Assembly: GCF_900143515.1 (NCBI RefSeq)
Contig: NZ_FSQT01000002.1
Coordinates: forward strand, 3,721,501-3,785,500
Origin: Micromonospora cremea
Lineage (GTDB): Bacteria > Actinomycetota > Actinomycetes > Mycobacteriales > Micromonosporaceae
Reading direction: 5' to 3'
Length of the DNA stretch: 64,000 nt
Position 1 is the stretch's first letter. Each line of letters opens with the position of its first letter. A program made the translations under genes and the position numbers. Positions 1-64,000 of this stretch are shown here, in pieces. The notes under the pieces are model-generated. The model saw only the letters and a program-made list of their open reading frames with translations, ran no database searches and had not been told where the DNA came from.

Positions 1-2618
<2,618 letters not shown>

Positions 2619-2678
2619 GCACGCGCGGCGGTCGCCGCGTACCGCGGGTGCCCACAGAGGGTGCGGAGCGCGGGCCTC

Positions 2679-2993
2679 TCAGGCCGGGCTCAGCCAGCTC
2701 TGGTCGCCCAGGCCGGAGATGTCCAGCACCCGACGGACCTGCCGGGACGGCAGCACGGTGAGTGTGCCGGGAAACTGCTGGGCGAGCCGGACCAGGGCGT
2801 GGATGGCGGCCGAGTCGAAGAAGGTGACCGCGCTCAGGTCGAGGGTGATCCGCGCGGCGGGCTCACGCAGCGCGGTCTGGAGCATGGTGTCGGCGGTCGA
2901 CATGTCGACCTCGCCGGCCACCACCACCCGGAGGTGGTCACCGTCGGTCTCCGCGCTGGCGGAGAAGACGGGTGGTGCTCCTCCTTGATCCAC
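2679..2993 (-). CDS. STAS-domain anti-sigma factor antagonist
   Basis: A 104-residue single-domain protein of the SpoIIAA/RsbV family. The strand-helix core is visible: VVVAGEVDMSTAD, then DLSAVTFFDSAAIHAL, where Ser of FFDSAAI is the usual phosphorylated residue, then VLPSRQVRRVLDISGL. Such proteins bind an anti-sigma kinase when unphosphorylated and so free a sigma factor. The gene converges on the SpoIIE-type phosphatase with about 60 bp between the stops. The start is taken as GTG at 2993. A strong AAGGAGG lies just inside the frame, but no in-frame start codon follows at a suitable distance, so the start is moderately certain. Confidence 0.88.
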   Translation of the reverse strand: MDQGGAPPVFSASAETDGDHLRVVVAGEVDMSTADTMLQTALREPAARITLDLSAVTFFDSAAIHALVRLAQQFPGTLTVLPSRQVRRVLDISGLGDQSWLSPA

Positions 2994-3076
2994 GCAGACA
3001 CCATGGCACAGCGGACCTGGCAGGGCAACAACCGGTCCGGACCGGCCGTGGCGCGGGTCACCAGCGGGTCCGGCGA

Positions 3077-3082
3077 TAGGCT
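3077..3082 (+). promoter_or_regulatory. Probable -10 box of leaderless map promoter
   Basis: TAGGCT lies 6 nt before the map ATG and no ribosome binding site is present in the gap. In actinobacteria this spacing places transcription start at or next to the start codon, giving a leaderless mRNA. The hexamer and spacing are seen in the sequence; promoter activity is inferred. Confidence 0.5.
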
Positions 3083-3088
3083 TGTGGC

Positions 3089-3946
3089 ATGACCGTCCGT
3101 CCGCCGCTGACCCCAGGCACGCTCTCCCCGATGCGACCCGTGCCGGCCCACATTCCCCGACCGGAGTACGTGGGCAAGAAGCGTCCCCAGGAGTGGCGCG
3201 GCTCGCACGTGCAGACGCCGGAGACCATCGAGAAGATGCGGATCGCCAGCCGGCTGGCCGCCCAGGCGACCCAGCTCGCCGGTGAGCACTGCAAGCCGGG
3301 CGTGACCACCGACGAGATCGACCGGGTGGTGCACGAGTTCCTCTGCGACCACGACGCGTACCCGTCGACGCTCGGCTACAAGGGCTTCCCCAAGTCCTGC
3401 TGCACCAGCCTCAACGAGGTCATCTGCCACGGCATCCCGGACTCCACCGTCCTGAAGGACGGCGACATCATCAACGTCGACGTGACCGCGTACATCGGTG
3501 GGGTGCACGGCGACACCGACGCCACGTTCTGCGTCGGCGAGGTCAGCGAGGAGGCCCGGCTGCTGGTCGAGCGGACCCACGAGGCGATGATGCGCGGCAT
3601 CCGCGCGGTCGCCCCGGGCCGGCAGATCAACGTGGTGGGCCGGGTCATCGAGTCGTACGCCAAGCGGTTCGGCTACGGCGTGGTCCGCGACTTCACCGGC
3701 CACGGCATCGGCGAGTCCTTCCACAGCGGGCTCTACGTGCCGCACTACGACAGCCCACGGCCCACCGACATCATGGAGCCGGGGATGACGTTCACCATCG
3801 AGCCGATGATCACGCTGGGCACCTACCAGTACGACATGTGGGACGACGGGTGGACCGTGGTCACCAAGGACCGGAAGTGGACGGCGCAGTTCGAGCACAC
3901 CATCGTGGTGACCGACGACGGCCACGAGATCCTGACCCTGCCGTGA
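3089..3946 (+). CDS. map: Type I methionine aminopeptidase
   Basis: Removes the initiator Met from nascent proteins. The protein has 285 residues with an N-terminal extension of about 40 residues containing a PxxP stretch, as in actinobacterial long-form MetAPs. All five metal ligands are present: D131, D142, H205, E238 and E269. H114 in the CHGIPD motif is the substrate-contacting His. The ATG at 3089 is preceded by a TAGGCT box rather than an SD. The stop overlaps the GTG of the downstream VIT-family gene (GTGA), so the two are probably co-translated. Confidence 0.96.
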
Positions 3947-4656
3947 CCGACACCCCGGCGGCGCTGCGCGAGGCGCACCACGCGGACGTCTCCGGCGGCT
4001 GGCTGCGCCCGGCCGTCTTCGGCGCGATGGACGGGCTGGTCACCAACATCGCCCTGATCGCCGGGGTCGGCGGCGGCGGGGTCTCGCCGCGCAGCATCGT
4101 GCTGACCGGCTCCGCCGGTCTGGTGGCCGGCGCGATCTCGATGGGGCTCGGCGAGTACACGAGCGTGCGCTCGGCCAACGAGCAGGTCGCCGCCGAGGTG
4201 GCCAAGGAACGGCGGGAGCTGGAGCGGCACCCCGAGGCGGAGGCCCGCGAGCTGGCCGACGCGTGGGTGGCCCGCGGCCTGCCGCGGGATTTGGCCACCC
4301 AGGTCGCGGAAGCGGTGCGGCGCGACCCGGAGGAGGCCCTGCGGGTGCACGTCCGTGAGGAGTTGGGCGTCGACCCCGACGACCAGCCCAGCCCGTGGAC
4401 GGCCGCGATCTCCTCGTTCCTGTTCTTCTCGGTGGGCGCGCTGGTGCCGCTGCTGACGTACCTGTTCGGGGCCACCGAGCTGTGGCTGGCGCTCGCCGTC
4501 GGTGGGCTCGGGCTGTTCGCCGCCGGAGCGGTGGTGGCCCGGTTCACCAACCGGCCCTGGTGGACCAGCGGGTTGCGCCAGCTGGTGCTGGGCGCCGCGG
4601 CGGCCGCCGCCACCTACCTGATCGGCTCGCTGATCGGCGTGCAGGGCGGGCTGTGA
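3943..4656 (+). CDS. VIT1/CCC1-family membrane protein
   Basis: A 237-residue protein starting at GTG 3943 by 4-base overlap with the map stop. Two N-terminal hydrophobic stretches contain the family pattern [19 protein letters not shown] and [17 protein letters not shown] charged cytosolic region of about 90 residues follows (many Glu/Arg), then three C-terminal membrane segments. Known relatives are vacuolar Fe/Mn transporters and bacterial VIT-domain proteins, so divalent metal transport or storage is likely. The metal is not deducible from the sequence. Confidence 0.85.
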
Positions 4657-4662
4657 CGCCGG

Positions 4663-5400
4663 TCAGCCGGTGAGCAGCTCGTCGACCGTGCCGTCGACCG
4701 GGCGGCCACGGGCGGTGAGCTCCTCGGCCTGCCGGGCCAGCACCAACCCCACCTCGGTCATGTCCGCGCCGGCCAGCCCGGTGCGTCGCACCGCGTCCCC
4801 CGGGTCACGAAAGTAGGTGCGGCTCAGCAGCCCCGTCACCGTGGCCGCGGCCAGCCGTGCCTCGCCGAGCATCAGCAGCGCCTGATCCGTCTCGTACCAC
4901 TCGGCCAACCGGGCGGCCCGGGCATGCGCCGCGCTGCCCCGGTACCAGGCCTGCCGGGCGGCGGTGCTGAACTCCGCCGGCCGGGCCCGGGCCAGCCGAC
5001 CGAGGTGCTCGTCGCGCAGCGTCGGCAGCCAGCCGGTCGGGTCGTGCAGCGCCCGGGTGGTGACGTACCGGTCGGCGGTCAGCGGCCACAGGGGGGAGAG
5101 CACCCGGGCCTGCCCGAGGTAGTCATCGGCGGCGGCCACGGTCAGGTCGACCAGCACCCCGTCCACCCGCCGCGTCGCCGGTGCCGGGCCGGTGCCGGGC
5201 CGGTAGGTGACCACCAGCATGCCCACCTCGCGGTCTCCGCCGCCGTCGTCGTCGCCGTGCGCCAGCGGCCCGTGCACCGCGACCGCGAGCACATCGGCCG
5301 GGAAACGCCGCCGGGTAGCCGCGGCGACCTGCTCCGCCACCGTCCACCGTCGATCGTCGAGGCCCCGGTCGACACCGGCCTGCTCGCTCCTCGCGCTCAC
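4663..5400 (-). CDS. Nucleotidyltransferase-like protein
   Basis: A 245-residue soluble protein. The N-terminal part (VLAVAVHGPLAHG, an acidic loop, then GMLVVTYRPG and VDGVLVDLTV) resembles the Pol-beta-type nucleotidyltransferase fold of aminoglycoside nucleotidyltransferase-like proteins. A helical C-terminal region follows. The canonical GSxxxG(T)xxxSDxD signature is modified (HGPLAHGDDD), so activity is uncertain. The GTG start at 5400 lies inside a 59-bp tandem repeat whose minus-strand copies each offer GTGAGCGCGAGGAG. The gene converges with the VIT gene. Confidence 0.55.
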   Translation of the reverse strand: MSARSEQAGVDRGLDDRRWTVAEQVAAATRRRFPADVLAVAVHGPLAHGDDDGGGDREVGMLVVTYRPGTGPAPATRRVDGVLVDLTVAAADDYLGQARVLSPLWPLTADRYVTTRALHDPTGWLPTLRDEHLGRLARARPAEFSTAARQAWYRGSAAHARAARLAEWYETDQALLMLGEARLAAATVTGLLSRTYFRDPGDAVRRTGLAGADMTEVGLVLARQAEELTARGRPVDGTVDELLTG

Positions 5401-5527
5401 CGGGCCACCTTCGTTCGCGACTGCGGGGCTCGCAACACCGGCTCACTCCTCGCGCTCACCGGGCCACCTTCGTTCGCGACTGCGGGGCCCGCAACACCGG
5501 CTCACTCCTCGCGCTCACCGGACCACC
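5387..5527. repeat. 59-bp tandem direct repeat (2 full copies plus 23 bp)
   Basis: Copies begin at 5387, 5446 and 5505 with CTCCTCGCGCTCACCGG. The first two full units differ at one base (ggctcgc versus ggcccgc), and the third is cut after about 23 bp with one mismatch. The period is not a multiple of three, so it is not a protein repeat. It covers the start codon and upstream region of the minus-strand gene ending at 5400. Confidence 0.9.
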
Positions 5528-5551
5528 CCCGCCTCGTGACTGAGCGTCAGC

Positions 5552-6088
5552 CTAGCCAGCCGGTGGCGGGCCGGCCGGCGCGCCGCGCCCGGTCGGCACC
5601 AGCCGGAAGATGCGAATCTCCCGGCCGCCGGCCCGCTGCACATACGTGCGGTACGCCGGCCACTCGGTCACCAGGAGCTGCCACAGCCGGTCCCGTTCCG
5701 CGCCGGTGGCCGGCTCGGCCCGTACCGGCACCCGACGTCCCTTCACGTCCACCTCGGCGGCCGGCTCGGCGAGCAGGTTCATCGCCCAGCCGGGCTGGTG
5801 GGTCTGCCCCCAGTTGGAGCCGATCACCACGTACGCGTCGCCGTCCGGCACGTAGAGCAGGGGATTGCTGCGCGGCCTGCCGGAGCGGCGGCCGGTCGTG
5901 GTGATCACCAGGGACGGGATCAGACCGAGCGCGACCACCCGGCCCCGGGTGAGCCGGCCGACGATCCGGTCGGCCGGCACCAGCAGGCGGGCGGCGGCGC
6001 CGAACCAGCGGTGGTGACCGACTCGACGGGTGAGGGTTCCCAGCACTGACACGCCGACAGTCTGCCGGCTGCCGCGCCCCGGCGGCAC
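5552..6088 (-). CDS. Nitroreductase-family deazaflavin (F420)-dependent oxidoreductase
   Basis: A 178-residue single-domain split-barrel protein of the Ddn/F420-dependent family. The diagnostic core is clear: LVITTTGRRSGRPRSNPLLYV, then YVVIGSNWGQTHQPGWAMNLLA, then EVDVKGRRVPVRAEPATG. Such enzymes use reduced F420 to reduce varied substrates; the substrate here is unknown. An alternative GTG at 6052 would shorten the protein by 12 residues. Confidence 0.85.
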   Translation of the reverse strand: MPPGRGSRQTVGVSVLGTLTRRVGHHRWFGAAARLLVPADRIVGRLTRGRVVALGLIPSLVITTTGRRSGRPRSNPLLYVPDGDAYVVIGSNWGQTHQPGWAMNLLAEPAAEVDVKGRRVPVRAEPATGAERDRLWQLLVTEWPAYRTYVQRAGGREIRIFRLVPTGRGAPAGPPPAG

Positions 6089-6116
6089 CCCCGAATGCCC
6101 CGCCGGAGAGCCCTGG

Positions 6117-8909
6117 TCAGTCCAGCCGCCGCTCGATCGGCAGCCGGGCGCGGGTGAACAGGCCCGCGCCGAGCATCGCCACCACCGGCACCAGCACCAG
6201 GACGCCGAGCGCCGGCCAGGGCACCAGGAACGGGTACGGCTCGCGCACCGGCCAGGCGGTGGCGTACTGCCGGTTGACCGAGAGCAGCACGATCGCGGCG
6301 GTGCCCAGCCCGGCCACGATGCCGAGCACCGAGCCGAGGCCGGCGATGATCCCGGCCTGGCAGATCGCCAGCAGCCGGCGTACCCCCGGGGCCGCGCCGA
6401 CCGCCGCGAGGGTGGACAGCTCGGCGCGCCCCTCGGCGGCGGCGAGCGCGGTGGCTATCCCGGCCGCGCCCACCGTGATCAGCCCGGCCGCCGCCGCGAG
6501 CAACAGGAGCAGCGGTGAGTTGTCGCGTGGCGCGGCCCCCTCCTCCACGCTCAACGAGAATGTCCCCAACGACTGCAGGGCGGCGGTGAAGCGCTCCTGC
6601 TGGTGCACGTCCGGCGGGCTCGGGGTGCCTATCACCCAGCCGCTCGGGGACCAGCTCAGGCCGAGGTCTCGGGCCGCGCTCGGGGACAGCAGCAGGCTGG
6701 GCTGGCCGACCGTCGGGCTCAGCGCGTACGCGGGCACGTCGCCGGTGGTGACGATCGGCCCGTCCGACCCGCTCTCCACCTGGTTGACCTTCACGGTCAC
6801 CCGGCCGTCGTGGAGATAGCGTCGGTCGGTCACCACGGCGCCCCCGGCGCGCAGCACCGCGGTGGCGGCGGCGGTCTCCGCCGGATCCGCGCCGATGAGG
6901 AGCGGCAGCGCGCTGCCGTCGTCCACCAGTGTCTGCACGTAGCTGCCGTAGTAGTCCCCGACCGGGACCACGCAGCGCGGGTCCGCCCGGGCCTGCCGGC
7001 GCTCCGCCTCGGAGAGGCCGTCCCCGGGTCGCCAGGGGCAGGCCCGCTCCGGTGGTAGCTCCGGCTCGACGAAGCAGTAGCCGCCGGGGGTGGCCGCCGG
7101 TTGGCAGGCCGCGGCGTGCAGCGGGGCCACCGCCTCGGCGTCGAGCTGCGCCCGGGCCGCCGTGGTGACCTGGGCCAGCGTGGGCGCGGGTTCCCGGGTC
7201 GACTCCGACGGGCTGACCAGCACGTGACCGGTCGGCAGGATCGGCTGGTAGGCGCGCGCTTCGCGGGCCCCGTTGCTGGCCAGGTACCCGCCGAGCGCGA
7301 CGCTGCTGGCCACCGCCGCCATCACGGCGCAGATCGCCGGCGCGGCGGCGGCCCGGTTGCGGCTGGCGTCGCGCAGCGCGATCCGGGGCGCCAACGGCAG
7401 CACCCGGCCGAGGCGGGCCAGCGCGCCGATCAGGGTGGGCGTGCAGCAGACCAGGCCCAGTTCGCCGAGGATCAGGCCGGTCAGGATCACCGCCGGCGAG
7501 GTCTGGGTGGCCCCGAACGCCGCGAGCGCCGCCCCGCCGATCACCAGCGTCAGGCCGAGGACCAGCCACCGCGTCCGGGGCGGGGGCGGTGTGCGTCGCC
7601 CGGCGAGCCCGGCGATGACGTCCTGCCGGGCGGCGGTCCAGGCCGGTGCGAGCGCGGCGAGCACCCCGGCCAGCACGGCGACCCCACCGAGCAGGACCAG
7701 CGCCGACGGCCAGCAGCGGTACCCACCGAAGCGGGCGCCGAAGACGTACTGCTCGATCAGCGGGCGGCCGGCGAACGCGGCGCCGACGCCGAGCAGCAGG
7801 CCGGCGGCGGCGCCCAGCACACCCAGCACCACGCCGTCGGCGAGCACGACCCGACGAAGTTGGGCGGCGTCCCCTCCGGCCACCGCGACCAGCGCGAGGT
7901 CACGTCGCCGACGGCGGACGCCGACCGCGAAGGCCGGTCCGACCAGCAGCACGACCTCCAGCAGCCCGAGGCCGGCGATCAGCACGCCGGTGCTCAGGTC
8001 GGCCGCGTCGGCCGGACCGATGAGCCCGGGCCAGCGCCGGGACGGTTGCGCCGCCGGGCCGCTGGGGTGCCGAGGGGTGACCAGCACGCCGCGCTCGTTG
8101 AGCCGGGACACCAGCGCCGCGTCGACGCTGCCGGGCACGTCCACCAGCCAGGTGCTGCTCGGCTCCGGATCGGTGCGTGGCACGGCAGCGGGGTGCAGCG
8201 CCACCACCGGGCCGAGATTGTCGGGGAATTCGACCACCCCGACCACGGTGTACGCCCTGGTCCCGTCGGCGGTCGCCACGGCCCCACCGAGGCGCAGGTC
8301 CAGGCGCCGGAGCGCTGCCGGGCTCACCGCGACCTCGCCGGGCTGCAGCGGCGCCCGTCCGGCCCGGAACCGCACCAGCCCCCGGGCCAACGGGTCGGTG
8401 AGGTCCAGCACCCGTCCTTGCACGTTCTCGTCGCGCTCTGGTCCGTGCACCGCCAGCGGGAGTGGGGCGCGCACCTCGGTGACCCGGCTGCCCGGGCGGA
8501 GCAGCGCGGTCACCTCGGAGGCGGTCGCCAGCCGACGGCCCGACGCGTGGTCACCCTCCCGGGAATACCAGGTGTCGCCCCACTCGTCCTGTCCGATCGG
8601 GGTGTCGGCGAGCCAGCGAAGCTCCGCGTCGGCGACACCGAGCCGGCGGTCGATCCGCTCCTGCGGGGTCAGCTCGGCCATGTCGTAGCTGGCCGCCAGG
8701 AAGGCCAGCACCAGCACCGGCAGGGCGATCATCGCGAGCACCAGGACGGTTCGCCGGCGGGTCCGGCGCGACTCGCGCCGGGCGATCCGCAGCGCCGCCC
8801 GCCAGGAGCCGACCAGCTCGGCCAACCGCCGTCGGCCCGGTGGCGCGACCGGCGGGGCCGCCGGGGCGTCGGCGCGGCCGGGGGCCCGCAGCGCCCGGCG
8901 GATCGTCAC
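6117..8909 (-). CDS. FtsX-family ABC transporter permease
   Basis: A 930-residue permease of the MacB/FtsX class with an N-terminal membrane anchor (VLVLAMIALPVLVLAFLAA), a large extracytoplasmic region, a three-helix FtsX block near the middle (LLEVVLLVGPAFAVGVRRRR, then VVLGVLGAAAGLLLGVG), a second extracytoplasmic region, and a final three-helix block ending at the C-terminus. This double-FtsX architecture is typical of actinobacterial macrolide- or lipoprotein-type exporters. The GTG start at 8909 overlaps the stop of the ATPase gene (GTGA). It is the third gene of a padR-ATPase-permease operon. Confidence 0.9.
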   Translation of the reverse strand: MTIRRALRAPGRADAPAAPPVAPPGRRRLAELVGSWRAALRIARRESRRTRRRTVLVLAMIALPVLVLAFLAASYDMAELTPQERIDRRLGVADAELRWLADTPIGQDEWGDTWYSREGDHASGRRLATASEVTALLRPGSRVTEVRAPLPLAVHGPERDENVQGRVLDLTDPLARGLVRFRAGRAPLQPGEVAVSPAALRRLDLRLGGAVATADGTRAYTVVGVVEFPDNLGPVVALHPAAVPRTDPEPSSTWLVDVPGSVDAALVSRLNERGVLVTPRHPSGPAAQPSRRWPGLIGPADAADLSTGVLIAGLGLLEVVLLVGPAFAVGVRRRRRDLALVAVAGGDAAQLRRVVLADGVVLGVLGAAAGLLLGVGAAFAGRPLIEQYVFGARFGGYRCWPSALVLLGGVAVLAGVLAALAPAWTAARQDVIAGLAGRRTPPPPRTRWLVLGLTLVIGGAALAAFGATQTSPAVILTGLILGELGLVCCTPTLIGALARLGRVLPLAPRIALRDASRNRAAAAPAICAVMAAVASSVALGGYLASNGAREARAYQPILPTGHVLVSPSESTREPAPTLAQVTTAARAQLDAEAVAPLHAAACQPAATPGGYCFVEPELPPERACPWRPGDGLSEAERRQARADPRCVVPVGDYYGSYVQTLVDDGSALPLLIGADPAETAAATAVLRAGGAVVTDRRYLHDGRVTVKVNQVESGSDGPIVTTGDVPAYALSPTVGQPSLLLSPSAARDLGLSWSPSGWVIGTPSPPDVHQQERFTAALQSLGTFSLSVEEGAAPRDNSPLLLLLAAAAGLITVGAAGIATALAAAEGRAELSTLAAVGAAPGVRRLLAICQAGIIAGLGSVLGIVAGLGTAAIVLLSVNRQYATAWPVREPYPFLVPWPALGVLVLVPVVAMLGAGLFTRARLPIERRLD

Positions 8910-9640
8910 CGGCCGCTGCCGGACAGCAGTTGCTCGACGCTGCCCAGCGGCGCGGTCGTGTCGACCAGCACCCCGTCGCGCAGGAACACCACCCGGTCGG
9001 CCCAGCCGGCGTGTCGCGCCTCGTGGGTGACCAGGACGCCGGCGGCGCCCGCGTCGACCCGGCGGCGCAGCAGGTGCAGCACGGCCTCGCCGGTCTGCGA
9101 GTCCAATGCCCCGGTCGGCTCGTCGGCGAGCACCAGTCGCCGCTCGCCGACCAGCGCGCGGGCGATGGCCACCCGCTGCTGCTGGCCGCCGGAGAGCTGG
9201 TCGGGGAACCGGTCGCCCAGCGCCGGCAGGCCCACCTCGGCCAGCGCGGCCAGGGCCGCGGCGCGGGCCCGGCGCCCGCCGGTGCCGTCGAGCTCCAGCG
9301 GGAGCGCGACGTTCTCCAGCGCGCTCAGGCTGCCCAGCAGGTTGAGCTGCTGGAAGATGTAGCCGATCCGGCGGCGGCGCAGCTGGGCCAGCCCTCTGCG
9401 GTCCAAAGCCCCCAACGGCTGCCCCTCGACCCGGACCTCGCCGCCGGTCGGGCGGTCCAGCCCGCCGGCGAGGGCCAGCAGCGTCGACTTGCCGGAGCCG
9501 GACGGACCCATCACGGCGACCAGCTCACCGGGCCGGACGACGAGGCTGACGCCGCGCAGGGCGTGCACCGCCGCGGGGCCGGCCCCGTGGGTGCGGTGGA
9601 CGGCGCGTAGCTCCAGCACCGCGTCGTCCGCTCCGCTCAC
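8906..9640 (-). CDS. ABC transporter ATP-binding protein (LolD/MacB class)
   Basis: Energises the adjacent permease. It is a 244-residue ATPase with Walker A GPSGSGKS (residues 45-52), Q-loop FQQLNLL, signature LSGGQQQR, Walker B LVLADEPTGALD and the H-loop His in VTHE. The GTG at 9640 is preferred over an upstream GTG because it overlaps the padR stop (GTGA) and sits 7 nt after a GAGGAGG ribosome binding site. Confidence 0.93.
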   Translation of the reverse strand: MSGADDAVLELRAVHRTHGAGPAAVHALRGVSLVVRPGELVAVMGPSGSGKSTLLALAGGLDRPTGGEVRVEGQPLGALDRRGLAQLRRRRIGYIFQQLNLLGSLSALENVALPLELDGTGGRRARAAALAALAEVGLPALGDRFPDQLSGGQQQRVAIARALVGERRLVLADEPTGALDSQTGEAVLHLLRRRVDAGAAGVLVTHEARHAGWADRVVFLRDGVLVDTTAPLGSVEQLLSGSGR

Positions 9641-10239
9641 CGTCGCGCCTCCTCGTCGGCCCACCGCGCCGCGTCGGACGCCCCGGCGTCGCCCGGTCTG
9701 GGCAAGGGTGCCCCGGGGGCCGCGGGTTGGTGCCGCACCAGACTGGTCTCGCAGTGGTCCAGCCAGCGCACCTCCGCCTCGGCCTGGAACACCATCGAGT
9801 CCAGCACCAGCCGCCAGGGCAGGTCCTCCGGCCGGTCGCTGCCGTACTTCAACCGGGTCAACTCCTGCAACGCCCGCATCGTCGCGCTGCGCTGGGCCTG
9901 GACCACCGAGCGGACGTCCACGCCGGGGGTCGTCAGCGCCAGCGCCAGCTTGATCGCCAGTTCGTCACGGGGACGGTCGGTACGGCTGACCGGGGTGGCG
10001 AACCACAGCGCCAGGTCCGCCCGGCCGGCGTCGGTGATCTCGTACGGTCGTTGCCCGGCCTCGCTCTCCGGCAACGGGCGCACCAGACCGTCCCGCTCCA
10101 GGCGGGACAGCGTGGTGTAGACCTGCCCGATGTTCAGCGGCCAGGTCGAGCCGGTCGACTCCTCGAACGCGGCGCGAAGCTGGTAGCCGTACATCTGGCC
10201 GCGTTCGAGCAGGGCGAGCAACCCGTGACGGATGGACAT
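9637..10239 (-). CDS. PadR-family transcriptional regulator
   Basis: A 200-residue repressor with an N-terminal winged helix ([20 protein letters not shown], then [14 protein letters not shown]) and a helical C-terminal dimerisation domain. The start is ATG 10239, where the PadR domain begins; longer frames upstream are not credible. It is the first gene of the exporter operon. A perfect 15-bp palindrome lies 14 bp upstream of its start and overlaps the probable -10 region, which suggests autoregulation and control of the transporter, often by the drug or ligand that is exported. Confidence 0.92.
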
Positions 10240-10252
10240 GGCAACGGAGTAT

Positions 10253-10267
10253 GCATACCTGGTATGC
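10253..10267. promoter_or_regulatory. Candidate PadR operator
   Basis: GCATACC-T-GGTATGC is a perfect inverted repeat immediately upstream of padR, flanked by further symmetric TAT/ATA sequence. PadR proteins bind short palindromes overlapping their own promoter, so this is the likely operator. The palindrome is seen directly; binding is inferred. Confidence 0.7.
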
Positions 10268-10291
10268 GCTCCGCAACCGCGGCGAACCCGT

Positions 10292-10729
10292 TCAGGCCGG
10301 GCGGCCGGGAAACGCGACAGTCGGCGGGGTGAGTCCGGCGGCCTTTCGCCACCTCGTGGCGCGCACGGCGTACTCGACCAGGGCGGCCAGCGCCTGGTCC
10401 CGGTCGGCGCCGGTGGTGGAGGCCAACGCGGCCCGCCAGTGCGCCGCCGTGCGCTCCTCCACCTCGACGGCCAGGCGCAACGCGCTCGCCCGGTCGGTGA
10501 CCGGAAACGGCAGCGCGTACCCGGCCCGGTCCGCCGGCACCGTGCTGCCGGCGGTGCTGAGCTGCACCACCAGCGCGTCACGGCGGCGTCGGTGGGTGGC
10601 CTCCGCCTGGTGCGCGGCGTCCCGGGCCGCCCCGGTGAGCCGGACGCCGATCCGCCCGTAGGCGTAGATGGCCGCGTACTCGGCGGAGAGGGCGGCGGCG
10701 AGCGCCTCTGCGGCGGACGGCTGCCTCAC
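10292..10729 (-). CDS. Ferritin-like DUF4439 protein
   Basis: A 145-residue, almost entirely helical protein matching the actinobacterial ferritin-like DUF4439 family: [19 protein letters not shown], then HRRRRDALV, then [20 protein letters not shown]. The regularly placed Glu/His pairs recall ferritin-like metal sites, but metal binding is not established for the family. The GTG start overlaps the stop of the upstream lipoprotein gene (GTGA). This pair commonly sits next to rimP in actinobacteria, from my knowledge of such loci. Confidence 0.75.
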
Positions 10730-11253
10730 TTCAGTGCCTCCTGGTGGGTGGCCCGGGCGGCGGCGATCGACCCGAGCAGCGCCGCCCGTTCCGCCGGGGC
10801 GGAGGCGCAGGCGACGGTGGCGGACCGCTGGCCGGTCTTCTCCAGCGTCCGCAGGGCGGTCAGCGCGCCGGCCGGGTCGGTCGCCGGGGCGATGGTCGGG
10901 TCCGCGGCGGGCGCCGACGGCACCGCTACCCCGATCACCCGGGCCAGCTCGGTGGCGTGCGCGGTGTGCGCCTCGGCGATGGGGCCGAGCCGGTCGGCCA
11001 GCTCCGGGTGCGCCGCGGCGCTCGCCCGGTGCGCCGCGGCCAGCGCGAGCGACTCGTCGACCATCGGCCGCAGCGGGTCCGGTGGCGGCGCCGGCTCGTC
11101 GTCACGGTCGAAAAGATCACAGCCGGTCAGCGGCGCCGCTGCGCCGCCGAGCGCCAGCAGCGCCCCGGCACGCAGGAGCTTTCGCCGGGAATGCCCGGAT
11201 GCCTGGTCGCGCTGTGTCGTTCTGCCGATCCCCACCGGGCAAGTCAACACCAT
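10726..11253 (-). CDS. Tat-type lipoprotein with ferritin-like helices
   Basis: A 175-residue protein starting at ATG 11253. The N-terminus has a twin-arginine motif SRRKLLR, a hydrophobic stretch ([14 protein letters not shown]) and a lipobox LTGC, so it is probably exported by Tat and lipidated. The remainder is Ala-rich and helical ([17 protein letters not shown], then [17 protein letters not shown]), matching the helical style of the coupled DUF4439 gene downstream. Longer upstream starts would run through the signal peptide and are rejected. Function unknown. Confidence 0.7.
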
Positions 11254-11407
11254 CCGCGCCGCTCCGGGGGCCACTGGCGTCGGTGCGCCGCCCGGCCCGC
11301 CGACGGGCAGGCGCGTTACGCTCTGCGCAGCCACCGGCGCGTCCGCTCCGGTGGCGTGCCGGCATGGCGGGACGAGCGGGACCGTCGACCAGGGAAAGGG
11401 TGCGGAG

Positions 11408-12094
11408 ATGACGCAGCGTGGCCGTGCCACCAGGTCGACAGGTCGACCCCGCGACGGCGCGGGTCCCCGCGGTGGTGATCTCGCCGCGCGGCGTACCCGG
11501 TTGCGGGCTGTGATCGAGCCGGTGGTCAACGGCGTCGGCTACGACCTGGAGGACCTCTCGGTCTCCCGGGCCGGCCGGCGGCACGTGGTGCGGGTGATCG
11601 TGGACGCCGACGGCGGGATCGACCTGGACGCCGTCGCGGACGTCTCCCGCGCCGTCTCGGCCGCGCTGGACGCTGCCGAGGAGACCGGCGGCGACATCGT
11701 CGCCGGGGAGTACCAGCTGGAGGTCAGCTCGCCGGGAGTGGACCGGCCGCTCACCCTTCCCCGGCACTGGCGGCGCAACGTGGGGCGGCTGGTCAAGGTC
11801 ACCGTCCGGGGCGCGGCCGCGCTGCCCGGCCAGCGCGGCGAGCAGCCCGCCGGTGACCGTCAGCTGACCGGCCGGGTGGTCGGCGCCGACGACGACGGCG
11901 TGCAGTTGGAGACCGACGACGGCCGCTCCACCTGGGCGTACGCCCAGCTGGGGCCGGGCCGGGTGCAGGTCGAGTTCACCAGGCTCGCCGAGCTGGGCGA
12001 ATCGGACGAACTCGACGACGCGGACGAGACCGACGAGATCGACGATTCAGACGACATCGACGACGAAGATGATGTGGAGGACGAGGAGAGGTGA
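11408..12094 (+). CDS. rimP: Ribosome maturation factor RimP
   Basis: A 228-residue protein for 30S subunit maturation. The RimP core is clear: [33 protein letters not shown], and the family hallmark [12 protein letters not shown]. An SH3-like C-terminal domain follows ([15 protein letters not shown]). After the SH3 domain there is an unusually long acidic tail of about 30 residues, almost all Asp/Glu. The ATG at 11408 follows a purine-rich AGGGAAAGG. The stop overlaps the nusA GTG (GTGA), beginning the rimP-nusA-ylxR-infB operon. Confidence 0.95.
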
Positions 12095-13134
12095 ACATCG
12101 ACCTCGCGGCGCTGCGCGCACTCGAGCGCGAGCGGGAGATCCCGTTCGACACGATTCTCGCGGCGATCGAGACCGCGTTGCTGACCGCCTACCGGCACAC
12201 CGACGGTGCCGAGTCGCACGCCCGGGTGGAGATCGACCGTAAGTCCGGCGCCGCCCTGGTGTACGCGCAGGAGATGGACGAGGACGGCACCCTGGTGCGG
12301 GAGTGGGACGACACCCCCCACGACTTCGGCCGGATCGCCGCCATGACCGCCAAGCAGGTGATCCTCCAGCGGCTGCGGGAGGCCACCGACGAGGTGCACT
12401 TCGGCGAGTACGTCGGCCGCGAGGGCGACCTGGTCACCGGCGTGGTGCAGGCGCACGAGACGCGGACCGAGAAGGGCATCGTCAGCGTCGACCTGGGCAA
12501 GCTGGAGGGCGTGCTGCCGCAGTCCGAGCAGGTGCCCGGCGAGCGGTACGCGCACGGCGAGCGGATCCGCTGCGTGGTGGTGCACGTGGCCAAGGGCATG
12601 CGCGGGCCGCAGATCACCCTGTCCCGGTCGCACCCGGCGCTGGTCAAGAAGCTGTTCGCGCTGGAGGTGCCGGAGATCGCCGACGGCACGGTGGAGATCG
12701 GCGCGATCGCCCGTGAGGCAGGTCACCGTACGAAGATCGCCGTACGCTCCACCACCCCCGGGGTGAACGCCAAGGGCGCCTGTATCGGCCCGATGGGCCA
12801 GCGGGTGCGCGCGGTGATGAGCGAGCTGCACGGTGAGAAGATCGACATTATCGACTGGTCGGACGACCCGGCCACCTTCGTCGGCAACGCGTTGTCGCCG
12901 GCCAAGGCGCTGCGGGTCGAGGTGGTGGACCTGGCCGCCCGGGCCGCCCGGGTGACCGTTCCGGACTTCCAACTCTCCCTCGCCATCGGGCGGGAAGGGC
13001 AGAATGCCCGCCTCGCGGCCCGATTGACCGGTTGGCGGATCGACATTCGGTCCGACGCGGAGCAGACCAGTCCGGCTGCGCGGGGCGCGGCTGATCACGT
13101 GCCGGAACCGGGCGGCGCGATCTCGGGCAGCTAG
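12091..13134 (+). CDS. nusA: Transcription termination/antitermination factor NusA
   Basis: A 347-residue NusA with an N-terminal RNAP-binding domain ([19 protein letters not shown]), an S1 domain ([21 protein letters not shown]), KH1 ([21 protein letters not shown]) and KH2 ([19 protein letters not shown]). It lacks the acidic C-terminal repeats of E. coli NusA, as usual in actinobacteria. GTG start in a 4-base overlap with rimP, preceded by GAGGAGAG. Confidence 0.96.
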
Positions 13135-13137
13135 GGG

Positions 13138-13143
13138 TAGACT
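13138..13143 (+). promoter_or_regulatory. Probable -10 box of internal ylxR-infB promoter
   Basis: TAGACT lies 7 nt before the ylxR GTG and 3 nt after the nusA stop, with no SD in the gap. This fits an internal leaderless promoter for ylxR-infB; activity is inferred. Confidence 0.45.
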
Positions 13144-13150
13144 TCCTCCA

Positions 13151-13483
13151 GTGGTACGACGCGCGCAGCCGGAGCGCACCTGTGTGGGTTGCCGGCAACG
13201 TGCGCCGGCCAGCGAATTGCTGCGGATCGTCGCGGTCAGGGGCGAGGCTGGTTACAGCCTCCAGCCTGATCCGCTCCGCAGGCTGCCGGGTCGGGGAGCG
13301 AACATGCACCCGGATCCGGCCTGCTTCGCGCTGGCGGTGCGGCGCCGCGCCTTCGGGCGTGCGCTGCGCATCACCGAGGTCCTTGACCACGGTGTGCTGG
13401 CGGAGCACGTCGATGCGCCAACCACTACGTCCGGTCAGCCCGACCGGGCGAGGGTCGCTAGCAGGGTAGGACGACCGACATGA
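13151..13483 (+). CDS. ylxR: YlxR/RnpM-family RNA-binding protein
   Basis: A 110-residue basic protein with the family signature RTCVGCRQRAPASELLRIV and the closing GRGANMHPDPACFALAVRRRAF. YlxR sits between nusA and infB in most Gram-positive bacteria; it is reported to bind RNA and the RNase P RNA in Firmicutes. The last 20 residues (from about TTSGQPDR) are low-complexity. GTG start. Confidence 0.9.
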   Translation: MVRRAQPERTCVGCRQRAPASELLRIVAVRGEAGYSLQPDPLRRLPGRGANMHPDPACFALAVRRRAFGRALRITEVLDHGVLAEHVDAPTTTSGQPDRARVASRVGRPT

Positions 13484-13576
13484 GCACACGATGAAGTCCC
13501 TGAAATGACCAGGCTTCAAGTGCACGAGTGAGGTCGCTGCGGGTGCTGCCCGCACGACCTCGGAGTGAGGAGTGCA

Positions 13577-16500
13577 GTGGCAGGCAAGGCCCGCGTACAC
13601 GAGCTTGCAAAAGAGCTCGGGGTCGAGAGTAAGACCGTTCTCGCCAAGCTGAAGGAAATGGGCGAGTTCGTGAAGTCCGCGTCCAGCACCGTCGAGGCGC
13701 CCGTCGCCCGGCGGCTGCGTAACGCATTCGTCGCGTCCGCCGGTACTCCGGCGCCGGCCGCCCCGTCGGCGCCCGCGCCGGCGCCGGCTTCGACCCCGAC
13801 CCCGACGCCGTCCCCGACCCCGGGCGCGCCTCGGGTCTCGGCCAAGCCGATGCCGCCTCGGCGGCCGGCCGCGCCGGCCCCGGGTCCGAAGCCGAAGGGT
13901 CCGGTGCCTGGCGCGCCGCAGCCGGCGGCCCCGGCTCCGGTCGCCAAGCCGGCGAGTGCCCACGACATCGAGGTGGCGGCCGCGGAGGCGCGTGCCGCCG
14001 CGCTGAAGGCTGAGCAGGAGGCCGCGGTCAAGGCCGCGCAGGCCGCCCGTCAGCAGCAGCGGGACAACGTCCGCCGGGAGCCTCCGGCCGACGGCAACCG
14101 CCCCGGCCCCGGCCCTCGGCCGGGTCCCACGGCGATGCCGCCCCGTCCCGGTTCGCCGGCCGCCCGTCCGGGCACGCCGGCTCCCGGTCCGGGTGCCCGG
14201 CCGGGCGGTCGCCCGCCGGCGCGCGGCGCCGGTAACAACCCGTTCGGTATCCAGGGTGGCCAGCAGCGGCCGCCGGCCGCCGGCGCGGGTGGACCGCGGC
14301 CCAGCACCCCGGCGGGCATGCCGCCGCGGCCGAGCCCGGCTTCCATGCCGCCGCGGCCCAGCCCGGCGTCCATGCCGAGCCAGCGTCCGGCTGCCGGTCG
14401 CCCCGGCCCCGGTGGCGGCGCAGGCCGTCCCGGTGGTGGCGCAGGTCGTCCCGGTGGCGGTGGCGGTGGTTTCCGTGGCGGTCCCGGCGGTGGCGCCGGT
14501 GGCGGTGGCGGTTACCGCGGCGGCCCCGGTGGCGGCGCAGGTGCCGGCGGTGGCGGTGGCTACCGTGGCGGCCCCGGCGGCGGTGGCGGTGCTCCCGGTG
14601 GCGGTTTCCGTCCGGGTGCTCCGGCCGGTGGTGGCGGTCGTCCGGGTGCGGGCGGTCGTGGCCGTGGCGGTGGCGCCGCGGGTGCCTTCGGGCGTCCGGG
14701 TGGCCGGCCGACGCGCGGTCGCAAGTCCAAGAAGCAGCGCAGACAGGAGTTCGACAACCTGTCGGCCCCGACCATGAGCTCGGGTGCTCCCCGGGGTCAG
14801 GGTCAGGTCGTCCGGCTCTCCCGTGGCGCTTCGCTGTCGGACTTCGCCGACAAGATCAACGCCAACCCGGGTTCGCTGGTCCAGGAGATGTTCAACCTGG
14901 GCGAGATGGTCACCGCGACCCAGTCCTGCTCTGACGACACCCTGCAGCTGCTGGGTGAGCACCTCGGATTCGACATCCAGATCGTCAGCCCGGAGGACGA
15001 GGACCGCGAGCTGCTCGCGCAGTTCAACATCGACCTCGACGCGGAGGTGGCCGAGGAGCGTCTGGTCAGCCGTGCGCCGGTCGTGACCGTCATGGGTCAC
15101 GTCGACCACGGTAAGACCAAGCTGCTCGACGCGATCCGCAAGGCGAACGTCGTGGCCGGCGAGGCCGGTGGCATCACCCAGCACATCGGTGCCTACCAGG
15201 TCCACGTGCCGCACGACGGCGTGGACCGCGCGGTGACCTTCATCGACACCCCGGGTCACGAGGCGTTCACCGCCATGCGTGCTCGTGGTGCGCAGGTGAC
15301 GGACATCGTGATCCTGGTGGTCGCGGCCGACGACGGCGTGATGCCGCAGACGATCGAGGCGTTGAACCACGCCAAGGCGGCCGACGTGCCGATCGTGGTC
15401 GCGGTCAACAAGGTCGACAAGCCGGAGGCCAACCCGGACAAGGTTCGCCAGCAGCTGACCGAGTACGGCCTGGTCGCCGAGGAGTACGGCGGCGAGACCA
15501 TGTTCGTCAACGTGGCCGCGAAGCCGGGCATCGGCATCGAGGAGCTGCTCGAGGCTGTCCTGCTGACCGCCGACGCGTCGCTGGAGCTGACCGCTCCGAT
15601 CGACGGGCCGGCGCAGGGTGTGGCCATCGAGGCGCACCTGGACAAGGGCCGCGGTGCGGTGGCGACGGTGCTGGTGCAGAAGGGCACCCTGCGGGCGGGC
15701 GACTCGATCGTCGCCGGTGGGGCGCACGGCCGGGTCCGGGCCATGCTCGACGAGAACGGCAACCAGGTCGCCGAGGCCGGGCCGGCGCGTCCGGTCATGG
15801 TCCTGGGTCTGACCGCGCCGCCCGGCGCGGGTGACACGTTCCTCGCCGCGGCGGACGACCGTACGGTGCGGCAGATCGCCGAGCAGCGCCAGGCGCGGCG
15901 GCGGGCGGCGGCATTCGCCAACTCCCGTGGTCGGGCCACCCTCGAGACGCTCATGGAGCAGCTCAAGGAGGGCGAGAAGACGTCGCTCAACCTCATCCTC
16001 AAGGGCGATGGCTCCGGTTCGGTGGAGGCCCTGGAGGACGCGCTGTTCAGCCTCGACATTCCCGAGGAGGTCCAGCTCAAGGTCCTCGACCGGGGCGTCG
16101 GCGCGATCACCGAGAGCAACGTCATGCTCGCGAGCGCCTCGTCCGAGCCGGTCACGATCATCGGCTTCAACGTGCGGGCCTCGAACAAGGTCCGTGAGAT
16201 AGCCGACCGCGAGGGCGTGGAGATCCGGTACTACACCGTCATCTACCAGGCCATCGAGGAGATCGAGGCTGCGCTCAAGGGCCTGCTCAAGCCGGAGTAC
16301 GAGGAGGTCGAGCTGGGCAGCGCGGAGATCCGCGACGTCTTCCGCTCGTCCAAGATCGGCAACATCTCCGGTTGTATCGTCCGGTCGGGCATCATCCGGC
16401 GCAACGCGAAGGCGCGCCTGCTTCGGGACGGGACGGTCGTGGCGGACAACCTCACGATCACCTCGCTCAAGCGGTTCAAGGACGACGCCACGGAGGTCCG

Positions 16501-16600
16501 CGAGGGCTTCGAGTGTGGTCTGACCCTGGGTGGTTACAACAACGTCCAGGTCGGCGACATCATCGAGACCTTCGAGATGCGGGAGAAGGTTCGCGCCTGA
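13577..16600 (+). CDS. infB: Translation initiation factor IF-2
   Basis: GTPase that delivers initiator tRNA to the ribosome; 1007 residues. An N-terminal IF2N helix bundle ([21 protein letters not shown]) is followed by a very long Pro/Ala- then Gly/Arg-rich linker (about residues 55-380, nt 13740-14720) with FRGG/YRGG repeats. A second IF2N region follows, then the G domain: G1 GHVDHGKT (507-514), G3 DTPGH and G4 NKVD. Domains II-IV are complete. GTG 13577 is chosen because it follows GAGGAG with good spacing and opens with the conserved [13 protein letters not shown]. Confidence 0.97.
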
Positions 16601-16616
16601 TCCGGCGGTGACACGC

Positions 16617-16658
16617 TGATCAAGGGGTTTACGCCGAATGGCGTAAACCCCTTGATCA
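16617..16658 (+). terminator. Perfect 19-bp hairpin after infB
   Basis: TGATCAAGGGGTTTACGCC (16617-16635), loop GAAT, then the exact reverse complement to 16658. There is no T-tract. It lies 16 nt after the infB stop and 32 nt before the DUF503 start. It is probably a terminator or mRNA-stabilising hairpin; the lack of a U-tail leaves this open. Confidence 0.75.
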
Positions 16659-16690
16659 TGCGGGGCGGGTTGGCGGTATCGTCCGGGGCG

Positions 16691-16987
16691 ATGTTCACCG
16701 GAACCGCGGTCTTCGACCTGCTGCTGCCGGGCGACTCCCGGTCGCTCAAAGCCAAGAGATCATATGTACGGCCGATCGTGGCGGCGCTGCGCCGCTTCGA
16801 GGTGTCGGCCGCCGAGGTGGGAGCGCTCGACCTGCACGGTCGAGCGCAGATAGCGGTGGCCGTGGTGGCCGCCGAGGCGGCGCACGTCCGCGAGGTGCTG
16901 GACTCCTGCGAGCGCCTGGTGGCCGGTCGCCCCGAAGCCGAGCTGCTGTCGGTCCGGCGCCGGTTGTACGGCGCGGAGGACGACTGA
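16691..16987 (+). CDS. DUF503 (YlxP-like) protein
   Basis: A 98-residue protein of the DUF503 family, which is found between infB and rbfA in many Gram-positives. Signature: FDLLLPGDSRSLKAKRSYVRPIV at the N-terminus and a beta-strand core (AQIAVAVVAAEAAHVREVL). ATG 16691 gives the conserved start; a TATCGT box lies 8 nt upstream. Function unresolved, with a suggested ribosome-associated role from context only. Confidence 0.85.
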   Translation: MFTGTAVFDLLLPGDSRSLKAKRSYVRPIVAALRRFEVSAAEVGALDLHGRAQIAVAVVAAEAAHVREVLDSCERLVAGRPEAELLSVRRRLYGAEDD

Positions 16988-17113
16988 CCAGGGTGCCGGC
17001 GGTGCCGGGCGACCCGGCCGGTCGCGAAGGTAATGTTCGAGATGTTGGCCGGTCGGCCGGCGGCCCGCGGGTCGCCGCGTCGGCCGGGAGCAGGACGCCG
17101 TGGAGGTGGCGAG

Positions 17114-17605
17114 ATGTCTGATCCGGCCAAGGTACGCCGGCACGCGGAACGGGTGCGTGAGCTGGTCGCGTCGGTGGTGCGGAGCCAGATCAAGGACCCG
17201 CGGCTCGGCATGATCACCATCACCGACGCCCGGATCACCGCGGACCTGCGCGACGCGACGGTCTTCTACACGGTGCTCGGGGACGCGGTGGCCCAGGCGG
17301 ACACGGCGGCGGCGCTGGAGAGCGCCAAGGGGCTGCTGCGCAGCACCGTCGGCAAGGCGCTCGGGCTGCGGCACTCGCCGACGCTCACCTTCGTCCTGGA
17401 CGACGTGCAGGACCAGGTCAAGCACATCGACGACCTGCTCGCCGCGGCCCGCAACGCGGACGCCGAGGTGCAGCGGCTCGCCGCTCAGGCGAAGTACGCG
17501 GGCGAGGCGCAGCCGTACCGGGTCGACGAGGACACCGACGAGACCGCCGAGACTGCCGAGGGCGCCGAGGTCCCGGAGAACCCCCGGGGTGGGGAAGCGC
17601 GGTGA
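17114..17605 (+). CDS. rbfA: Ribosome-binding factor A
   Basis: A 163-residue 30S maturation factor with a single KH-like fold: RRHAERVRELVASVVRSQIK, then DPRLGMITITDARITADLRDA, and SPTLTFVLDD near the end. An acidic Glu/Thr-rich tail of about 25 residues follows. ATG 17114 is preceded by GGAGGTGGC. The stop overlaps the next gene's GTG. Confidence 0.94.
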   Translation: MSDPAKVRRHAERVRELVASVVRSQIKDPRLGMITITDARITADLRDATVFYTVLGDAVAQADTAAALESAKGLLRSTVGKALGLRHSPTLTFVLDDVQDQVKHIDDLLAAARNADAEVQRLAAQAKYAGEAQPYRVDEDTDETAETAEGAEVPENPRGGEAR

Positions 17606-18660
17606 CCGGCACCGCCGGCCCCCAGCTCGCCACGGCGGTCGGTGCCGGCCCCACCCAGGCGGACTGGGCGGCGGCCGAGGCGCTGGTGCGCGCCCTTCCG
17701 CCGACCGGCCGGGTGCTGCTGATCTGTCACGTCAACCCGGACGGCGACGCGCTGGGCAGCATGCTCGGCTTCGGCCTGGGCCTGCGTCAGCTCGGCGTAC
17801 GCCACCTGCAGGCGACCTTTCCCGGGCCGCCGGAGGTGCCTGAGCCGTTCCGGGGGATGCCGGGCCTGGACCTGCTGGTCCCGGCCAGCGCCGCGGATTC
17901 CGACCCGGACCTGGTGATCTGCTTCGACGCGGCGGGCGAGTCGCGCCTCGGTGAGCTGGTCGGGCGGCTGTCGTCCGCGCGCGCCGCGCTGGTGCTCGAT
18001 CACCACGCCTCGAACAGCGGCTTCGGCACGGTCAACCTGGTCGACCCGGCCGCCGCGGCGACCTCCGTGGTGGCCGATCAGCTGCTGGCCCGGCTCGGTG
18101 TGCGGCTGGACCGGGCCATCGCGGAGTGCCTCTACGTGGCGCTGACCACGGACACGGGCTCGTTCCGGTTCGAGGCGACCACCCCGGCGGTGCACCAGCT
18201 GGCCGCCCGGCTGCTGGCCACCGGCATCTCACCCGGTGACATCTCCCGGCGGGTCTTCGACACCCGCCCCTTCGGCGCCGTCCGGCTCTTCGGCGAGGTG
18301 CTGGGCCGGGCCCGGCTGGAGCCGGCCGAGGCGGACGGTCGGGGTCTGGTGTGGACCTTCGCCACCCTAGACGACCTGGCCCGGCACGACCAGCGGCCGT
18401 ACGTGCTGGAGGCGTTGATCGACTCGGTGCGGTGCACCGCCGAGGCGGACGTGAGCTGCGTGCTGAAGCAGACCAGGCCCGGCGAGTGGGCCGTGTCGAT
18501 GCGCAGCAAGGGCGCGGTCGACGTCAGCCGGGTGGCGGTCGCGCTGGGCGGTGGCGGCCACAGGTTCGCGGCCGGGTTCACCGGCCGGGGCACCGTCGAG
18601 CAGGTGGTCGAGGCGATCCGCGGCCAGTTGGACGCGGCGCTGATCCGCCCCGGCGGCTGA
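17602..18660 (+). CDS. DHH-family phosphoesterase (NrnA-like nanoRNase/pAp phosphatase)
   Basis: A 352-residue protein of the bifunctional oligoribonuclease/pAp phosphatase family. DHH motifs: HVNPDGDALGS, a CFDAAG Asp, and LDHHASN. The DHHA1 domain carries the GGGGHRFAAGF substrate-binding loop. These enzymes degrade 2-5 nt RNAs or cyclic-dinucleotide products; which applies here cannot be told. It is coupled to rbfA by a GTGA overlap. Confidence 0.92.
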   Translation: MTGTAGPQLATAVGAGPTQADWAAAEALVRALPPTGRVLLICHVNPDGDALGSMLGFGLGLRQLGVRHLQATFPGPPEVPEPFRGMPGLDLLVPASAADSDPDLVICFDAAGESRLGELVGRLSSARAALVLDHHASNSGFGTVNLVDPAAAATSVVADQLLARLGVRLDRAIAECLYVALTTDTGSFRFEATTPAVHQLAARLLATGISPGDISRRVFDTRPFGAVRLFGEVLGRARLEPAEADGRGLVWTFATLDDLARHDQRPYVLEALIDSVRCTAEADVSCVLKQTRPGEWAVSMRSKGAVDVSRVAVALGGGGHRFAAGFTGRGTVEQVVEAIRGQLDAALIRPGG

Positions 18661-18786
18661 CCGGCCCCGCGCTGTCGTACGGGGTGGAAACGCCAGCCAG
18701 CTACCGCCCGGCGAGAGGCAAGATCAGGGTCAACTCCGGGGAGTGTTGGTCTTCCCGCGTTCGGTGAGACCGGGAAGAATTGCGGG

Positions 18787-19194
18787 ATGGAGCAGCCGCA
18801 CGACCTCACCGTGGAGGCCCCCCGCGCCTGGGACCGGCCTGCCGTCTCCGTACCGGTCCTCGTCTGCCTGTCGCTCGTCGGTGGCCGGTTCGCGTCATTC
18901 TCCACCGAGGCCAACCTGTACACCCTCGGCACCGGCGGGGTGCTGATCTGGCTCGGTCTGAGCAACCGGGTGCCCCGTCGCCCGGCGCCGCGCCGGCTGG
19001 GCGCGGGCGCGGCCTGGTGGGCGCTGCCGGTGGTGGTCTTCGGGGTCTTCGAAGGCGCCACCTTCGTGCTGGCGGTGGGTGACGAGTTCCCCACCTTCTC
19101 CCGGCTGGCCGATCCCCTGCTGGAGGATCATCTGACCCGCTCGGCAGTCTGGTTCGCCTGGCTGGCCGCGTTCTGGGGGTTGGTGCGCCGATGA
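18787..19194 (+). CDS. Hypothetical membrane protein
   Basis: A 135-residue protein with about four hydrophobic segments (VPVLVCLSLVGGRF; GTGGVLIWLGL; AWWALPVVVFGVFEGATFVLAV; AVWFAWLAAFWGLV). Family not recognised. It overlaps the next small membrane gene by 4 bases (ATGA), so the two are probably made together. A short inverted repeat (CTTCCCG ... CGGGAAG, about 18752-18778) lies in its leader. Confidence 0.65.
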   Translation: MEQPHDLTVEAPRAWDRPAVSVPVLVCLSLVGGRFASFSTEANLYTLGTGGVLIWLGLSNRVPRRPAPRRLGAGAAWWALPVVVFGVFEGATFVLAVGDEFPTFSRLADPLLEDHLTRSAVWFAWLAAFWGLVRR

Positions 19195-19403
19195 TGCGGG
19201 TGCTCGCGATCGGCGGCTTCCTCACCGCACTGGCCCTCTTCGGCATGGTCGAGTGGTTGGCCCGGCGGGAGGGCTCCCGGATCCCCACCCTGGGCGAGGT
19301 CTGCGCGTACGTGATGCGCTACGAGGTCGGCCCGGTGCCGGTGGGCCGGATCGGTCTGTTCGGCTTCTGGTGGTGGCTGGGCTGGCACTTCCTGGCCCGC
19401 TGA
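19191..19403 (+). CDS. Small membrane protein (DUF6186-like)
   Basis: A 70-residue protein with an N-terminal membrane segment (MRVLAIGGFLTALALFGMVE) and a Trp-rich C-terminal segment (RIGLFGFWWWLGWHFLAR). I recognise the pattern as the small actinobacterial DUF6186 family. Function unknown. Translationally coupled to the preceding membrane gene. Confidence 0.65.
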   Translation: MMRVLAIGGFLTALALFGMVEWLARREGSRIPTLGEVCAYVMRYEVGPVPVGRIGLFGFWWWLGWHFLAR

Positions 19404-19672
19404 GCCGGCTCCCGGGCTGTCCAGATGGCGGGAACCGTGAGCAGTATGTGGACCTGAACGATAGCTTGGGAGACGGCCGGCACCGCGTTGCGGTGCAGGT
19501 CGCGGGTGGTGGTGCCACACCTCGTGCCGCCTCCCTCCAGGGTCGGACCGACCCGGGCTCATGCCGCCCAGCCGGCTGCTCCGGTAACCCCGGACCGCCG
19601 TGGGGCGCTCAGCACGACCGCCCGTGAGGGCCGCCGCGTGCCGGTGGCTCGCACCCTGGAAGGAGCGCCACC

Positions 19673-19762
19673 ATGCCGAACAAGCCCAAGCCGGAGACCA
19701 CCGACGACGCCCGCGAGCAGGCCCGCCGCGCGCTGCAGACGTCGATGGACACCCGTCAGTGA
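19673..19762 (+). CDS. Very small protein (29 residues)
   Basis: A reading frame of 29 codons (starts MPNKPKPETTDDAREQARR, ends MDTRQ) preceded by a strong GGAAGGAG ribosome binding site 7 nt before the ATG. The predicted peptide is hydrophilic with an amphipathic helical centre. Codon third positions are mostly G/C. It stands alone in a stretch of about 550 bp (19404-19951) in which I see no other gene. Unknown function; it could be a real small protein. Confidence 0.5.
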   Translation: MPNKPKPETTDDAREQARRALQTSMDTRQ

Positions 19763-19951
19763 CCCGACCCGTCCGGCGGTGACGCCGCCGACGGCCTCCG
19801 TCCACGGCGTCACCGCCCCACCGGCCTCGTCCCGCCCGCGCCGGGCCACCCACTGATCCCGCACCGCCGCACGGGTAGCCCCGCCGGTCATCGTTGGTAA
19901 GTGCTGGCCAACCTTGCGATCCTTACCGAGCTCATGACAGGATCGCCGGCG

Positions 19952-21265
19952 ATGGACACCAGCACGCTTGCCGCGTCCCCCCGCCGGATCGCCGGCCTCG
20001 CCCTGCCCGCCCTCGTGGTGCTGGCCGCCGAACCGCTCTACGTGCTGGTCGACACGGCCGTGGTCGGTCACCTCGGCCGGGTGCCGCTGGCCGCGCTCGC
20101 CGTGGGCGGCACGGTCATGACGCTCACCGCGTGGCTCGGCACCGTGGTCGCGTACGGCACCACCGGGCGTTCGGCCCGCCGCTTCGGCGCCGGCGACCGG
20201 GCGGCGGCGGTGGCCGAGGGGGTCCAGTCATCCTGGCTGGCGTTCGGTGTCGGGCTGCTGGTCGCCGTCGGCATGCAGCTCGGCGGAGGCGCGCTGGCAC
20301 GTACCCTCGCCGGAGGTGGCGGTGAGGTGGCCGACGCCGCCGCGCAGTGGCTGCGCATCGCGGCGCTCGGCGCCCCCGGCCTGCTGCTCGCCGCCGCCGG
20401 CAACGGCTGGCTGCGCGGCGTGCAGGACACCCGCCGCCCGTTGGTCTTCGTGCTCGGCCCCAACCTGCTCTCCGCACTGCTCTGCCCGCTGCTGGTCTAC
20501 CCCGCCGGGCTCGGCCTGGTGGGTTCCGCCGTGGCCAACGTGATCGCGCAGACGCTCGCCGGGGTGCTCTTCGCCGCGGCGCTGGTCGCCGAGCGGGTGT
20601 CGCTGCGCCCCCGGCCCCGGCTGATCCGCCAGCAGTTGGTGCTCAGCCGGGACCTGCTGATCCGGGGCGTGGCGTTCCAGGCCAGCTTCCTCTCCGCGAC
20701 CGCCGTCGCCGCCCGCTTCGGCGCCGCCGCCGTCGGCGCCCACCAGATCGCGCTCCAGCTCTGGTTCTTCACCGCGCTGGTGCTCGACGCGCTGGCCATC
20801 GCCGCGCAGTCCCTGGTGGGCGCCGCGCTCGGGGCCGGCGACGAGGCGGGCGCACGGGCGCTGGCCCGCCGGATCGCACTGTTCGGCGGTATCTGCGGCG
20901 TCGGCTTCGCGCTGCTCATCGCCGCCGGCGCCGGCGTCGTTCCGTCGTGGTTCAGCTCCGACCCGGGGGTACGCGAGCAGGCCATGGTGGCCTGGCCCTG
21001 GTTCGTGGCCATGCAGCCGCTGGCCGGGGTGGTGTTCGCACTCGACGGCGTGCTCATCGGCGCCGGCGACGTGCGTTACCTGCGCAATCTCACCATCGTG
21101 GCGGCGCTCGGCGGCTTCCTGCCGGCCATCTGGCTGGCGTACGGGCTGGACCTGGGGCTGGGGGGCATCTGGGCCGGTCTCACCCTGTTCGTGGTGATCC
21201 GGCTGGTCGCCCTGCTGCTGCGAATGCGCACCGGCGCCTGGGCCGTCGTCGGCGCCGTTCGCTGA
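19952..21265 (+). CDS. MATE-family efflux transporter (DinF-type)
   Basis: About 437 residues with 12 hydrophobic segments in two halves. Family features near the start: RIAGLALPALVVLAAEPLYVL, then VDTAVVGHLGRVPLAALAVG; in the second half GAAAVGAHQIALQLWFFTALVLDALAIAAQSLVG. MATE proteins export cationic drugs by Na+ or H+ antiport; this resembles the DinF branch. ATG 19952 is chosen; in-frame ATG 19934 is also possible, since neither has a strong SD. Confidence 0.92.
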   Translation: MDTSTLAASPRRIAGLALPALVVLAAEPLYVLVDTAVVGHLGRVPLAALAVGGTVMTLTAWLGTVVAYGTTGRSARRFGAGDRAAAVAEGVQSSWLAFGVGLLVAVGMQLGGGALARTLAGGGGEVADAAAQWLRIAALGAPGLLLAAAGNGWLRGVQDTRRPLVFVLGPNLLSALLCPLLVYPAGLGLVGSAVANVIAQTLAGVLFAAALVAERVSLRPRPRLIRQQLVLSRDLLIRGVAFQASFLSATAVAARFGAAAVGAHQIALQLWFFTALVLDALAIAAQSLVGAALGAGDEAGARALARRIALFGGICGVGFALLIAAGAGVVPSWFSSDPGVREQAMVAWPWFVAMQPLAGVVFALDGVLIGAGDVRYLRNLTIVAALGGFLPAIWLAYGLDLGLGGIWAGLTLFVVIRLVALLLRMRTGAWAVVGAVR

Positions 21266-21320
21266 GGCGGGGCCTGCCCACACACTCCGGCGTCCGGGGC
21301 GTCTGGCAGGCTTGGCCGAC

Positions 21321-22205
21321 GTGAGCACCGATGGTCTGATCGTGGTCGACAAATCCGGCGGCATGACGTCGCACGACGTGGTGGCGCGGATCCGCCGGCT
21401 GGCGAAGACGCGGCGGGTCGGACACGGCGGCACGCTCGACCCGATGGCCACAGGCGTGCTGGTGATCGGTGTGGGCCGGGCCACCCGGCTGCTGACGTAC
21501 GTGATCGGCGCGGGCAAGAGCTACACCGGCACCATCCGGCTCGGCCAGGCCACCGTCACCGACGACGCCGAGGGCGACGTGATCGCCACCACCCCGGCCG
21601 GTCAGGTCACGGACGACGCGATCCGGGGCGCGCTGACCGCGTTGACCGGGGAGATCGACCAGGTGCCGAGTGCGGTCAGCGCCATCAAGATCGACGGGCA
21701 GCGGGCGTACAAGCGGGTGCGCGACGGGGAGAGCGTCGAGCTGCCGGCGCGGCGGGTCACCATCTCCCGCCTTGAGGTGCTGGCGATCCGCCGCACCGAG
21801 CCGGACGTGGTGGACGTGGACATCGACGTCACCTGCTCCTCCGGGACGTACATCCGGGCCATCGCCCGGGACGCGGGCCTGGCGCTCGGCGTCGGTGGGC
21901 ATCTGACCGCGTTGCGCCGGACCGCGGTGGGCGGCTTCACCCTCGCCGAGGCGGCCACCCTCGACGAGCTGGAGCAGCGCGCGCCGGACGTGGTCAACCT
22001 GCCGCTCGACGCGGCGGCCGACCGGTTCTTTACACGCCGGGAGGCCACGCCCGACGAGGCGCGGGTGCTCGCCCACGGCGGGCCGCTGGACCCGGCCGGC
22101 CTCGCCGGGCCGTACGCCGTCTTCGGGCCGTCCGGCGGGCTGATCGCTATCGTCAGCGAGCGGGACGGGCGGGCCCGGGCGGAGATCGTGCTCGCCCCGG
22201 CGTGA
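21321..22205 (+). CDS. truB: tRNA pseudouridine(55) synthase
   Basis: Converts U55 to pseudouridine in the tRNA T-arm. A 294-residue protein with the catalytic Asp40 in GHGGTLDPMATGVLVIGVG, the KSYTG and IDQVPSAVSAIKIDGQRAY motifs, and SCSSGTYIR-type CSSGTYIRAIARDAG. GTG 21321 gives the usual N-terminus (STDGLIVVDKSGGMTSHDVV); a TTG 9 nt upstream is less likely. Confidence 0.95.
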   Translation: MSTDGLIVVDKSGGMTSHDVVARIRRLAKTRRVGHGGTLDPMATGVLVIGVGRATRLLTYVIGAGKSYTGTIRLGQATVTDDAEGDVIATTPAGQVTDDAIRGALTALTGEIDQVPSAVSAIKIDGQRAYKRVRDGESVELPARRVTISRLEVLAIRRTEPDVVDVDIDVTCSSGTYIRAIARDAGLALGVGGHLTALRRTAVGGFTLAEAATLDELEQRAPDVVNLPLDAAADRFFTRREATPDEARVLAHGGPLDPAGLAGPYAVFGPSGGLIAIVSERDGRARAEIVLAPA

Positions 22206-22259
22206 CGGCGGGCGCTGGTGCGCCGGCCCGCGCCCGGCGGCGCGGATCCGCCGGCGAGC

Positions 22260-22313
22260 GTTGACAAGGGGCCCTTCCTACGCACGAGGCGTTGAGAAGG
22301 GGCCCTTCCTTAC
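22260..22313. repeat. Paired copies of an AAGGGGCCCTT-containing motif
   Basis: GTTGACAAGGGGCCCTTCCT (22260) and GTTGAGAAGGGGCCCTTCCT (22291) are direct repeats 31 bp apart between truB and ribF. The core AAGGGGCCCTT is palindromic. Related copies, one inverted, occur at 33824-33873. It looks like a dispersed intergenic element of this genome. Confidence 0.75.
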
Positions 22314-22326
22314 GGAGAGGAGCGGC

Positions 22327-23256
22327 ATGCAGCGGTGGCGTGGGTACGACGCGGCGCCCGGCGGGTGGGGGCGTTCGGTCGTCACCATCGGCGTCTTCGA
22401 CGGCGTGCACAAGGGGCACCAGGCGACCATCGGGCACGCCGTGACCCGGGCCCGGGAGCTGGGCGTGCAGTCGGTCGTGGTCACCTTCGACCCGCACCCG
22501 GCCGAGGTGGTCCGCCCCGGCTCGCATCCGGCGGTGCTCACCGAGCCGGCCCGCAAGGCTGAGCTGATCGAGGCGCTCGGCGTGGACGTGCTCTGCGTGG
22601 TGCCGTTCACCCCGGAGTTCTCCCGGTTGCCCGCCGAGCAGTTCGTGCACGACGTCCTGGTCGAGCATCTGCACGCGGCCCTGGTGGTGGTCGGCAGCAA
22701 CTTCCGCTTCGGGCACCGGGCGGCCGGCGACGTGGCGCTGCTGGAGACGCTGGGCCGCACCTTCGGCTTCGGCGTGGAGGGCGGCCCACTGGTCGCCGAG
22801 GACGGCACCGTCTTCTCCTCCACGTACATCCGCTCCTGCGTTGACGCGGGCGACGTGGGCGCGGCGGCGGCCGCTCTGGGTCGCCCGCACCGGCTGGAGG
22901 GCGTGGTGGTCCGTGGTGACCAGCGTGGGCGGGAGCTGGGCTTCCCCACCGCCAACCTGCTCTGCCACCGGTACGCGGCGGTGCCCGCCGACGGGGTGTA
23001 CGCGGCCCGGCTGATCCGCCGCGGGCAGCGCGAGCCGCTGATGGCGGCGGTGTCGGTGGGCACCAACCCGACCTTCTCCGGCCGGGAGCGGCGGGTGGAG
23101 GCGTACGCGCTGGACTTCGACGGCGACCTCTACGGCGAGCGCCTGGCCCTGGACTTCGTGGCGCACCTGCGGGGGCAGATCCGGTACGACTCGATCGAGC
23201 CGTTGATCGCCCAGATGAAACAGGACGTCGAGCGCACGCGGCGCGCTTTGGGCTGA
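22327..23256 (+). CDS. ribF: Bifunctional riboflavin kinase / FAD synthetase
   Basis: Makes FMN and FAD from riboflavin; 309 residues. N-terminal nucleotidyltransferase domain: SVVTIGVFDGVHKGHQATI with the HxGH-like HKGH, and VGSNFRFGHRAAGD. C-terminal riboflavin kinase domain: RGRELGFPTANLL, then SVGTNPTF and EAYALDFDGDLYG. ATG 22327 follows GGAGAGGAG. Upstream is the AAGGGGCCCTT repeat pair; I saw no FMN riboswitch. Confidence 0.96.
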   Translation: MQRWRGYDAAPGGWGRSVVTIGVFDGVHKGHQATIGHAVTRARELGVQSVVVTFDPHPAEVVRPGSHPAVLTEPARKAELIEALGVDVLCVVPFTPEFSRLPAEQFVHDVLVEHLHAALVVVGSNFRFGHRAAGDVALLETLGRTFGFGVEGGPLVAEDGTVFSSTYIRSCVDAGDVGAAAAALGRPHRLEGVVVRGDQRGRELGFPTANLLCHRYAAVPADGVYAARLIRRGQREPLMAAVSVGTNPTFSGRERRVEAYALDFDGDLYGERLALDFVAHLRGQIRYDSIEPLIAQMKQDVERTRRALG

Positions 23257-23455
23257 TCGTCCCGGGCCAGGCAGCCCTCGCCGAGGCCCTTGACCGGGTG
23301 CTAGGGGCGAGTGCTGGTAGTCTGGCGGAAACGTCGGGTGACCGGCGTGGGGCCTCGCGTGCCTGCTCGACGCCGCGGGTGCGAGGTACCGGTCCGTTCC
23401 CGGTCCATCGGGACGACGGACACCTACTTGATCAACCCACTGAAACAGGGAGAAC

Positions 23456-23725
23456 ATGGCGCTCGACCAGGAAGCCAAGGCCACGATCCGCGCGGAGTAC
23501 GCGACCGCCGAGGGCGACACCGGTTCGCCGGAGGTCCAGGTCGCGGTCCTCACCAAGCGGATCGCTGAGCTGACCGAGCACCTGAAGGTGCACAAGCACG
23601 ACCACCACAGCCGCCGTGGGCTGCTGCTGCTGGTCGGCCGGCGCCGTCGGCTGCTCAACTACGTCCAGAAGAAGGACATTGCCCGCTACCGGTCGCTCAT
23701 CGAGCGGCTCGGCCTGCGCCGGTGA
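23456..23725 (+). CDS. rpsO: 30S ribosomal protein S15
   Basis: An 89-residue full-length S15: [40 protein letters not shown] and [16 protein letters not shown] follows CAGGGAGAAC. The 199-bp leader (23257-23455) has no gene. S15 commonly binds its own leader RNA for autoregulation in other bacteria, but I could not assign a conserved fold here. A strong hairpin follows the stop. Confidence 0.97.
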
Positions 23726-23730
23726 CGTGA

Positions 23731-23760
23731 CGGGGGAGTGGCCGACCGGCCGCTCCCCCG
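23731..23760 (+). terminator. Terminator hairpin after rpsO
   Basis: CGGGGGAGTGGCC (23731-23743), loop GACC, then GGCCGCTCCCCCG (23748-23760): 13 pairs including one G-T. It lies a few nt after the rpsO stop and has no T-tract, as is common in actinobacteria. Confidence 0.75.
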
Positions 23761-23951
23761 ATCGGCGTCCCACCTGAAGAACACGGGCCGCGCGACCACC
23801 CGACAGGGAGCCGGTCAGCGTACCGGTCTCCGGTAGTGGCCCCCGGGAATCCCGGCATCATGCCGGCCACCCGGGCGCTTCGATCGAAGACCGGCCGGCT
23901 GAGCAGTTCCCCGTGTCGTGGGGCCCACGACGCGAAGGAGCACTACAGCAC

Positions 23952-26348
23952 ATGACCGAGACCAACCTCGGCACCGAATCCCGCACCGCCGTGATCGACA
24001 ACGGGTCCTTCGGCACCCGTGAGATCACCTTCTCCACCGGTCGGCTGGCTCGCCAGGCCGCCGGTTCCGTCGTCGCCCAGCTGGGCGAGACGGTCGTTCT
24101 CTCCGCCACCACCGCCGGTAAGCACCCGAAGGAGCAGTTCGATTTCTTCCCGCTGACCGTCGACGTCGAGGAGCGGATGTACGCCGTGGGCCGGATCCCC
24201 GGCTCGTTCTTCCGCCGTGAGGGCCGGCCCAGCGAGGACGCCATCCTCACCTGCCGGCTGATCGACCGGCCGCTGCGCCCGTCGTTCGTCAAGGGCCTGC
24301 GCAACGAGGTCCAGGTCGTCGAGACCGTCCTCGCGCTCGACCCGCAGCACCCGTACGACGTGGTGGCCATCAACGCCGCCTCGATGTCGACCAAGCTCTC
24401 CGGCCTGCCGTTCTCCGGTCCCATCGGGGCGACCCGGGTCGCGCACATCGACGGCCAGTGGGTCGCCTTCCCGACCCTGGAGGAGCTGGCCCGCGCCACC
24501 TTCGACATGGTCGTGGCCGGCCGCACGCTGCCGGACGGCGACGTCGCCATCATGATGGTCGAGGCCGAGGCCACGCCGCACGCCGTCGCCCTGATCTCGG
24601 CCGGTGCGACCGCGCCGACCGAGGAGATCGTGGCCAGCGGTCTGGAGGCCGCGAAGCCGGCGATCCGTGAGCTGTGCCGCGCGCAGAGCGAGCTGGCCGA
24701 GGTCGCCGCCAAGCCGGTCACCGAGTTCCCCGTCTTCCTGGACTACCAGGACGACGTGTACGACGCGGTCGCCGAGGTGGCCCGCACCGAGGTGGCCGAG
24801 GCGATCACCATCGCCGGCAAGGCCGACCGCGAGGAGGCCCTGGACCGGGTCAAGGCCCGGGTCGCCGAGGCGCTGGGTGGTCGGTTCGAGGGTCGGGAGA
24901 AGGAGCTCAGCGCTGCCTTCCGCTCGCTGACCAAGTCCGAGGTGCGCAACCGCGTGCTGCGTGAGCAGGTCCGCATGGACGGCCGTGGCCCGCGGGACAT
25001 CCGCCCGCTGACCGCCGAGGTCGGCGTGCTGCCCCGGGTGCACGGTTCGGCGCTGTTCGAGCGGGGCGAGACCCAGATCCTGGGCGTCACGACGCTCAAC
25101 ATGCTCCGTATGGAGCAGATGGTGGACACGCTGTCCCCCGAGAACCGCAAGCGCTACATGCACAATTACAACTTCCCGCCGTACTCGACCGGTGAGACCG
25201 GCCGGGTCGGCTCGCCGAAGCGGCGCGAGATCGGCCACGGTGCGCTCGCCGAGCGGGCGCTGATTCCGGTGCTGCCGTCGCGCGAGGAGTTCCCGTACGC
25301 CATCCGGCAGGTCTCCGAGGCGCTCGGCTCCAACGGCTCCACCTCGATGGGTTCGGTCTGCGCTTCGACGCTGGGCCTGCTCAGCGCCGGTGTGCCGCTG
25401 AAGGCGCCGGTGGCCGGCATCGCGATGGGGCTCATCTCCGACGAGGTGGACGGCAAGACCCAGTACGTGACGCTGACGGACATCCTCGGTGCCGAGGACG
25501 CGTTCGGCGACATGGACTTCAAGGTCGCCGGCACGCCGGACTTCGTCACGGCGCTCCAGCTCGACACCAAGCTCGACGGCATCCCGTCGGACGTGCTGGC
25601 CGCCGCGCTGCAGCAGGCGAACGAGGCCCGGCAGGTCATCCTCGGGGTGATGCGGGCGGCGATCGAGGCTCCGGCCGAGATGTCGGACTACGCCCCGCGG
25701 GTCACCACCGTCAAGATCCCGGTCGACAAGATCGGCATGGTGATCGGCCCGAAGGGCCAGACCATCAACGCGATCCAGGACGAGACCGGCGCCGAGATCT
25801 CCATCGAGGACGACGGCACGATCTACGTCGGCGCCACCAACGGCCCGTCGGCCCAGGCGGCGGTCGACCGGATCAACGGGATCGCCAACCCGACGCTGCC
25901 CAAGCAGGGCGAGCGGTTCCTCGGCACGGTGGTCAAGACCGCCGCGTTCGGCGCGTTCATCTCGCTGCTGCCGGGCCGTGACGGCCTGCTGCACATCTCC
26001 AAGGTGGGCGACGGCAAGCGGGTCGAGCGCGTTGAGGACTTCCTCAACGTCGGCGACCGGGTCGAGGTCGAGATCGCGGACATCGACGCCCGCGGCAAGA
26101 TCTACCTGGACAAGGTCCGGCCGGAGGGCGCCGAGGCGCCGGCCGCCGGTGAGGCCGCCGGTGGCGACCGGCCGGCCAGCCGCGACCGGGGTGACCGTGG
26201 CCCGCGTGACCGGGGCGACCGCGAGCGTGGCGGCGACCGGGGCGGCCGTGGTCCGGAGCGCGGCGACCGTGGCGAGGGCGGCGGCAACGGCGGCGGTGAG
26301 GGTGGCGAGGGCGGCGAGCGTCCGCGCCGCCGGACCCGGCACAGCTGA
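23952..26348 (+). CDS. pnp: Polyribonucleotide nucleotidyltransferase (PNPase/GpsI)
   Basis: A 798-residue phosphorolytic 3'-5' exoribonuclease/polymerase of the degradosome. Two RNase PH-like domains (the second with [19 protein letters not shown]), a helical linker, a KH domain ([20 protein letters not shown]) and an S1 domain ([21 protein letters not shown]). A tail of about 60 residues rich in Gly/Arg/Asp follows, typical of actinobacterial PNPases. ATG 23952 has GAAGGAG 11 nt upstream. Confidence 0.97.
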
Positions 26349-26397
26349 TCGTTCCCTTCATCGCATCACCCACCCCTCGTCGATCTGGGAGCAGTAC

Positions 26398-28670
<2,273 letters not shown>

Positions 28671-28726
28671 CCGACCCCGGGTCCTTCCGGGGCGAAACCT
28701 GGTCGCGGCGCGGGTCCGACCGCCCC

Positions 28727-28732
28727 TACGCT
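28727..28732 (+). promoter_or_regulatory. Probable -10 box of leaderless acetyltransferase promoter
   Basis: TACGCT lies 6 nt before the ATG at 28739 and no SD is present, fitting a leaderless transcript. Confidence 0.45.
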
Positions 28733-28738
28733 GCCCCG

Positions 28739-29209
28739 ATGATCGATGGCGGACATGGTGACCGGGCCGGGCGGCGAGTGACGCTGCGGCCGGTCGACGA
28801 CGACAACTGGCGGGCGGTCGCCGACGTCGCCCCGCGCGACGACCAACGCCGGTTCGTGGCCGCGCTGGGCGCGCGTTACCTGCTGGTCAGCATGCGCTCG
28901 GAGGTGTGGAACTCGCTCGCGGTGTACGCCGACGAGACCGTCGTCGGCCACGTCATGTGGGGCGTGGACGACGACGGCTCGCACTGGATCGGCGGGATGC
29001 TGATCGACGCCGCCGAACAGGGCCAGGGCGTCGGCCGGGCCACCGTGCAGACGCTGGCCCCCTGGCTGGCGGCTCAAGACGGTAACCCCCCGGTCCGCCC
29101 GTCGTACCACCCCGACAACACCCCAGCCGCAGCCCTCTACACCTCCCTGGGCTTCCACCCCACCGGTGCGGTGGACGACGGCGAACTGATCGCCGAACGA
29201 ATCCCCTGA
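28739..29209 (+). CDS. GNAT-family N-acetyltransferase
   Basis: A 156-residue GNAT protein. Acetyl-CoA loop EQGQGVGRATVQTL; strand 4 GMLIDAA; C-terminal HPDNTPAAALYTSLGFHPTG, the usual motif B region. The N-terminal VTLRPVDDDNWRAVADV resembles spermidine/diamine-type acetyltransferases such as SpeG/PaiA relatives, but the substrate is not assignable. It converges with the debranching-enzyme gene. Confidence 0.85.
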   Translation: MIDGGHGDRAGRRVTLRPVDDDNWRAVADVAPRDDQRRFVAALGARYLLVSMRSEVWNSLAVYADETVVGHVMWGVDDDGSHWIGGMLIDAAEQGQGVGRATVQTLAPWLAAQDGNPPVRPSYHPDNTPAAALYTSLGFHPTGAVDDGELIAERIP

Positions 29210-29215
29210 CCCGCC

Positions 29216-29286
29216 GCGATCTTGCACTTCCGGTCGGGACATAAGGTGCATCCTCCGCGTCTCGACCGCCGAAACTGCAAGATCGC
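29216..29286. repeat. Long imperfect inverted repeat (REP-like or terminator)
   Basis: GCGATCTTGCA (29216-29226) pairs perfectly with TGCAAGATCGC (29276-29286). Inside it CGGTCG (29231-29236) pairs with CGACCG (29263-29268), leaving a loop of about 25 nt. It lies between two convergent genes and could terminate both, or be a dispersed palindromic element. Confidence 0.65.
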
Positions 29287-29303
29287 CGGGTGTTCGGTCC
29301 GGC

Positions 29304-31409
29304 CTAGCGGAGGAGGGTCGGGGTTGTTGGGCGGCGTTGGGTGGGGAGGGCCGGGGTCAGCGGGGTGGGGAGACCGGTGACGGTGGCTTCGCCGGTGCGG
29401 TCGACCGTGACGTGCACGGGGGTGTTGGCCACGCGGAAGCCGTCGACCGCGACGGCACCGAGCTCTGCTCCCGCCAGGGGTGCCAGACGAACCGTGCCGC
29501 CCGGTACGTCCGGGTAGAGCCCCGTGGCGGCCTGGAGCAGCAGCACCGCGCCGGCCGCGGCCCACGCCTGCGGTCGGCACGCGGCCGGGTACGGCACCGG
29601 GCGGTTCACCAGTGATCGGTCGTCGCCGCCGTACAGCTCGGGCAGCCGGTAGTCGAACGCCTCGGCGGCGGCGAGCAACCCTTCGGCCAGGCCGAGCGCG
29701 GCGTCCCGATGCCCGGCCCGGGCCAGCCCGGCCAGCACGATCGCGGTGTCGTGCGTCCAGATCGAACCGCAGTGGTACGACAGCGGGCTGAAGCCGGCGT
29801 CCTCGGTGGACATGGTCCGCAGCCCGAAGCCACCGGCCAGCGTGTCCGTGGTGAGCAGGCGGGCGACCTGGTCCTCCTCGTCGCCCGTGAGCAGGCCGGT
29901 GCCGAGCAGGTGACCGATGTTGCTGGTCAACGAGTCGACCGGCCGCTTGTCCCGGTCCAGGGCCAGCGCGGGCTGCGGGCCGTACCGGCCGTCCACCCAG
30001 AAGCTGTCCCGGAACCGGCGGGCCAGCGCGGCCGCGTGCTCACGCCAGCGGTCCCCGCCGGGGCGGCCGAAGGCGTCCAGCAGCGCGGCGCCGTTCACCG
30101 CCGCCTCGTGCGCGTACCCCTGCACCTCGGCCAGCACGATCGGCGCGGTGGCCAGCGAGCCGTCGTGGAACCGGACGGCGTCGCCGGAGTCCTTCCAGCC
30201 CTGGTTGGACAGCCCGTGCCCGGTGGTGTCGACGTACTCGACCAGCCCGTCGCCGTCCGGGTCGGCGTGCTCGCCGAGCCAGCGCAGCGCCGCCTCCAGG
30301 TACGGCAGCAGCGGCTCGATCTGCTCGGCCGGCAGACCCCAGCGCCAGGCGTCGTGCAGCAGGTTGACCCAGAGCATGGTGGCGTCGACGGTGCCGTAGT
30401 AGACCGGTGGCAGGCGCAGCCCGTCGTCGGGCAGCGCGAACTCGTGCCGGCGCAGCTCGTGCAGGATCTTGCCGGGGGCCTCGCCGGTGGCCGGATCGAC
30501 CCGGGTGCCCTGTCGCCGGGCCAGCACGCGCAGGGTGCCGGCGGCCAGGTCGGTGCCGAGCGGCAGCATCATCCGGGCGGCCCAGAGGCTGTCCCGGCCG
30601 AACAGGGTGAGGAACCAGGGCACCCCGGCGCCGAGGAAGACGTCGCGGGGTGCGCCGGTCTCGGCCAGTCGCAGCCCGCGCAGGTCGTCGAGGCTGCGGT
30701 CGAGCAGCCGGACCAGCCGCCGGTCGTCCGCGGTCACGTCGGGCCGGGACCACTCCGGCTCGCCGGCCGGGCCGATGACCACGGCGCGCGGATCCTCGAC
30801 GGTCAGACGCCAACGCAGCACCGTCTCGCCGCCGGGAGGTAGCTCGACCGGCCAGGCCAGTCGGGGGGCGATGATCCGTTCCCCGGTGGCGAGCACGTCG
30901 GCACCCGCGCCGGTGACGGTGACCGTGATCCCCTCCGCCGACCAGGTGAGCACGCCGGGCTGACCGGTCTTGGCCTCCAGTGGGGTTACGGCGCCACCGG
31001 ACTTGACCACCTCGATGGGCGCCAGGTCGCAGCCGAGGTCGATGCTGACGGTGGCGCGTACCGGCACGGTAGCGGTGGAGACGACCCGCAACTCCTCGGT
31101 GAGGCCGTCGCGGGTGGCCCGGCGGAGCCGGTCGACCCGGACGGTGGGGTCGGGCACGGGGTCGCCGAGCCAGCGCGCCAGGCTCACGAATCGGGCGCCG
31201 TGCGGGCCGTCGTCGCCGCGGGTCAGTCCTTCCAGCTCCCGGTCGTCGACCCGCAGCTCGGCCCGGGAGAGCACCCTGGCGTCGGCGTGGAAGACGCCCT
31301 GGACGCCGGTCGGGCGGATCTGCCCGGTCGCGTCCCCCAGCGCGCTGGTGGGGGCGAGGACCACCCCCACCAACTCGTGCAGGAGGGGTTGCAGCTGGCG
31401 TTCGATCAC
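29304..31409 (-). CDS. Glycogen-debranching-type enzyme (amylo-alpha-1,6-glucosidase family)
   Basis: About 701 residues. The N-terminal beta domain matches the glycogen-debranching N-terminal family (ALGDATGQIRPTGVQGVFHADARVLSRAEL). The C-terminal (alpha/alpha)6 barrel has GVPWFLTLFGRDSLWAARMM and YVDTTGHGLSNQGWKDSGDAVRFHDGS, with acidic residues expected at the active site. GTG 31409 follows GGAG; the TTG 45 nt further upstream is less plausible. Divergent from a LacI gene with paired operators between them and near a sugar ABC importer, so it probably acts on imported or stored alpha-glucan; that role is inference. Confidence 0.82.
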   Translation of the reverse strand: MIERQLQPLLHELVGVVLAPTSALGDATGQIRPTGVQGVFHADARVLSRAELRVDDRELEGLTRGDDGPHGARFVSLARWLGDPVPDPTVRVDRLRRATRDGLTEELRVVSTATVPVRATVSIDLGCDLAPIEVVKSGGAVTPLEAKTGQPGVLTWSAEGITVTVTGAGADVLATGERIIAPRLAWPVELPPGGETVLRWRLTVEDPRAVVIGPAGEPEWSRPDVTADDRRLVRLLDRSLDDLRGLRLAETGAPRDVFLGAGVPWFLTLFGRDSLWAARMMLPLGTDLAAGTLRVLARRQGTRVDPATGEAPGKILHELRRHEFALPDDGLRLPPVYYGTVDATMLWVNLLHDAWRWGLPAEQIEPLLPYLEAALRWLGEHADPDGDGLVEYVDTTGHGLSNQGWKDSGDAVRFHDGSLATAPIVLAEVQGYAHEAAVNGAALLDAFGRPGGDRWREHAAALARRFRDSFWVDGRYGPQPALALDRDKRPVDSLTSNIGHLLGTGLLTGDEEDQVARLLTTDTLAGGFGLRTMSTEDAGFSPLSYHCGSIWTHDTAIVLAGLARAGHRDAALGLAEGLLAAAEAFDYRLPELYGGDDRSLVNRPVPYPAACRPQAWAAAGAVLLLQAATGLYPDVPGGTVRLAPLAGAELGAVAVDGFRVANTPVHVTVDRTGEATVTGLPTPLTPALPTQRRPTTPTLLR

Positions 31410-31494
31410 GGTGTGGCTCCAGATCCTCAGGGTGCGGGACGGACGTCTTGACAACGCGCCCCTGGCGGTGCAAAGTGCGAAACATTCCAGAAAC

Positions 31495-31510
31495 TTGAAC
31501 GATCTAATCC
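31495..31510. promoter_or_regulatory. Candidate LacI-type operator 1
   Basis: TTGAACGATCTAATCC. It is the inverted, near-identical partner of the site at 31522-31536 and lies in the divergent region between the debranching enzyme and lacI genes. Probable binding site for the adjacent LacI-family regulator. Confidence 0.65.
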
Positions 31511-31521
31511 TGCCTTATCCA

Positions 31522-31536
31522 GATTGGATCGTTCAA
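31522..31536. promoter_or_regulatory. Candidate LacI-type operator 2
   Basis: GATTGGATCGTTCAA; its reverse complement TTGAACGATCCAATC matches operator 1 at 14 of 15 positions. It lies 20 bp before the lacI start, so autoregulation is likely. Confidence 0.65.
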
Positions 31537-31555
31537 GGTGGCGAGAGGGATTTAA

Positions 31556-32545
31556 GTGGCCGAAAAGGTGACCATCGCGACGGTGGCCCGGCACGCCCGA
31601 GTGAGCCGCCAGACAGTGTCCAACGTGCTCAACGCCCCGCACATCGTGCGGGAGGAGACCCGGCTACGGGTCCAGGACGCGATCAACGCGCTCGGCTACC
31701 GGGCCAACCAGGCCGCCCGGCAGATGCGCACCGGTCGGTCCCGGCTGATCGCCGCACGGATCGAGCCGACCCGCGACGGCATCAACGGTTCGGTGCTCGA
31801 CCGCTTCCTGCACGGCCTCACCGAGACCGCCGACGCCGCCGGCTACCGGGTGCTGCTCTACACCGCCACCGACGACCAGCGGGAGATCGCCACCTACGAC
31901 GACCTGCTGGGCACGTACGAGCTGGACGCGTTTGTGCTCGTCGGCACGAAGTACGGCGACCCGCGTACCGCCTGGCTCGCCGGCCGGGACGTGCCGTTCG
32001 TGACCTTCGGCCGGCCGTGGGACGCGCTCGACGCCCACCCGTGGGTGGACGTCGACGGCGCAGCCGGCACGGCCCAGGCCACCCGGCACCTGCTGTCCTC
32101 CGGGCACCGGCGGATCGCGTTCATCGGTTGGCCGCTCGGCTCCGGCGTCGGCGACGACCGCCGGGCCGGCTGGCGCGACGCGCTGCGCGCCGCCGGCGTC
32201 GACCCGACCGGGCTGCACCGGGAGACCGAGGACGGCATCGCCGAGGGCGAGCGGCTGATGCGCGACCTGCTCGTCACCGTGGCACCGACCGCTGTGGTCT
32301 GCGCCAGCGACTCGCTCGCCCTCGGCGCCCTCCAGGCGATCCGCGGCACCGACCCGCCCGTGTCGGTGATCGGCTTCGACGACACGCCGGTGGCCGCCGC
32401 GGTCGGGCTGGACAGCGTCAGCCAACCGCTCGGCGAGGCCGCCGCCCGGTGCGTGGACCTGCTCACCGGTGTCCTCGACGGCAACCACCAGACCTCCACC
32501 CACGTGCTGCTCCAGCCCGCGCTGGCGCTCCGGCACACCGCGTAG
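31556..32545 (+). CDS. LacI-family transcriptional regulator
   Basis: A 329-residue repressor with an N-terminal HTH (TIATVARHARVSRQTVSNVLN), hinge helix (QAARQMRTGRSRLIA) and a periplasmic-binding-protein-like effector domain (DAFVLVGTKYGDPR; GHRRIAFIGWPLGS; VSVIGFDDTPVAAA). GTG start. It is followed by a sugar-binding lipoprotein and two permeases, and divergent from the debranching enzyme, so it probably controls both sides in response to an oligosaccharide. Confidence 0.93.
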   Translation: MAEKVTIATVARHARVSRQTVSNVLNAPHIVREETRLRVQDAINALGYRANQAARQMRTGRSRLIAARIEPTRDGINGSVLDRFLHGLTETADAAGYRVLLYTATDDQREIATYDDLLGTYELDAFVLVGTKYGDPRTAWLAGRDVPFVTFGRPWDALDAHPWVDVDGAAGTAQATRHLLSSGHRRIAFIGWPLGSGVGDDRRAGWRDALRAAGVDPTGLHRETEDGIAEGERLMRDLLVTVAPTAVVCASDSLALGALQAIRGTDPPVSVIGFDDTPVAAAVGLDSVSQPLGEAAARCVDLLTGVLDGNHQTSTHVLLQPALALRHTA

Positions 32546-32569
32546 TCCCTTCCCTCACCAGGAGAAACC

Positions 32570-33820
32570 ATGGCACCTCGAACCCTCACCCGGGCGGCGG
32601 TGGCCGGCCTCGCCGCCGTCGCCCTCCTCGGCTCCGCGGCCTGCGGCAGTGGCTTCGACGACTCCTCCGGCGACGCCACCCAGTCCAGCGGCCCGGCCAG
32701 CCTGCAGATCCTGATCGGCTCCTCGGGCGAGGCCGAGACCAAGGCCGTCCAGGACGCCGCGGCGAAGTGGGCCGGCAGCTCCGGCAACACCGCCACGGTC
32801 ACCCCGGCGCAGGACCTCACCCAGCAGCTCGGCCAGGCCCTCGCCGGCGGCACCCCGCCGGACGTCTTCTACGTCGACGCGGCCCGGTTCGCCGACTACG
32901 CCAGCGTCGGCGCCCTGGAGCCGTACGGCGACAAGGTCAGCAACCCCAGCGACTTCTACGAGAGCCTGCGCACCGCCTTCACCTACGACGGCAAGCTCTA
33001 CTGCGCGCCCAAGGACTTCTCCACCCTGGCCCTGCAGATCAACACCGACCTGTGGGCCAAGGCCGGGCTGACCGACGCCGACGTGCCGACCAACTGGGAC
33101 CAGCTCACCGCGACCGCCCAGAAGATCAAGGCCAAGGGACAGGTCCCGCTGGCCCTCGGTGACACCCGCGACCGGATCGGCGCCTTCATGGTGCAGAACG
33201 GCGGCTGGCTGATGAGCAAGGACGGCAAGCAGGCCACCGCCGACACCCCGGAGAACCTGGCCGCCCTCCAGTACGTCAAGACCATGCTGACCACGGGCCT
33301 CGCCAAGTACCCGAAGCAGCTCGACGCCGGCTGGTCCGGTGAGGCGTTCGGCAAGGGCAAGGCCGTGATGACCATTGAGGGCAACTGGATCAAGGGCGCC
33401 CTCCAGAACGACTTCCCGAACATCAAGTACAAGGTCGTCCCGCTGCCGGCCGGCGCGAAGGGCCAGGGCACGCTCTCCTTCACCCAGTGCTGGGGCATCG
33501 CGGCCAAGAGCAAGTACAAGGACCAGGCGATCAAGTTCGTCGAGGCGATGACCAGCGGTGAGCAGCAGATGAGCTTCGCCAAGGCGTTCGGCGTGATGCC
33601 GTCCCGGCAGTCGGTGCGCGACCAGTACACCAGCGCCTTCCCGGCGGACAAGCCGTTCATCGACGGCGCCGCGTACGCCCAGGGCCCGGTGAACGCCCCG
33701 AAGATGGACAGCGTCCTGGTCGACCTGGACACCAGCCTGCAGGGCCTGACCAATGGTGACCCGAAGACGGTGCTGCAGAACTTCGACAAGAACGCGAAGG
33801 CGGCGCTCGGCGCCAGCTGA
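32570..33820 (+). CDS. Sugar ABC transporter substrate-binding lipoprotein
   Basis: A 416-residue family-1 extracellular solute-binding protein. Signal peptide with lipobox LGSAAC (lipidated Cys near residue 25). Binding-protein features: GGTPPDVFYVDAARFADYA, YDGKLYCAPKDFSTLALQIN, KAVMTIEGNWIKGAL and AAKSKYKDQAIKFVEAMTSG. ATG follows AGGAG. It is followed by two permease genes but no ATPase gene. Confidence 0.94.
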   Translation: MAPRTLTRAAVAGLAAVALLGSAACGSGFDDSSGDATQSSGPASLQILIGSSGEAETKAVQDAAAKWAGSSGNTATVTPAQDLTQQLGQALAGGTPPDVFYVDAARFADYASVGALEPYGDKVSNPSDFYESLRTAFTYDGKLYCAPKDFSTLALQINTDLWAKAGLTDADVPTNWDQLTATAQKIKAKGQVPLALGDTRDRIGAFMVQNGGWLMSKDGKQATADTPENLAALQYVKTMLTTGLAKYPKQLDAGWSGEAFGKGKAVMTIEGNWIKGALQNDFPNIKYKVVPLPAGAKGQGTLSFTQCWGIAAKSKYKDQAIKFVEAMTSGEQQMSFAKAFGVMPSRQSVRDQYTSAFPADKPFIDGAAYAQGPVNAPKMDSVLVDLDTSLQGLTNGDPKTVLQNFDKNAKAALGAS

Positions 33821-33827
33821 CCTGTTG

Positions 33828-33872
33828 GGAAGGGCCCCTTCTTATCGCCAGGCATCAACAAGGGGCCCTTCC
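33828..33872 (+). terminator. Hairpin between binding-protein and permease genes
   Basis: GGAAGGGCCCCTT (33828-33840) pairs with AAGGGGCCCTTCC (33860-33872), leaving a 19-nt loop. The arms belong to the same AAGGGGCCCTT motif family as 22260-22313, here in inverted arrangement. It may act as a partial terminator that makes binding-protein mRNA exceed permease mRNA. Confidence 0.6.
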
Positions 33873-33907
33873 TTTCACCGTCGGTCCGAGTGAGGGAGGG
33901 AGGGGAG

Positions 33908-35029
33908 ATGGCAACCGAAACACTGAGCGCCGTGGCCACCGCGTCCGGGGGGAGCCCCCGCCGGCGTCGGGGCGGCATCCGCAGCAACGAGAACGTCGCC
34001 GGCTGGCTCTTCGTCGCGCCGGTGATCGTCATTCTGGGGCTGTTCCTGCTGCTGCCGATCCTGATGGCGCTCTGGGTCAGCCTGACCGACTGGAACGGCC
34101 AGGGCAGCCCGTTCACCGGGGACGTTCCGTTCGTCGGCGCGCACAACTACACCCAGTTGTTCACCGAGGACGGGCTGGCCCGCCGCGACTTCATGACCAG
34201 CATCCGCAACAACATCTACTACGTGGCGATCGTGGTGCCGGCGCAGACCGTGCTCGCGCTCGGGCTGGCGCTGGTCGTCAACAACCGGATGCTGAAGGGC
34301 AAGAGCTTCTTCCGCAGCGCCTTCTACTTCCCCTCGGTCACCAGTTCGGTCGCGATCAGCGTGGTGTTCCTGTTCCTGTTCGCCAACTCCGGCGCGGTCA
34401 ACGCGTTGCTCAGCGTCCTCGGCATCGACGGCCCGGAGTGGTTCGCCGACTCGCGGGGCGTGCTGCACCTGCTGTTCGGCGCGGTCGGCGTCGACTCGCC
34501 CCCGGCGGCGCTGGCCGACGGCGGGCCGTTCGGGCTGAGCTGGTGGGACTGGCTGGCCGGACCCAGCGTGGCGATGATGTCGATCATCACGCTGGTGGTC
34601 TGGACCACCTCCGGCACCTTCATGCTGATGTTCCTGGCCGGCCTGCAGAACGTGCCGGTGGCGCTGGACGAGGCGAGCACCCTCGACGGCGCGTCCCGGT
34701 GGCAGCGGTTCCGTCACGTCACCCTGCCGCTGATCCGGCCCACCACCTTCCTGGTGCTCACCCTCGGCCTGATCGGCTCCTGGCAGGTCTTCGACCAGGT
34801 GTACGTGATGAGCCAGGGCGACCCGGCCAAGACCACACTCACCCCGGCCTACCTGTCGTACCGGACCGCCTTCCGGGACTTCGACTACGGCTCGGGCGCG
34901 GCGATCTCGTTCGTGCTGTTCCTGATCATCATCGTGCTCACGCTGATCCAGCGCCGGGCGCTGGCCGAGCGGGACACCGACCGGCCGCGACGCGGCTGGC
35001 GGCGCCGACGCGTACCGGAGAGGTCCTGA
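33908..35029 (+). CDS. Sugar ABC transporter permease (MalF type)
   Basis: A 373-residue permease with six main hydrophobic segments. N-terminal FVAPVIVILGLFLLLPILMA; ATPase-contacting EAA loop EASTLDGASRWQRFRHVTLP. A roughly 50-residue insert between segments (near EWFADSRGVLHLLFG, rich in Asp/Pro/Gly) is longer than in many family members. ATG 33908 follows GGGAGGGGAG. Confidence 0.92.
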   Translation: MATETLSAVATASGGSPRRRRGGIRSNENVAGWLFVAPVIVILGLFLLLPILMALWVSLTDWNGQGSPFTGDVPFVGAHNYTQLFTEDGLARRDFMTSIRNNIYYVAIVVPAQTVLALGLALVVNNRMLKGKSFFRSAFYFPSVTSSVAISVVFLFLFANSGAVNALLSVLGIDGPEWFADSRGVLHLLFGAVGVDSPPAALADGGPFGLSWWDWLAGPSVAMMSIITLVVWTTSGTFMLMFLAGLQNVPVALDEASTLDGASRWQRFRHVTLPLIRPTTFLVLTLGLIGSWQVFDQVYVMSQGDPAKTTLTPAYLSYRTAFRDFDYGSGAAISFVLFLIIIVLTLIQRRALAERDTDRPRRGWRRRRVPERS

Positions 35030-35030
35030 G

Positions 35031-35918
35031 ATGGCCGTGCTGACCGACCGCCCGGCGGCGGCGCCCGCGCGGCGCGACCAGCGCGCGGCCCGCACCCTGG
35101 CCACCCGCTTCCTGGGGTACGCGACGCTGATCTTCTTCGGGCTGGTGTTCCTCTACCCGTTCGTCATCCAGATCGGCAATTCACTCAAGACCGAGCCCGA
35201 CGCGGCGGCCAACCCGCTCTCGCCGTTCCCGGACCCGCTCACGCTGGCCGGCTTCGAGCGGATCTTCTCCGGTACCAACTTCCCGCTCTGGCTGGGCAAC
35301 TCCCTGCTGGTGACGGTGCTCGTCACGCTCGGCCGGGTGTTCTTCGACTCGCTCGCCGGATACGCGCTGGCCCGGCTGCGGTTCCGGGGACGCGGCGGGC
35401 TGTTCGCGGCGGTCATCGCGGTGATGGCGGTGCCCGGAGTGGTGCTGCTGATCCCGAAGTTCCTGGTGCTCAACCAGCTCGGCATCTACAACAGCTACGC
35501 GGGTCTGGTGGTGCCGCTGCTGGCCGACGCGGCAGGCGTGTTCATCATGAAGCAGTTCTTCGAGTCGATCCCGTTGAGCGTGGAGGAGGCCGCCCGGATC
35601 GACGGGGCGAGCATCTTCCGGACCTTCTGGTCGGTGGTGCTGCCGATGGCGAAACCGGCGCTGATCACCCTGACCATCCTGTCGTTCCAGGGCTCCTGGA
35701 ACGAGTTTCCGCACAGCCTCGTGTCGGTGCAGGACCCGGACCTGTTCACCCTGCCGCGTGGGTTGGCCGACCTGGTCAGCGGCTCGCTCGGCAAGGGCAC
35801 CCAGTATCCGCTCAAGCTGGGTGCGGCGCTGCTGGCCACCATCCCCGTCGCGATCATCTTCGTGCTGTTCCAGCGGTACTTCGTCCGGGATGCCAACGAC
35901 GGCTCGGACAAAGGCTGA
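35031..35918 (+). CDS. Sugar ABC transporter permease (MalG type)
   Basis: A 295-residue partner permease with the EAA loop EAARIDGASIFRTFWSVVLP and membrane segments LIFFGLVFLYPFVIQIG and VIAVMAVPGVVLLIP. It starts 1 nt after the preceding stop. No ATP-binding gene follows; in actinomycetes such importers commonly share a multi-sugar ATPase (MsiK type) encoded elsewhere, which is the likely situation here. Confidence 0.92.
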   Translation: MAVLTDRPAAAPARRDQRAARTLATRFLGYATLIFFGLVFLYPFVIQIGNSLKTEPDAAANPLSPFPDPLTLAGFERIFSGTNFPLWLGNSLLVTVLVTLGRVFFDSLAGYALARLRFRGRGGLFAAVIAVMAVPGVVLLIPKFLVLNQLGIYNSYAGLVVPLLADAAGVFIMKQFFESIPLSVEEAARIDGASIFRTFWSVVLPMAKPALITLTILSFQGSWNEFPHSLVSVQDPDLFTLPRGLADLVSGSLGKGTQYPLKLGAALLATIPVAIIFVLFQRYFVRDANDGSDKG

Positions 35919-35920
35919 CC

Positions 35921-35963
35921 GACCGGTGGGGCGGCTCCGACGGGCGGAGCCGCCACACCGGTC
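35921..35963. terminator. Strong bidirectional terminator hairpin
   Basis: GACCGGTG (35921-35928) and GGCGGCTCCG (35930-35939) pair with CGGAGCCGCC (35945-35954) and CACCGGTC (35956-35963), one mismatch between the two blocks, loop of 5 nt. It lies between convergent genes and includes part of the VOC gene stop codon region. Confidence 0.8.
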
Positions 35964-36342
35964 AGCTCTGCTGGAGGACGGACAGGATGTTGCCGGCCGG
36001 ATCGGTGAACCACGCGATCGCCGGCCCCTGCCCGCGCATGACCCCCTTCTCGTCCTGCGGCATCCCGTCGTAGCGGGCGAAGTCGACCCCCCGCGCGATC
36101 AGCTCGTCGACCGCCCGGTCGATGTCGTCGACCGGGAAGTTGAGCACCGTGTAGGTCGCGGGGACGTGGTCATCCTTCGGATAGACCAGGACGGGCCGAT
36201 CCCCGGCGATGTGCAGGGTCAGCAACCCGCCCATCGCGGCGTCCCGGGTGACCCGCAGGCCGAGCGTCTCGCCGTAGAACCGCTCGGCGCGCCCGGTGTC
36301 GTCCACCGAGAACCCGCTGAACGCCTTGGTGTCTGTGAACAC
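35962..36342 (-). CDS. VOC (glyoxalase/bleomycin resistance) family protein
   Basis: A 126-residue protein with the paired beta-alpha-beta-beta-beta units of the VOC fold: [25 protein letters not shown], then [20 protein letters not shown] and ending [14 protein letters not shown] with the typical metal-site Glu position replaced by Asn/Ile context. GTG start after GAGGAG. It lies 77 bp downstream of the ECF sigma gene on the same strand, so it may belong to that regulon. Confidence 0.85.
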
Positions 36343-36419
36343 GGTGATCTCCTCGTTGTCGACGTACGAGGGGTGGACGATGTCGCCGGCCGGAACTCAT
36401 CGCCCGGCCGGCCTCATGG

Positions 36420-37394
36420 TCAGGGATCGAGACGGGCGGGCAGGCCGAAGCGCGCGAAGAGCCCCAGGTCGAGGTAGTGGGTGAGGCGAGCGATCCGGCC
36501 GTCGACGACCTCCGGCAGCTGGATCGAGAACGGCCGGTGCCCGCCCGCCGGGTCGGACCGGTACTGGGCCAGGGCCGGGCCGCCGTTGGCCGCCACCTGG
36601 ATGAGCCGGGAACCACGGCAGCCGGCCCCCGGCCCGGCCAGCCAGCGGCCGATGTCGTCCGCGCCGCGCAGCCACATCCGGTACGGCGGCATGCTCTGGA
36701 CGGCGTCGGCGCGCAGCAGGCCGACCAGGGCGTCGATGTCGTAGCGCTCGAAGACCTGCACGTAGCGGTCGAGCAGGTCGCGGTGCTCCCGATCCAGCGG
36801 CCGGCCCGGAGCGTCGCCGACCCGGTCGGCCAGCGTGGCCCGGGCCCGTTGCAGCGCGCTGTTGACCGCGGGCACGGTGGTGTCGAGCAGGCCGGCGACC
36901 TCCTCGGCCCGCCACCGCAGCACGTCCCGCAGGATCAGCACCGCACGCTGCCGGGCCGGCAGATGCTGGAGCGCGGCGACGAACGCCAACCGGACCGACT
37001 CCCGAACCACCGTCAGCTCGGCCGGATCGGCCGCCGTCGGCAGCACCGCCGCGTCCGGCGCGGGCCCCACCCAGCCGGTCTCGGGATCGCCCACCGCCGT
37101 GGCCACCGGCGACGAGGGATCGCCGAAGTCCATCGGCAGGGCCCGCCGTCGGCGACCCCGCAGCAGGTCCAGGCAGACGTTGGTGGCGATCCGGTAGAGC
37201 CAGGTGCGCGGGCTGGACCGGCCGTCGAAGCCGTCCCAGCCACGCCAGGCCCGCAGCAGCGTCTCCTGCACCGCGTCCTCGGCGTCGTACAGCGAGCCGA
37301 GCATCCGGTAGCAGTAGCCGGTCAGCTCGACCCGAAACTCCTCCAGCCGGCCATCCCCGGTCGGCGCCGTCACCGGCGCGGTCGCTGCGCTCAT
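36420..37394 (-). CDS. ECF sigma factor with C-terminal SnoaL-like domain
   Basis: A 324-residue sigma-70 family protein. Region 2: ELTGYCYRMLGSLYDAEDAV and RAWRGWDGFDGRSSPRTWLY; region 4: LPARQRAVLILRDVLRWRAE and VPAVNSALQRARA. After region 4 there is an extra domain of about 130 residues (LLDRYVQVFERYDIDALVGL ... PPYRMWLRGADDIGRWLAG) of the SnoaL/NTF2 type, as in the SigG/SigJ-like ECF groups that work without a classical anti-sigma factor. The ATG at 37394 is preceded at 6 nt by TACCGT. Confidence 0.92.
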   Translation of the reverse strand: MSAATAPVTAPTGDGRLEEFRVELTGYCYRMLGSLYDAEDAVQETLLRAWRGWDGFDGRSSPRTWLYRIATNVCLDLLRGRRRRALPMDFGDPSSPVATAVGDPETGWVGPAPDAAVLPTAADPAELTVVRESVRLAFVAALQHLPARQRAVLILRDVLRWRAEEVAGLLDTTVPAVNSALQRARATLADRVGDAPGRPLDREHRDLLDRYVQVFERYDIDALVGLLRADAVQSMPPYRMWLRGADDIGRWLAGPGAGCRGSRLIQVAANGGPALAQYRSDPAGGHRPFSIQLPEVVDGRIARLTHYLDLGLFARFGLPARLDP

Positions 37395-37400
37395 GGGCCG

Positions 37401-37406
37401 ACGGTA
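37401..37406 (-). promoter_or_regulatory. Probable -10 box of leaderless ECF sigma gene promoter
   Basis: On the minus strand TACCGT lies 6 nt before the ATG at 37394, with no SD. The same hexamer and spacing precede ftsK and the DUF2752 gene. Confidence 0.5.
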
Positions 37407-37489
37407 GGCGACCCGTCCGACATCGGCACCCGCGACGGCCCGGACGCGCCGCCCCGACCCGGCCCCGCGACTCCGGCCGGGATCGCGCG

Positions 37490-38086
37490 TCAGTCGCCGG
37501 GCTGGTCGTCCGCCGGCACCTTCTCGGCCGGGACGCCCACGTGCAGGCGCACCTGGGGCACCAGCATGTCGTCGACGTCCAGCGCGCGGGCCGCGCCGTC
37601 GGGCTCCCAGCCGGTGCTGGTCAGGAACTTCCGGGTCGCCTCGTCGCCCTCGAACGCCCAGGCCACGGCCCGACTGAGCCCGTCCTCCCGCCACAGGTCG
37701 ACCGTGGCGGCGAGCAGGCGGCTGCCGTGCCCACGCCGACCCCAGCGCGGCTCGACCAGCAGGTCGGTCACCGCGGCCACGTCCGGGCCGAGCGCCTCGG
37801 CCGGCTCGCCCGGGGCCAGCGCCTCGGCGTCGGCCGGGCCGGAGGCGGCGAACCCCACCAGATACGATTGCTCGGCCTGTTCGACGGCGACCAGCACCCG
37901 GTGCGCGCCCGAGGGCGGCTCCTGCACCGCGGCGCTCCACCGCCGGGCGAGGAACGCCTCGTCCAGGTTGTCGAGCACGTGCCGAGGCAGGATCCGGCGG
38001 TACGCGACCCGCCAGGTCGCGAGCTGAATGCGTGCGATCTCGCCGGCGTCCTCGGGACGCGCCGGGCGGACGTACCCGAGAGCCAT
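37490..38086 (-). CDS. GNAT-family N-acetyltransferase
   Basis: A 198-residue protein. GNAT core: VRPARPEDAGEIARIQLATW, then TDLLVEPRWGRRGHGSRLLA with the acetyl-CoA loop RWGRRGHGSRL, then GDEATRKFLTSTGWEPDG. Substrate unknown. A TAGGCT box lies 8 nt upstream of the ATG. It is divergent from the GT87 gene 36 bp away. Confidence 0.85.
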   Translation of the reverse strand: MALGYVRPARPEDAGEIARIQLATWRVAYRRILPRHVLDNLDEAFLARRWSAAVQEPPSGAHRVLVAVEQAEQSYLVGFAASGPADAEALAPGEPAEALGPDVAAVTDLLVEPRWGRRGHGSRLLAATVDLWREDGLSRAVAWAFEGDEATRKFLTSTGWEPDGAARALDVDDMLVPQVRLHVGVPAEKVPADDQPGD

Positions 38087-38121
38087 GGGACGGAAGCCTA
38101 CGCAGGGCCAGGGAGGCGACG

Positions 38122-39396
38122 GTGGCGCAGGGTGCCAACAGGACGGCCGCGCAGGTCGTCGGGGTGGTGGTGCTCGCCGCGGCGGTCACCGCGTTCCTCG
38201 CCGTCGCGGCCGTCCGGCACGGCTTCTTCGACCTAAAGGTCTACTACGGCGCGTTGACGTGGTGGGTGCACGACGGCGGCGAGATCTACGACTACCTCAA
38301 GCCGGGCACCCAGTACGGCTTCACCTATCCGCCCTTCGCGGCGATGGTCATGCTGCCGATGGCGTACCTGCCGTGGTCGGCCGCGATCGTGGTGAGCGTG
38401 CTGGCCAGCGTGGTCACCACCACGGTGCTGATCTGGTGGCTGGTCGACCCGATCGCCCGCCGGGCCGGCTGGACCCGGTGGTTCGCCCTCGCCGTGGCGC
38501 TCTGCCTGGCCGCCGCGTTCGAGCCGATACGGGAGACGGTCAACTTCGGCCAGGTCAACACGCTGCTGCTCTTCCTGGTCGCGGTGGACCTCCTGCGGCT
38601 GCTGCCCTCCGGTAACCGGTGGGCCGGGGTGGGCATCGGGTTGGCGACCGCGATCAAGCTGACCCCGGGCATCTTCATCGTCTACCTGCTGGTCACGGGG
38701 CGATGGCGGGCGGCGCTCACCGCCAGCGGCACCGCCGCCGGGGTGTCCCTGCTGGCCGGCGCGCTCTTCCCGGACGCCTCCCGGGAGTTCTGGACCGAGG
38801 CACTGTGGAACACCGGTCGGGTGGGCGAGCTGGCGTTCGTCTCCAACCAGTCGCTGCGCGGGGTGGTGGCCAGGCTCGACCCGGAGCACCCGAGCACCCT
38901 GCTCTGGCTGCTGCTGGTGCTCGGCACCCTGGCGCTCTGGGCCGGGCGGTCCCGGGCGGCCGTCGCGACGGGCGACGAGGCGACCGGCCTGGCGCTGACC
39001 GGTGCGGTGATGTGTCTGGTCAGCCCGGTCACCTGGGTGCACCACCTGGTCTGGCTGCTGCCCGCGCTGATCCTGCTGGTCGACAACGCGATGGCCGCGC
39101 CGGCCGGTAACCGGCGGCGGGTCCTGCTGGCCGCGGCGACCGTCGGGTACGCGCTGCTGATCAGCCGGACCGTCTGGTTCTGGGAGAAGGACTTCACCGG
39201 CGTCGACGGCTTCGTGGGGAGCAACGCCTACGTCTGGATCAGCCTGGCGCTGCTGGCCTTCCTGCCGATCCGCCGGTGGCTGGCGCCGGGCGGGTCAGTC
39301 GTCGAGGCGCCCGGCGTACCGCAGCTCGACCAGTCCGACGGGCGGGCTCCCACCGGCGAGCGGCACCTGGTAGGTCGACCGTTCACCGTCCGGTGA
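38122..39396 (+). CDS. GT87-family (DUF2029) membrane glycosyltransferase
   Basis: A 424-residue polytopic protein (about 10 hydrophobic segments) of the actinobacterial alpha-mannosyltransferase GT-C family. Landmarks: the acidic-loop region HGFFDLKVYYGALTWWVHDG, YGFTYPPFAAMVMLP, FGQVNTLLLFLVAVDLL, GLATAIKLTPGIFIVYLL, NQSLRGVVARL and SPVTWVHHLVWLLPALILL. Relatives use polyprenyl-phospho-mannose to extend cell-envelope glycans; the acceptor here is unknown. GTG 38122 follows AGGGAGG. The last 102 bp overlap the convergent GNAT gene. Confidence 0.88.
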   Translation: MAQGANRTAAQVVGVVVLAAAVTAFLAVAAVRHGFFDLKVYYGALTWWVHDGGEIYDYLKPGTQYGFTYPPFAAMVMLPMAYLPWSAAIVVSVLASVVTTTVLIWWLVDPIARRAGWTRWFALAVALCLAAAFEPIRETVNFGQVNTLLLFLVAVDLLRLLPSGNRWAGVGIGLATAIKLTPGIFIVYLLVTGRWRAALTASGTAAGVSLLAGALFPDASREFWTEALWNTGRVGELAFVSNQSLRGVVARLDPEHPSTLLWLLLVLGTLALWAGRSRAAVATGDEATGLALTGAVMCLVSPVTWVHHLVWLLPALILLVDNAMAAPAGNRRRVLLAAATVGYALLISRTVWFWEKDFTGVDGFVGSNAYVWISLALLAFLPIRRWLAPGGSVVEAPGVPQLDQSDGRAPTGERHLVGRPFTVR

Positions 39397-39846
39397 CAAC
39401 CCGGCCCGCTCGTAGAACCGGCGGGCCCGCCGATTCTCCGCCAGCACCCACAGCCGGTAGTCGGTCCAGCCCCGCTCGGTGAGCCCGGCTCGGGCGGCGG
39501 CCAGCAGCGCGGCGGCGGTGCCGTCGCCCCAGCACTCCGGCTCCACGTAGAGCGCCAGCACCTCGCCGACCGTCGGGTCCAGGTCGTCGCGGTCCTGGTT
39601 GCGGCGGTACGGCCCGAAGGTGGTGAAGCCAGCCACCAGCCCGTCCACCTCGCCGAGCAGGGTGGTGAACGGATGCTCGGGGTCGGCGGTGCCGATGTCG
39701 CGGCGGCGTTGCGCCCAGGCCAGCACGTTGAGCCGTCCGAGCACCTCGTCCGGCATGAAGCCGGCGTAGCCCGCCTGCCAGCCGTGCACGTGTACCCGGG
39801 CGACCGCCTCGGCGTCGTCCGGCTCCTCCCGGCGGATGGTCAGCAT
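39295..39846 (-). CDS. GNAT-family N-acetyltransferase
   Basis: A 183-residue GNAT protein: IRREEPDDAEAVARVHVHGW, then EVLALYVEPECWGDGTAAAL with an altered acetyl-CoA loop (ECWGDGTAAALL instead of Q/RxxGxG/A with Arg), then VLAENRRARRFYERAGL. The C-terminus overlaps the 3' end of the GT87 gene on the other strand by 102 bp. Both readings look genuine: each ends with family-like sequence before the last few residues. Confidence 0.83.
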   Translation of the reverse strand: MLTIRREEPDDAEAVARVHVHGWQAGYAGFMPDEVLGRLNVLAWAQRRRDIGTADPEHPFTTLLGEVDGLVAGFTTFGPYRRNQDRDDLDPTVGEVLALYVEPECWGDGTAAALLAAARAGLTERGWTDYRLWVLAENRRARRFYERAGLSPDGERSTYQVPLAGGSPPVGLVELRYAGRLDD

Positions 39847-39926
39847 TGCACCGTTCTATGCCCCGGCGACCGTCCGAGTCCAGCTTCCCGCACCGGCGTC
39901 GTACCGATGATTTAAGGTCGCCGACG

Positions 39927-41156
39927 ATGGCCGCACCGGAATCACTCTCGCTCGCCCAGGCCCGGCGGGTGGCGCTCGCCGCCCAGGGCTTCGCCGACCC
40001 GGCGCCGACCGGGGTGCCCACCCGGCGGCATCTGCGCCGGGTGCTCGACCGGGTCGGTCTGATCCAGATGGATTCGGTCAACGTGCTGCAACGCGCGCAC
40101 TACCTGCCGCTCTACAGCCGGCTCGGGCCCTATCCGACCACCCTGCTCGACCAGGCCGCCTACCGCCGCCCACGGGAGCTCTTCGAATACTGGGGCCACG
40201 AGGCGTCGCTGGTCCCGGTCGGGCTGCACCCGATGCTGCGCTGGCGGATGGCCCGGGCGCACAGCGAGTCCTGGGGTGGCATGCGGCGGATCGCCCAGGA
40301 GCAGCCGGAGCTGGTCGCCTGGGTGCGCGACGAGGTGGCGGCCCGTGGTCCGCTGACCGCCGCCGAGATCGAGCACGACGCCCCCCGGGAGACCGGCAAC
40401 TGGGGGTGGAACTGGTCGGCCGTGAAGCGCGCACTGGAATACCTGTTCTGGGCCGGCGAGGTGGCCGCCGCGGAGCGCACCACCTCCTTCGCCCGCCGCT
40501 ACGACCTGCCCGAGCGGGTGCTGCCCGCCGCCGTGCTGGCCGCGCCGACCCCGACCGACGCCGAGGCGTACCGCAGCCTGGTGGCCCTCGCCGCGCGGTC
40601 GCTCGGAGTGGCCGCCGAGCCGGAGCTGCGCGACTACTTCCGGCTGCCGCTGGCCGGTGCCCGCCAGGCCGTCGCGGAGCTGGCCGAGGCGGGTGAGCTG
40701 GTGCCGGTCACCGTGCCGGGCTGGCGGCAGCCGGCCTGGCTGCACGCGAGCGCCCGGCTGCCGCGCTGGGTCCGGGGCAACACGCTGGTCAGCCCGTTCG
40801 ACCCGCTGATCTGGGAGCGCGGCCGCACCGAACGGCTCTTCGACTTCACCTACCGGATCGAGATCTACGTCCCGGCGCCGCAGCGGGTGTACGGCTACTA
40901 CGTGCTGCCATTCCTGCAGGGCGACCGGTTCACCGCGCGGGTCGACCTGAAGGCCGACCGCAGGGCCGGGGTGCTGCTGGTGCCGGCCGCGTGGATCGAG
41001 CCCGGCGCCGACCCGGGGGAGACCGCGGTGGCGCTCGCCGGCGAGCTGTACCGGCTGGCCGGCTGGCTCGGGCTGGACGCGGTGGCGCCCCCCGCGGCCG
41101 GCGATCTGGCCGGTCCGCTCACCGCCGCGTTGGCCGGCGTGTCCGGTGTACCGTGA
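39927..41156 (+). CDS. YcaQ/AlkX-like winged-helix DNA glycosylase
   Basis: A 409-residue member of the HTH_42 (DUF1006) family, which includes E. coli YcaQ/AlkX and Streptomyces AlkZ, glycosylases that unhook interstrand DNA crosslinks. The catalytic QxD-type motif is present in GLIQMDSVNVLQRAHYLPLY. Other family features: ELFEYWGHEASLVP, WNWSAVKRALEYLFWAGEV, VSPFDPLIWERGRTERLFDF and YYVLPFLQGDRFTARVDLKADR. Having QxD rather than QxQ places it with the YcaQ-like rather than AlkZ-like branch. ATG 39927. Confidence 0.85.
   Translation: MAAPESLSLAQARRVALAAQGFADPAPTGVPTRRHLRRVLDRVGLIQMDSVNVLQRAHYLPLYSRLGPYPTTLLDQAAYRRPRELFEYWGHEASLVPVGLHPMLRWRMARAHSESWGGMRRIAQEQPELVAWVRDEVAARGPLTAAEIEHDAPRETGNWGWNWSAVKRALEYLFWAGEVAAAERTTSFARRYDLPERVLPAAVLAAPTPTDAEAYRSLVALAARSLGVAAEPELRDYFRLPLAGARQAVAELAEAGELVPVTVPGWRQPAWLHASARLPRWVRGNTLVSPFDPLIWERGRTERLFDFTYRIEIYVPAPQRVYGYYVLPFLQGDRFTARVDLKADRRAGVLLVPAAWIEPGADPGETAVALAGELYRLAGWLGLDAVAPPAAGDLAGPLTAALAGVSGVP
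41149..41154 (+). promoter_or_regulatory. Probable -10 box of leaderless DUF2752 gene promoter
   Basis: TACCGT lies 6 nt before the GTG at 41161 and overlaps the end of the preceding glycosylase gene. No SD. Confidence 0.45.
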
Positions 41157-41160
41157 GCGC

Positions 41161-41802
41161 GTGACGAGCACTCCCGGACCGGTCGACCAGCCGCAGCCCG
41201 CGCCCGGTGCGGTCGACCCGCGACCGGAAGCGCAGCCGGTCGCGTCGACCCCGACGGTCACCGCCGACCCGGCCGCTGGTTCGCCGGCCGGTGCTGTCGG
41301 AACCGACCCGGCCGGCTGGCCGACGAGCCCGCCGGGCGGATACCCGGCCCCCGAGCCGGACCGGCTCACCCGGTTCGTGCTGCGGCTCTACGAGCGCTCG
41401 CCGCGTTGGGCGGTGCCGCTGGCCGCGGTCGGCTGCGTCGCCGCCGGCATGGGCTACGCGCTGCTCAGCAACCCGACCCACGCCGACCCGGACGCCGCGC
41501 CGACCTGCCTGCTCAAGCTGACCACGGGGCTGGACTGTCCGGGCTGCGGCGGCACCCGAGCGCTCTGGTACGTGCTGCACGGTGACCTGCCGGCCGCCGC
41601 CCGGCACCACTTCCTGTTCGTCTTCGCGCTGCCGTTCCTGGCGTACCTCTTCGTGGCCTGGGCGGGCAACCAGGCGTTCGGCTGGCGGCTGCCCGAGCTG
41701 CGGATCAGCTCCAAGGTCATCGGTGGCTTCCTGGCCGCGTGGCTCGCCTTCTCGGTGCTGCGCAACCTGCCCTGGGCGCCGTTCACCGCGCTGTACGTCT
41801 GA
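41161..41802 (+). CDS. DUF2752 membrane protein
   Basis: A 213-residue protein with a Pro-rich N-terminal stretch of about 65 residues, then a DUF2752 domain: hydrophobic VPLAAVGCVAAGMGYALL, the family hallmark CLLKLTTGLDCPGCGGTRAL (CPxCGGTR), and further segments FLFVFALPFLAYLFVAW and VIGGFLAAWLAFSVL. Function of the family is unknown. Confidence 0.85.
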   Translation: MTSTPGPVDQPQPAPGAVDPRPEAQPVASTPTVTADPAAGSPAGAVGTDPAGWPTSPPGGYPAPEPDRLTRFVLRLYERSPRWAVPLAAVGCVAAGMGYALLSNPTHADPDAAPTCLLKLTTGLDCPGCGGTRALWYVLHGDLPAAARHHFLFVFALPFLAYLFVAWAGNQAFGWRLPELRISSKVIGGFLAAWLAFSVLRNLPWAPFTALYV

Positions 41803-42241
41803 CCCCAGCGGCCCGGCTCCCCGAAGCCCGGAGGTGTGGTGCGGTGCGGCCGGTCTCTGCCCGGACCAGGACCGTCCTGTCGAGCTGCCCCAGACATGGG
41901 GCGCGGCGCCGTGCCCGGCCTGAGGTACCGGATGGCATCGGTCCGGAGAGCGCGGTTCGCCGGGTGGGCCGATGCCGAGATGGCAGGGGCTTGGACGGCG
42001 CGGGTCAGGCGGCACGGCTCGGCTGATGGGCGGCGATGCCGTGCCCCTTATCCGGGGCAGCTCGACAGGGCAGCCGGGGACATGGCCAGGGCCGGCCCGG
42101 CGCTGGCTCGGTTCGTCGAGACCTTCGACACCTGCGAAGCCACGAGGACCGCGAAGTGTCGGCGGTTTGGCGGCGACTGGGCGGTTTCGCCACCGCGAGC
42201 CCGAGTTGGGCGCAGGGCCAGGGACCACTACAGTCCGAGGC
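41803..42241. other. Non-coding gap with distant inverted repeats
   Basis: I see no credible gene in these 439 bp. TGTCGAGCTGCCCC (41878-41891) and GGGGCAGCTCGACA (42054-42067) are perfect inverted copies 162 bp apart, and GCCGTGCCC occurs near both. The 3' end carries the thyX -10 box. Confidence 0.6.
42229..42234 (+). promoter_or_regulatory. Probable -10 box of leaderless thyX promoter
   Basis: TACAGT lies 7 nt before the thyX ATG, with no clear SD. Confidence 0.5.
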
Positions 42242-42991
42242 ATGCCGGAGATGGTGCAGCCCCAGGTCAGGTTGATCGCGTGGACCCAGTTCGCGGCCCC
42301 GGACGACGTGCCGTGGTCGACGGACGCGGAGGGTGGCCAGGCGCTCGCCGAGTTCGCAGGCCGGGCCTGCTACCAGTCGTGGAAGAAGCCGAACCCGGCG
42401 ACCGCCACCAACGCCGGCTACCTCGCGCACATCCTCGAGGTCGGGCACCTCTCGGTGCTGGAGCACGGCTCGGTCACCTTCTACTTCACCGGGGTGTCCC
42501 GCTCCTTCACCCATGAGCTGATCCGGCACCGGCACTTCTCGTACTCGCAGCTCTCCCAGCGGTACGTCCCGGAGCGGGACGCGGCCATGGTCGAGCCGGC
42601 GGTGATCGCCGACGACCCGGAGCTGCACAAGCGCTTCGTGGAGGCCGCCGAGGCGAGCGTGCGCGCGTACAACGAGCTGCTGGAGGGGCTGGAGCAGCGG
42701 TTCTCCGACGAGCCGAACGCGACGCTGCGCCGCAAGCAGGCCCGGCAGGCGGCCCGCGCGGTGCTGCCCAACGCCACCGAGACCCGGATCGTGGTCACCG
42801 GCAACTACCGGGCATGGCGGCACTTCATCGCGATGCGGGCCACCGAGCAGGCCGACGTCGAGATCCGTGAGCTGGCCGTGGAGTGCCTGCGCCAGTTGCA
42901 GGGGGTCGCCCCGAACGTGTTCGCCGACTTCGTGATCTCCACGCTGCCGGACGGCACCGAGGTGGCGGCCAGCCCGCACGAGGCGTCCTGA
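42242..42991 (+). CDS. thyX: FAD-dependent thymidylate synthase
   Basis: Makes dTMP from dUMP using FAD and methylenetetrahydrofolate. A 249-residue ThyX with the signature [14 protein letters not shown] (residues 95-108; RHRx7S type) and the [21 protein letters not shown] and [17 protein letters not shown] motifs. An alternative ATG is 9 nt downstream. It is followed by dapA and rnj, the conserved actinobacterial order. Confidence 0.96.
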
Positions 42992-43025
42992 GGCCTTCCC
43001 CGGCAGGCCCCGGCTGGTCGTCCGC

Positions 43026-43031
43026 TAGGTT
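43026..43031 (+). promoter_or_regulatory. Probable -10 box of leaderless dapA promoter
   Basis: TAGGTT lies 7 nt before the dapA ATG. A GGAGGG follows but ends only 1 nt before the ATG, too close to act as an SD. Same hexamer and spacing as dapB. Confidence 0.55.
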
Positions 43032-43038
43032 GGAGGGT

Positions 43039-43965
43039 ATGACGCACGACCACCCTGACGCCGCCAACCGATCGGTGTCCCGCCCCTTCGGGCGGCTGCT
43101 CACGGCCATGGTGAGCCCGTTCACTCCCGACGGCTCGCTCGACCTCGACGGCGCCGCCCGTCTGGCGAGCCACCTGGTCGACGAGCAGGGCAACGACGCG
43201 CTGGTGGTCAACGGCACCACCGGTGAGTCGCCGACCACCACCGACGCGGAGAAGGAGCGTCTGATCCGGGCCGTGGCGGAGGCCGTCGGTGACCGCGCCA
43301 AGGTGGTCGCCGGCGTCGGCACCAACGACACCCGGCACACCATCGAGCTGGCCGCCGCCGCCGAGAAGGCGGGTGCGCACGGCCTGCTGGTGGTCACTCC
43401 GTACTACAACAAGCCGCCGCAGAGCGGCCTGCTGCGGCACTTCACGGCGGTGGCCGACGCGACCGGCCTGCCCGTGATGCTGTACGACATCCCGCACCGC
43501 GCCGGCGTGCCGATCGAGACCGAGACGCTGGTCCGGCTCGCCGAGCACGGCCGGATCGTCGCGGTGAAGGACGCCAAGGGCGACCTGACGGCCACCAGCT
43601 GGGTGACCAGCCGGACCTCCCTCGCCTTCTACAGCGGCGAGGACGCGCTCACCCTGCCGGCGCTGGCCGTCGGCAGTGTCGGCCTGGTCGGCACCTCCAC
43701 GCACTTCACCGGGGCGCTGACCGCACAGATGATCGAGGCGTACGACGCGGGGGACATGCCGGCCGCGCTCGCCCTGCACCGGCGGCTGCTGCCGCTGTTC
43801 ACCGGCATCTTCCGCACCCAGGGCACCATCCTGGTGAAGGCGGGCCTGGCGTCGCTGGGCCTGCCGGCCGGCCCGGTGCGACCCCCGCTGGTGGACGCCA
43901 CCGACGACGAGATCGCCCAGCTGCGCGCGGACTTCGCGGCAGCGGGCCTGGAGCTTCCCGAATGA
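43039..43965 (+). CDS. dapA: 4-hydroxy-tetrahydrodipicolinate synthase
   Basis: First committed step to diaminopimelate and lysine, condensing pyruvate and aspartate semialdehyde. A 308-residue TIM barrel with the pyruvate-binding NGTTGESPT, catalytic Tyr149 in MLYDIPHRAG and Schiff-base Lys177 in IVAVKDAKGDL. dapB is 14 kb upstream in the same orientation. Confidence 0.96.
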   Translation: MTHDHPDAANRSVSRPFGRLLTAMVSPFTPDGSLDLDGAARLASHLVDEQGNDALVVNGTTGESPTTTDAEKERLIRAVAEAVGDRAKVVAGVGTNDTRHTIELAAAAEKAGAHGLLVVTPYYNKPPQSGLLRHFTAVADATGLPVMLYDIPHRAGVPIETETLVRLAEHGRIVAVKDAKGDLTATSWVTSRTSLAFYSGEDALTLPALAVGSVGLVGTSTHFTGALTAQMIEAYDAGDMPAALALHRRLLPLFTGIFRTQGTILVKAGLASLGLPAGPVRPPLVDATDDEIAQLRADFAAAGLELPE

Positions 43966-44017
43966 TCGAACGACACGATGGGCGCCGAGTGACGGCGTCG
44001 CAGAATGAGGTGAACGC

Positions 44018-45706
<1,689 letters not shown>

Positions 45707-45719
45707 CACCCGCGCGTCA

Positions 45720-45756
45720 CGACGCCCGCCCGCACCCCGTGTGCCGGCGGGCGTCG
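45720..45756. terminator. Bidirectional terminator between rnj and the YbjN genes
   Basis: CGACGCCCGCC (45720-45730) pairs with GGCGGGCGTCG (45746-45756); inside it GCAC (45732-45735) pairs with GTGC (45741-45744) around a 5-nt loop. It lies between convergent genes. Confidence 0.75.
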
Positions 45757-45768
45757 CCATTTCACGGG

Positions 45769-47409
45769 TCAGGGCAGCGCGGCGACCGCCTCGGCGTAGG
45801 CGACGCCGGTGGCGATCGCGGCGTCCACCAGCACCAGCAGCTGCGCCGGCGCCACCCCGTGCGCCAGGTCGGTGGCCACGTCGCCGGCCAGCACCAGATC
45901 CTCACCGAGGTCGTGCGCGTACGCCTTGGGCAGCAGCCGGTCGTGGTTCCACGCGTTGCAGAAGGCGTACGCCTCGGCGCGCCGCGCCACCGGCAGTCGG
46001 CGCACCGCCATGGCCCGGGTGTGCAGCACCTCGCCCCTCTCGCCCGCCCGACGGAACTGGATCACCGCGGCACCCCACCGGCCGACCACCGTGCCCCCCT
46101 CATCCACCAGGTACCGGTCGCCGCGCCGGTCCAGCGCCGCGGTGACCATGTCGAGGGTCAGCGCCAGCAGCTCACGTTCGCCCAGCCCGTCATCGGGACC
46201 CTCAACGGGCTCGTCGTCGGCGGGCAGCGGGACCGGCTCCGCGAGTGGGCGCTCGGCCAGCCAGGCAGCCATCCGACCGGAGTGGTGGCCGGTGCCGTTG
46301 CGGGCGTCGAAGCTGCCGGCCAGCTCGCTGGCGACCCCGACCAGCAGCGCACCGAGGGTGGCCACGTCCGGCTCGGTGGCCGGCCGGTCACCGTACGCGG
46401 GGCGGTGCACCGTCCGCCCGCCCAGGCCGGCCTCCACGGCCAGCCCGCAGACCAGGGCCCCCGCGGCGGCGAACTCCATCGCGGCGAGGTCGTCGGTGGG
46501 CCGGTCCAACCGGGGCAGCTGCTCGGTCAGGACCTCCAGCCCGCGTTCCAGATGCCCGCCCAGCGCGCAGAACCGCAGGTGCGCGGCGAGGTGCGGGAAC
46601 GCCGCGCGCTCGCGCCGGTGCCGCCGGTACGCCCGCACGTGTGCCGCCGCGGCCCGCTCCGGCTCGCCGGCCCGCAGAGCGGGCAGCAGCCCCGCGACCA
46701 GCGCCCGCTCGGGCTGGTCCGTGCAGGCCCCCGGCTCGTCCGCGCACTCCCGCAGCTCGGCGAGCGCGGCTCGCCACTCGCCCCAGCCGGCGAGCAGCTC
46801 CGCGCGCCGGGCCGGGGCGCAGCCCGGGCAACCGCCGGTCGCCCCGGGACGCGTCCCCGCCCACCGCTGGTACCAGTGGCGGGCGGTGGGCTCGTCGCCG
46901 AGGTGGTCGGCGATCCGGCAGCGCAGCTCCGCGACGGTCGGCGCGTCGGGCCCGTCCGCGCCGACCCGGTGAGCCAGATCGTCGAGGAGGGACCGGGTCT
47001 GGTCCAGCCCGACCCGGGGGGTGCCGAGCAGCGCCTCCACCGCGAACCGCTGGTAGCGCAGCAGCGAACCGGCCTCGGCGTCGGTGAGCAGCTCGGGCCG
47101 GTGGTCGGTGGCGACCCGGCAGCGCCGGACCGGCTCGACCAGCCGCCACCGCTCCCCGTGCAGCAGGTACGCCTCGATCAGCGCGAAGCGGGCCTCCACC
47201 GCGGTCCGCGCGTCCCCGGCCGCGTCCGCCCGCTCGGCGAGCCCTTCCAGCGCCACCAGCCGGCCCGACCCGTCGGGCAGGTCCCGGGCGTCGGCGAGCG
47301 CCGTTACCAGCGCCGGAACGCGACGGACGGCGGCCCGGTCAGCGGGCCCGGCGCCCGGCGCGCCGGGATCGTCGGTCCGGCTGCTCGTGGACTCCTCCCG
47401 GCCGGTCAT
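45769..47409 (-). CDS. Helical-repeat protein with C-terminal YbjN domain
   Basis: A 546-residue protein. The first about 350 residues are Ala/Arg-rich helices with TPR-like spacing, including a CPGC motif (GGCPGCAPARRAELLAGWGE). The last about 150 residues form a YbjN/type III chaperone-like domain: DRRGDRYLVDEGGTVVGRWG and AEAYAFCNAWNHDRLLPKAY. The latter closely matches the upstream gene's [19 protein letters not shown], so the two genes share a duplicated domain. ATG 47409 overlaps that gene's stop (ATGA). Function unknown; YbjN-domain proteins are implicated in stress responses. Confidence 0.8.
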   Translation of the reverse strand: MTGREESTSSRTDDPGAPGAGPADRAAVRRVPALVTALADARDLPDGSGRLVALEGLAERADAAGDARTAVEARFALIEAYLLHGERWRLVEPVRRCRVATDHRPELLTDAEAGSLLRYQRFAVEALLGTPRVGLDQTRSLLDDLAHRVGADGPDAPTVAELRCRIADHLGDEPTARHWYQRWAGTRPGATGGCPGCAPARRAELLAGWGEWRAALAELRECADEPGACTDQPERALVAGLLPALRAGEPERAAAAHVRAYRRHRRERAAFPHLAAHLRFCALGGHLERGLEVLTEQLPRLDRPTDDLAAMEFAAAGALVCGLAVEAGLGGRTVHRPAYGDRPATEPDVATLGALLVGVASELAGSFDARNGTGHHSGRMAAWLAERPLAEPVPLPADDEPVEGPDDGLGERELLALTLDMVTAALDRRGDRYLVDEGGTVVGRWGAAVIQFRRAGERGEVLHTRAMAVRRLPVARRAEAYAFCNAWNHDRLLPKAYAHDLGEDLVLAGDVATDLAHGVAPAQLLVLVDAAIATGVAYAEAVAALP

Positions 47410-47876
47410 GCCGGCACCGCGCCGGGCAGCCGGCCGACCGCCACGGCGAGCTGGCAGCCGGCCGAGATGCCACAGTCGAGCAACTGGTCGAGCTGGTGCG
47501 GGGTCACCCCGCGCTCCAGATCGGTGATCACCTCGCCACAGACCCGAGCACGGCCGTCGTCGTCGACGTGCACGAACGCCTTCGGCCAGAGCCGGTCGTG
47601 GTTCCACGAGTTGCAGAAGGCGTACAGCGCGGGCACCTGCTCGATGGGGAAGGTCGGCGCGACCAGGGTGCGGACCTGGAGCAGCTCGCCGTCCCCGCCG
47701 AGGCGCAGGAACCAGATCAGGTTGTCGTCGAAGCGGCCCACCAGGTCGCCGTTGACGGCTCGACCGACCGGCCGGCCGCGCGCGGCGAGCACCGCCGCGA
47801 CCAGTTCGCCGGTCAGCGGACGCAACGCGTCAGGGTGTCCGGCCAGCGGATCGTCCTCGAATCCCGGCGACGCCAT
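47406..47876 (-). CDS. YbjN-domain protein
   Basis: A 156-residue single YbjN domain: [61 protein letters not shown]. First gene of a coupled pair transcribed away from ftsK, 114 bp from its start. ATG follows AGAAGGGA. Function unknown. Confidence 0.82.
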
Positions 47877-47977
47877 CGGGCATCCCTTCTGAGGCGGATA
47901 TCACGGCCGGCGGCGCGGTCCGTGGTGCGACGCGCGGACACGACCCGGAAAAGCGGCGATCTGCCGGGTCCCGCCGT

Positions 47978-47983
47978 TACCGT
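47978..47983 (+). promoter_or_regulatory. Probable -10 box of leaderless ftsK promoter
   Basis: TACCGT lies 6 nt before the ftsK ATG. No SD is present in the gap. Confidence 0.5.
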
Positions 47984-47989
47984 GACTCT

Positions 47990-50900
47990 ATGGCGGGCCG
48001 TACCTCTCAGGCGAGCCGGCGACGCGGCGCGTCGCCGCGCGGTGGCACCAACAGCCGTGCCCGTCAACCGGCGAAGAAGACCCGGGCACCGGTTCGGCGC
48101 CGCACCGCGGCCGCCCGACCGGGGCCGGCCGTCTACGTGGGCCGCGCGATCGGTGCACTGTGGATGGGCCTGGCGCACGGGATGGGCTGGGCGGTGCGAG
48201 CCGCCGGCCGGCAGGCCGCCTCCGCCCGCGACCTCGACCCCGAGCACCGCCGCGACGGTGGCGGGCTGCTGCTGTTCGGCCTCGCCCTGCTCAGCGCCGT
48301 CGCGCTCTGGTTCTCCGGTGCGGGCCCGGTCGGCGCGCGGCTGGCCGACACCGTGCGGCTGTTCCTGGGCGCGATCTCCGTGGTCGTGCCGGTGCTGCTG
48401 ATGATCGGAGCCTGGCGGTTGATGCGCCAGCCGGCCGATCCGGCACACCGGGGCCGGGGGCTGATCGGCTGGGGTTCACTGCTCGTGTCGACCGCCGCGC
48501 TGCTCCAGATCGGGCAGGACCCGGTCGACCCGGTGCAGCGTGACTTCGCCGGCGGTCTGGTCGGCGCCGGCGTCGGCGGCCTGCTGGAGCGCGCGGTCAC
48601 CGCGTGGGTCGCGGTGCCGCTGCTGATCCTGCTGCTGCTCTTCGGCCTGCTCGTGGTTACCGCGACGCCGATCAACAAGATTCCCGAGCGGTTGGGTCTG
48701 CTCGCCGGTGGGCTGGTCGCCCCGCCGGACGCCACCGAGGAGGAGGCGGACGAGACGGCCCTGCGGCCGGCGCGTAAGCGACCGGCGAAGCGGATGCCGC
48801 CGCTGGTGGACCCGGACGACTTCGACGACCTGGACGGCGCCGACCTCCAGGAGACGATGGTGCTGCCGCGCAAGGCGCCGGCGAAGGTGCCGGCCAGCCG
48901 CAAGCCGGCCGAGCCACCGGAGCACTCGCCCGCGCCGACCCGGGCCGAGCAGCTCGCGTTGACCGGCCTGGCCGGCGACTACACCCTGCCGCCGGCCAAC
49001 ATGCTCAGCGCCGGCGCCGCCGCGAAGACCCGCAGCAAGGCCAACGACGAGGTCATCGCCGCGCTGACCGGGGTGTTCGACCAGTTCGACGTGGACGCCG
49101 CGGTCACCGGCTTCACCCGGGGCCCGACGGTCACCCGGTACGAAGTGGAGCTGGGGCACGGCGTCAAGGTCGAACGGATCACCCAGCTCTCCCGCAACAT
49201 CGCGTACGCGGTCAAGTCGCCGGACGTGCGGATCCTCAGCCCGATCCCGGGCAAGAGCGCGGTCGGTGTGGAGATCCCCAACACCGACCCGGAGAACGTG
49301 GCGCTCGGCGACGTGCTGCGCTCGCGGGCGGCGACCAGCGACCACCACCCGATGGTGGTGGCGCTCGGCAAGGACATCGAGGGCGGCTACGTGGTGGCCA
49401 ACCTCGCCAAGATGCCACACATCCTCATCGCGGGCGCGACGGGTGCTGGGAAGGCGCTGGCCCTCGATACACCGATCCCGACGCCTGACGGCTGGTCCAC
49501 CATGGGTGCCCTCCGGGTAGGCGGGAAGGTGTTCGACGAGCAGGGCCGGCCGTGCACCATCGTCGCCGCCACCCCGGTCATGTATGACCGCCCCTGTTAC
49601 GAGGTGGAGTTTTCCGATGGCACGGTCATCGTTGCCGACGCCCAGCATCAGTGGCAGACGACGACGAGGGCTGGCCGGACCCAGCGAACCCACCGTTGGA
49701 AGGATGGTTCCTACTGGTCCGTCAATGATGTGCAGCGGGTGACTGCACGGGCCGACACTGTGCTGTCGGATCTCGATCGGCCGGTGTCGACTGACGAGGT
49801 CATCGCAGATGTCGGCCAGCAGTTCCGGAACGTGCTGTACCGGATCGTGCGTGGGTTGCCCAAGGAACCAGGAAACGCGCTGACCAGCTACCTGCGGGGT
49901 AGTCGCGAGGTGACCCGCCGGGTCCCTACCTATTCCCGTCACCGGGTCTACCAGGCATTGCGCGAGCTTGTCGCAGATCCGGGACGATCAGGTCGGAGGC
50001 GCAGCTTTGACGATCGACCAGTCACGACGGCAGAGATAGCAGCCTCGCTACGGGTGGTCGGGCGTAGCGGATCCTGGACCAATCACGCGGTGGCAGTGTG
50101 CGGAGCGCTTGACTATCCAGAGCAGGATCTACCGATCGCGCCGTACACCTTGGGCTGCTGGCTGGGTGATGGCACCACCGGGTCGGCGGGTTTTACGTGC
50201 GACGAACAGGAGTTGCTGGACAACATTCGTCTGGACGGGTACGTCGTGACGAAGCATCCCGCCAGCCGGATGCAGTACACGATCTCGAACAGGCCGGAGC
50301 GGGACGGGCGAATCGCCGAGGCTGTGGAGCTATTCACCCGGGGCGTGAGCCTCGCTCGGGCGGCCAGGCAGCTCGGGGTCGGCCTTTCCGCGGTGTGTCT
50401 GGCAGCCCGCGGTCAGGAAAGGCTTCAGCCGCCGAGCCACATCGAGCCGGGAGCTCCTTCCCGTGACCGATACCGGACGCTGCGGCAGTTGTTCCGCGAG
50501 CTTGGTACGAAACACATCCCTGCCATCTATTTGCGATCTTCTGAGCAGCAGCGGCGAGCCCTGCTGGCGGGTCTGTTGGACACCGATGGCACGGTTTCCG
50601 CGCGAGGCGGAGTCGAGCTCGCACTCACCAATGAGCGTCTGGCGCAGGATGCTCTCGAGTTGATCATCGGGCTCGGTTACCAGGCCACAATGACGACCAA
50701 GCGGGTAAAAGGTCGGAGTGAGTTGACCTCCACCTGCTATCGGATCCACTTCACCCCGGCTGACAAGGTCTTTCGGCTGACGCGCAAAGCAAGCCGCCAG
50801 GTGATCAGTACGCGCGCGACGACCTCGCAGCGCTACATCGTGGACGTGCGGCCGATCCCCTCGGTACCCGTCCGATGCATCGAGGTCGACAGCCCGAGCC

Positions 50901-51934
50901 ACCTGTACCTGGCCAGTCGTGCGTGCATCCCCACGCACAACTCCAGTTGCCTGAACACACTGCTGGTGTCCGTACTCACCAGGGCCACCCCGGACGAGGT
51001 GCGGCTGCTGCTGATCGACCCGAAGCGGGTCGAGATGACCGGCTACGAGGGCATCCCGCACCTGGTCACGCCCATCGTGACCAATGCCAAGAAGGCTGCC
51101 GACTCGCTGGACTGGGTCGTCCGTGAGATGGACATGCGCTACGACGACCTCGCCGCCAACGGGGTCCGGCACATCGACGACTTCAACCGCAAGGTGCGCA
51201 ACGGCGAGATCAAGGCCCCGCCGGGCAGCGAGCGGGAGATGCGCCCGTACCCGTACCTGCTGGTGATCGTGGACGAGCTGGCCGACCTGATGATGGTGGC
51301 GCCGCGCGACGTGGAGGACTCCGTCGTCCGGATCACGCAGCTGGCCCGGGCGGCCGGCATCCACCTCGTGCTGGCCACCCAGCGGCCCTCGGTCGACGTG
51401 GTGACCGGTCTGATCAAGGCCAACGTGCCGTCCCGGCTGGCGTTCGCCACGTCCTCCCTGGCCGACTCGCGGGTCATCCTCGACCAGCCGGGCGCGGAGA
51501 AGCTGCTCGGCCGTGGTGACGGGCTCTTCCTGCCGATGGGCGCCTCGAAGCCGGTGCGGATCCAGGGCGCCTGGGTCACCGAGCGCGAGATCGCCGACGT
51601 GGTGAAGTTCTGCAAGGACCAGCGCGAGCCGGAGTTCCGCAAGGACGTGCTGGCCCCCGCGCAGGACACCAAGAAGAAGATCGACGAGGACATCGGCGAC
51701 GACCTCGACCTGCTGACACAGGCGGTCGAGTTGGTGGTCACCTCGCAGTTCGGCTCGACCTCGATGCTCCAGCGCAAGCTGCGCGTCGGCTTCGCCAAGG
51801 CGGGCCGGCTGATGGACCTGATGGAGACCCGTGGCGTGGTCGGCCCCTCGGAGGGTTCCAAGGCGCGCGACGTGCTGGTCAAGCCGGACGAGATGGAGGA
51901 GGTCCTCGCCGGCCTGCGCGGCGACGGGGAATGA
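47990..51934 (+). CDS. ftsK: DNA translocase FtsK/SpoIIIE interrupted by an intein
   Basis: The 1314-residue precursor comprises an 818-residue FtsK plus a 496-residue intein (residues 489-984). Extein part: basic N-terminus, four membrane segments ([68 protein letters not shown]), a charged linker, then the FtsK alpha/beta motor. The Walker A is GATGAGK|SSCLN, split by the intein after Lys488. Walker B is [12 protein letters not shown]; downstream [20 protein letters not shown] and the C-terminal winged-helix gamma domain ([20 protein letters not shown]). FtsK pumps chromosomal DNA at division or sporulation. Without splicing the ATPase site would be broken. Confidence 0.96.
49454..50941 (+). 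other. Class 3 intein with LAGLIDADG homing endonuclease in FtsK
   Basis: A 496-residue in-frame insertion between Walker A Lys and Ser. It starts [14 protein letters not shown], with Ala in place of the usual Cys/Ser. Block B has H65 and W67 in ADAQHQWQT; block F has C475 in [15 protein letters not shown]; block G is T494-H495-N496 followed by extein Ser+1. W67/C475/T494 form the WCT triad that defines class 3 inteins, which splice through the block F Cys. Two endonuclease motifs are intact: [11 protein letters not shown] (near 50152) and [12 protein letters not shown] (near 50560), with their Asp residues. Between them lies an HTH-like stretch ([20 protein letters not shown]). The DNA is more A+T-rich than the flanks (50221-50280: 36 of 60 are G/C), which suggests recent transfer. 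Confidence 0.92.
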
Positions 51935-51947
51935 CCGTGCAACGCGA

Positions 51948-51974
51948 CGGGCCCGCCGGTGTCCGGCGGGCCCG
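51948..51974. terminator. Terminator hairpin after ftsK
   Basis: CGGGCCCGCCGG (51948-51959), loop TGT, then CCGGCGGGCCCG (51963-51974): a perfect 12-bp stem between convergent genes. Confidence 0.8.
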
Positions 51975-51988
51975 CGGCGGAGAAGTGG

Positions 51989-52234
51989 TCAGTTGTTGAT
52001 CAGCGCGGCGAAGACCACCAGGCCGATCACGGCCGCGACGACGCTGGCCGCGGCGGCGTACCAGCCCAGCGGCTTGTCGCCGAGCACGGCGCCGACGATG
52101 CCCGCGATCACGCCGAGCACGCCGAAGATGATCGGGTTGAGCAACAGGGCGAGGACCGCGAAGACGAAGCCCACGATGGTGAGGATCCGGGCGGCGTTGC
52201 TGCGCGGGCGGGCGGTGCTGGGCATGTCGGCCAT
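51989..52234 (-). CDS. Small membrane protein
   Basis: An 81-residue protein with two long hydrophobic helices (ILTIVGFVFAVLALLL plus IIFGVLGVIAGIVGAVLG, and YAAAASVVAAVIGLVVFAALI), resembling DUF4190-type small membrane proteins. ATG 52234 has CGGAGG 7 nt upstream; a longer frame is less likely. Function unknown. Confidence 0.7.
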   Translation of the reverse strand: MADMPSTARPRSNAARILTIVGFVFAVLALLLNPIIFGVLGVIAGIVGAVLGDKPLGWYAAAASVVAAVIGLVVFAALINN

Positions 52235-52325
52235 GTCTGCCTCCGGTTGAGAGCCTGTCGTGATGGATCGATTTCTACCCACTGTGGGCGCTGGTCACGC
52301 GTAACGGTGCCGCGCCGCGCGGTAC

Positions 52326-52643
52326 TCAGTGGAAGATCTTCAGGCCGACGACGCCGGCCACCACCAGCAGCAGGCACAGGATCCGAGGCAGGCTCGTCGA
52401 CTCGCCGAGCGCCAGCATCCCGACCAGGGCGGTGCCGACCGCGCCGATGCCGACCCAGACCGCGTACCCGGTGCCGACCGGGATCTCCCGCAGCGCGTAC
52501 GCCAGCCCGCCCATGCTCAGCAGCAGGGTCACCGCGAACACCAGCGACGGGACCAGCCGGCTGAAGCCGGCGCTGCGGTCCAGGGCGATCGCCCACGCCG
52601 TCTCCAACATTCCCGAGATCACCAGTACCAGCCAGGCCATCAT
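52326..52643 (-). CDS. gdx: SMR-family guanidinium exporter (Gdx/SugE type)
   Basis: A 105-residue four-helix small multidrug resistance protein. The proton/substrate-coupling Glu14 is in GMLETAWAIALDRS, and VGTGYAVWVGIGAVGTALVG matches the Gdx/SugE subtype rather than EmrE. Gdx proteins export guanidinium in exchange for protons. A guanidine-III riboswitch 58 nt upstream supports this substrate. The SD is GTGAGGTGA directly before ATG 52643. Confidence 0.93.
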   Translation of the reverse strand: MMAWLVLVISGMLETAWAIALDRSAGFSRLVPSLVFAVTLLLSMGGLAYALREIPVGTGYAVWVGIGAVGTALVGMLALGESTSLPRILCLLLVVAGVVGLKIFH

Positions 52644-52700
52644 TCACCTCACGGGGAGCGCCCGGGCTCTCGCGCCGGGACGAGCGGAGTCTGCACGTGA

Positions 52701-52745
52701 CACGGGGCGTCTTGGCCTGACCGGGTACGCCCACCACTCGTCCGG
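52701..52745 (-). ncRNA. Guanidine-III (mini-ykkC-III) riboswitch
   Basis: Read on the minus strand: CCGGACGAG (52745-52737), then GGGCGTACCCGG, then TCAGGCCAAGACGCCC. This matches the class's conserved elements (CCGGACGAG, GTACCCGGTCAGG, CAAGACG). P1 is formed by CCGG 52745-52742 with CCGG 52724-52721. The pseudoknot helix is GGGCGT (52732-52727) with ACGCCC (52710-52705). The gene downstream is a Gdx-type exporter, the expected target. The expression platform is probably the 57-nt G+C-rich stretch before the start codon. Confidence 0.88.
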
Positions 52746-52883
52746 AGTGGCCACGGGCGAACCGGGCCACCGCCATCGACGCTAGCACCGGGCCCCGTCG
52801 GCGGCGTGCGGTCGGTCGGTCCGCCGACGACTCGGTGACCCCCGCCACCCCACGTTGACCTGCACCTCACTTCAACTTGCAGT

Positions 52884-53816
52884 ATGGCGGTCATGACCTT
52901 GCTCTACGCCGACCCCGAGGTCGCCGCCGCGCTGGACGCCGCCACCACGGTCGACGCCATGCGCGCCGCCCTGCTGGCCGCGTACGAGGGGCGGCTGGTC
53001 GCCCCGCCCCGGGCCGCCGCCCCGCTGGGTGGTGGGCGGATGGTGCTCACCGCTGGTCACCTCGTCGACGAGTGGTACGGCTTCCGCTCGTACGACACCT
53101 TCGGCCACCCGCAGGGCGAGCAGCTGGTGGTGCTGCACGACGCCCGCACCGGCGCGATCCGGGCGGTCGCGGTCGGCGAGGAGCTGGGTTCCCGGCGTAC
53201 CGGAGGGCTGGGTGGCGTCGCGGTCGACGCGCTGGCCCGACCGGACGCGGCCACCCTCGGCGTGATCGGCTCCGGTCGGCAGGCGTGGACCCAGGTCTGG
53301 GCCGCCGCGGCGGTCCGCCCACTGCGGGAGGTGGTGGTGCACAGCCGCTCCGCCGCCCGGCGGGACGCCTTCGCCGCGCGGGTCCGCGCCGAACTGGGTG
53401 TGCCGGCCCGCGCGGTCGCCGAGCCCAGCGCGGCGGTGACCGCGCGGGACATGGTGGTGCTCGCCACCACCAGCCCGACCCCGGTGCTCCGCGCCGCCGA
53501 CCTGAGCCCCGGCACGCACGTCAACGCGGTCGGCTTCAAGCAGCGTGATCGCAGCGAGTTCGGTGCCGACCTGCTGGACGCCGCCGACCTGCTGGTCACC
53601 GACTCGCCGGCCCAGGCGGCGGACTACCGGCCGCCGATGCTCGCCGCCACGCCCCCGTACGCCGGGCGGCTGCGCGACCTGGGCGGCATCCTGGCCGGCG
53701 CGGTCCCCGGCCGGACAACCGCGGACCAGGTCTCCGTCTTCTGCTCCACGGGTCTGGCCGGGACCGAGGTCTTCCTGCTCGACCGGCTGACCCGGGTGGG
53801 AGCCGCGACGCGCTGA
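52884..53816 (+). CDS. Ornithine cyclodeaminase / mu-crystallin family protein
   Basis: A 310-residue protein with the Rossmann signature TLGVIGSGRQAWTQVWAAAA, and the family stretches VVLHDARTGAIRAVAVGEEL, RTGGLGGVAVDALARPDA and GTHVNAVGFKQRDRSEF. Members include ornithine cyclodeaminase and various imine/amino-acid dehydrogenases; the true substrate cannot be assigned. Divergent from the riboswitch-gdx unit. ATG 52884; ATG 52893 also possible. Confidence 0.88.
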   Translation: MAVMTLLYADPEVAAALDAATTVDAMRAALLAAYEGRLVAPPRAAAPLGGGRMVLTAGHLVDEWYGFRSYDTFGHPQGEQLVVLHDARTGAIRAVAVGEELGSRRTGGLGGVAVDALARPDAATLGVIGSGRQAWTQVWAAAAVRPLREVVVHSRSAARRDAFAARVRAELGVPARAVAEPSAAVTARDMVVLATTSPTPVLRAADLSPGTHVNAVGFKQRDRSEFGADLLDAADLLVTDSPAQAADYRPPMLAATPPYAGRLRDLGGILAGAVPGRTTADQVSVFCSTGLAGTEVFLLDRLTRVGAATR

Positions 53817-53962
53817 CCGGTTCGCGAGCCGGCGCGATCGGGACTGACCGAACAGTGGACGGTCGCATAGGCGACCGGGCGGAGTTGCCGGCCCCGGGAA
53901 CCGATCATCATGGGGGCGACCGCCGCGACGGGGCCGGCGGAGCAACCCGAACGTGAGGTGTC

Positions 53963-54529
53963 ATGAACCTCGGGCTGGTGCTGGTAGCTGTCCTGGTGGT
54001 GCTCGTCGTCGTGCTGCTGGTCGTCGCGGTCGGCGGCTACAACCGGCTCGTGCGGTTGCGGGCCCAGGTGCATGCGTCCTGGGCGCAGGTGGACGTCCAG
54101 CTCAAACGGCGACATTCGCTGATCCCCAACCTGGTGTCGACGGTGCAGGGCTACGCCGGGCACGAGCGGGCGACCCTGGAGGCGGTGACCGCCGCACGGG
54201 CCACGGCCACGACGGTGGCGGGTGGTGGGCCGGCGCGGGTCGACGCCGAGGATGCGTTGACGGTGGCGCTCGGCCGGCTGTTCGCCGTCGCCGAGGCGTA
54301 CCCGCAGCTGCGGGCGAGTGAGAACTTCGCCGGGCTGCAGCGGGAGCTGGCCGCCACCGAGGACAAGATCGCCTACGCGAGGCAGTTCTACAACTCGTCC
54401 GTTCAATCGCTCAACACGGCCGTGCAGACCCTGCCCACCAACGTCATCGCCGGGCTGGGCGGCTTCCGTCCGGAGTCGTACTTCGAGGCGACCGGTCCGG
54501 AGCGCACTGACGTCTCCGTCCGGTTCTAG
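53963..54529 (+). CDS. LemA-family protein
   Basis: A 188-residue protein: one N-terminal membrane segment (LVLVAVLVVLVVVLLVVAVGGY) then the LemA helical bundle with NRLVRLRAQVHASWAQVDVQ, LKRRHSLIPNLVSTVQGYA and AYARQFYNSSVQSLNTAVQT, closing ESYFEA. ATG after GTGAGGTGTC. It is followed at 9 bp by a DUF2207-like membrane gene, the usual LemA partner type. Confidence 0.9.
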   Translation: MNLGLVLVAVLVVLVVVLLVVAVGGYNRLVRLRAQVHASWAQVDVQLKRRHSLIPNLVSTVQGYAGHERATLEAVTAARATATTVAGGGPARVDAEDALTVALGRLFAVAEAYPQLRASENFAGLQRELAATEDKIAYARQFYNSSVQSLNTAVQTLPTNVIAGLGGFRPESYFEATGPERTDVSVRF

Positions 54530-54538
54530 CCGCCCGCC

Positions 54539-56428
54539 GTGATGGGACTCTCCGACCCGGTCGTCGAGATCGGCCTGCCGGTCGCGAGCCTCGCCCTCTG
54601 GGCGCTGGTCTACGGGATCACCCGGCTGGCCAGCCGGCCCGCCGCCGTGGCCTCGGCGCCCCCTGCCATGGAGTTCCCCGGCCAGGAGCCGCCGGCCGTG
54701 GTCAGCCTGCTGGCCAACCGTTGGAAGATCACCGTGGACGCCGCCGAGTCCACCCTGCTCGACCTCGCCGCGCGCCACTACCTGGAGCTGCGCCAGGCCG
54801 GCCCCGATCCCCGGCACACCACGGTGCACCTGACCGGCCGCGCCCCCGACGACCTCAACCGGTACGAGCGGCAGGTCTTCGACCGGGTGACGGCCCGCGC
54901 GGTCGACAGGATGGTGCCGCTGACCGCACTGGGATTCTCGGAAGCCAACCGATCCGCCTCGTGGGCCAAGCGGCTGCGCCGGTCGATCGTGGCCGACGCC
55001 CAGCGGCTCGGGCTCTCCCGTCGGCGATTCTCGCGGGCACTGGTTGCCCTGCTCACCGTGCTCGGCGCTGTCGCCGCCGGCGGGGTCGCGGGCGGGGTCT
55101 GGCACTACGTGGCCCGCTCTGGCGAGGACCCGTTCGCTCCCGTCGCCGCCTTCCTCGTCACCATCGTCGCGCTCGCCGGCCTCGCCGGCCGGGACCTCGG
55201 AGAACGGGACACCCCCGCCGGCCGGGCCGCCGCCGCCCGCTGGCTGGGGTTTCGCGCCTGGCTCGCCGGGCACGAGAGCTTCGCCGACCTGCCGCCCGCC
55301 GCCGTCACGGTCTGGGACCGCTATCTGTCGTACGGGGCCGCGCTCGGCGTCACCCGGGTGGCTTCGCAGGTGATCGACCTGGGCATGGCCGACCGGAGAC
55401 GGCTTTGGTCGTCGTACGGGGGCCGGTGGCGCCGGGTCAGCGTCAGCTATCCGCGCGGGCTGCCCAGGTACGGCCAGCCGCTGGGCTGGGTCGTCTTCCG
55501 GGCGTTGATCGCCGGCCTGCTGGGCTGGACGTTCGCTCGGGTGGTCGGCGGGGTGTTCCTCGCCTCGACCGGGGACTCGTCGGCCGGCTCGATGGGGTTC
55601 ACCGACCTCCGCCCGGTCACGCTCGGCTTCGTCCTGCTCGGGTTCGCGCTGCTCGGCCTCGCCGGATATCTCCTCCTCCGGGCGCTGGTCGACCTGGTGG
55701 CCCCGGCCACGGTCACCGGCGAGGTGCTCTGGCACCAGGTGTGGCAGCGGCAGACGTCGGACGATGGGCCGGGGCGGACGATCAACCATTACCTCGTCAT
55801 CGACGACGGCCACGCCGAGCGGCTCCGCGCCTGGATCATCCCGGAGCAGATCGCGGGGGAGTGCCGGCTCGGCGACGTGGTCACCGCACGGGTCCGGCCG
55901 TGGACCCGGCGGGTGCTCGGGGTGACCGTCCAGCGCGCCGCTCCCGAGCAGGCCGACCCGGACGCGTACGCCGACGACGACCTGCTGCCCGGCACCGCCC
56001 TGCCTGCCACGGCGACTCACCGCGCGGTCCAGCCGGAGCGCCTGCTCAGCGCGGCGGAGGTGGGCGCCGCGACCGGTCGGCGGGTGTCGTTGGTCAGACC
56101 GGCCACGAGCACCGGTCAGGTGCGGGGCACGGCGTCGTTCGTCGACGGCAGCGGGGCGACGGTCCTCGTGCTCCAGGTCACCCGGGGGATGATGGCGCGG
56201 TTCAACCTGACCGTCGGGCGGAGCACGGGTGTCCCGCTGCCCGGGGTGGGTGACGAGGCGTACGCCGGGCCGGATCGGGTGGTCGGTCGGCGGGGGGACC
56301 TCGTGCTGCTGCTGGTCCGCGGGCCGGGCGCCGGCGAGATCGAGGCCGCACAACTCGGCGGGCTGCTTTCTACCGCCCTGTCCCGACTGCCGAGCGAGTC
56401 CGCACCGCAGCACAGCGGGGCGGGCTGA
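54539..56428 (+). CDS. DUF2207-like membrane protein
   Basis: About 629 residues. A short membrane segment at the start, a soluble region with a winged-helix-like [25 protein letters not shown], a second soluble helical part, membrane segments ([76 protein letters not shown]) and a beta-rich C-terminus ([20 protein letters not shown]). Layout and LemA neighbour fit the DUF2207 group, but I could not identify the N-terminal DUF2207 beta domain, so it may be truncated relative to the family. Start GTG 54539 or ATG 54542. Confidence 0.65.
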
Positions 56429-56505
56429 GGAGCGGGCCGGGGACCGAAGGGGGTGCGCCCGATCTCTCGGCCGCCCGCGTGCACGGGCTTTCCCGGCTGG
56501 CCCGG

Positions 56506-56511
56506 TACCCT
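56506..56511 (+). promoter_or_regulatory. Probable -10 box of leaderless rimO promoter
   Basis: TACCCT lies 3 nt before ATG 56515 and 6 nt before GTG 56518. The spacing seen at other genes favours GTG 56518 as the true start. Confidence 0.4.
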
Positions 56512-56517
56512 CGGATG

Positions 56518-58047
56518 GTGTCTGCCACCTCCCCTTCCGACTCCAGCTCGGCGCCGCTGGAGCTGTCGTCCGCCGCCGAGGGCCGTCGCGTCGCCCTGCT
56601 CACCCTGGGCTGTGCCCGCAACGAGGTCGACTCGGAGGAGCTGGCCGCCCGGCTGCACGCCGACGGCTGGCAGGTGACCACGGATGGTGAGGGCGCCGAC
56701 GTGGTGGTCGTGAACACCTGCGGTTTCGTGGAGAAGGCCAAGCAGGACTCGATCCAGACCCTGCTCGCCGCCGCCGAGACCGGCGCGAAGGTGGTGGCCG
56801 CCGGCTGCATGGCCGAGCGGTACGGCCGGGAGCTGGCCGACAGCCTGCCCGAGGCGCAGGCGGTGCTGAGCTTCGACGACTACCCGGACATCGCCGCCCG
56901 ACTGAACGCGGTCGTCGCCGGCGAGCAGGTCACCGCGCACACCCCCCGGGACCGGCGGGAGCTGCTGCCGCTCACCCCGGTGAAGCGGCGCGACGCCGCG
57001 GTGTCGCTGCCCGGCCACGGCACGCCGGCGCGCACGGCCGTCGACACCGACGAGCACACCCCGGCGCACCTGCGTCAGGTGCTGCGCCGCCGGCTGGACA
57101 CCGGCCCGGTCGCCTCGCTGAAGCTGGCCAGCGGCTGCGACCGGCGCTGCGCGTTCTGCGCCATCCCGGCCTTCCGTGGGGCGTTCGTCTCGCGTACCCC
57201 TGACGAGCTGCTCGCCGAGGCCGAGTGGTTGGCCAAGTCCGGCGTCCGGGAGCTGGTGCTGGTCAGCGAGAACTCCACCTCCTACGGCAAGGACCTGGGC
57301 GATCCCCGGGCGCTGGAGAAGCTGCTGCCGCAGCTCGCCGCGGTGTCCGGCATCGTCCGGGTCCGGGTGAGCTACCTCCAGCCGGCCGAGACCCGGCCCG
57401 GGCTGGTCGAGGCGATCGCCGCCACGCCGGGGGTGGCTCCGTACTTCGACCTGTCGTTCCAGCACTCCAGCGAGCCGGTGCTGCGCCGGATGCGCCGGTT
57501 CGGCTCCACCGACCGGTTCCTGGAGCTGCTGGCGGGCGCCCGGGCGCTGGCCCCGGAGGCGGGCGCCCGGAGCAACTTCATCGTCGGCTTCCCCGGCGAG
57601 ACCCGCGCCGACGTCGACGAGCTGGTCCGGTTCCTGACCGAGGCCCGGCTCGACGCGATCGGCATGTTCGACTACAGCGACGAGGACGGCACGGAGGCCG
57701 CCGGGCTCCCTGGCAAGGTCTCCGCCGCGACGATCAAGCGGCGCTACGACCGGCTCAGCGCGCTCGCCGACGAGCTCTGCTCGCAGCGGGCCGAGGATCG
57801 GCTCGGCTCGACCGTCGAGGTGCTGGTCGACTCGATCGTCGATGGCGTGGTGGAGGGCCGGGCGGCGCACCAGGCGCCGGAGGTGGACGGCTCCACCACC
57901 CTGGTCGCCCCGGTCGAGGGCGGGGTCGACCTGGCCGCGCTGCGCCCGGGTGACCTGGTGCGGGCCCGGGTGACCGGCACCGAAGGGGTGGACCTGCTCG
58001 CCGTGCCGGATGAGATGATCTCGGCGGCGCCCGGCGCGGCACGGTGA
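56518..58047 (+). CDS. rimO: Ribosomal protein S12 methylthiotransferase RimO
   Basis: Radical SAM enzyme that methylthiolates an Asp of ribosomal protein S12; about 509 residues. N-terminal MTTase domain: [37 protein letters not shown] and [11 protein letters not shown] supply three cluster Cys. Radical [20 protein letters not shown] (CxxxCxxC). C-terminal TRAM domain. Relative to typical RimO, the region between the MTTase and SAM domains is expanded (about residues 130-195, rich in Arg/Thr). GTG 56518 chosen from the -10 spacing. Confidence 0.94.
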
Positions 58048-58718
58048 CGGCGGGCCCGAGTGGAGCGGGGGAGCCAGGTGGTGCGGTGTCGGGAACGCCA
58101 CGGCGGCCCGAGTGGGGCGAGCCGGTGACTGGGGCGACGGAGTCGACGCCGGCCCGGGTGGTTCCTCGGGTGCCGCCGGTGCTCAACGCGGCCAACGCGC
58201 TGACCGCGTTGCGGCTGGTGCTGGTGCCGGTCTTCGCCGCCTCGGTGGTCGTGTCCGCGATGAGCCACGCCGGTTGGCGGATGGCCGCGTGTCTGATCTT
58301 CGCGGTGGCGTCCGCGACCGACCTGGTGGACGGCTGGATCGCCCGCCGGTTCGGGCTGGTCACCTCGGTCGGCAAGGTCGCCGACCCGATCGCGGACAAG
58401 GCGCTCACAGGCGCCGCCCTGGTGCTGCTCTCCTGGTACGACCGGCTGCCCTGGTGGGTGACCGCGCTGATCCTCGTCCGTGAGCTGGGCATCACCGGGC
58501 TGCGGTTCTGGGTGATCCGGCACGGCGTGATCGCGGCCAGCCGAGGCGGAAAGATCAAGACTGCGCTCCAGATCCTGGCCATCGCCTGGTACCTCTGGCC
58601 GATGCCGGCCGCCCTCGCCGCCGTCGGCCCCTGGATCATGGCCGCCGCCGTCCTGGTCACCGTCGCCACCGGCTTCGACTACATAGCCCAGGCCCTCCGC
58701 CTCCGCCGCCCCCGCTGA
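58044..58718 (+). CDS. pgsA: CDP-alcohol phosphatidyltransferase (PgsA-like)
   Basis: A 224-residue membrane enzyme, probably CDP-diacylglycerol-glycerol-3-phosphate 3-phosphatidyltransferase. The catalytic motif D93xxDGxxAR(x8)GxxxDxxxD118 is intact in [20 protein letters not shown] and ADPIADK. Five to six hydrophobic segments follow a Pro/Gly-rich leader of about 45 residues. GTG start overlapping the rimO stop. Confidence 0.92.
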
Positions 58719-58758
58719 CCCCACCCGCGCTGCCCCCCCGGCCCCCGCCGCACCCCCC

Positions 58759-58819
58759 GTCGATCATGAAGTTATTGCCGTCCGGCGCGGCGTGTCGGGG
58801 CGATACCTTCATGATCGAC
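58759..58819. repeat. Imperfect inverted repeat between pgsA and cinA
   Basis: GTCGATCATGAA (58759-58770) is exactly complementary to TTCATGATCGAC (58808-58819). The next 9 nt on each side (GTTATTGCC and GGCGATACC) also pair with one mismatch and one G-T. It may be a terminator or a dispersed palindrome. The 152-bp gap holds nothing else I can name. Confidence 0.65.
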
Positions 58820-58870
58820 AGCGCCGGTCCGGGAGGGTTGGGCGGGCACGGGTGGGGAAGGACGGGGTGT

Positions 58871-59470
58871 ATGGAGCGAAAAGAGGGTCGGGAGCGGCCG
58901 GTGGGTAGCCCTGAGGTCGGTAGTCCCGCCGCGGGCGTGGTGCACAGCCTGTCGCAGAGGCACGAGACCCTGGCAACGGTCGAGTCGCTCAGCGGTGGGC
59001 TGCTCGCCGCCTCGATCGTGGAGATCGCCGGAGTCAGCGGGGTCTACCAGGGCGGGCTGGTGGTCTACGCCACCGATCTGAAGGCCGAGTTGGCCGGCGT
59101 ACCGGCCGAGCTGCTGGCCGAGCGGGGGCCGGTGGACCCGGACGTGGCGGCGGCGCTCGCCGAGGGTGGCCGGAAGCGCTGCCGCGCGGACTGGGGGCTC
59201 GCCACCACCGGGGTCGCCGGTCCCGAGCCGCAGGACGGCAAGCCGGTCGGTCTCGTCTACGTCGCGGTCGCCGGCCCGAACGGCGGTGAGGTGCGCCAGC
59301 TCGACCTGGACGGCGGGCGGGACCACGTCCGCTCGACGGCGGTGACCGAGGCGCTGCGGCTGCTCGCCGAGCGGATCCACGCCGCCGATGCGGCGGACGC
59401 GGACGCCGCGGAAGCGGCGGGGACCGGCAGCGCCGCCGAGGCGGGAACCGCCGGGGCCGGGCGACGGTGA
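58871..59470 (+). CDS. cinA: CinA C-terminal-domain nicotinamide-nucleotide amidohydrolase (PncC)
   Basis: A 199-residue single-domain protein. Signature: [58 protein letters not shown]. It converts NMN to NaMN in NAD recycling. It lacks the N-terminal MoaB-like domain, as usual in actinobacteria, and ends with an Ala/Asp/Glu-rich tail of about 30 residues. ATG 58871 after GGAAGGACGG; the canonical catalytic Ser is in ESLSGG. Confidence 0.9.
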
Positions 59471-59622
59471 GTCGTCCCCGGCGAACCGACGGGCGGGGCG
59501 GGATGTCGCCCGGGCCCACACCGGGTACGGTTGCGGGAAGGCTTCGGCGCTCGGGGCCGGCGCGGTCCGCCGCGACCGGCTGCGGGACGCCGGGCGAGAG
59601 GTATCCCTCAGGGGGAGGTGCG

Positions 59623-60081
59623 ATGGTCCTGCTACGCCGGGTGATCGGTGACGCACTGCGGGCGCGCCGGCAGGGGCAGCATCGCACCCTGCGCGAGGTG
59701 TCCACCGCCGCCAACGTCAGCCTCGGTTACCTCTCCGAGATCGAGCGCGGGCACAAGGAGCCGTCCAGCGAGCTGCTCGCCGCGATCTGCGACGCGCTCG
59801 GCGCCCGCCTGTCCGAGTTGCTGCGCGAGGTCAGCGACACGGTGGCGCTGGCCGAGCAGATGCCCGGGGTGCTGGTCCCGATGCAGGACGAGTCGGCCGA
59901 GGCCGTGCCCGTCGGCGCCGCCCCCACTGTGCGCCGGAACACCAACCGGGGCGTTCGCCAGGTCACCTCCGACGGCAAGGTCGCCGTCTCCGTCCGCCAG
60001 GAATCGCCGCTCAAGGCCACGCTGCGCAGCACCCGGGTCCGCCCCACCGAGCGCGACCGGGACGTGGTCTGCGCCGCCTGA
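59623..60081 (+). CDS. clgR: ClgR-type XRE-family transcriptional regulator
   Basis: A 152-residue regulator. [23 protein letters not shown], then [20 protein letters not shown]. The C-terminal tail is basic and ends VCAA, a small-hydrophobic end reminiscent of the Clp-degraded C-terminus of ClgR proteins. ClgR activates clp protease genes and, in mycobacteria, the downstream pspA. ATG 59623 after GGGGGAGGTG. Confidence 0.9.
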
Positions 60082-60283
60082 ACCCGTCCTTCCGGTTGAC
60101 CATGGGCGAGTTGGCGCCAGCCGCGTAGGGTGGCGCGCAGGAGCTGCCGGTGTGCCGTCGACCGCCCGGTACGGATGCCTCGTTGGCCTCCGGCTGGGAC
60201 GATGGAGACCGGCCGGGTCGTGGTCGGCCGGACCATCCGGCCGGGCCGCGGTGGAGCGACGCTACTGAGGGGATACGGCGGAG

Positions 60284-61165
60284 ATGGCGAACCCGTTCGT
60301 CAAGGGCTGGAACTACCTGATGGCGCTCTTCGGTGCCAAGATCGACGAGCACGCCGATCCCAAGGTGCAGATTCAGCAGGCCATCGAGGATGCCCAGCGC
60401 CAGCACCAGGCGCTGGTTCAGCAGGCTGCCGCGGTGATCGGCAACCAGCGTCAGCTGGAGATGAAGCTGTCCCGGCAGATGTCCGAGGTCGAGCGGTTGC
60501 AGGGCAACGCCCGGCAGGCCCTGGTGCTCTCCGACCAGGCCCGGGCCAAGGGTGACGAGACCGAGGCCGCGCGGTTCGAGCAGTCCGCGCAGACCCTGGC
60601 CACCCAGCTGGTCTCCGCCGAGCAGGCCACCGAGGATCTCAAGACCCTGCACGACCAGGCGCTGGGCGCCGCCGCGCAGGCCCGCCGGGCGGTGGAGAAC
60701 AACTCGATGATCCTTCAGCAGAAGCTCGCCGAGCGCACCAAGCTGCTCAGCCAGCTGGAGCAGGCCAAGATGCAGGAGACGGTGGCCCGCTCGCTGGAGT
60801 CGATGTCGTCGCTGACCGCACCCGGCACCACCCCGTCCCTGGACGAGGTCCGCGACCGCATCGAGCGGCGGTACGCCAACGCGATGGGCCGCGCGGAGCT
60901 GGCCGGCAACTCGGTCGAGGGACGGATGCTGGAGATTCAGAAGGCGACCATCGACTCGGCCGGCTCGGCCAGACTGGAACAGATCCGGTCCAGCATGGCC
61001 GGGGAACAGCTCGGCGGCGCTGCGCAGCGACCGGCCGTGCCGCAGGGCGAAACGACCGGCGCGGCCGCCCCGGCCAGCGACCCGGCCGCCGCTGCCCGGC
61101 TGGACGAGCTCCGGGCCAGCATGGCCCGCGAACGGGGCACCGGCGACCCGACCGCCGCCGGCTGA
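60284..61165 (+). CDS. pspA: PspA/IM30-family envelope-stress protein
   Basis: A 293-residue coiled-coil protein: [20 protein letters not shown] at the membrane-binding N-terminus, then helices with [24 protein letters not shown]-like [15 protein letters not shown] and [15 protein letters not shown]. PspA coats and stabilises damaged membrane. The order clgR-pspA-pspM matches mycobacteria. The 202-bp gap after clgR has no gene. ATG after GGCGGAG. Confidence 0.93.
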
Positions 61166-61188
61166 ACGACCGGTCCGAGGAGGTCAGA

Positions 61189-61974
61189 GTGGCAGACGAG
61201 CGGACGCGGTACTTCCGTCGATTGGGCCGGCTGCGCCGGTCCGCCCGGCGGTGGAGCGTGCTGGCCGGTGGGCTCGGCGGCGCTGCGGCCGTCCTGACCC
61301 CGTACGCCGGCCTCGGTCTGCCCGACGCGGCCTGGGCCGGCACCGCGGGCGGTGCGCTGGCGCTAGCCGCCTGGCGCTGGATCGACCTGCGCGCGCTGGC
61401 CGCCCAGCCGGCGCCCCCGGCCCTGGACCCGGCCGAGGCCGCGGCCCGCTCGCGGGCCCGGCTGGTGGCGGCGGTCGAGCGGCTGCCGGTCGGTGCGGGT
61501 GTGCTGGCCGAGGTACGCCGGGTCCGCAGCCGGGTCGCGCTGCGCGGCACCAGTGCCGGGCAGCAGTGGGTCCGACTCGACCGGGCAGCCCTTACCCTGG
61601 CCGGGATGGCCCCCCGGCTCACCGGGCTGGCCGAGCCGGCGGTGCTGGAGGCCGCCGCCGCCGATCAGTCGCTGCGTGACCTGGCCGCCCGGGTGGCCAG
61701 CGTCGAACGGGCGCTGCGGCTGGCCCCGGCCGACGCCCGGGCACCGCTGGCCGAGGCGCACGGCGCGTTGACCGCCCAACTGGAGAGCGGGGTCGCGGCC
61801 TACGAACGGCTGGTGGTCGCCGCCGCCGGCTACCTGGCCGAGGACGCCCGACCCGAGACCGCCCACCCGGCCGCCGCCCGGCTCACCGAGGCGACCGACC
61901 TGCTGCACGGCGTGGCCTCGGCGCTGGCCGAGCTCCGTGCGGTCGGCTCCCCGCTGCGCGCACCCACCCGCTGA
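61189..61974 (+). CDS. pspM: Phage-shock-type envelope stress protein PspM
   Basis: A 261-residue protein starting at GTG 61189 after GAGGAGGTC. N-terminal basic stretch, two membrane segments (SVLAGGLGGAAAVLTPYAGL and AWAGTAGGALALAAW), then a soluble helical region. Position directly after pspA and the layout match actinobacterial PspM (Rv2743c type). The last coding bases and the following 25 nt contain a short direct repeat (CCCACCCGCTGACCGGCG, twice). Confidence 0.82.
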   Translation: MADERTRYFRRLGRLRRSARRWSVLAGGLGGAAAVLTPYAGLGLPDAAWAGTAGGALALAAWRWIDLRALAAQPAPPALDPAEAAARSRARLVAAVERLPVGAGVLAEVRRVRSRVALRGTSAGQQWVRLDRAALTLAGMAPRLTGLAEPAVLEAAAADQSLRDLAARVASVERALRLAPADARAPLAEAHGALTAQLESGVAAYERLVVAAAGYLAEDARPETAHPAAARLTEATDLLHGVASALAELRAVGSPLRAPTR

Positions 61975-62015
61975 CCGGCGCCCACCCGCTGACCGGCGCC
62001 GCGCACGTCGCCAGG

Positions 62016-64000
62016 TCACGGCGGAGTGGTGACCGGCATCGGGTCGGTGTACGGCGAGCTGCCCACGACGTTGAACGACCGGATCCGATAGTGGTAGGTC
62101 ACGCCTCGCACCAGACCGGTGTTGGTGAAGCCGCGACCGGTCACCGTGAAGGTGGCCACCTCCCGACCGAAGGCCGGGTCCAGCGCCCGCTGCACGATGA
62201 ACCCGGCCCCCGGGCCGACCGGTGTGCTCGCCGCCCAGGCCAGGACCACCGTCGCGGTGTCCGGCCCCGGCGCGCTGGCGGTGACACCGACCCCGCTCGG
62301 CGTGACCGGCGCGCGTGGGGTGCTCACCGCGGCCACCGTCGACCAGGCCGAGGCGGCGCCCAGGTACGTGGTCCGCACCCGGTAGTAGTACGTGGTGTCC
62401 GGGGCGACCGTGACGTCCAGGTGGTTGTCACCGACCCCGATCGCGGTGGTGCCCGGACCGCTGGTGAAGGTCGGGTTGGTGGCCCGCTGCACGTCGATGC
62501 CGGTGGCGAAGGAGCGGTTCGTCCAGCGCAGCGCCACCCGCAGCGGCGCGGCCGGCGGGATCGCCGCGGCCAGCCCGCTCGGTGTGGCCAGGTGCACCGA
62601 GGCGGGCACGCTGTTCGACCAGGACGAGTAGCTGACGGCGTTCTCCGCCCGGATCCGATAGTGGTAGGTGACCCCGGGGGTGACCGTCGCGTCGGTGTAG
62701 CGGGTGGCGGTGGCCGCGACGGTGATGGTGGTGACCTCGCCGCCGAAGGTCGCGTCGGTCGCCCGTTGCAGCAGGTGACTGGTGGCTGGCGGGCGACCGC
62801 CGTTGCCGGTCCAGGCCAGCGCGATCGCCGGGAGCGCGGTGGCCGAGCCGGGCGCCGGCGTGGCGGTCAGCCCGGTCGGTGCCTTCGGCGCCACCCGCAG
62901 CACCAACGGCCGGTTCATCCCGAGGTCGCGGTGGCCGGCGAGCTGGCTGTGCCAGCGGTACTCCCAGCCCAGGTTGACCAGATGGTTCACCACCAGGGCG
63001 GGTCGCCCGTCGGCCGGGCTGATCGGGGTCGAGCCGGTACGGGCGCCGGCCGGGCGGCCCGGGTCGAGCAGCCGGACGCTGTCGCCCAGCTTGAACGGCA
63101 GCGTCGGTGCGACCGGGCGTAGCGCCACCACCACGTCCTCCCGGGGATTGACCCGGACGATCTCCTTCCAGCCCAGCTCGCTGCCGTGTGGGAGCCGGAG
63201 CGTGCCGTCCCAGCCCACCCGGTTGATCAGCTGCACGTCGCAGCCGCCGATGCCCAGCGGCTCGGTCTGCCGCACGTTGCCGCTGATCCGCCAGAGCTGG
63301 GTCCCGTCGGTCGGCGCGCCGACCGGCACGGCCGGATCGGCGGCGAAGAGCACTTCGGTGACGGGGTCGGTGGGGCCGAGCGGCAGGGTCGCCGGGGTGA
63401 GCGGCCCGGCGTGCGGGTGCCCGACACCGAGTCGGCCGGCCAGCCGGCCGTGGTCGGGCTCGAAGACCTGTTGCGCGGCCTTCACCGCGACGGGCAGGGT
63501 GACCGGCCCGGTGGCGCCCGCCGGGGTGAAGGTGACCGTGCCGGCGTGCACCGGCACGGTCGTCTCCCGCGCGGTCCGCGTGCCGAACGCCGGATCGTAC
63601 GCCGGCTGCGGCACGATCGGCGGGCGCTGGCTGGCCGCGTACGCGAGGGGCAGCCGGCCGCGCAGCCGGGCAAGGTCGTACGGCGGCGCCGGCGCTCCGG
63701 TCACCCGGAACTGGAGCAGCGTGCGGGTGTTCGGGCCGTACCCCGGCTCGGTGGGGGGTGGGCCGCCCTCGGCGCTCCGGTCCGGCGCGTCGGTGTGCTG
63801 GTCGTAGCGCGGGTCGAAGCCGGGCAGCGGCGCCGGGGCGTCGTTGTACAGGATCAGCGTGCTGCCCGGGGGTACGGCGGAGAAGTCGATGAGCACGTCG
63901 GCCCGCTCGCCGGGGGCGAGCAGCAGCGTGTGCCCGTCGACGTTCAGCACGGTCGGGTCGAGCCGGTCGTAGCGGTAGCCGATCGGCCGGTTCGGCAGCA
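62016..64000 (-). CDS. Multicopper-oxidase-like protein with three fibronectin type III domains (5' partial)
   Basis: The frame is open to the window edge, so the N-terminus is missing. Visible parts: cupredoxin-like domain 2 (LLAPGERADVLIDFSAVPPG, STLILYNDAPAPLPG), a C-terminal cupredoxin-like domain ending WEYRWHSQLAGHRDLGMNRP, then three Fn3 repeats, each with a YHYRIR or YYYRVR strand. Where CotA-type enzymes have WHCHILEHE, this has WHSQLAGHR: the T1 Cys and one T3 His are replaced by Ser and Gln. The HPxHxH region reads PLGIGGCDVQ and has no His. This suggests a non-oxidase, FtsP-like structural or surface role. Confidence 0.8.
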   Translation of the reverse strand, partial: LPNRPIGYRYDRLDPTVLNVDGHTLLLAPGERADVLIDFSAVPPGSTLILYNDAPAPLPGFDPRYDQHTDAPDRSAEGGPPPTEPGYGPNTRTLLQFRVTGAPAPPYDLARLRGRLPLAYAASQRPPIVPQPAYDPAFGTRTARETTVPVHAGTVTFTPAGATGPVTLPVAVKAAQQVFEPDHGRLAGRLGVGHPHAGPLTPATLPLGPTDPVTEVLFAADPAVPVGAPTDGTQLWRISGNVRQTEPLGIGGCDVQLINRVGWDGTLRLPHGSELGWKEIVRVNPREDVVVALRPVAPTLPFKLGDSVRLLDPGRPAGARTGSTPISPADGRPALVVNHLVNLGWEYRWHSQLAGHRDLGMNRPLVLRVAPKAPTGLTATPAPGSATALPAIALAWTGNGGRPPATSHLLQRATDATFGGEVTTITVAATATRYTDATVTPGVTYHYRIRAENAVSYSSWSNSVPASVHLATPSGLAAAIPPAAPLRVALRWTNRSFATGIDVQRATNPTFTSGPGTTAIGVGDNHLDVTVAPDTTYYYRVRTTYLGAASAWSTVAAVSTPRAPVTPSGVGVTASAPGPDTATVVLAWAASTPVGPGAGFIVQRALDPAFGREVATFTVTGRGFTNTGLVRGVTYHYRIRSFNVVGSSPYTDPMPVTTPP

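Follow-up and report, generated by a model that had tools for sequence, protein, structure and literature searches.

A predicted endonuclease-bearing class 3 intein in the Walker A motif of FtsK from Micromonospora cremea

The ftsK gene of Micromonospora cremea raises the question of what 496 additional residues are doing in the middle of the ATP-binding loop of a chromosome-segregation motor. Within the 64,000-nucleotide stretch that we analysed (the window), the gene occupies 47990..51934 of the plus strand, on which all features given below also lie. Its 1314 codons plus stop translate with zero internal stops, and FtsK_4TM (PF13491), FtsK_alpha (PF17854), the FtsK_SpoIIIE motor (PF01580) and FtsK_gamma (PF09397) all score above the Pfam cut-off. 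FtsK residues 489-984 (49454..50941) form an in-frame insert inside the motor, splitting the Walker A sequence GATGAGK-S exactly between Lys and Ser. An earlier note on this DNA had placed a 496-residue insertion at this junction, and translation confirms it to the base. The N-extein (488 aa, 47990..49453) ends with GATGAGK, encoded by 49433-49453, and the C-extein (330 aa, 50942..51931) begins SSCLNTLL, its first residue being the Ser+1 of Walker A. Without the insert the protein would have 1314 - 496 = 818 residues, the spliced length predicted in the earlier note. Our main reading, to which we give a probability of about 0.93, is that the insert is a homing-endonuclease-bearing class 3 intein at the Walker A Lys-Ser junction of FtsK, predicted both to splice and to home.

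Judged by its sequence, the insert at 49454-50941 belongs to the class 3 inteins and contains a LAGLIDADG endonuclease resembling PI-SceI. Residue 1 is not Cys, Ser or Thr but Ala (Ala1). His65 (block B:10, 49646..49648) is followed two residues later by Trp67 (B:12, 49652..49654), the W of the WCT pattern; Cys475 (F:4, 50876..50878) is the predicted splicing nucleophile, and the intein ends in Thr494-His495-Asn496 (G:5-G:7, 50933..50941) before Ser+1. The His at B:10, the Asp62 of a DxxH motif, the Thr-His-Asn end and Ser+1 are further marks of the class. Solved class 3 inteins align with the insert at both ends, starting at residue 1 and finishing at the C-terminal His/Asn (E = 1.8e-35), and over the splicing domain its identity to the solved DnaB members of the class is 54-57%. 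The N-terminal part of that domain (residues 1-75, blocks A and B, 49454..49678) aligns with 6rix and 6bs8 from residue 1 and its C-terminal part (residues 461-496, blocks F and G, 50834..50941) is likewise covered; together they are predicted to adopt a HINT fold, which superposes on a solved class 3 intein with an rmsd of 1.2 A. The Pfam Intein_splicing model gave no match to the intein at E <= 1, and because of this, genes of the kind may be named only by their endonuclease.

At E <= 0.001, a protein search with the intein region found 7,135 matches similar in length to FtsK, and our residue counts cover the best 120 of these, each of which has an FtsK_SpoIIIE Pfam domain. Among their named sources are Micromonospora, Plantactinospora, Glycomyces and a Streptosporangiaceae assembly, the closest among the matches listed being a Micromonospora protein at 98% identity. 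His65, Trp67, Cys475, Thr494 and His495 are invariant across these best 120 of 7,135, Ser+1 is present in all 120 and Asn496 in 119, with Lys at 496 in the remaining one (P0095). Ala1 is found in 106/106 of the listed relatives that reach the N-junction, always as GATG[AS]GK followed by Ala; the other 14/120 records start later. The earlier note's identification of Ala1, W67, C475 and T494 as class 3 residues is thus supported, and the block alignment it had called for spans both ends of the intein with no class 1 nucleophile at residue 1. Its description of class 3 inteins as rare was too strong, given that 507 of 50,697 phage records and the 7,135 FtsK-length proteins match, not all of which need be class 3. 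It is scarcely credible that the insert belongs to class 1 or class 2 and shows the WCT pattern by coincidence, and we rejected both classes on residues: Ala1 is also found in class 2 inteins (PMC7765530, in part) but cannot act as a class 1 nucleophile, class 2 is described in the same part of that source with Cys+1 whereas the FtsK intein has Ser+1, the WCT residues and DxxH are kept in 120/120 listed relatives (best 120 of 7,135), and the solved structures closest to it are those of class 3 inteins whose splicing has been tested (PMC5222942 and PMC6195587, each in part).

The class 3 splicing mechanism has been described for DnaB inteins (in portions of PMC5222942 and PMC6195587), and the chemistry of the FtsK intein would presumably follow that of DnaBi1. 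The precursor would be translated as a single chain, in which Cys475 would attack the Lys-Ala1 bond and take over the N-extein. The acyl group would then move to Ser+1, cyclisation of Asn496 would free the intein, and an O-N shift would leave an uninterrupted 818-residue FtsK with GATGAGKSS restored. Since extein ligation would use the Ser of the P-loop itself, unspliced FtsK lacks a complete Walker A motif, and a precursor with a split P-loop should not hydrolyse ATP. FtsK_gamma is matched only once across the genome, and from this we infer that splicing should gate FtsK.

How much depends on this gate is a separate matter. The earlier note had called FtsK essential, which is too strong as stated for a mycelial Micromonospora; Streptomyces FtsK is described as dispensable for septation (PMC3781837, in part). 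Because of that description a broken ftsK might be tolerated, and the insert could then be a dead, non-splicing remnant, with FtsK activity absent or supplied from elsewhere. We hold this to be very improbable, as the genome has no second FtsK_gamma, the frame is open with every catalytic residue intact, the C-extein is up to 99% identical to intein-free relatives, and dN/dS against the nearest copy is 0.145 for the intein and 0.071 for the extein.

Between its splicing regions the intein carries a LAGLIDADG homing endonuclease region (residues 225-460, 50126..50833; PF14528 at E 2.5e-7 over residues 366-425). It has two LAGLIDADG-type helices with one acidic residue each: catalytic-type Asp239 (50168-50170) in LGCWLGDG, kept in 117/120 listed relatives, and Asp376 (50579-50581) in LAGLLDTDG, kept in 120/120, both counts from the best 120 of 7,135. 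Three of these best 120 (P0027, P0043 and P0068) have Gly or His in place of Asp239, a sign of endonuclease decay in some copies; together with the Lys496 of P0095, this suggests that inactive copies may exist among the relatives. Ahead of block C lies an inserted alpha/beta region (residues 76-225, 49679..50128), which is probably a DNA-recognition arm; model m3b0bfc0355b6 predicts most of it well, apart from loops at pLDDT 61-72. A weak helix-turn-helix-like stretch (residues 287-315, 50312..50398) is helical in the model, with PF13384 under the cut-off at E 0.12. The whole predicted intein matches PI-SceI, the yeast VMA intein, which differs in host and shares 16-18% identity. PI-SceI is a class 1 intein. 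We infer that the PI-SceI-like domain should cleave ftsK alleles lacking the intein, at the codons of the P-loop, after which repair would copy the intein with short flanks into the cut allele and so spread it between species.

Is the intein distributed as such an element would be? It is present in one copy in its own genome, with no second relative there at E <= 10. A related intein is found in 84 of 160 genus genomes (E <= 1e-10), and at least 13 of the 160 carry it in FtsK, a minimum because hosts were read for 13 FtsK and 17 DnaB-type loci only; the latter (L017-L033) have the intein in a DnaB-type P-loop, GRPGLGK followed by S. The FtsK C-extein is matched in all 160 genomes. The ftsK P-loops that were read, 13 occupied and 33 empty out of 160 genomes, include an uninterrupted GATGAGK-SS in the 33 other genus genomes (from 36 rows, 3 being second copies of the same genomes). 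Of 354 genomes from the family, 21 or more carry an FtsK-borne intein (E <= 1e-60), a count that shorter inteins may escape and for which hosts of the stronger matches were read. Apart from the window itself, a class sample of 394 genomes (E <= 1e-130) gave one match, which sits in a DnaB-type P-loop (G760, L129), and 33 of 396 genomes in a phylum sample have a relative, only the window's host being chromosomal FtsK among the 30 loci fetched. One scan of genome contigs gave three loci, of which the incomplete L004 was left out.

Searching with the FtsK intein by tblastn (E <= 1e-5) produced the phage matches counted above, and a scan of viral sequences in which the window's intein was the sole query gave zero matches. 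Alignment A1 was made after 12 of 86 loci had been dropped. With alignment A2, the viral scan returned at least 600 stretches and at least 561 relatives, of which 80 were kept and 67 resolved (63 distinct). Sixty of the 67 sit at GK followed by S or T, a count biased by a search pattern that contained GKAL, and no chromosomal-FtsK-like flanks were seen among the 67. In the phage and IMG/VR loci read, judged by annotation or flanking residues only, no host of the chromosomal FtsK type appeared.

The relationship between intein and host gene can be examined through their trees. The window's three nearest ftsK relatives (G118, G021 and G104) are intein-free. Among the genomes compared, the nearest intein (96%) is that of G141, in the same broad host clade beside the empty G124, and the next (89%) that of G094, in a different host clade amid a second intein lineage. 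On the ftsK tree, drawn without L111-L113 (from the same genomes as L077-L079), the site has to switch 9 times between the occupied and the empty state, and starred branches force at least 5 of these switches. Alleles also share residues beside the site. A short flank beginning TCCAGTTG (50942..50956) lies directly downstream in all five locus alleles on the window's branch of the intein tree (L001, L005, L006, L064 and L065; branch SH-aLRT 93) and in 0/33 empty genomes. Among alleles of the second Micromonospora lineage (L007-L016), Leu or Ile replaces Cys at the third C-extein residue in 10/10 against 0/33 empty, and Val replaces Ile nine residues before the junction in 9/10 against 1/33. 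Such co-inherited flanks resemble the pattern that co-conversion in homing would leave; selection for splicing-friendly neighbouring residues, rather than gene conversion, could lie behind part of them. In seven pairs computed, dN/dS is 0.06-0.17 for the intein and 0.07-0.24 for the exteins, and third-position GC is 0.76 in the intein against 0.95 in the window extein. Discordant host and intein trees, co-inherited flanks and low dN/dS together point to a homing element under selection.

Where the FtsK intein came from was approached with a tree of 111 class 3-like inteins (87 loci and 24 proteins chosen from the best 120), built by a quick method, with several long branches and no fixed root. 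Rows left out were L002 (which contains L006), alternative starts in L047 and L128, and P0015 (short of the N-junction). The 44 FtsK inteins, 20 of them loci and 24 proteins, fall together in a single clade (SH-aLRT 99), which joins 39 of the 41 DnaB inteins (SH-aLRT 98). The other two DnaB inteins (L053 and L056) fall outside, as do those of terminases, RecG, plasmid proteins and others; next to the joint clade are two dCTP deaminase inteins. Hosts were named by the residues flanking the junctions. Pfam on eleven host ORFs gave DnaB, dCTP deaminase (2), terminase (2), RecG and the FtsK/SpoIIIE family (2, one below cut-off), and matched no family for L039, L051 and L125. A single event linking the DnaB and FtsK P-loops would be the simplest account of this tree. 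One jump from DnaB would be its simplest reading, although DnaB to FtsK, the reverse or a third source would all fit a tree that has L053 and L056 outside the clade and no fixed root.

One more feature of the splicing domain suggests a possible function. Cys48 (49595..49597) is kept in 120/120 listed FtsK relatives (best 120 of 7,135) and is equivalent to the redox Cys48 of M. smegmatis DnaBi1, in which, according to PMC6195587, H2O2 drives a disulfide between Cys48 and the catalytic Cys118, seen by mass spectrometry, and reversibly halts splicing. By its residues, the FtsK intein would have the same redox-switch parts as DnaBi1, and the conservation of Cys48 predicts an oxidation-sensitive FtsK maturation. 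By analogy, a Cys48-Cys475 disulfide might pause splicing in oxidative stress and delay chromosome translocation, a possibility that we consider real but unlikely: both cysteines are kept in 120/120 listed relatives (best 120 of 7,135), but the same part of PMC6195587 reports that all seven replacements of DnaBi1 Cys48 abolish splicing, which explains conservation without regulation. Structural need alone would also explain it. The authors of that study call Cys48 non-conserved, whereas in our similarity-recruited sample it is conserved well beyond mycobacteria (41/41 DnaB, 2/2 dCTP deaminase, 17/22 of a mixed group, 47/63 viral and 0/2 RecG inteins), which bears on the residue's role. Less likely again is a fuller scheme, in which FtsK maturation is an oxidative-stress switch brought ready-made from DnaB by ectopic homing between P-loops: the Cys48-Cys475 bond would stall splicing and leave new motors dead, so that pumping at closing (sporulation) septa would wait until the cell is reducing.

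Alternatively, the intein may be purely selfish, splicing fast and unconditionally and leaving FtsK unregulated, which we consider somewhat probable. Patchy presence in the genus, horizontal spread and mostly intact endonuclease residues would all fit, and Cys48, occurring in DnaB and viral inteins too, is not an FtsK-specific adaptation. Yet H2O2 reversibly stops the DnaB relative that shares this cysteine pair (PMC6195587, in part). A selfish element is compatible with the main reading of a splicing and homing class 3 intein and does not contradict it.

The closest known systems are other class 3 inteins in P-loops. The mycobacterial DnaB mini-inteins (M. smegmatis DnaBi1, 6bs8/6own; M. chimaera DnaB1, 6rix/6riy) have His65, Trp67 and Cys48 at the same index and a Walker A site at GK/S (parts of PMC6195587 and PMC5222942). 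Unlike them, the FtsK intein lies in FtsK, in a P-loop reading GATGAGK rather than of DnaB type, and it keeps its LAGLIDADG domain at 496 aa where the solved DnaB chains have 139-146 aa. Class 3 inteins in DnaB of the Micromonosporaceae (L017-L033 and L071-L075, at GRPGLGK/ST) are 44-48% identical and form a neighbouring clade, separate from that in FtsK. Phage inteins such as that of the terminase TerL1-a belong to the same class, with a 'classic' Lys/Thr Walker A site (PMC5050341, in part), and are about 28-59% identical, in other hosts. FtsK is not mentioned in PMC7664689, PMC5050341, PMC6195587, PMC7765530 or PMC12245125, and no earlier report of an FtsK intein was found in the literature searched, where an entry in a supplementary table is possible. 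Within that literature the kind is known and this host is not, and a chromosome-segregation motor thus joins the hosts of class 3 inteins. Empty ftsK, ftsK occupied by either of two intein lineages within the genus, and the adjacent DnaB clade at the equivalent P-loop position form a natural series, which makes testable both the movement of inteins between non-orthologous P-loop ATPases and the difference between gating a motor and merely riding in one.

Two irregularities of gene length have simpler explanations. Long FtsK ORFs (1189-1513 aa) in ten genomes lacking an FtsK intein (L101-L110) were considered for hidden extra inserts, a candidate rejected on finding the P-loop uninterrupted and the extra length upstream. 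FtsK records of 783-825 aa make up 14/120 listed relatives (best 120 of 7,135), none with residues aligned to Ala1, and the six printed start at intein residue 2, 17 or 43. One genome is listed with both a 1314-aa (P0004) and a 784-aa (P0006) version, on contigs of equal length, and from this pair and the record starts we take the apparently split ftsK genes to be artefacts of gene-start annotation.

Inteins seem to have entered the FtsK/SpoIIIE superfamily on more than one occasion. This is suggested by the intein tree, which places the intein of locus L123 outside the clade of chromosomal FtsK inteins; L123 has a class 3-like intein in the P-loop of an FtsK/SpoIIIE-family protein (Pfam) encoded on the Rhodococcus plasmid NZ_AP025187.1. 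At two further loci, L047 in genome G439 and L128 on the Euzebya pacifica plasmid NZ_CP031166.1, two inteins appear to share one P-loop; the host is a plasmid-encoded protein that Pfam matches only weakly to FtsK/SpoIIIE. The second intein has the C-terminal junction PSMN|S (the bar separates intein from extein), with Ser instead of Thr at G:5 and Met in place of the penultimate His.

Among the best 120 of 7,135 FtsK-length relatives, 14 records of 783-825 aa lack Ala1 (P0003, P0005-P0012, P0015, P0025, P0031, P0053 and P0110). Where checked, these short records start within the intein; they probably reflect wrong gene starts, and the N-terminal half of FtsK would therefore be missing from the annotation. 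Other relatives differ at individual residues: the terminal Asn is Lys in P0095, a change predicted to block C-terminal cleavage, and the first endonuclease Asp is absent from P0027, P0043 and P0068.

Beyond FtsK, an intein bearing the Trp/Cys/Thr residues of class 3 occupies the RecG-type P-loop GEVGSGK|T at loci L060 and L062; RecG Pfam domains were matched on L060, and both inteins have Val at the position of the redox Cys48 of M. smegmatis DnaBi1. The DnaB of genome G040 (L017), which has a class 3 intein in its P-loop, also gives a Pfam Intein_splicing match further downstream (residues 922-1055, below the cut-off), and hence may contain a second intein. Class 3 inteins were also found in dCTP deaminase (L044 and L046; Pfam DCD), which is not a P-loop ATPase; their insertion site, ARIEGK|SS, resembles a Walker A site in its GK|S junction.
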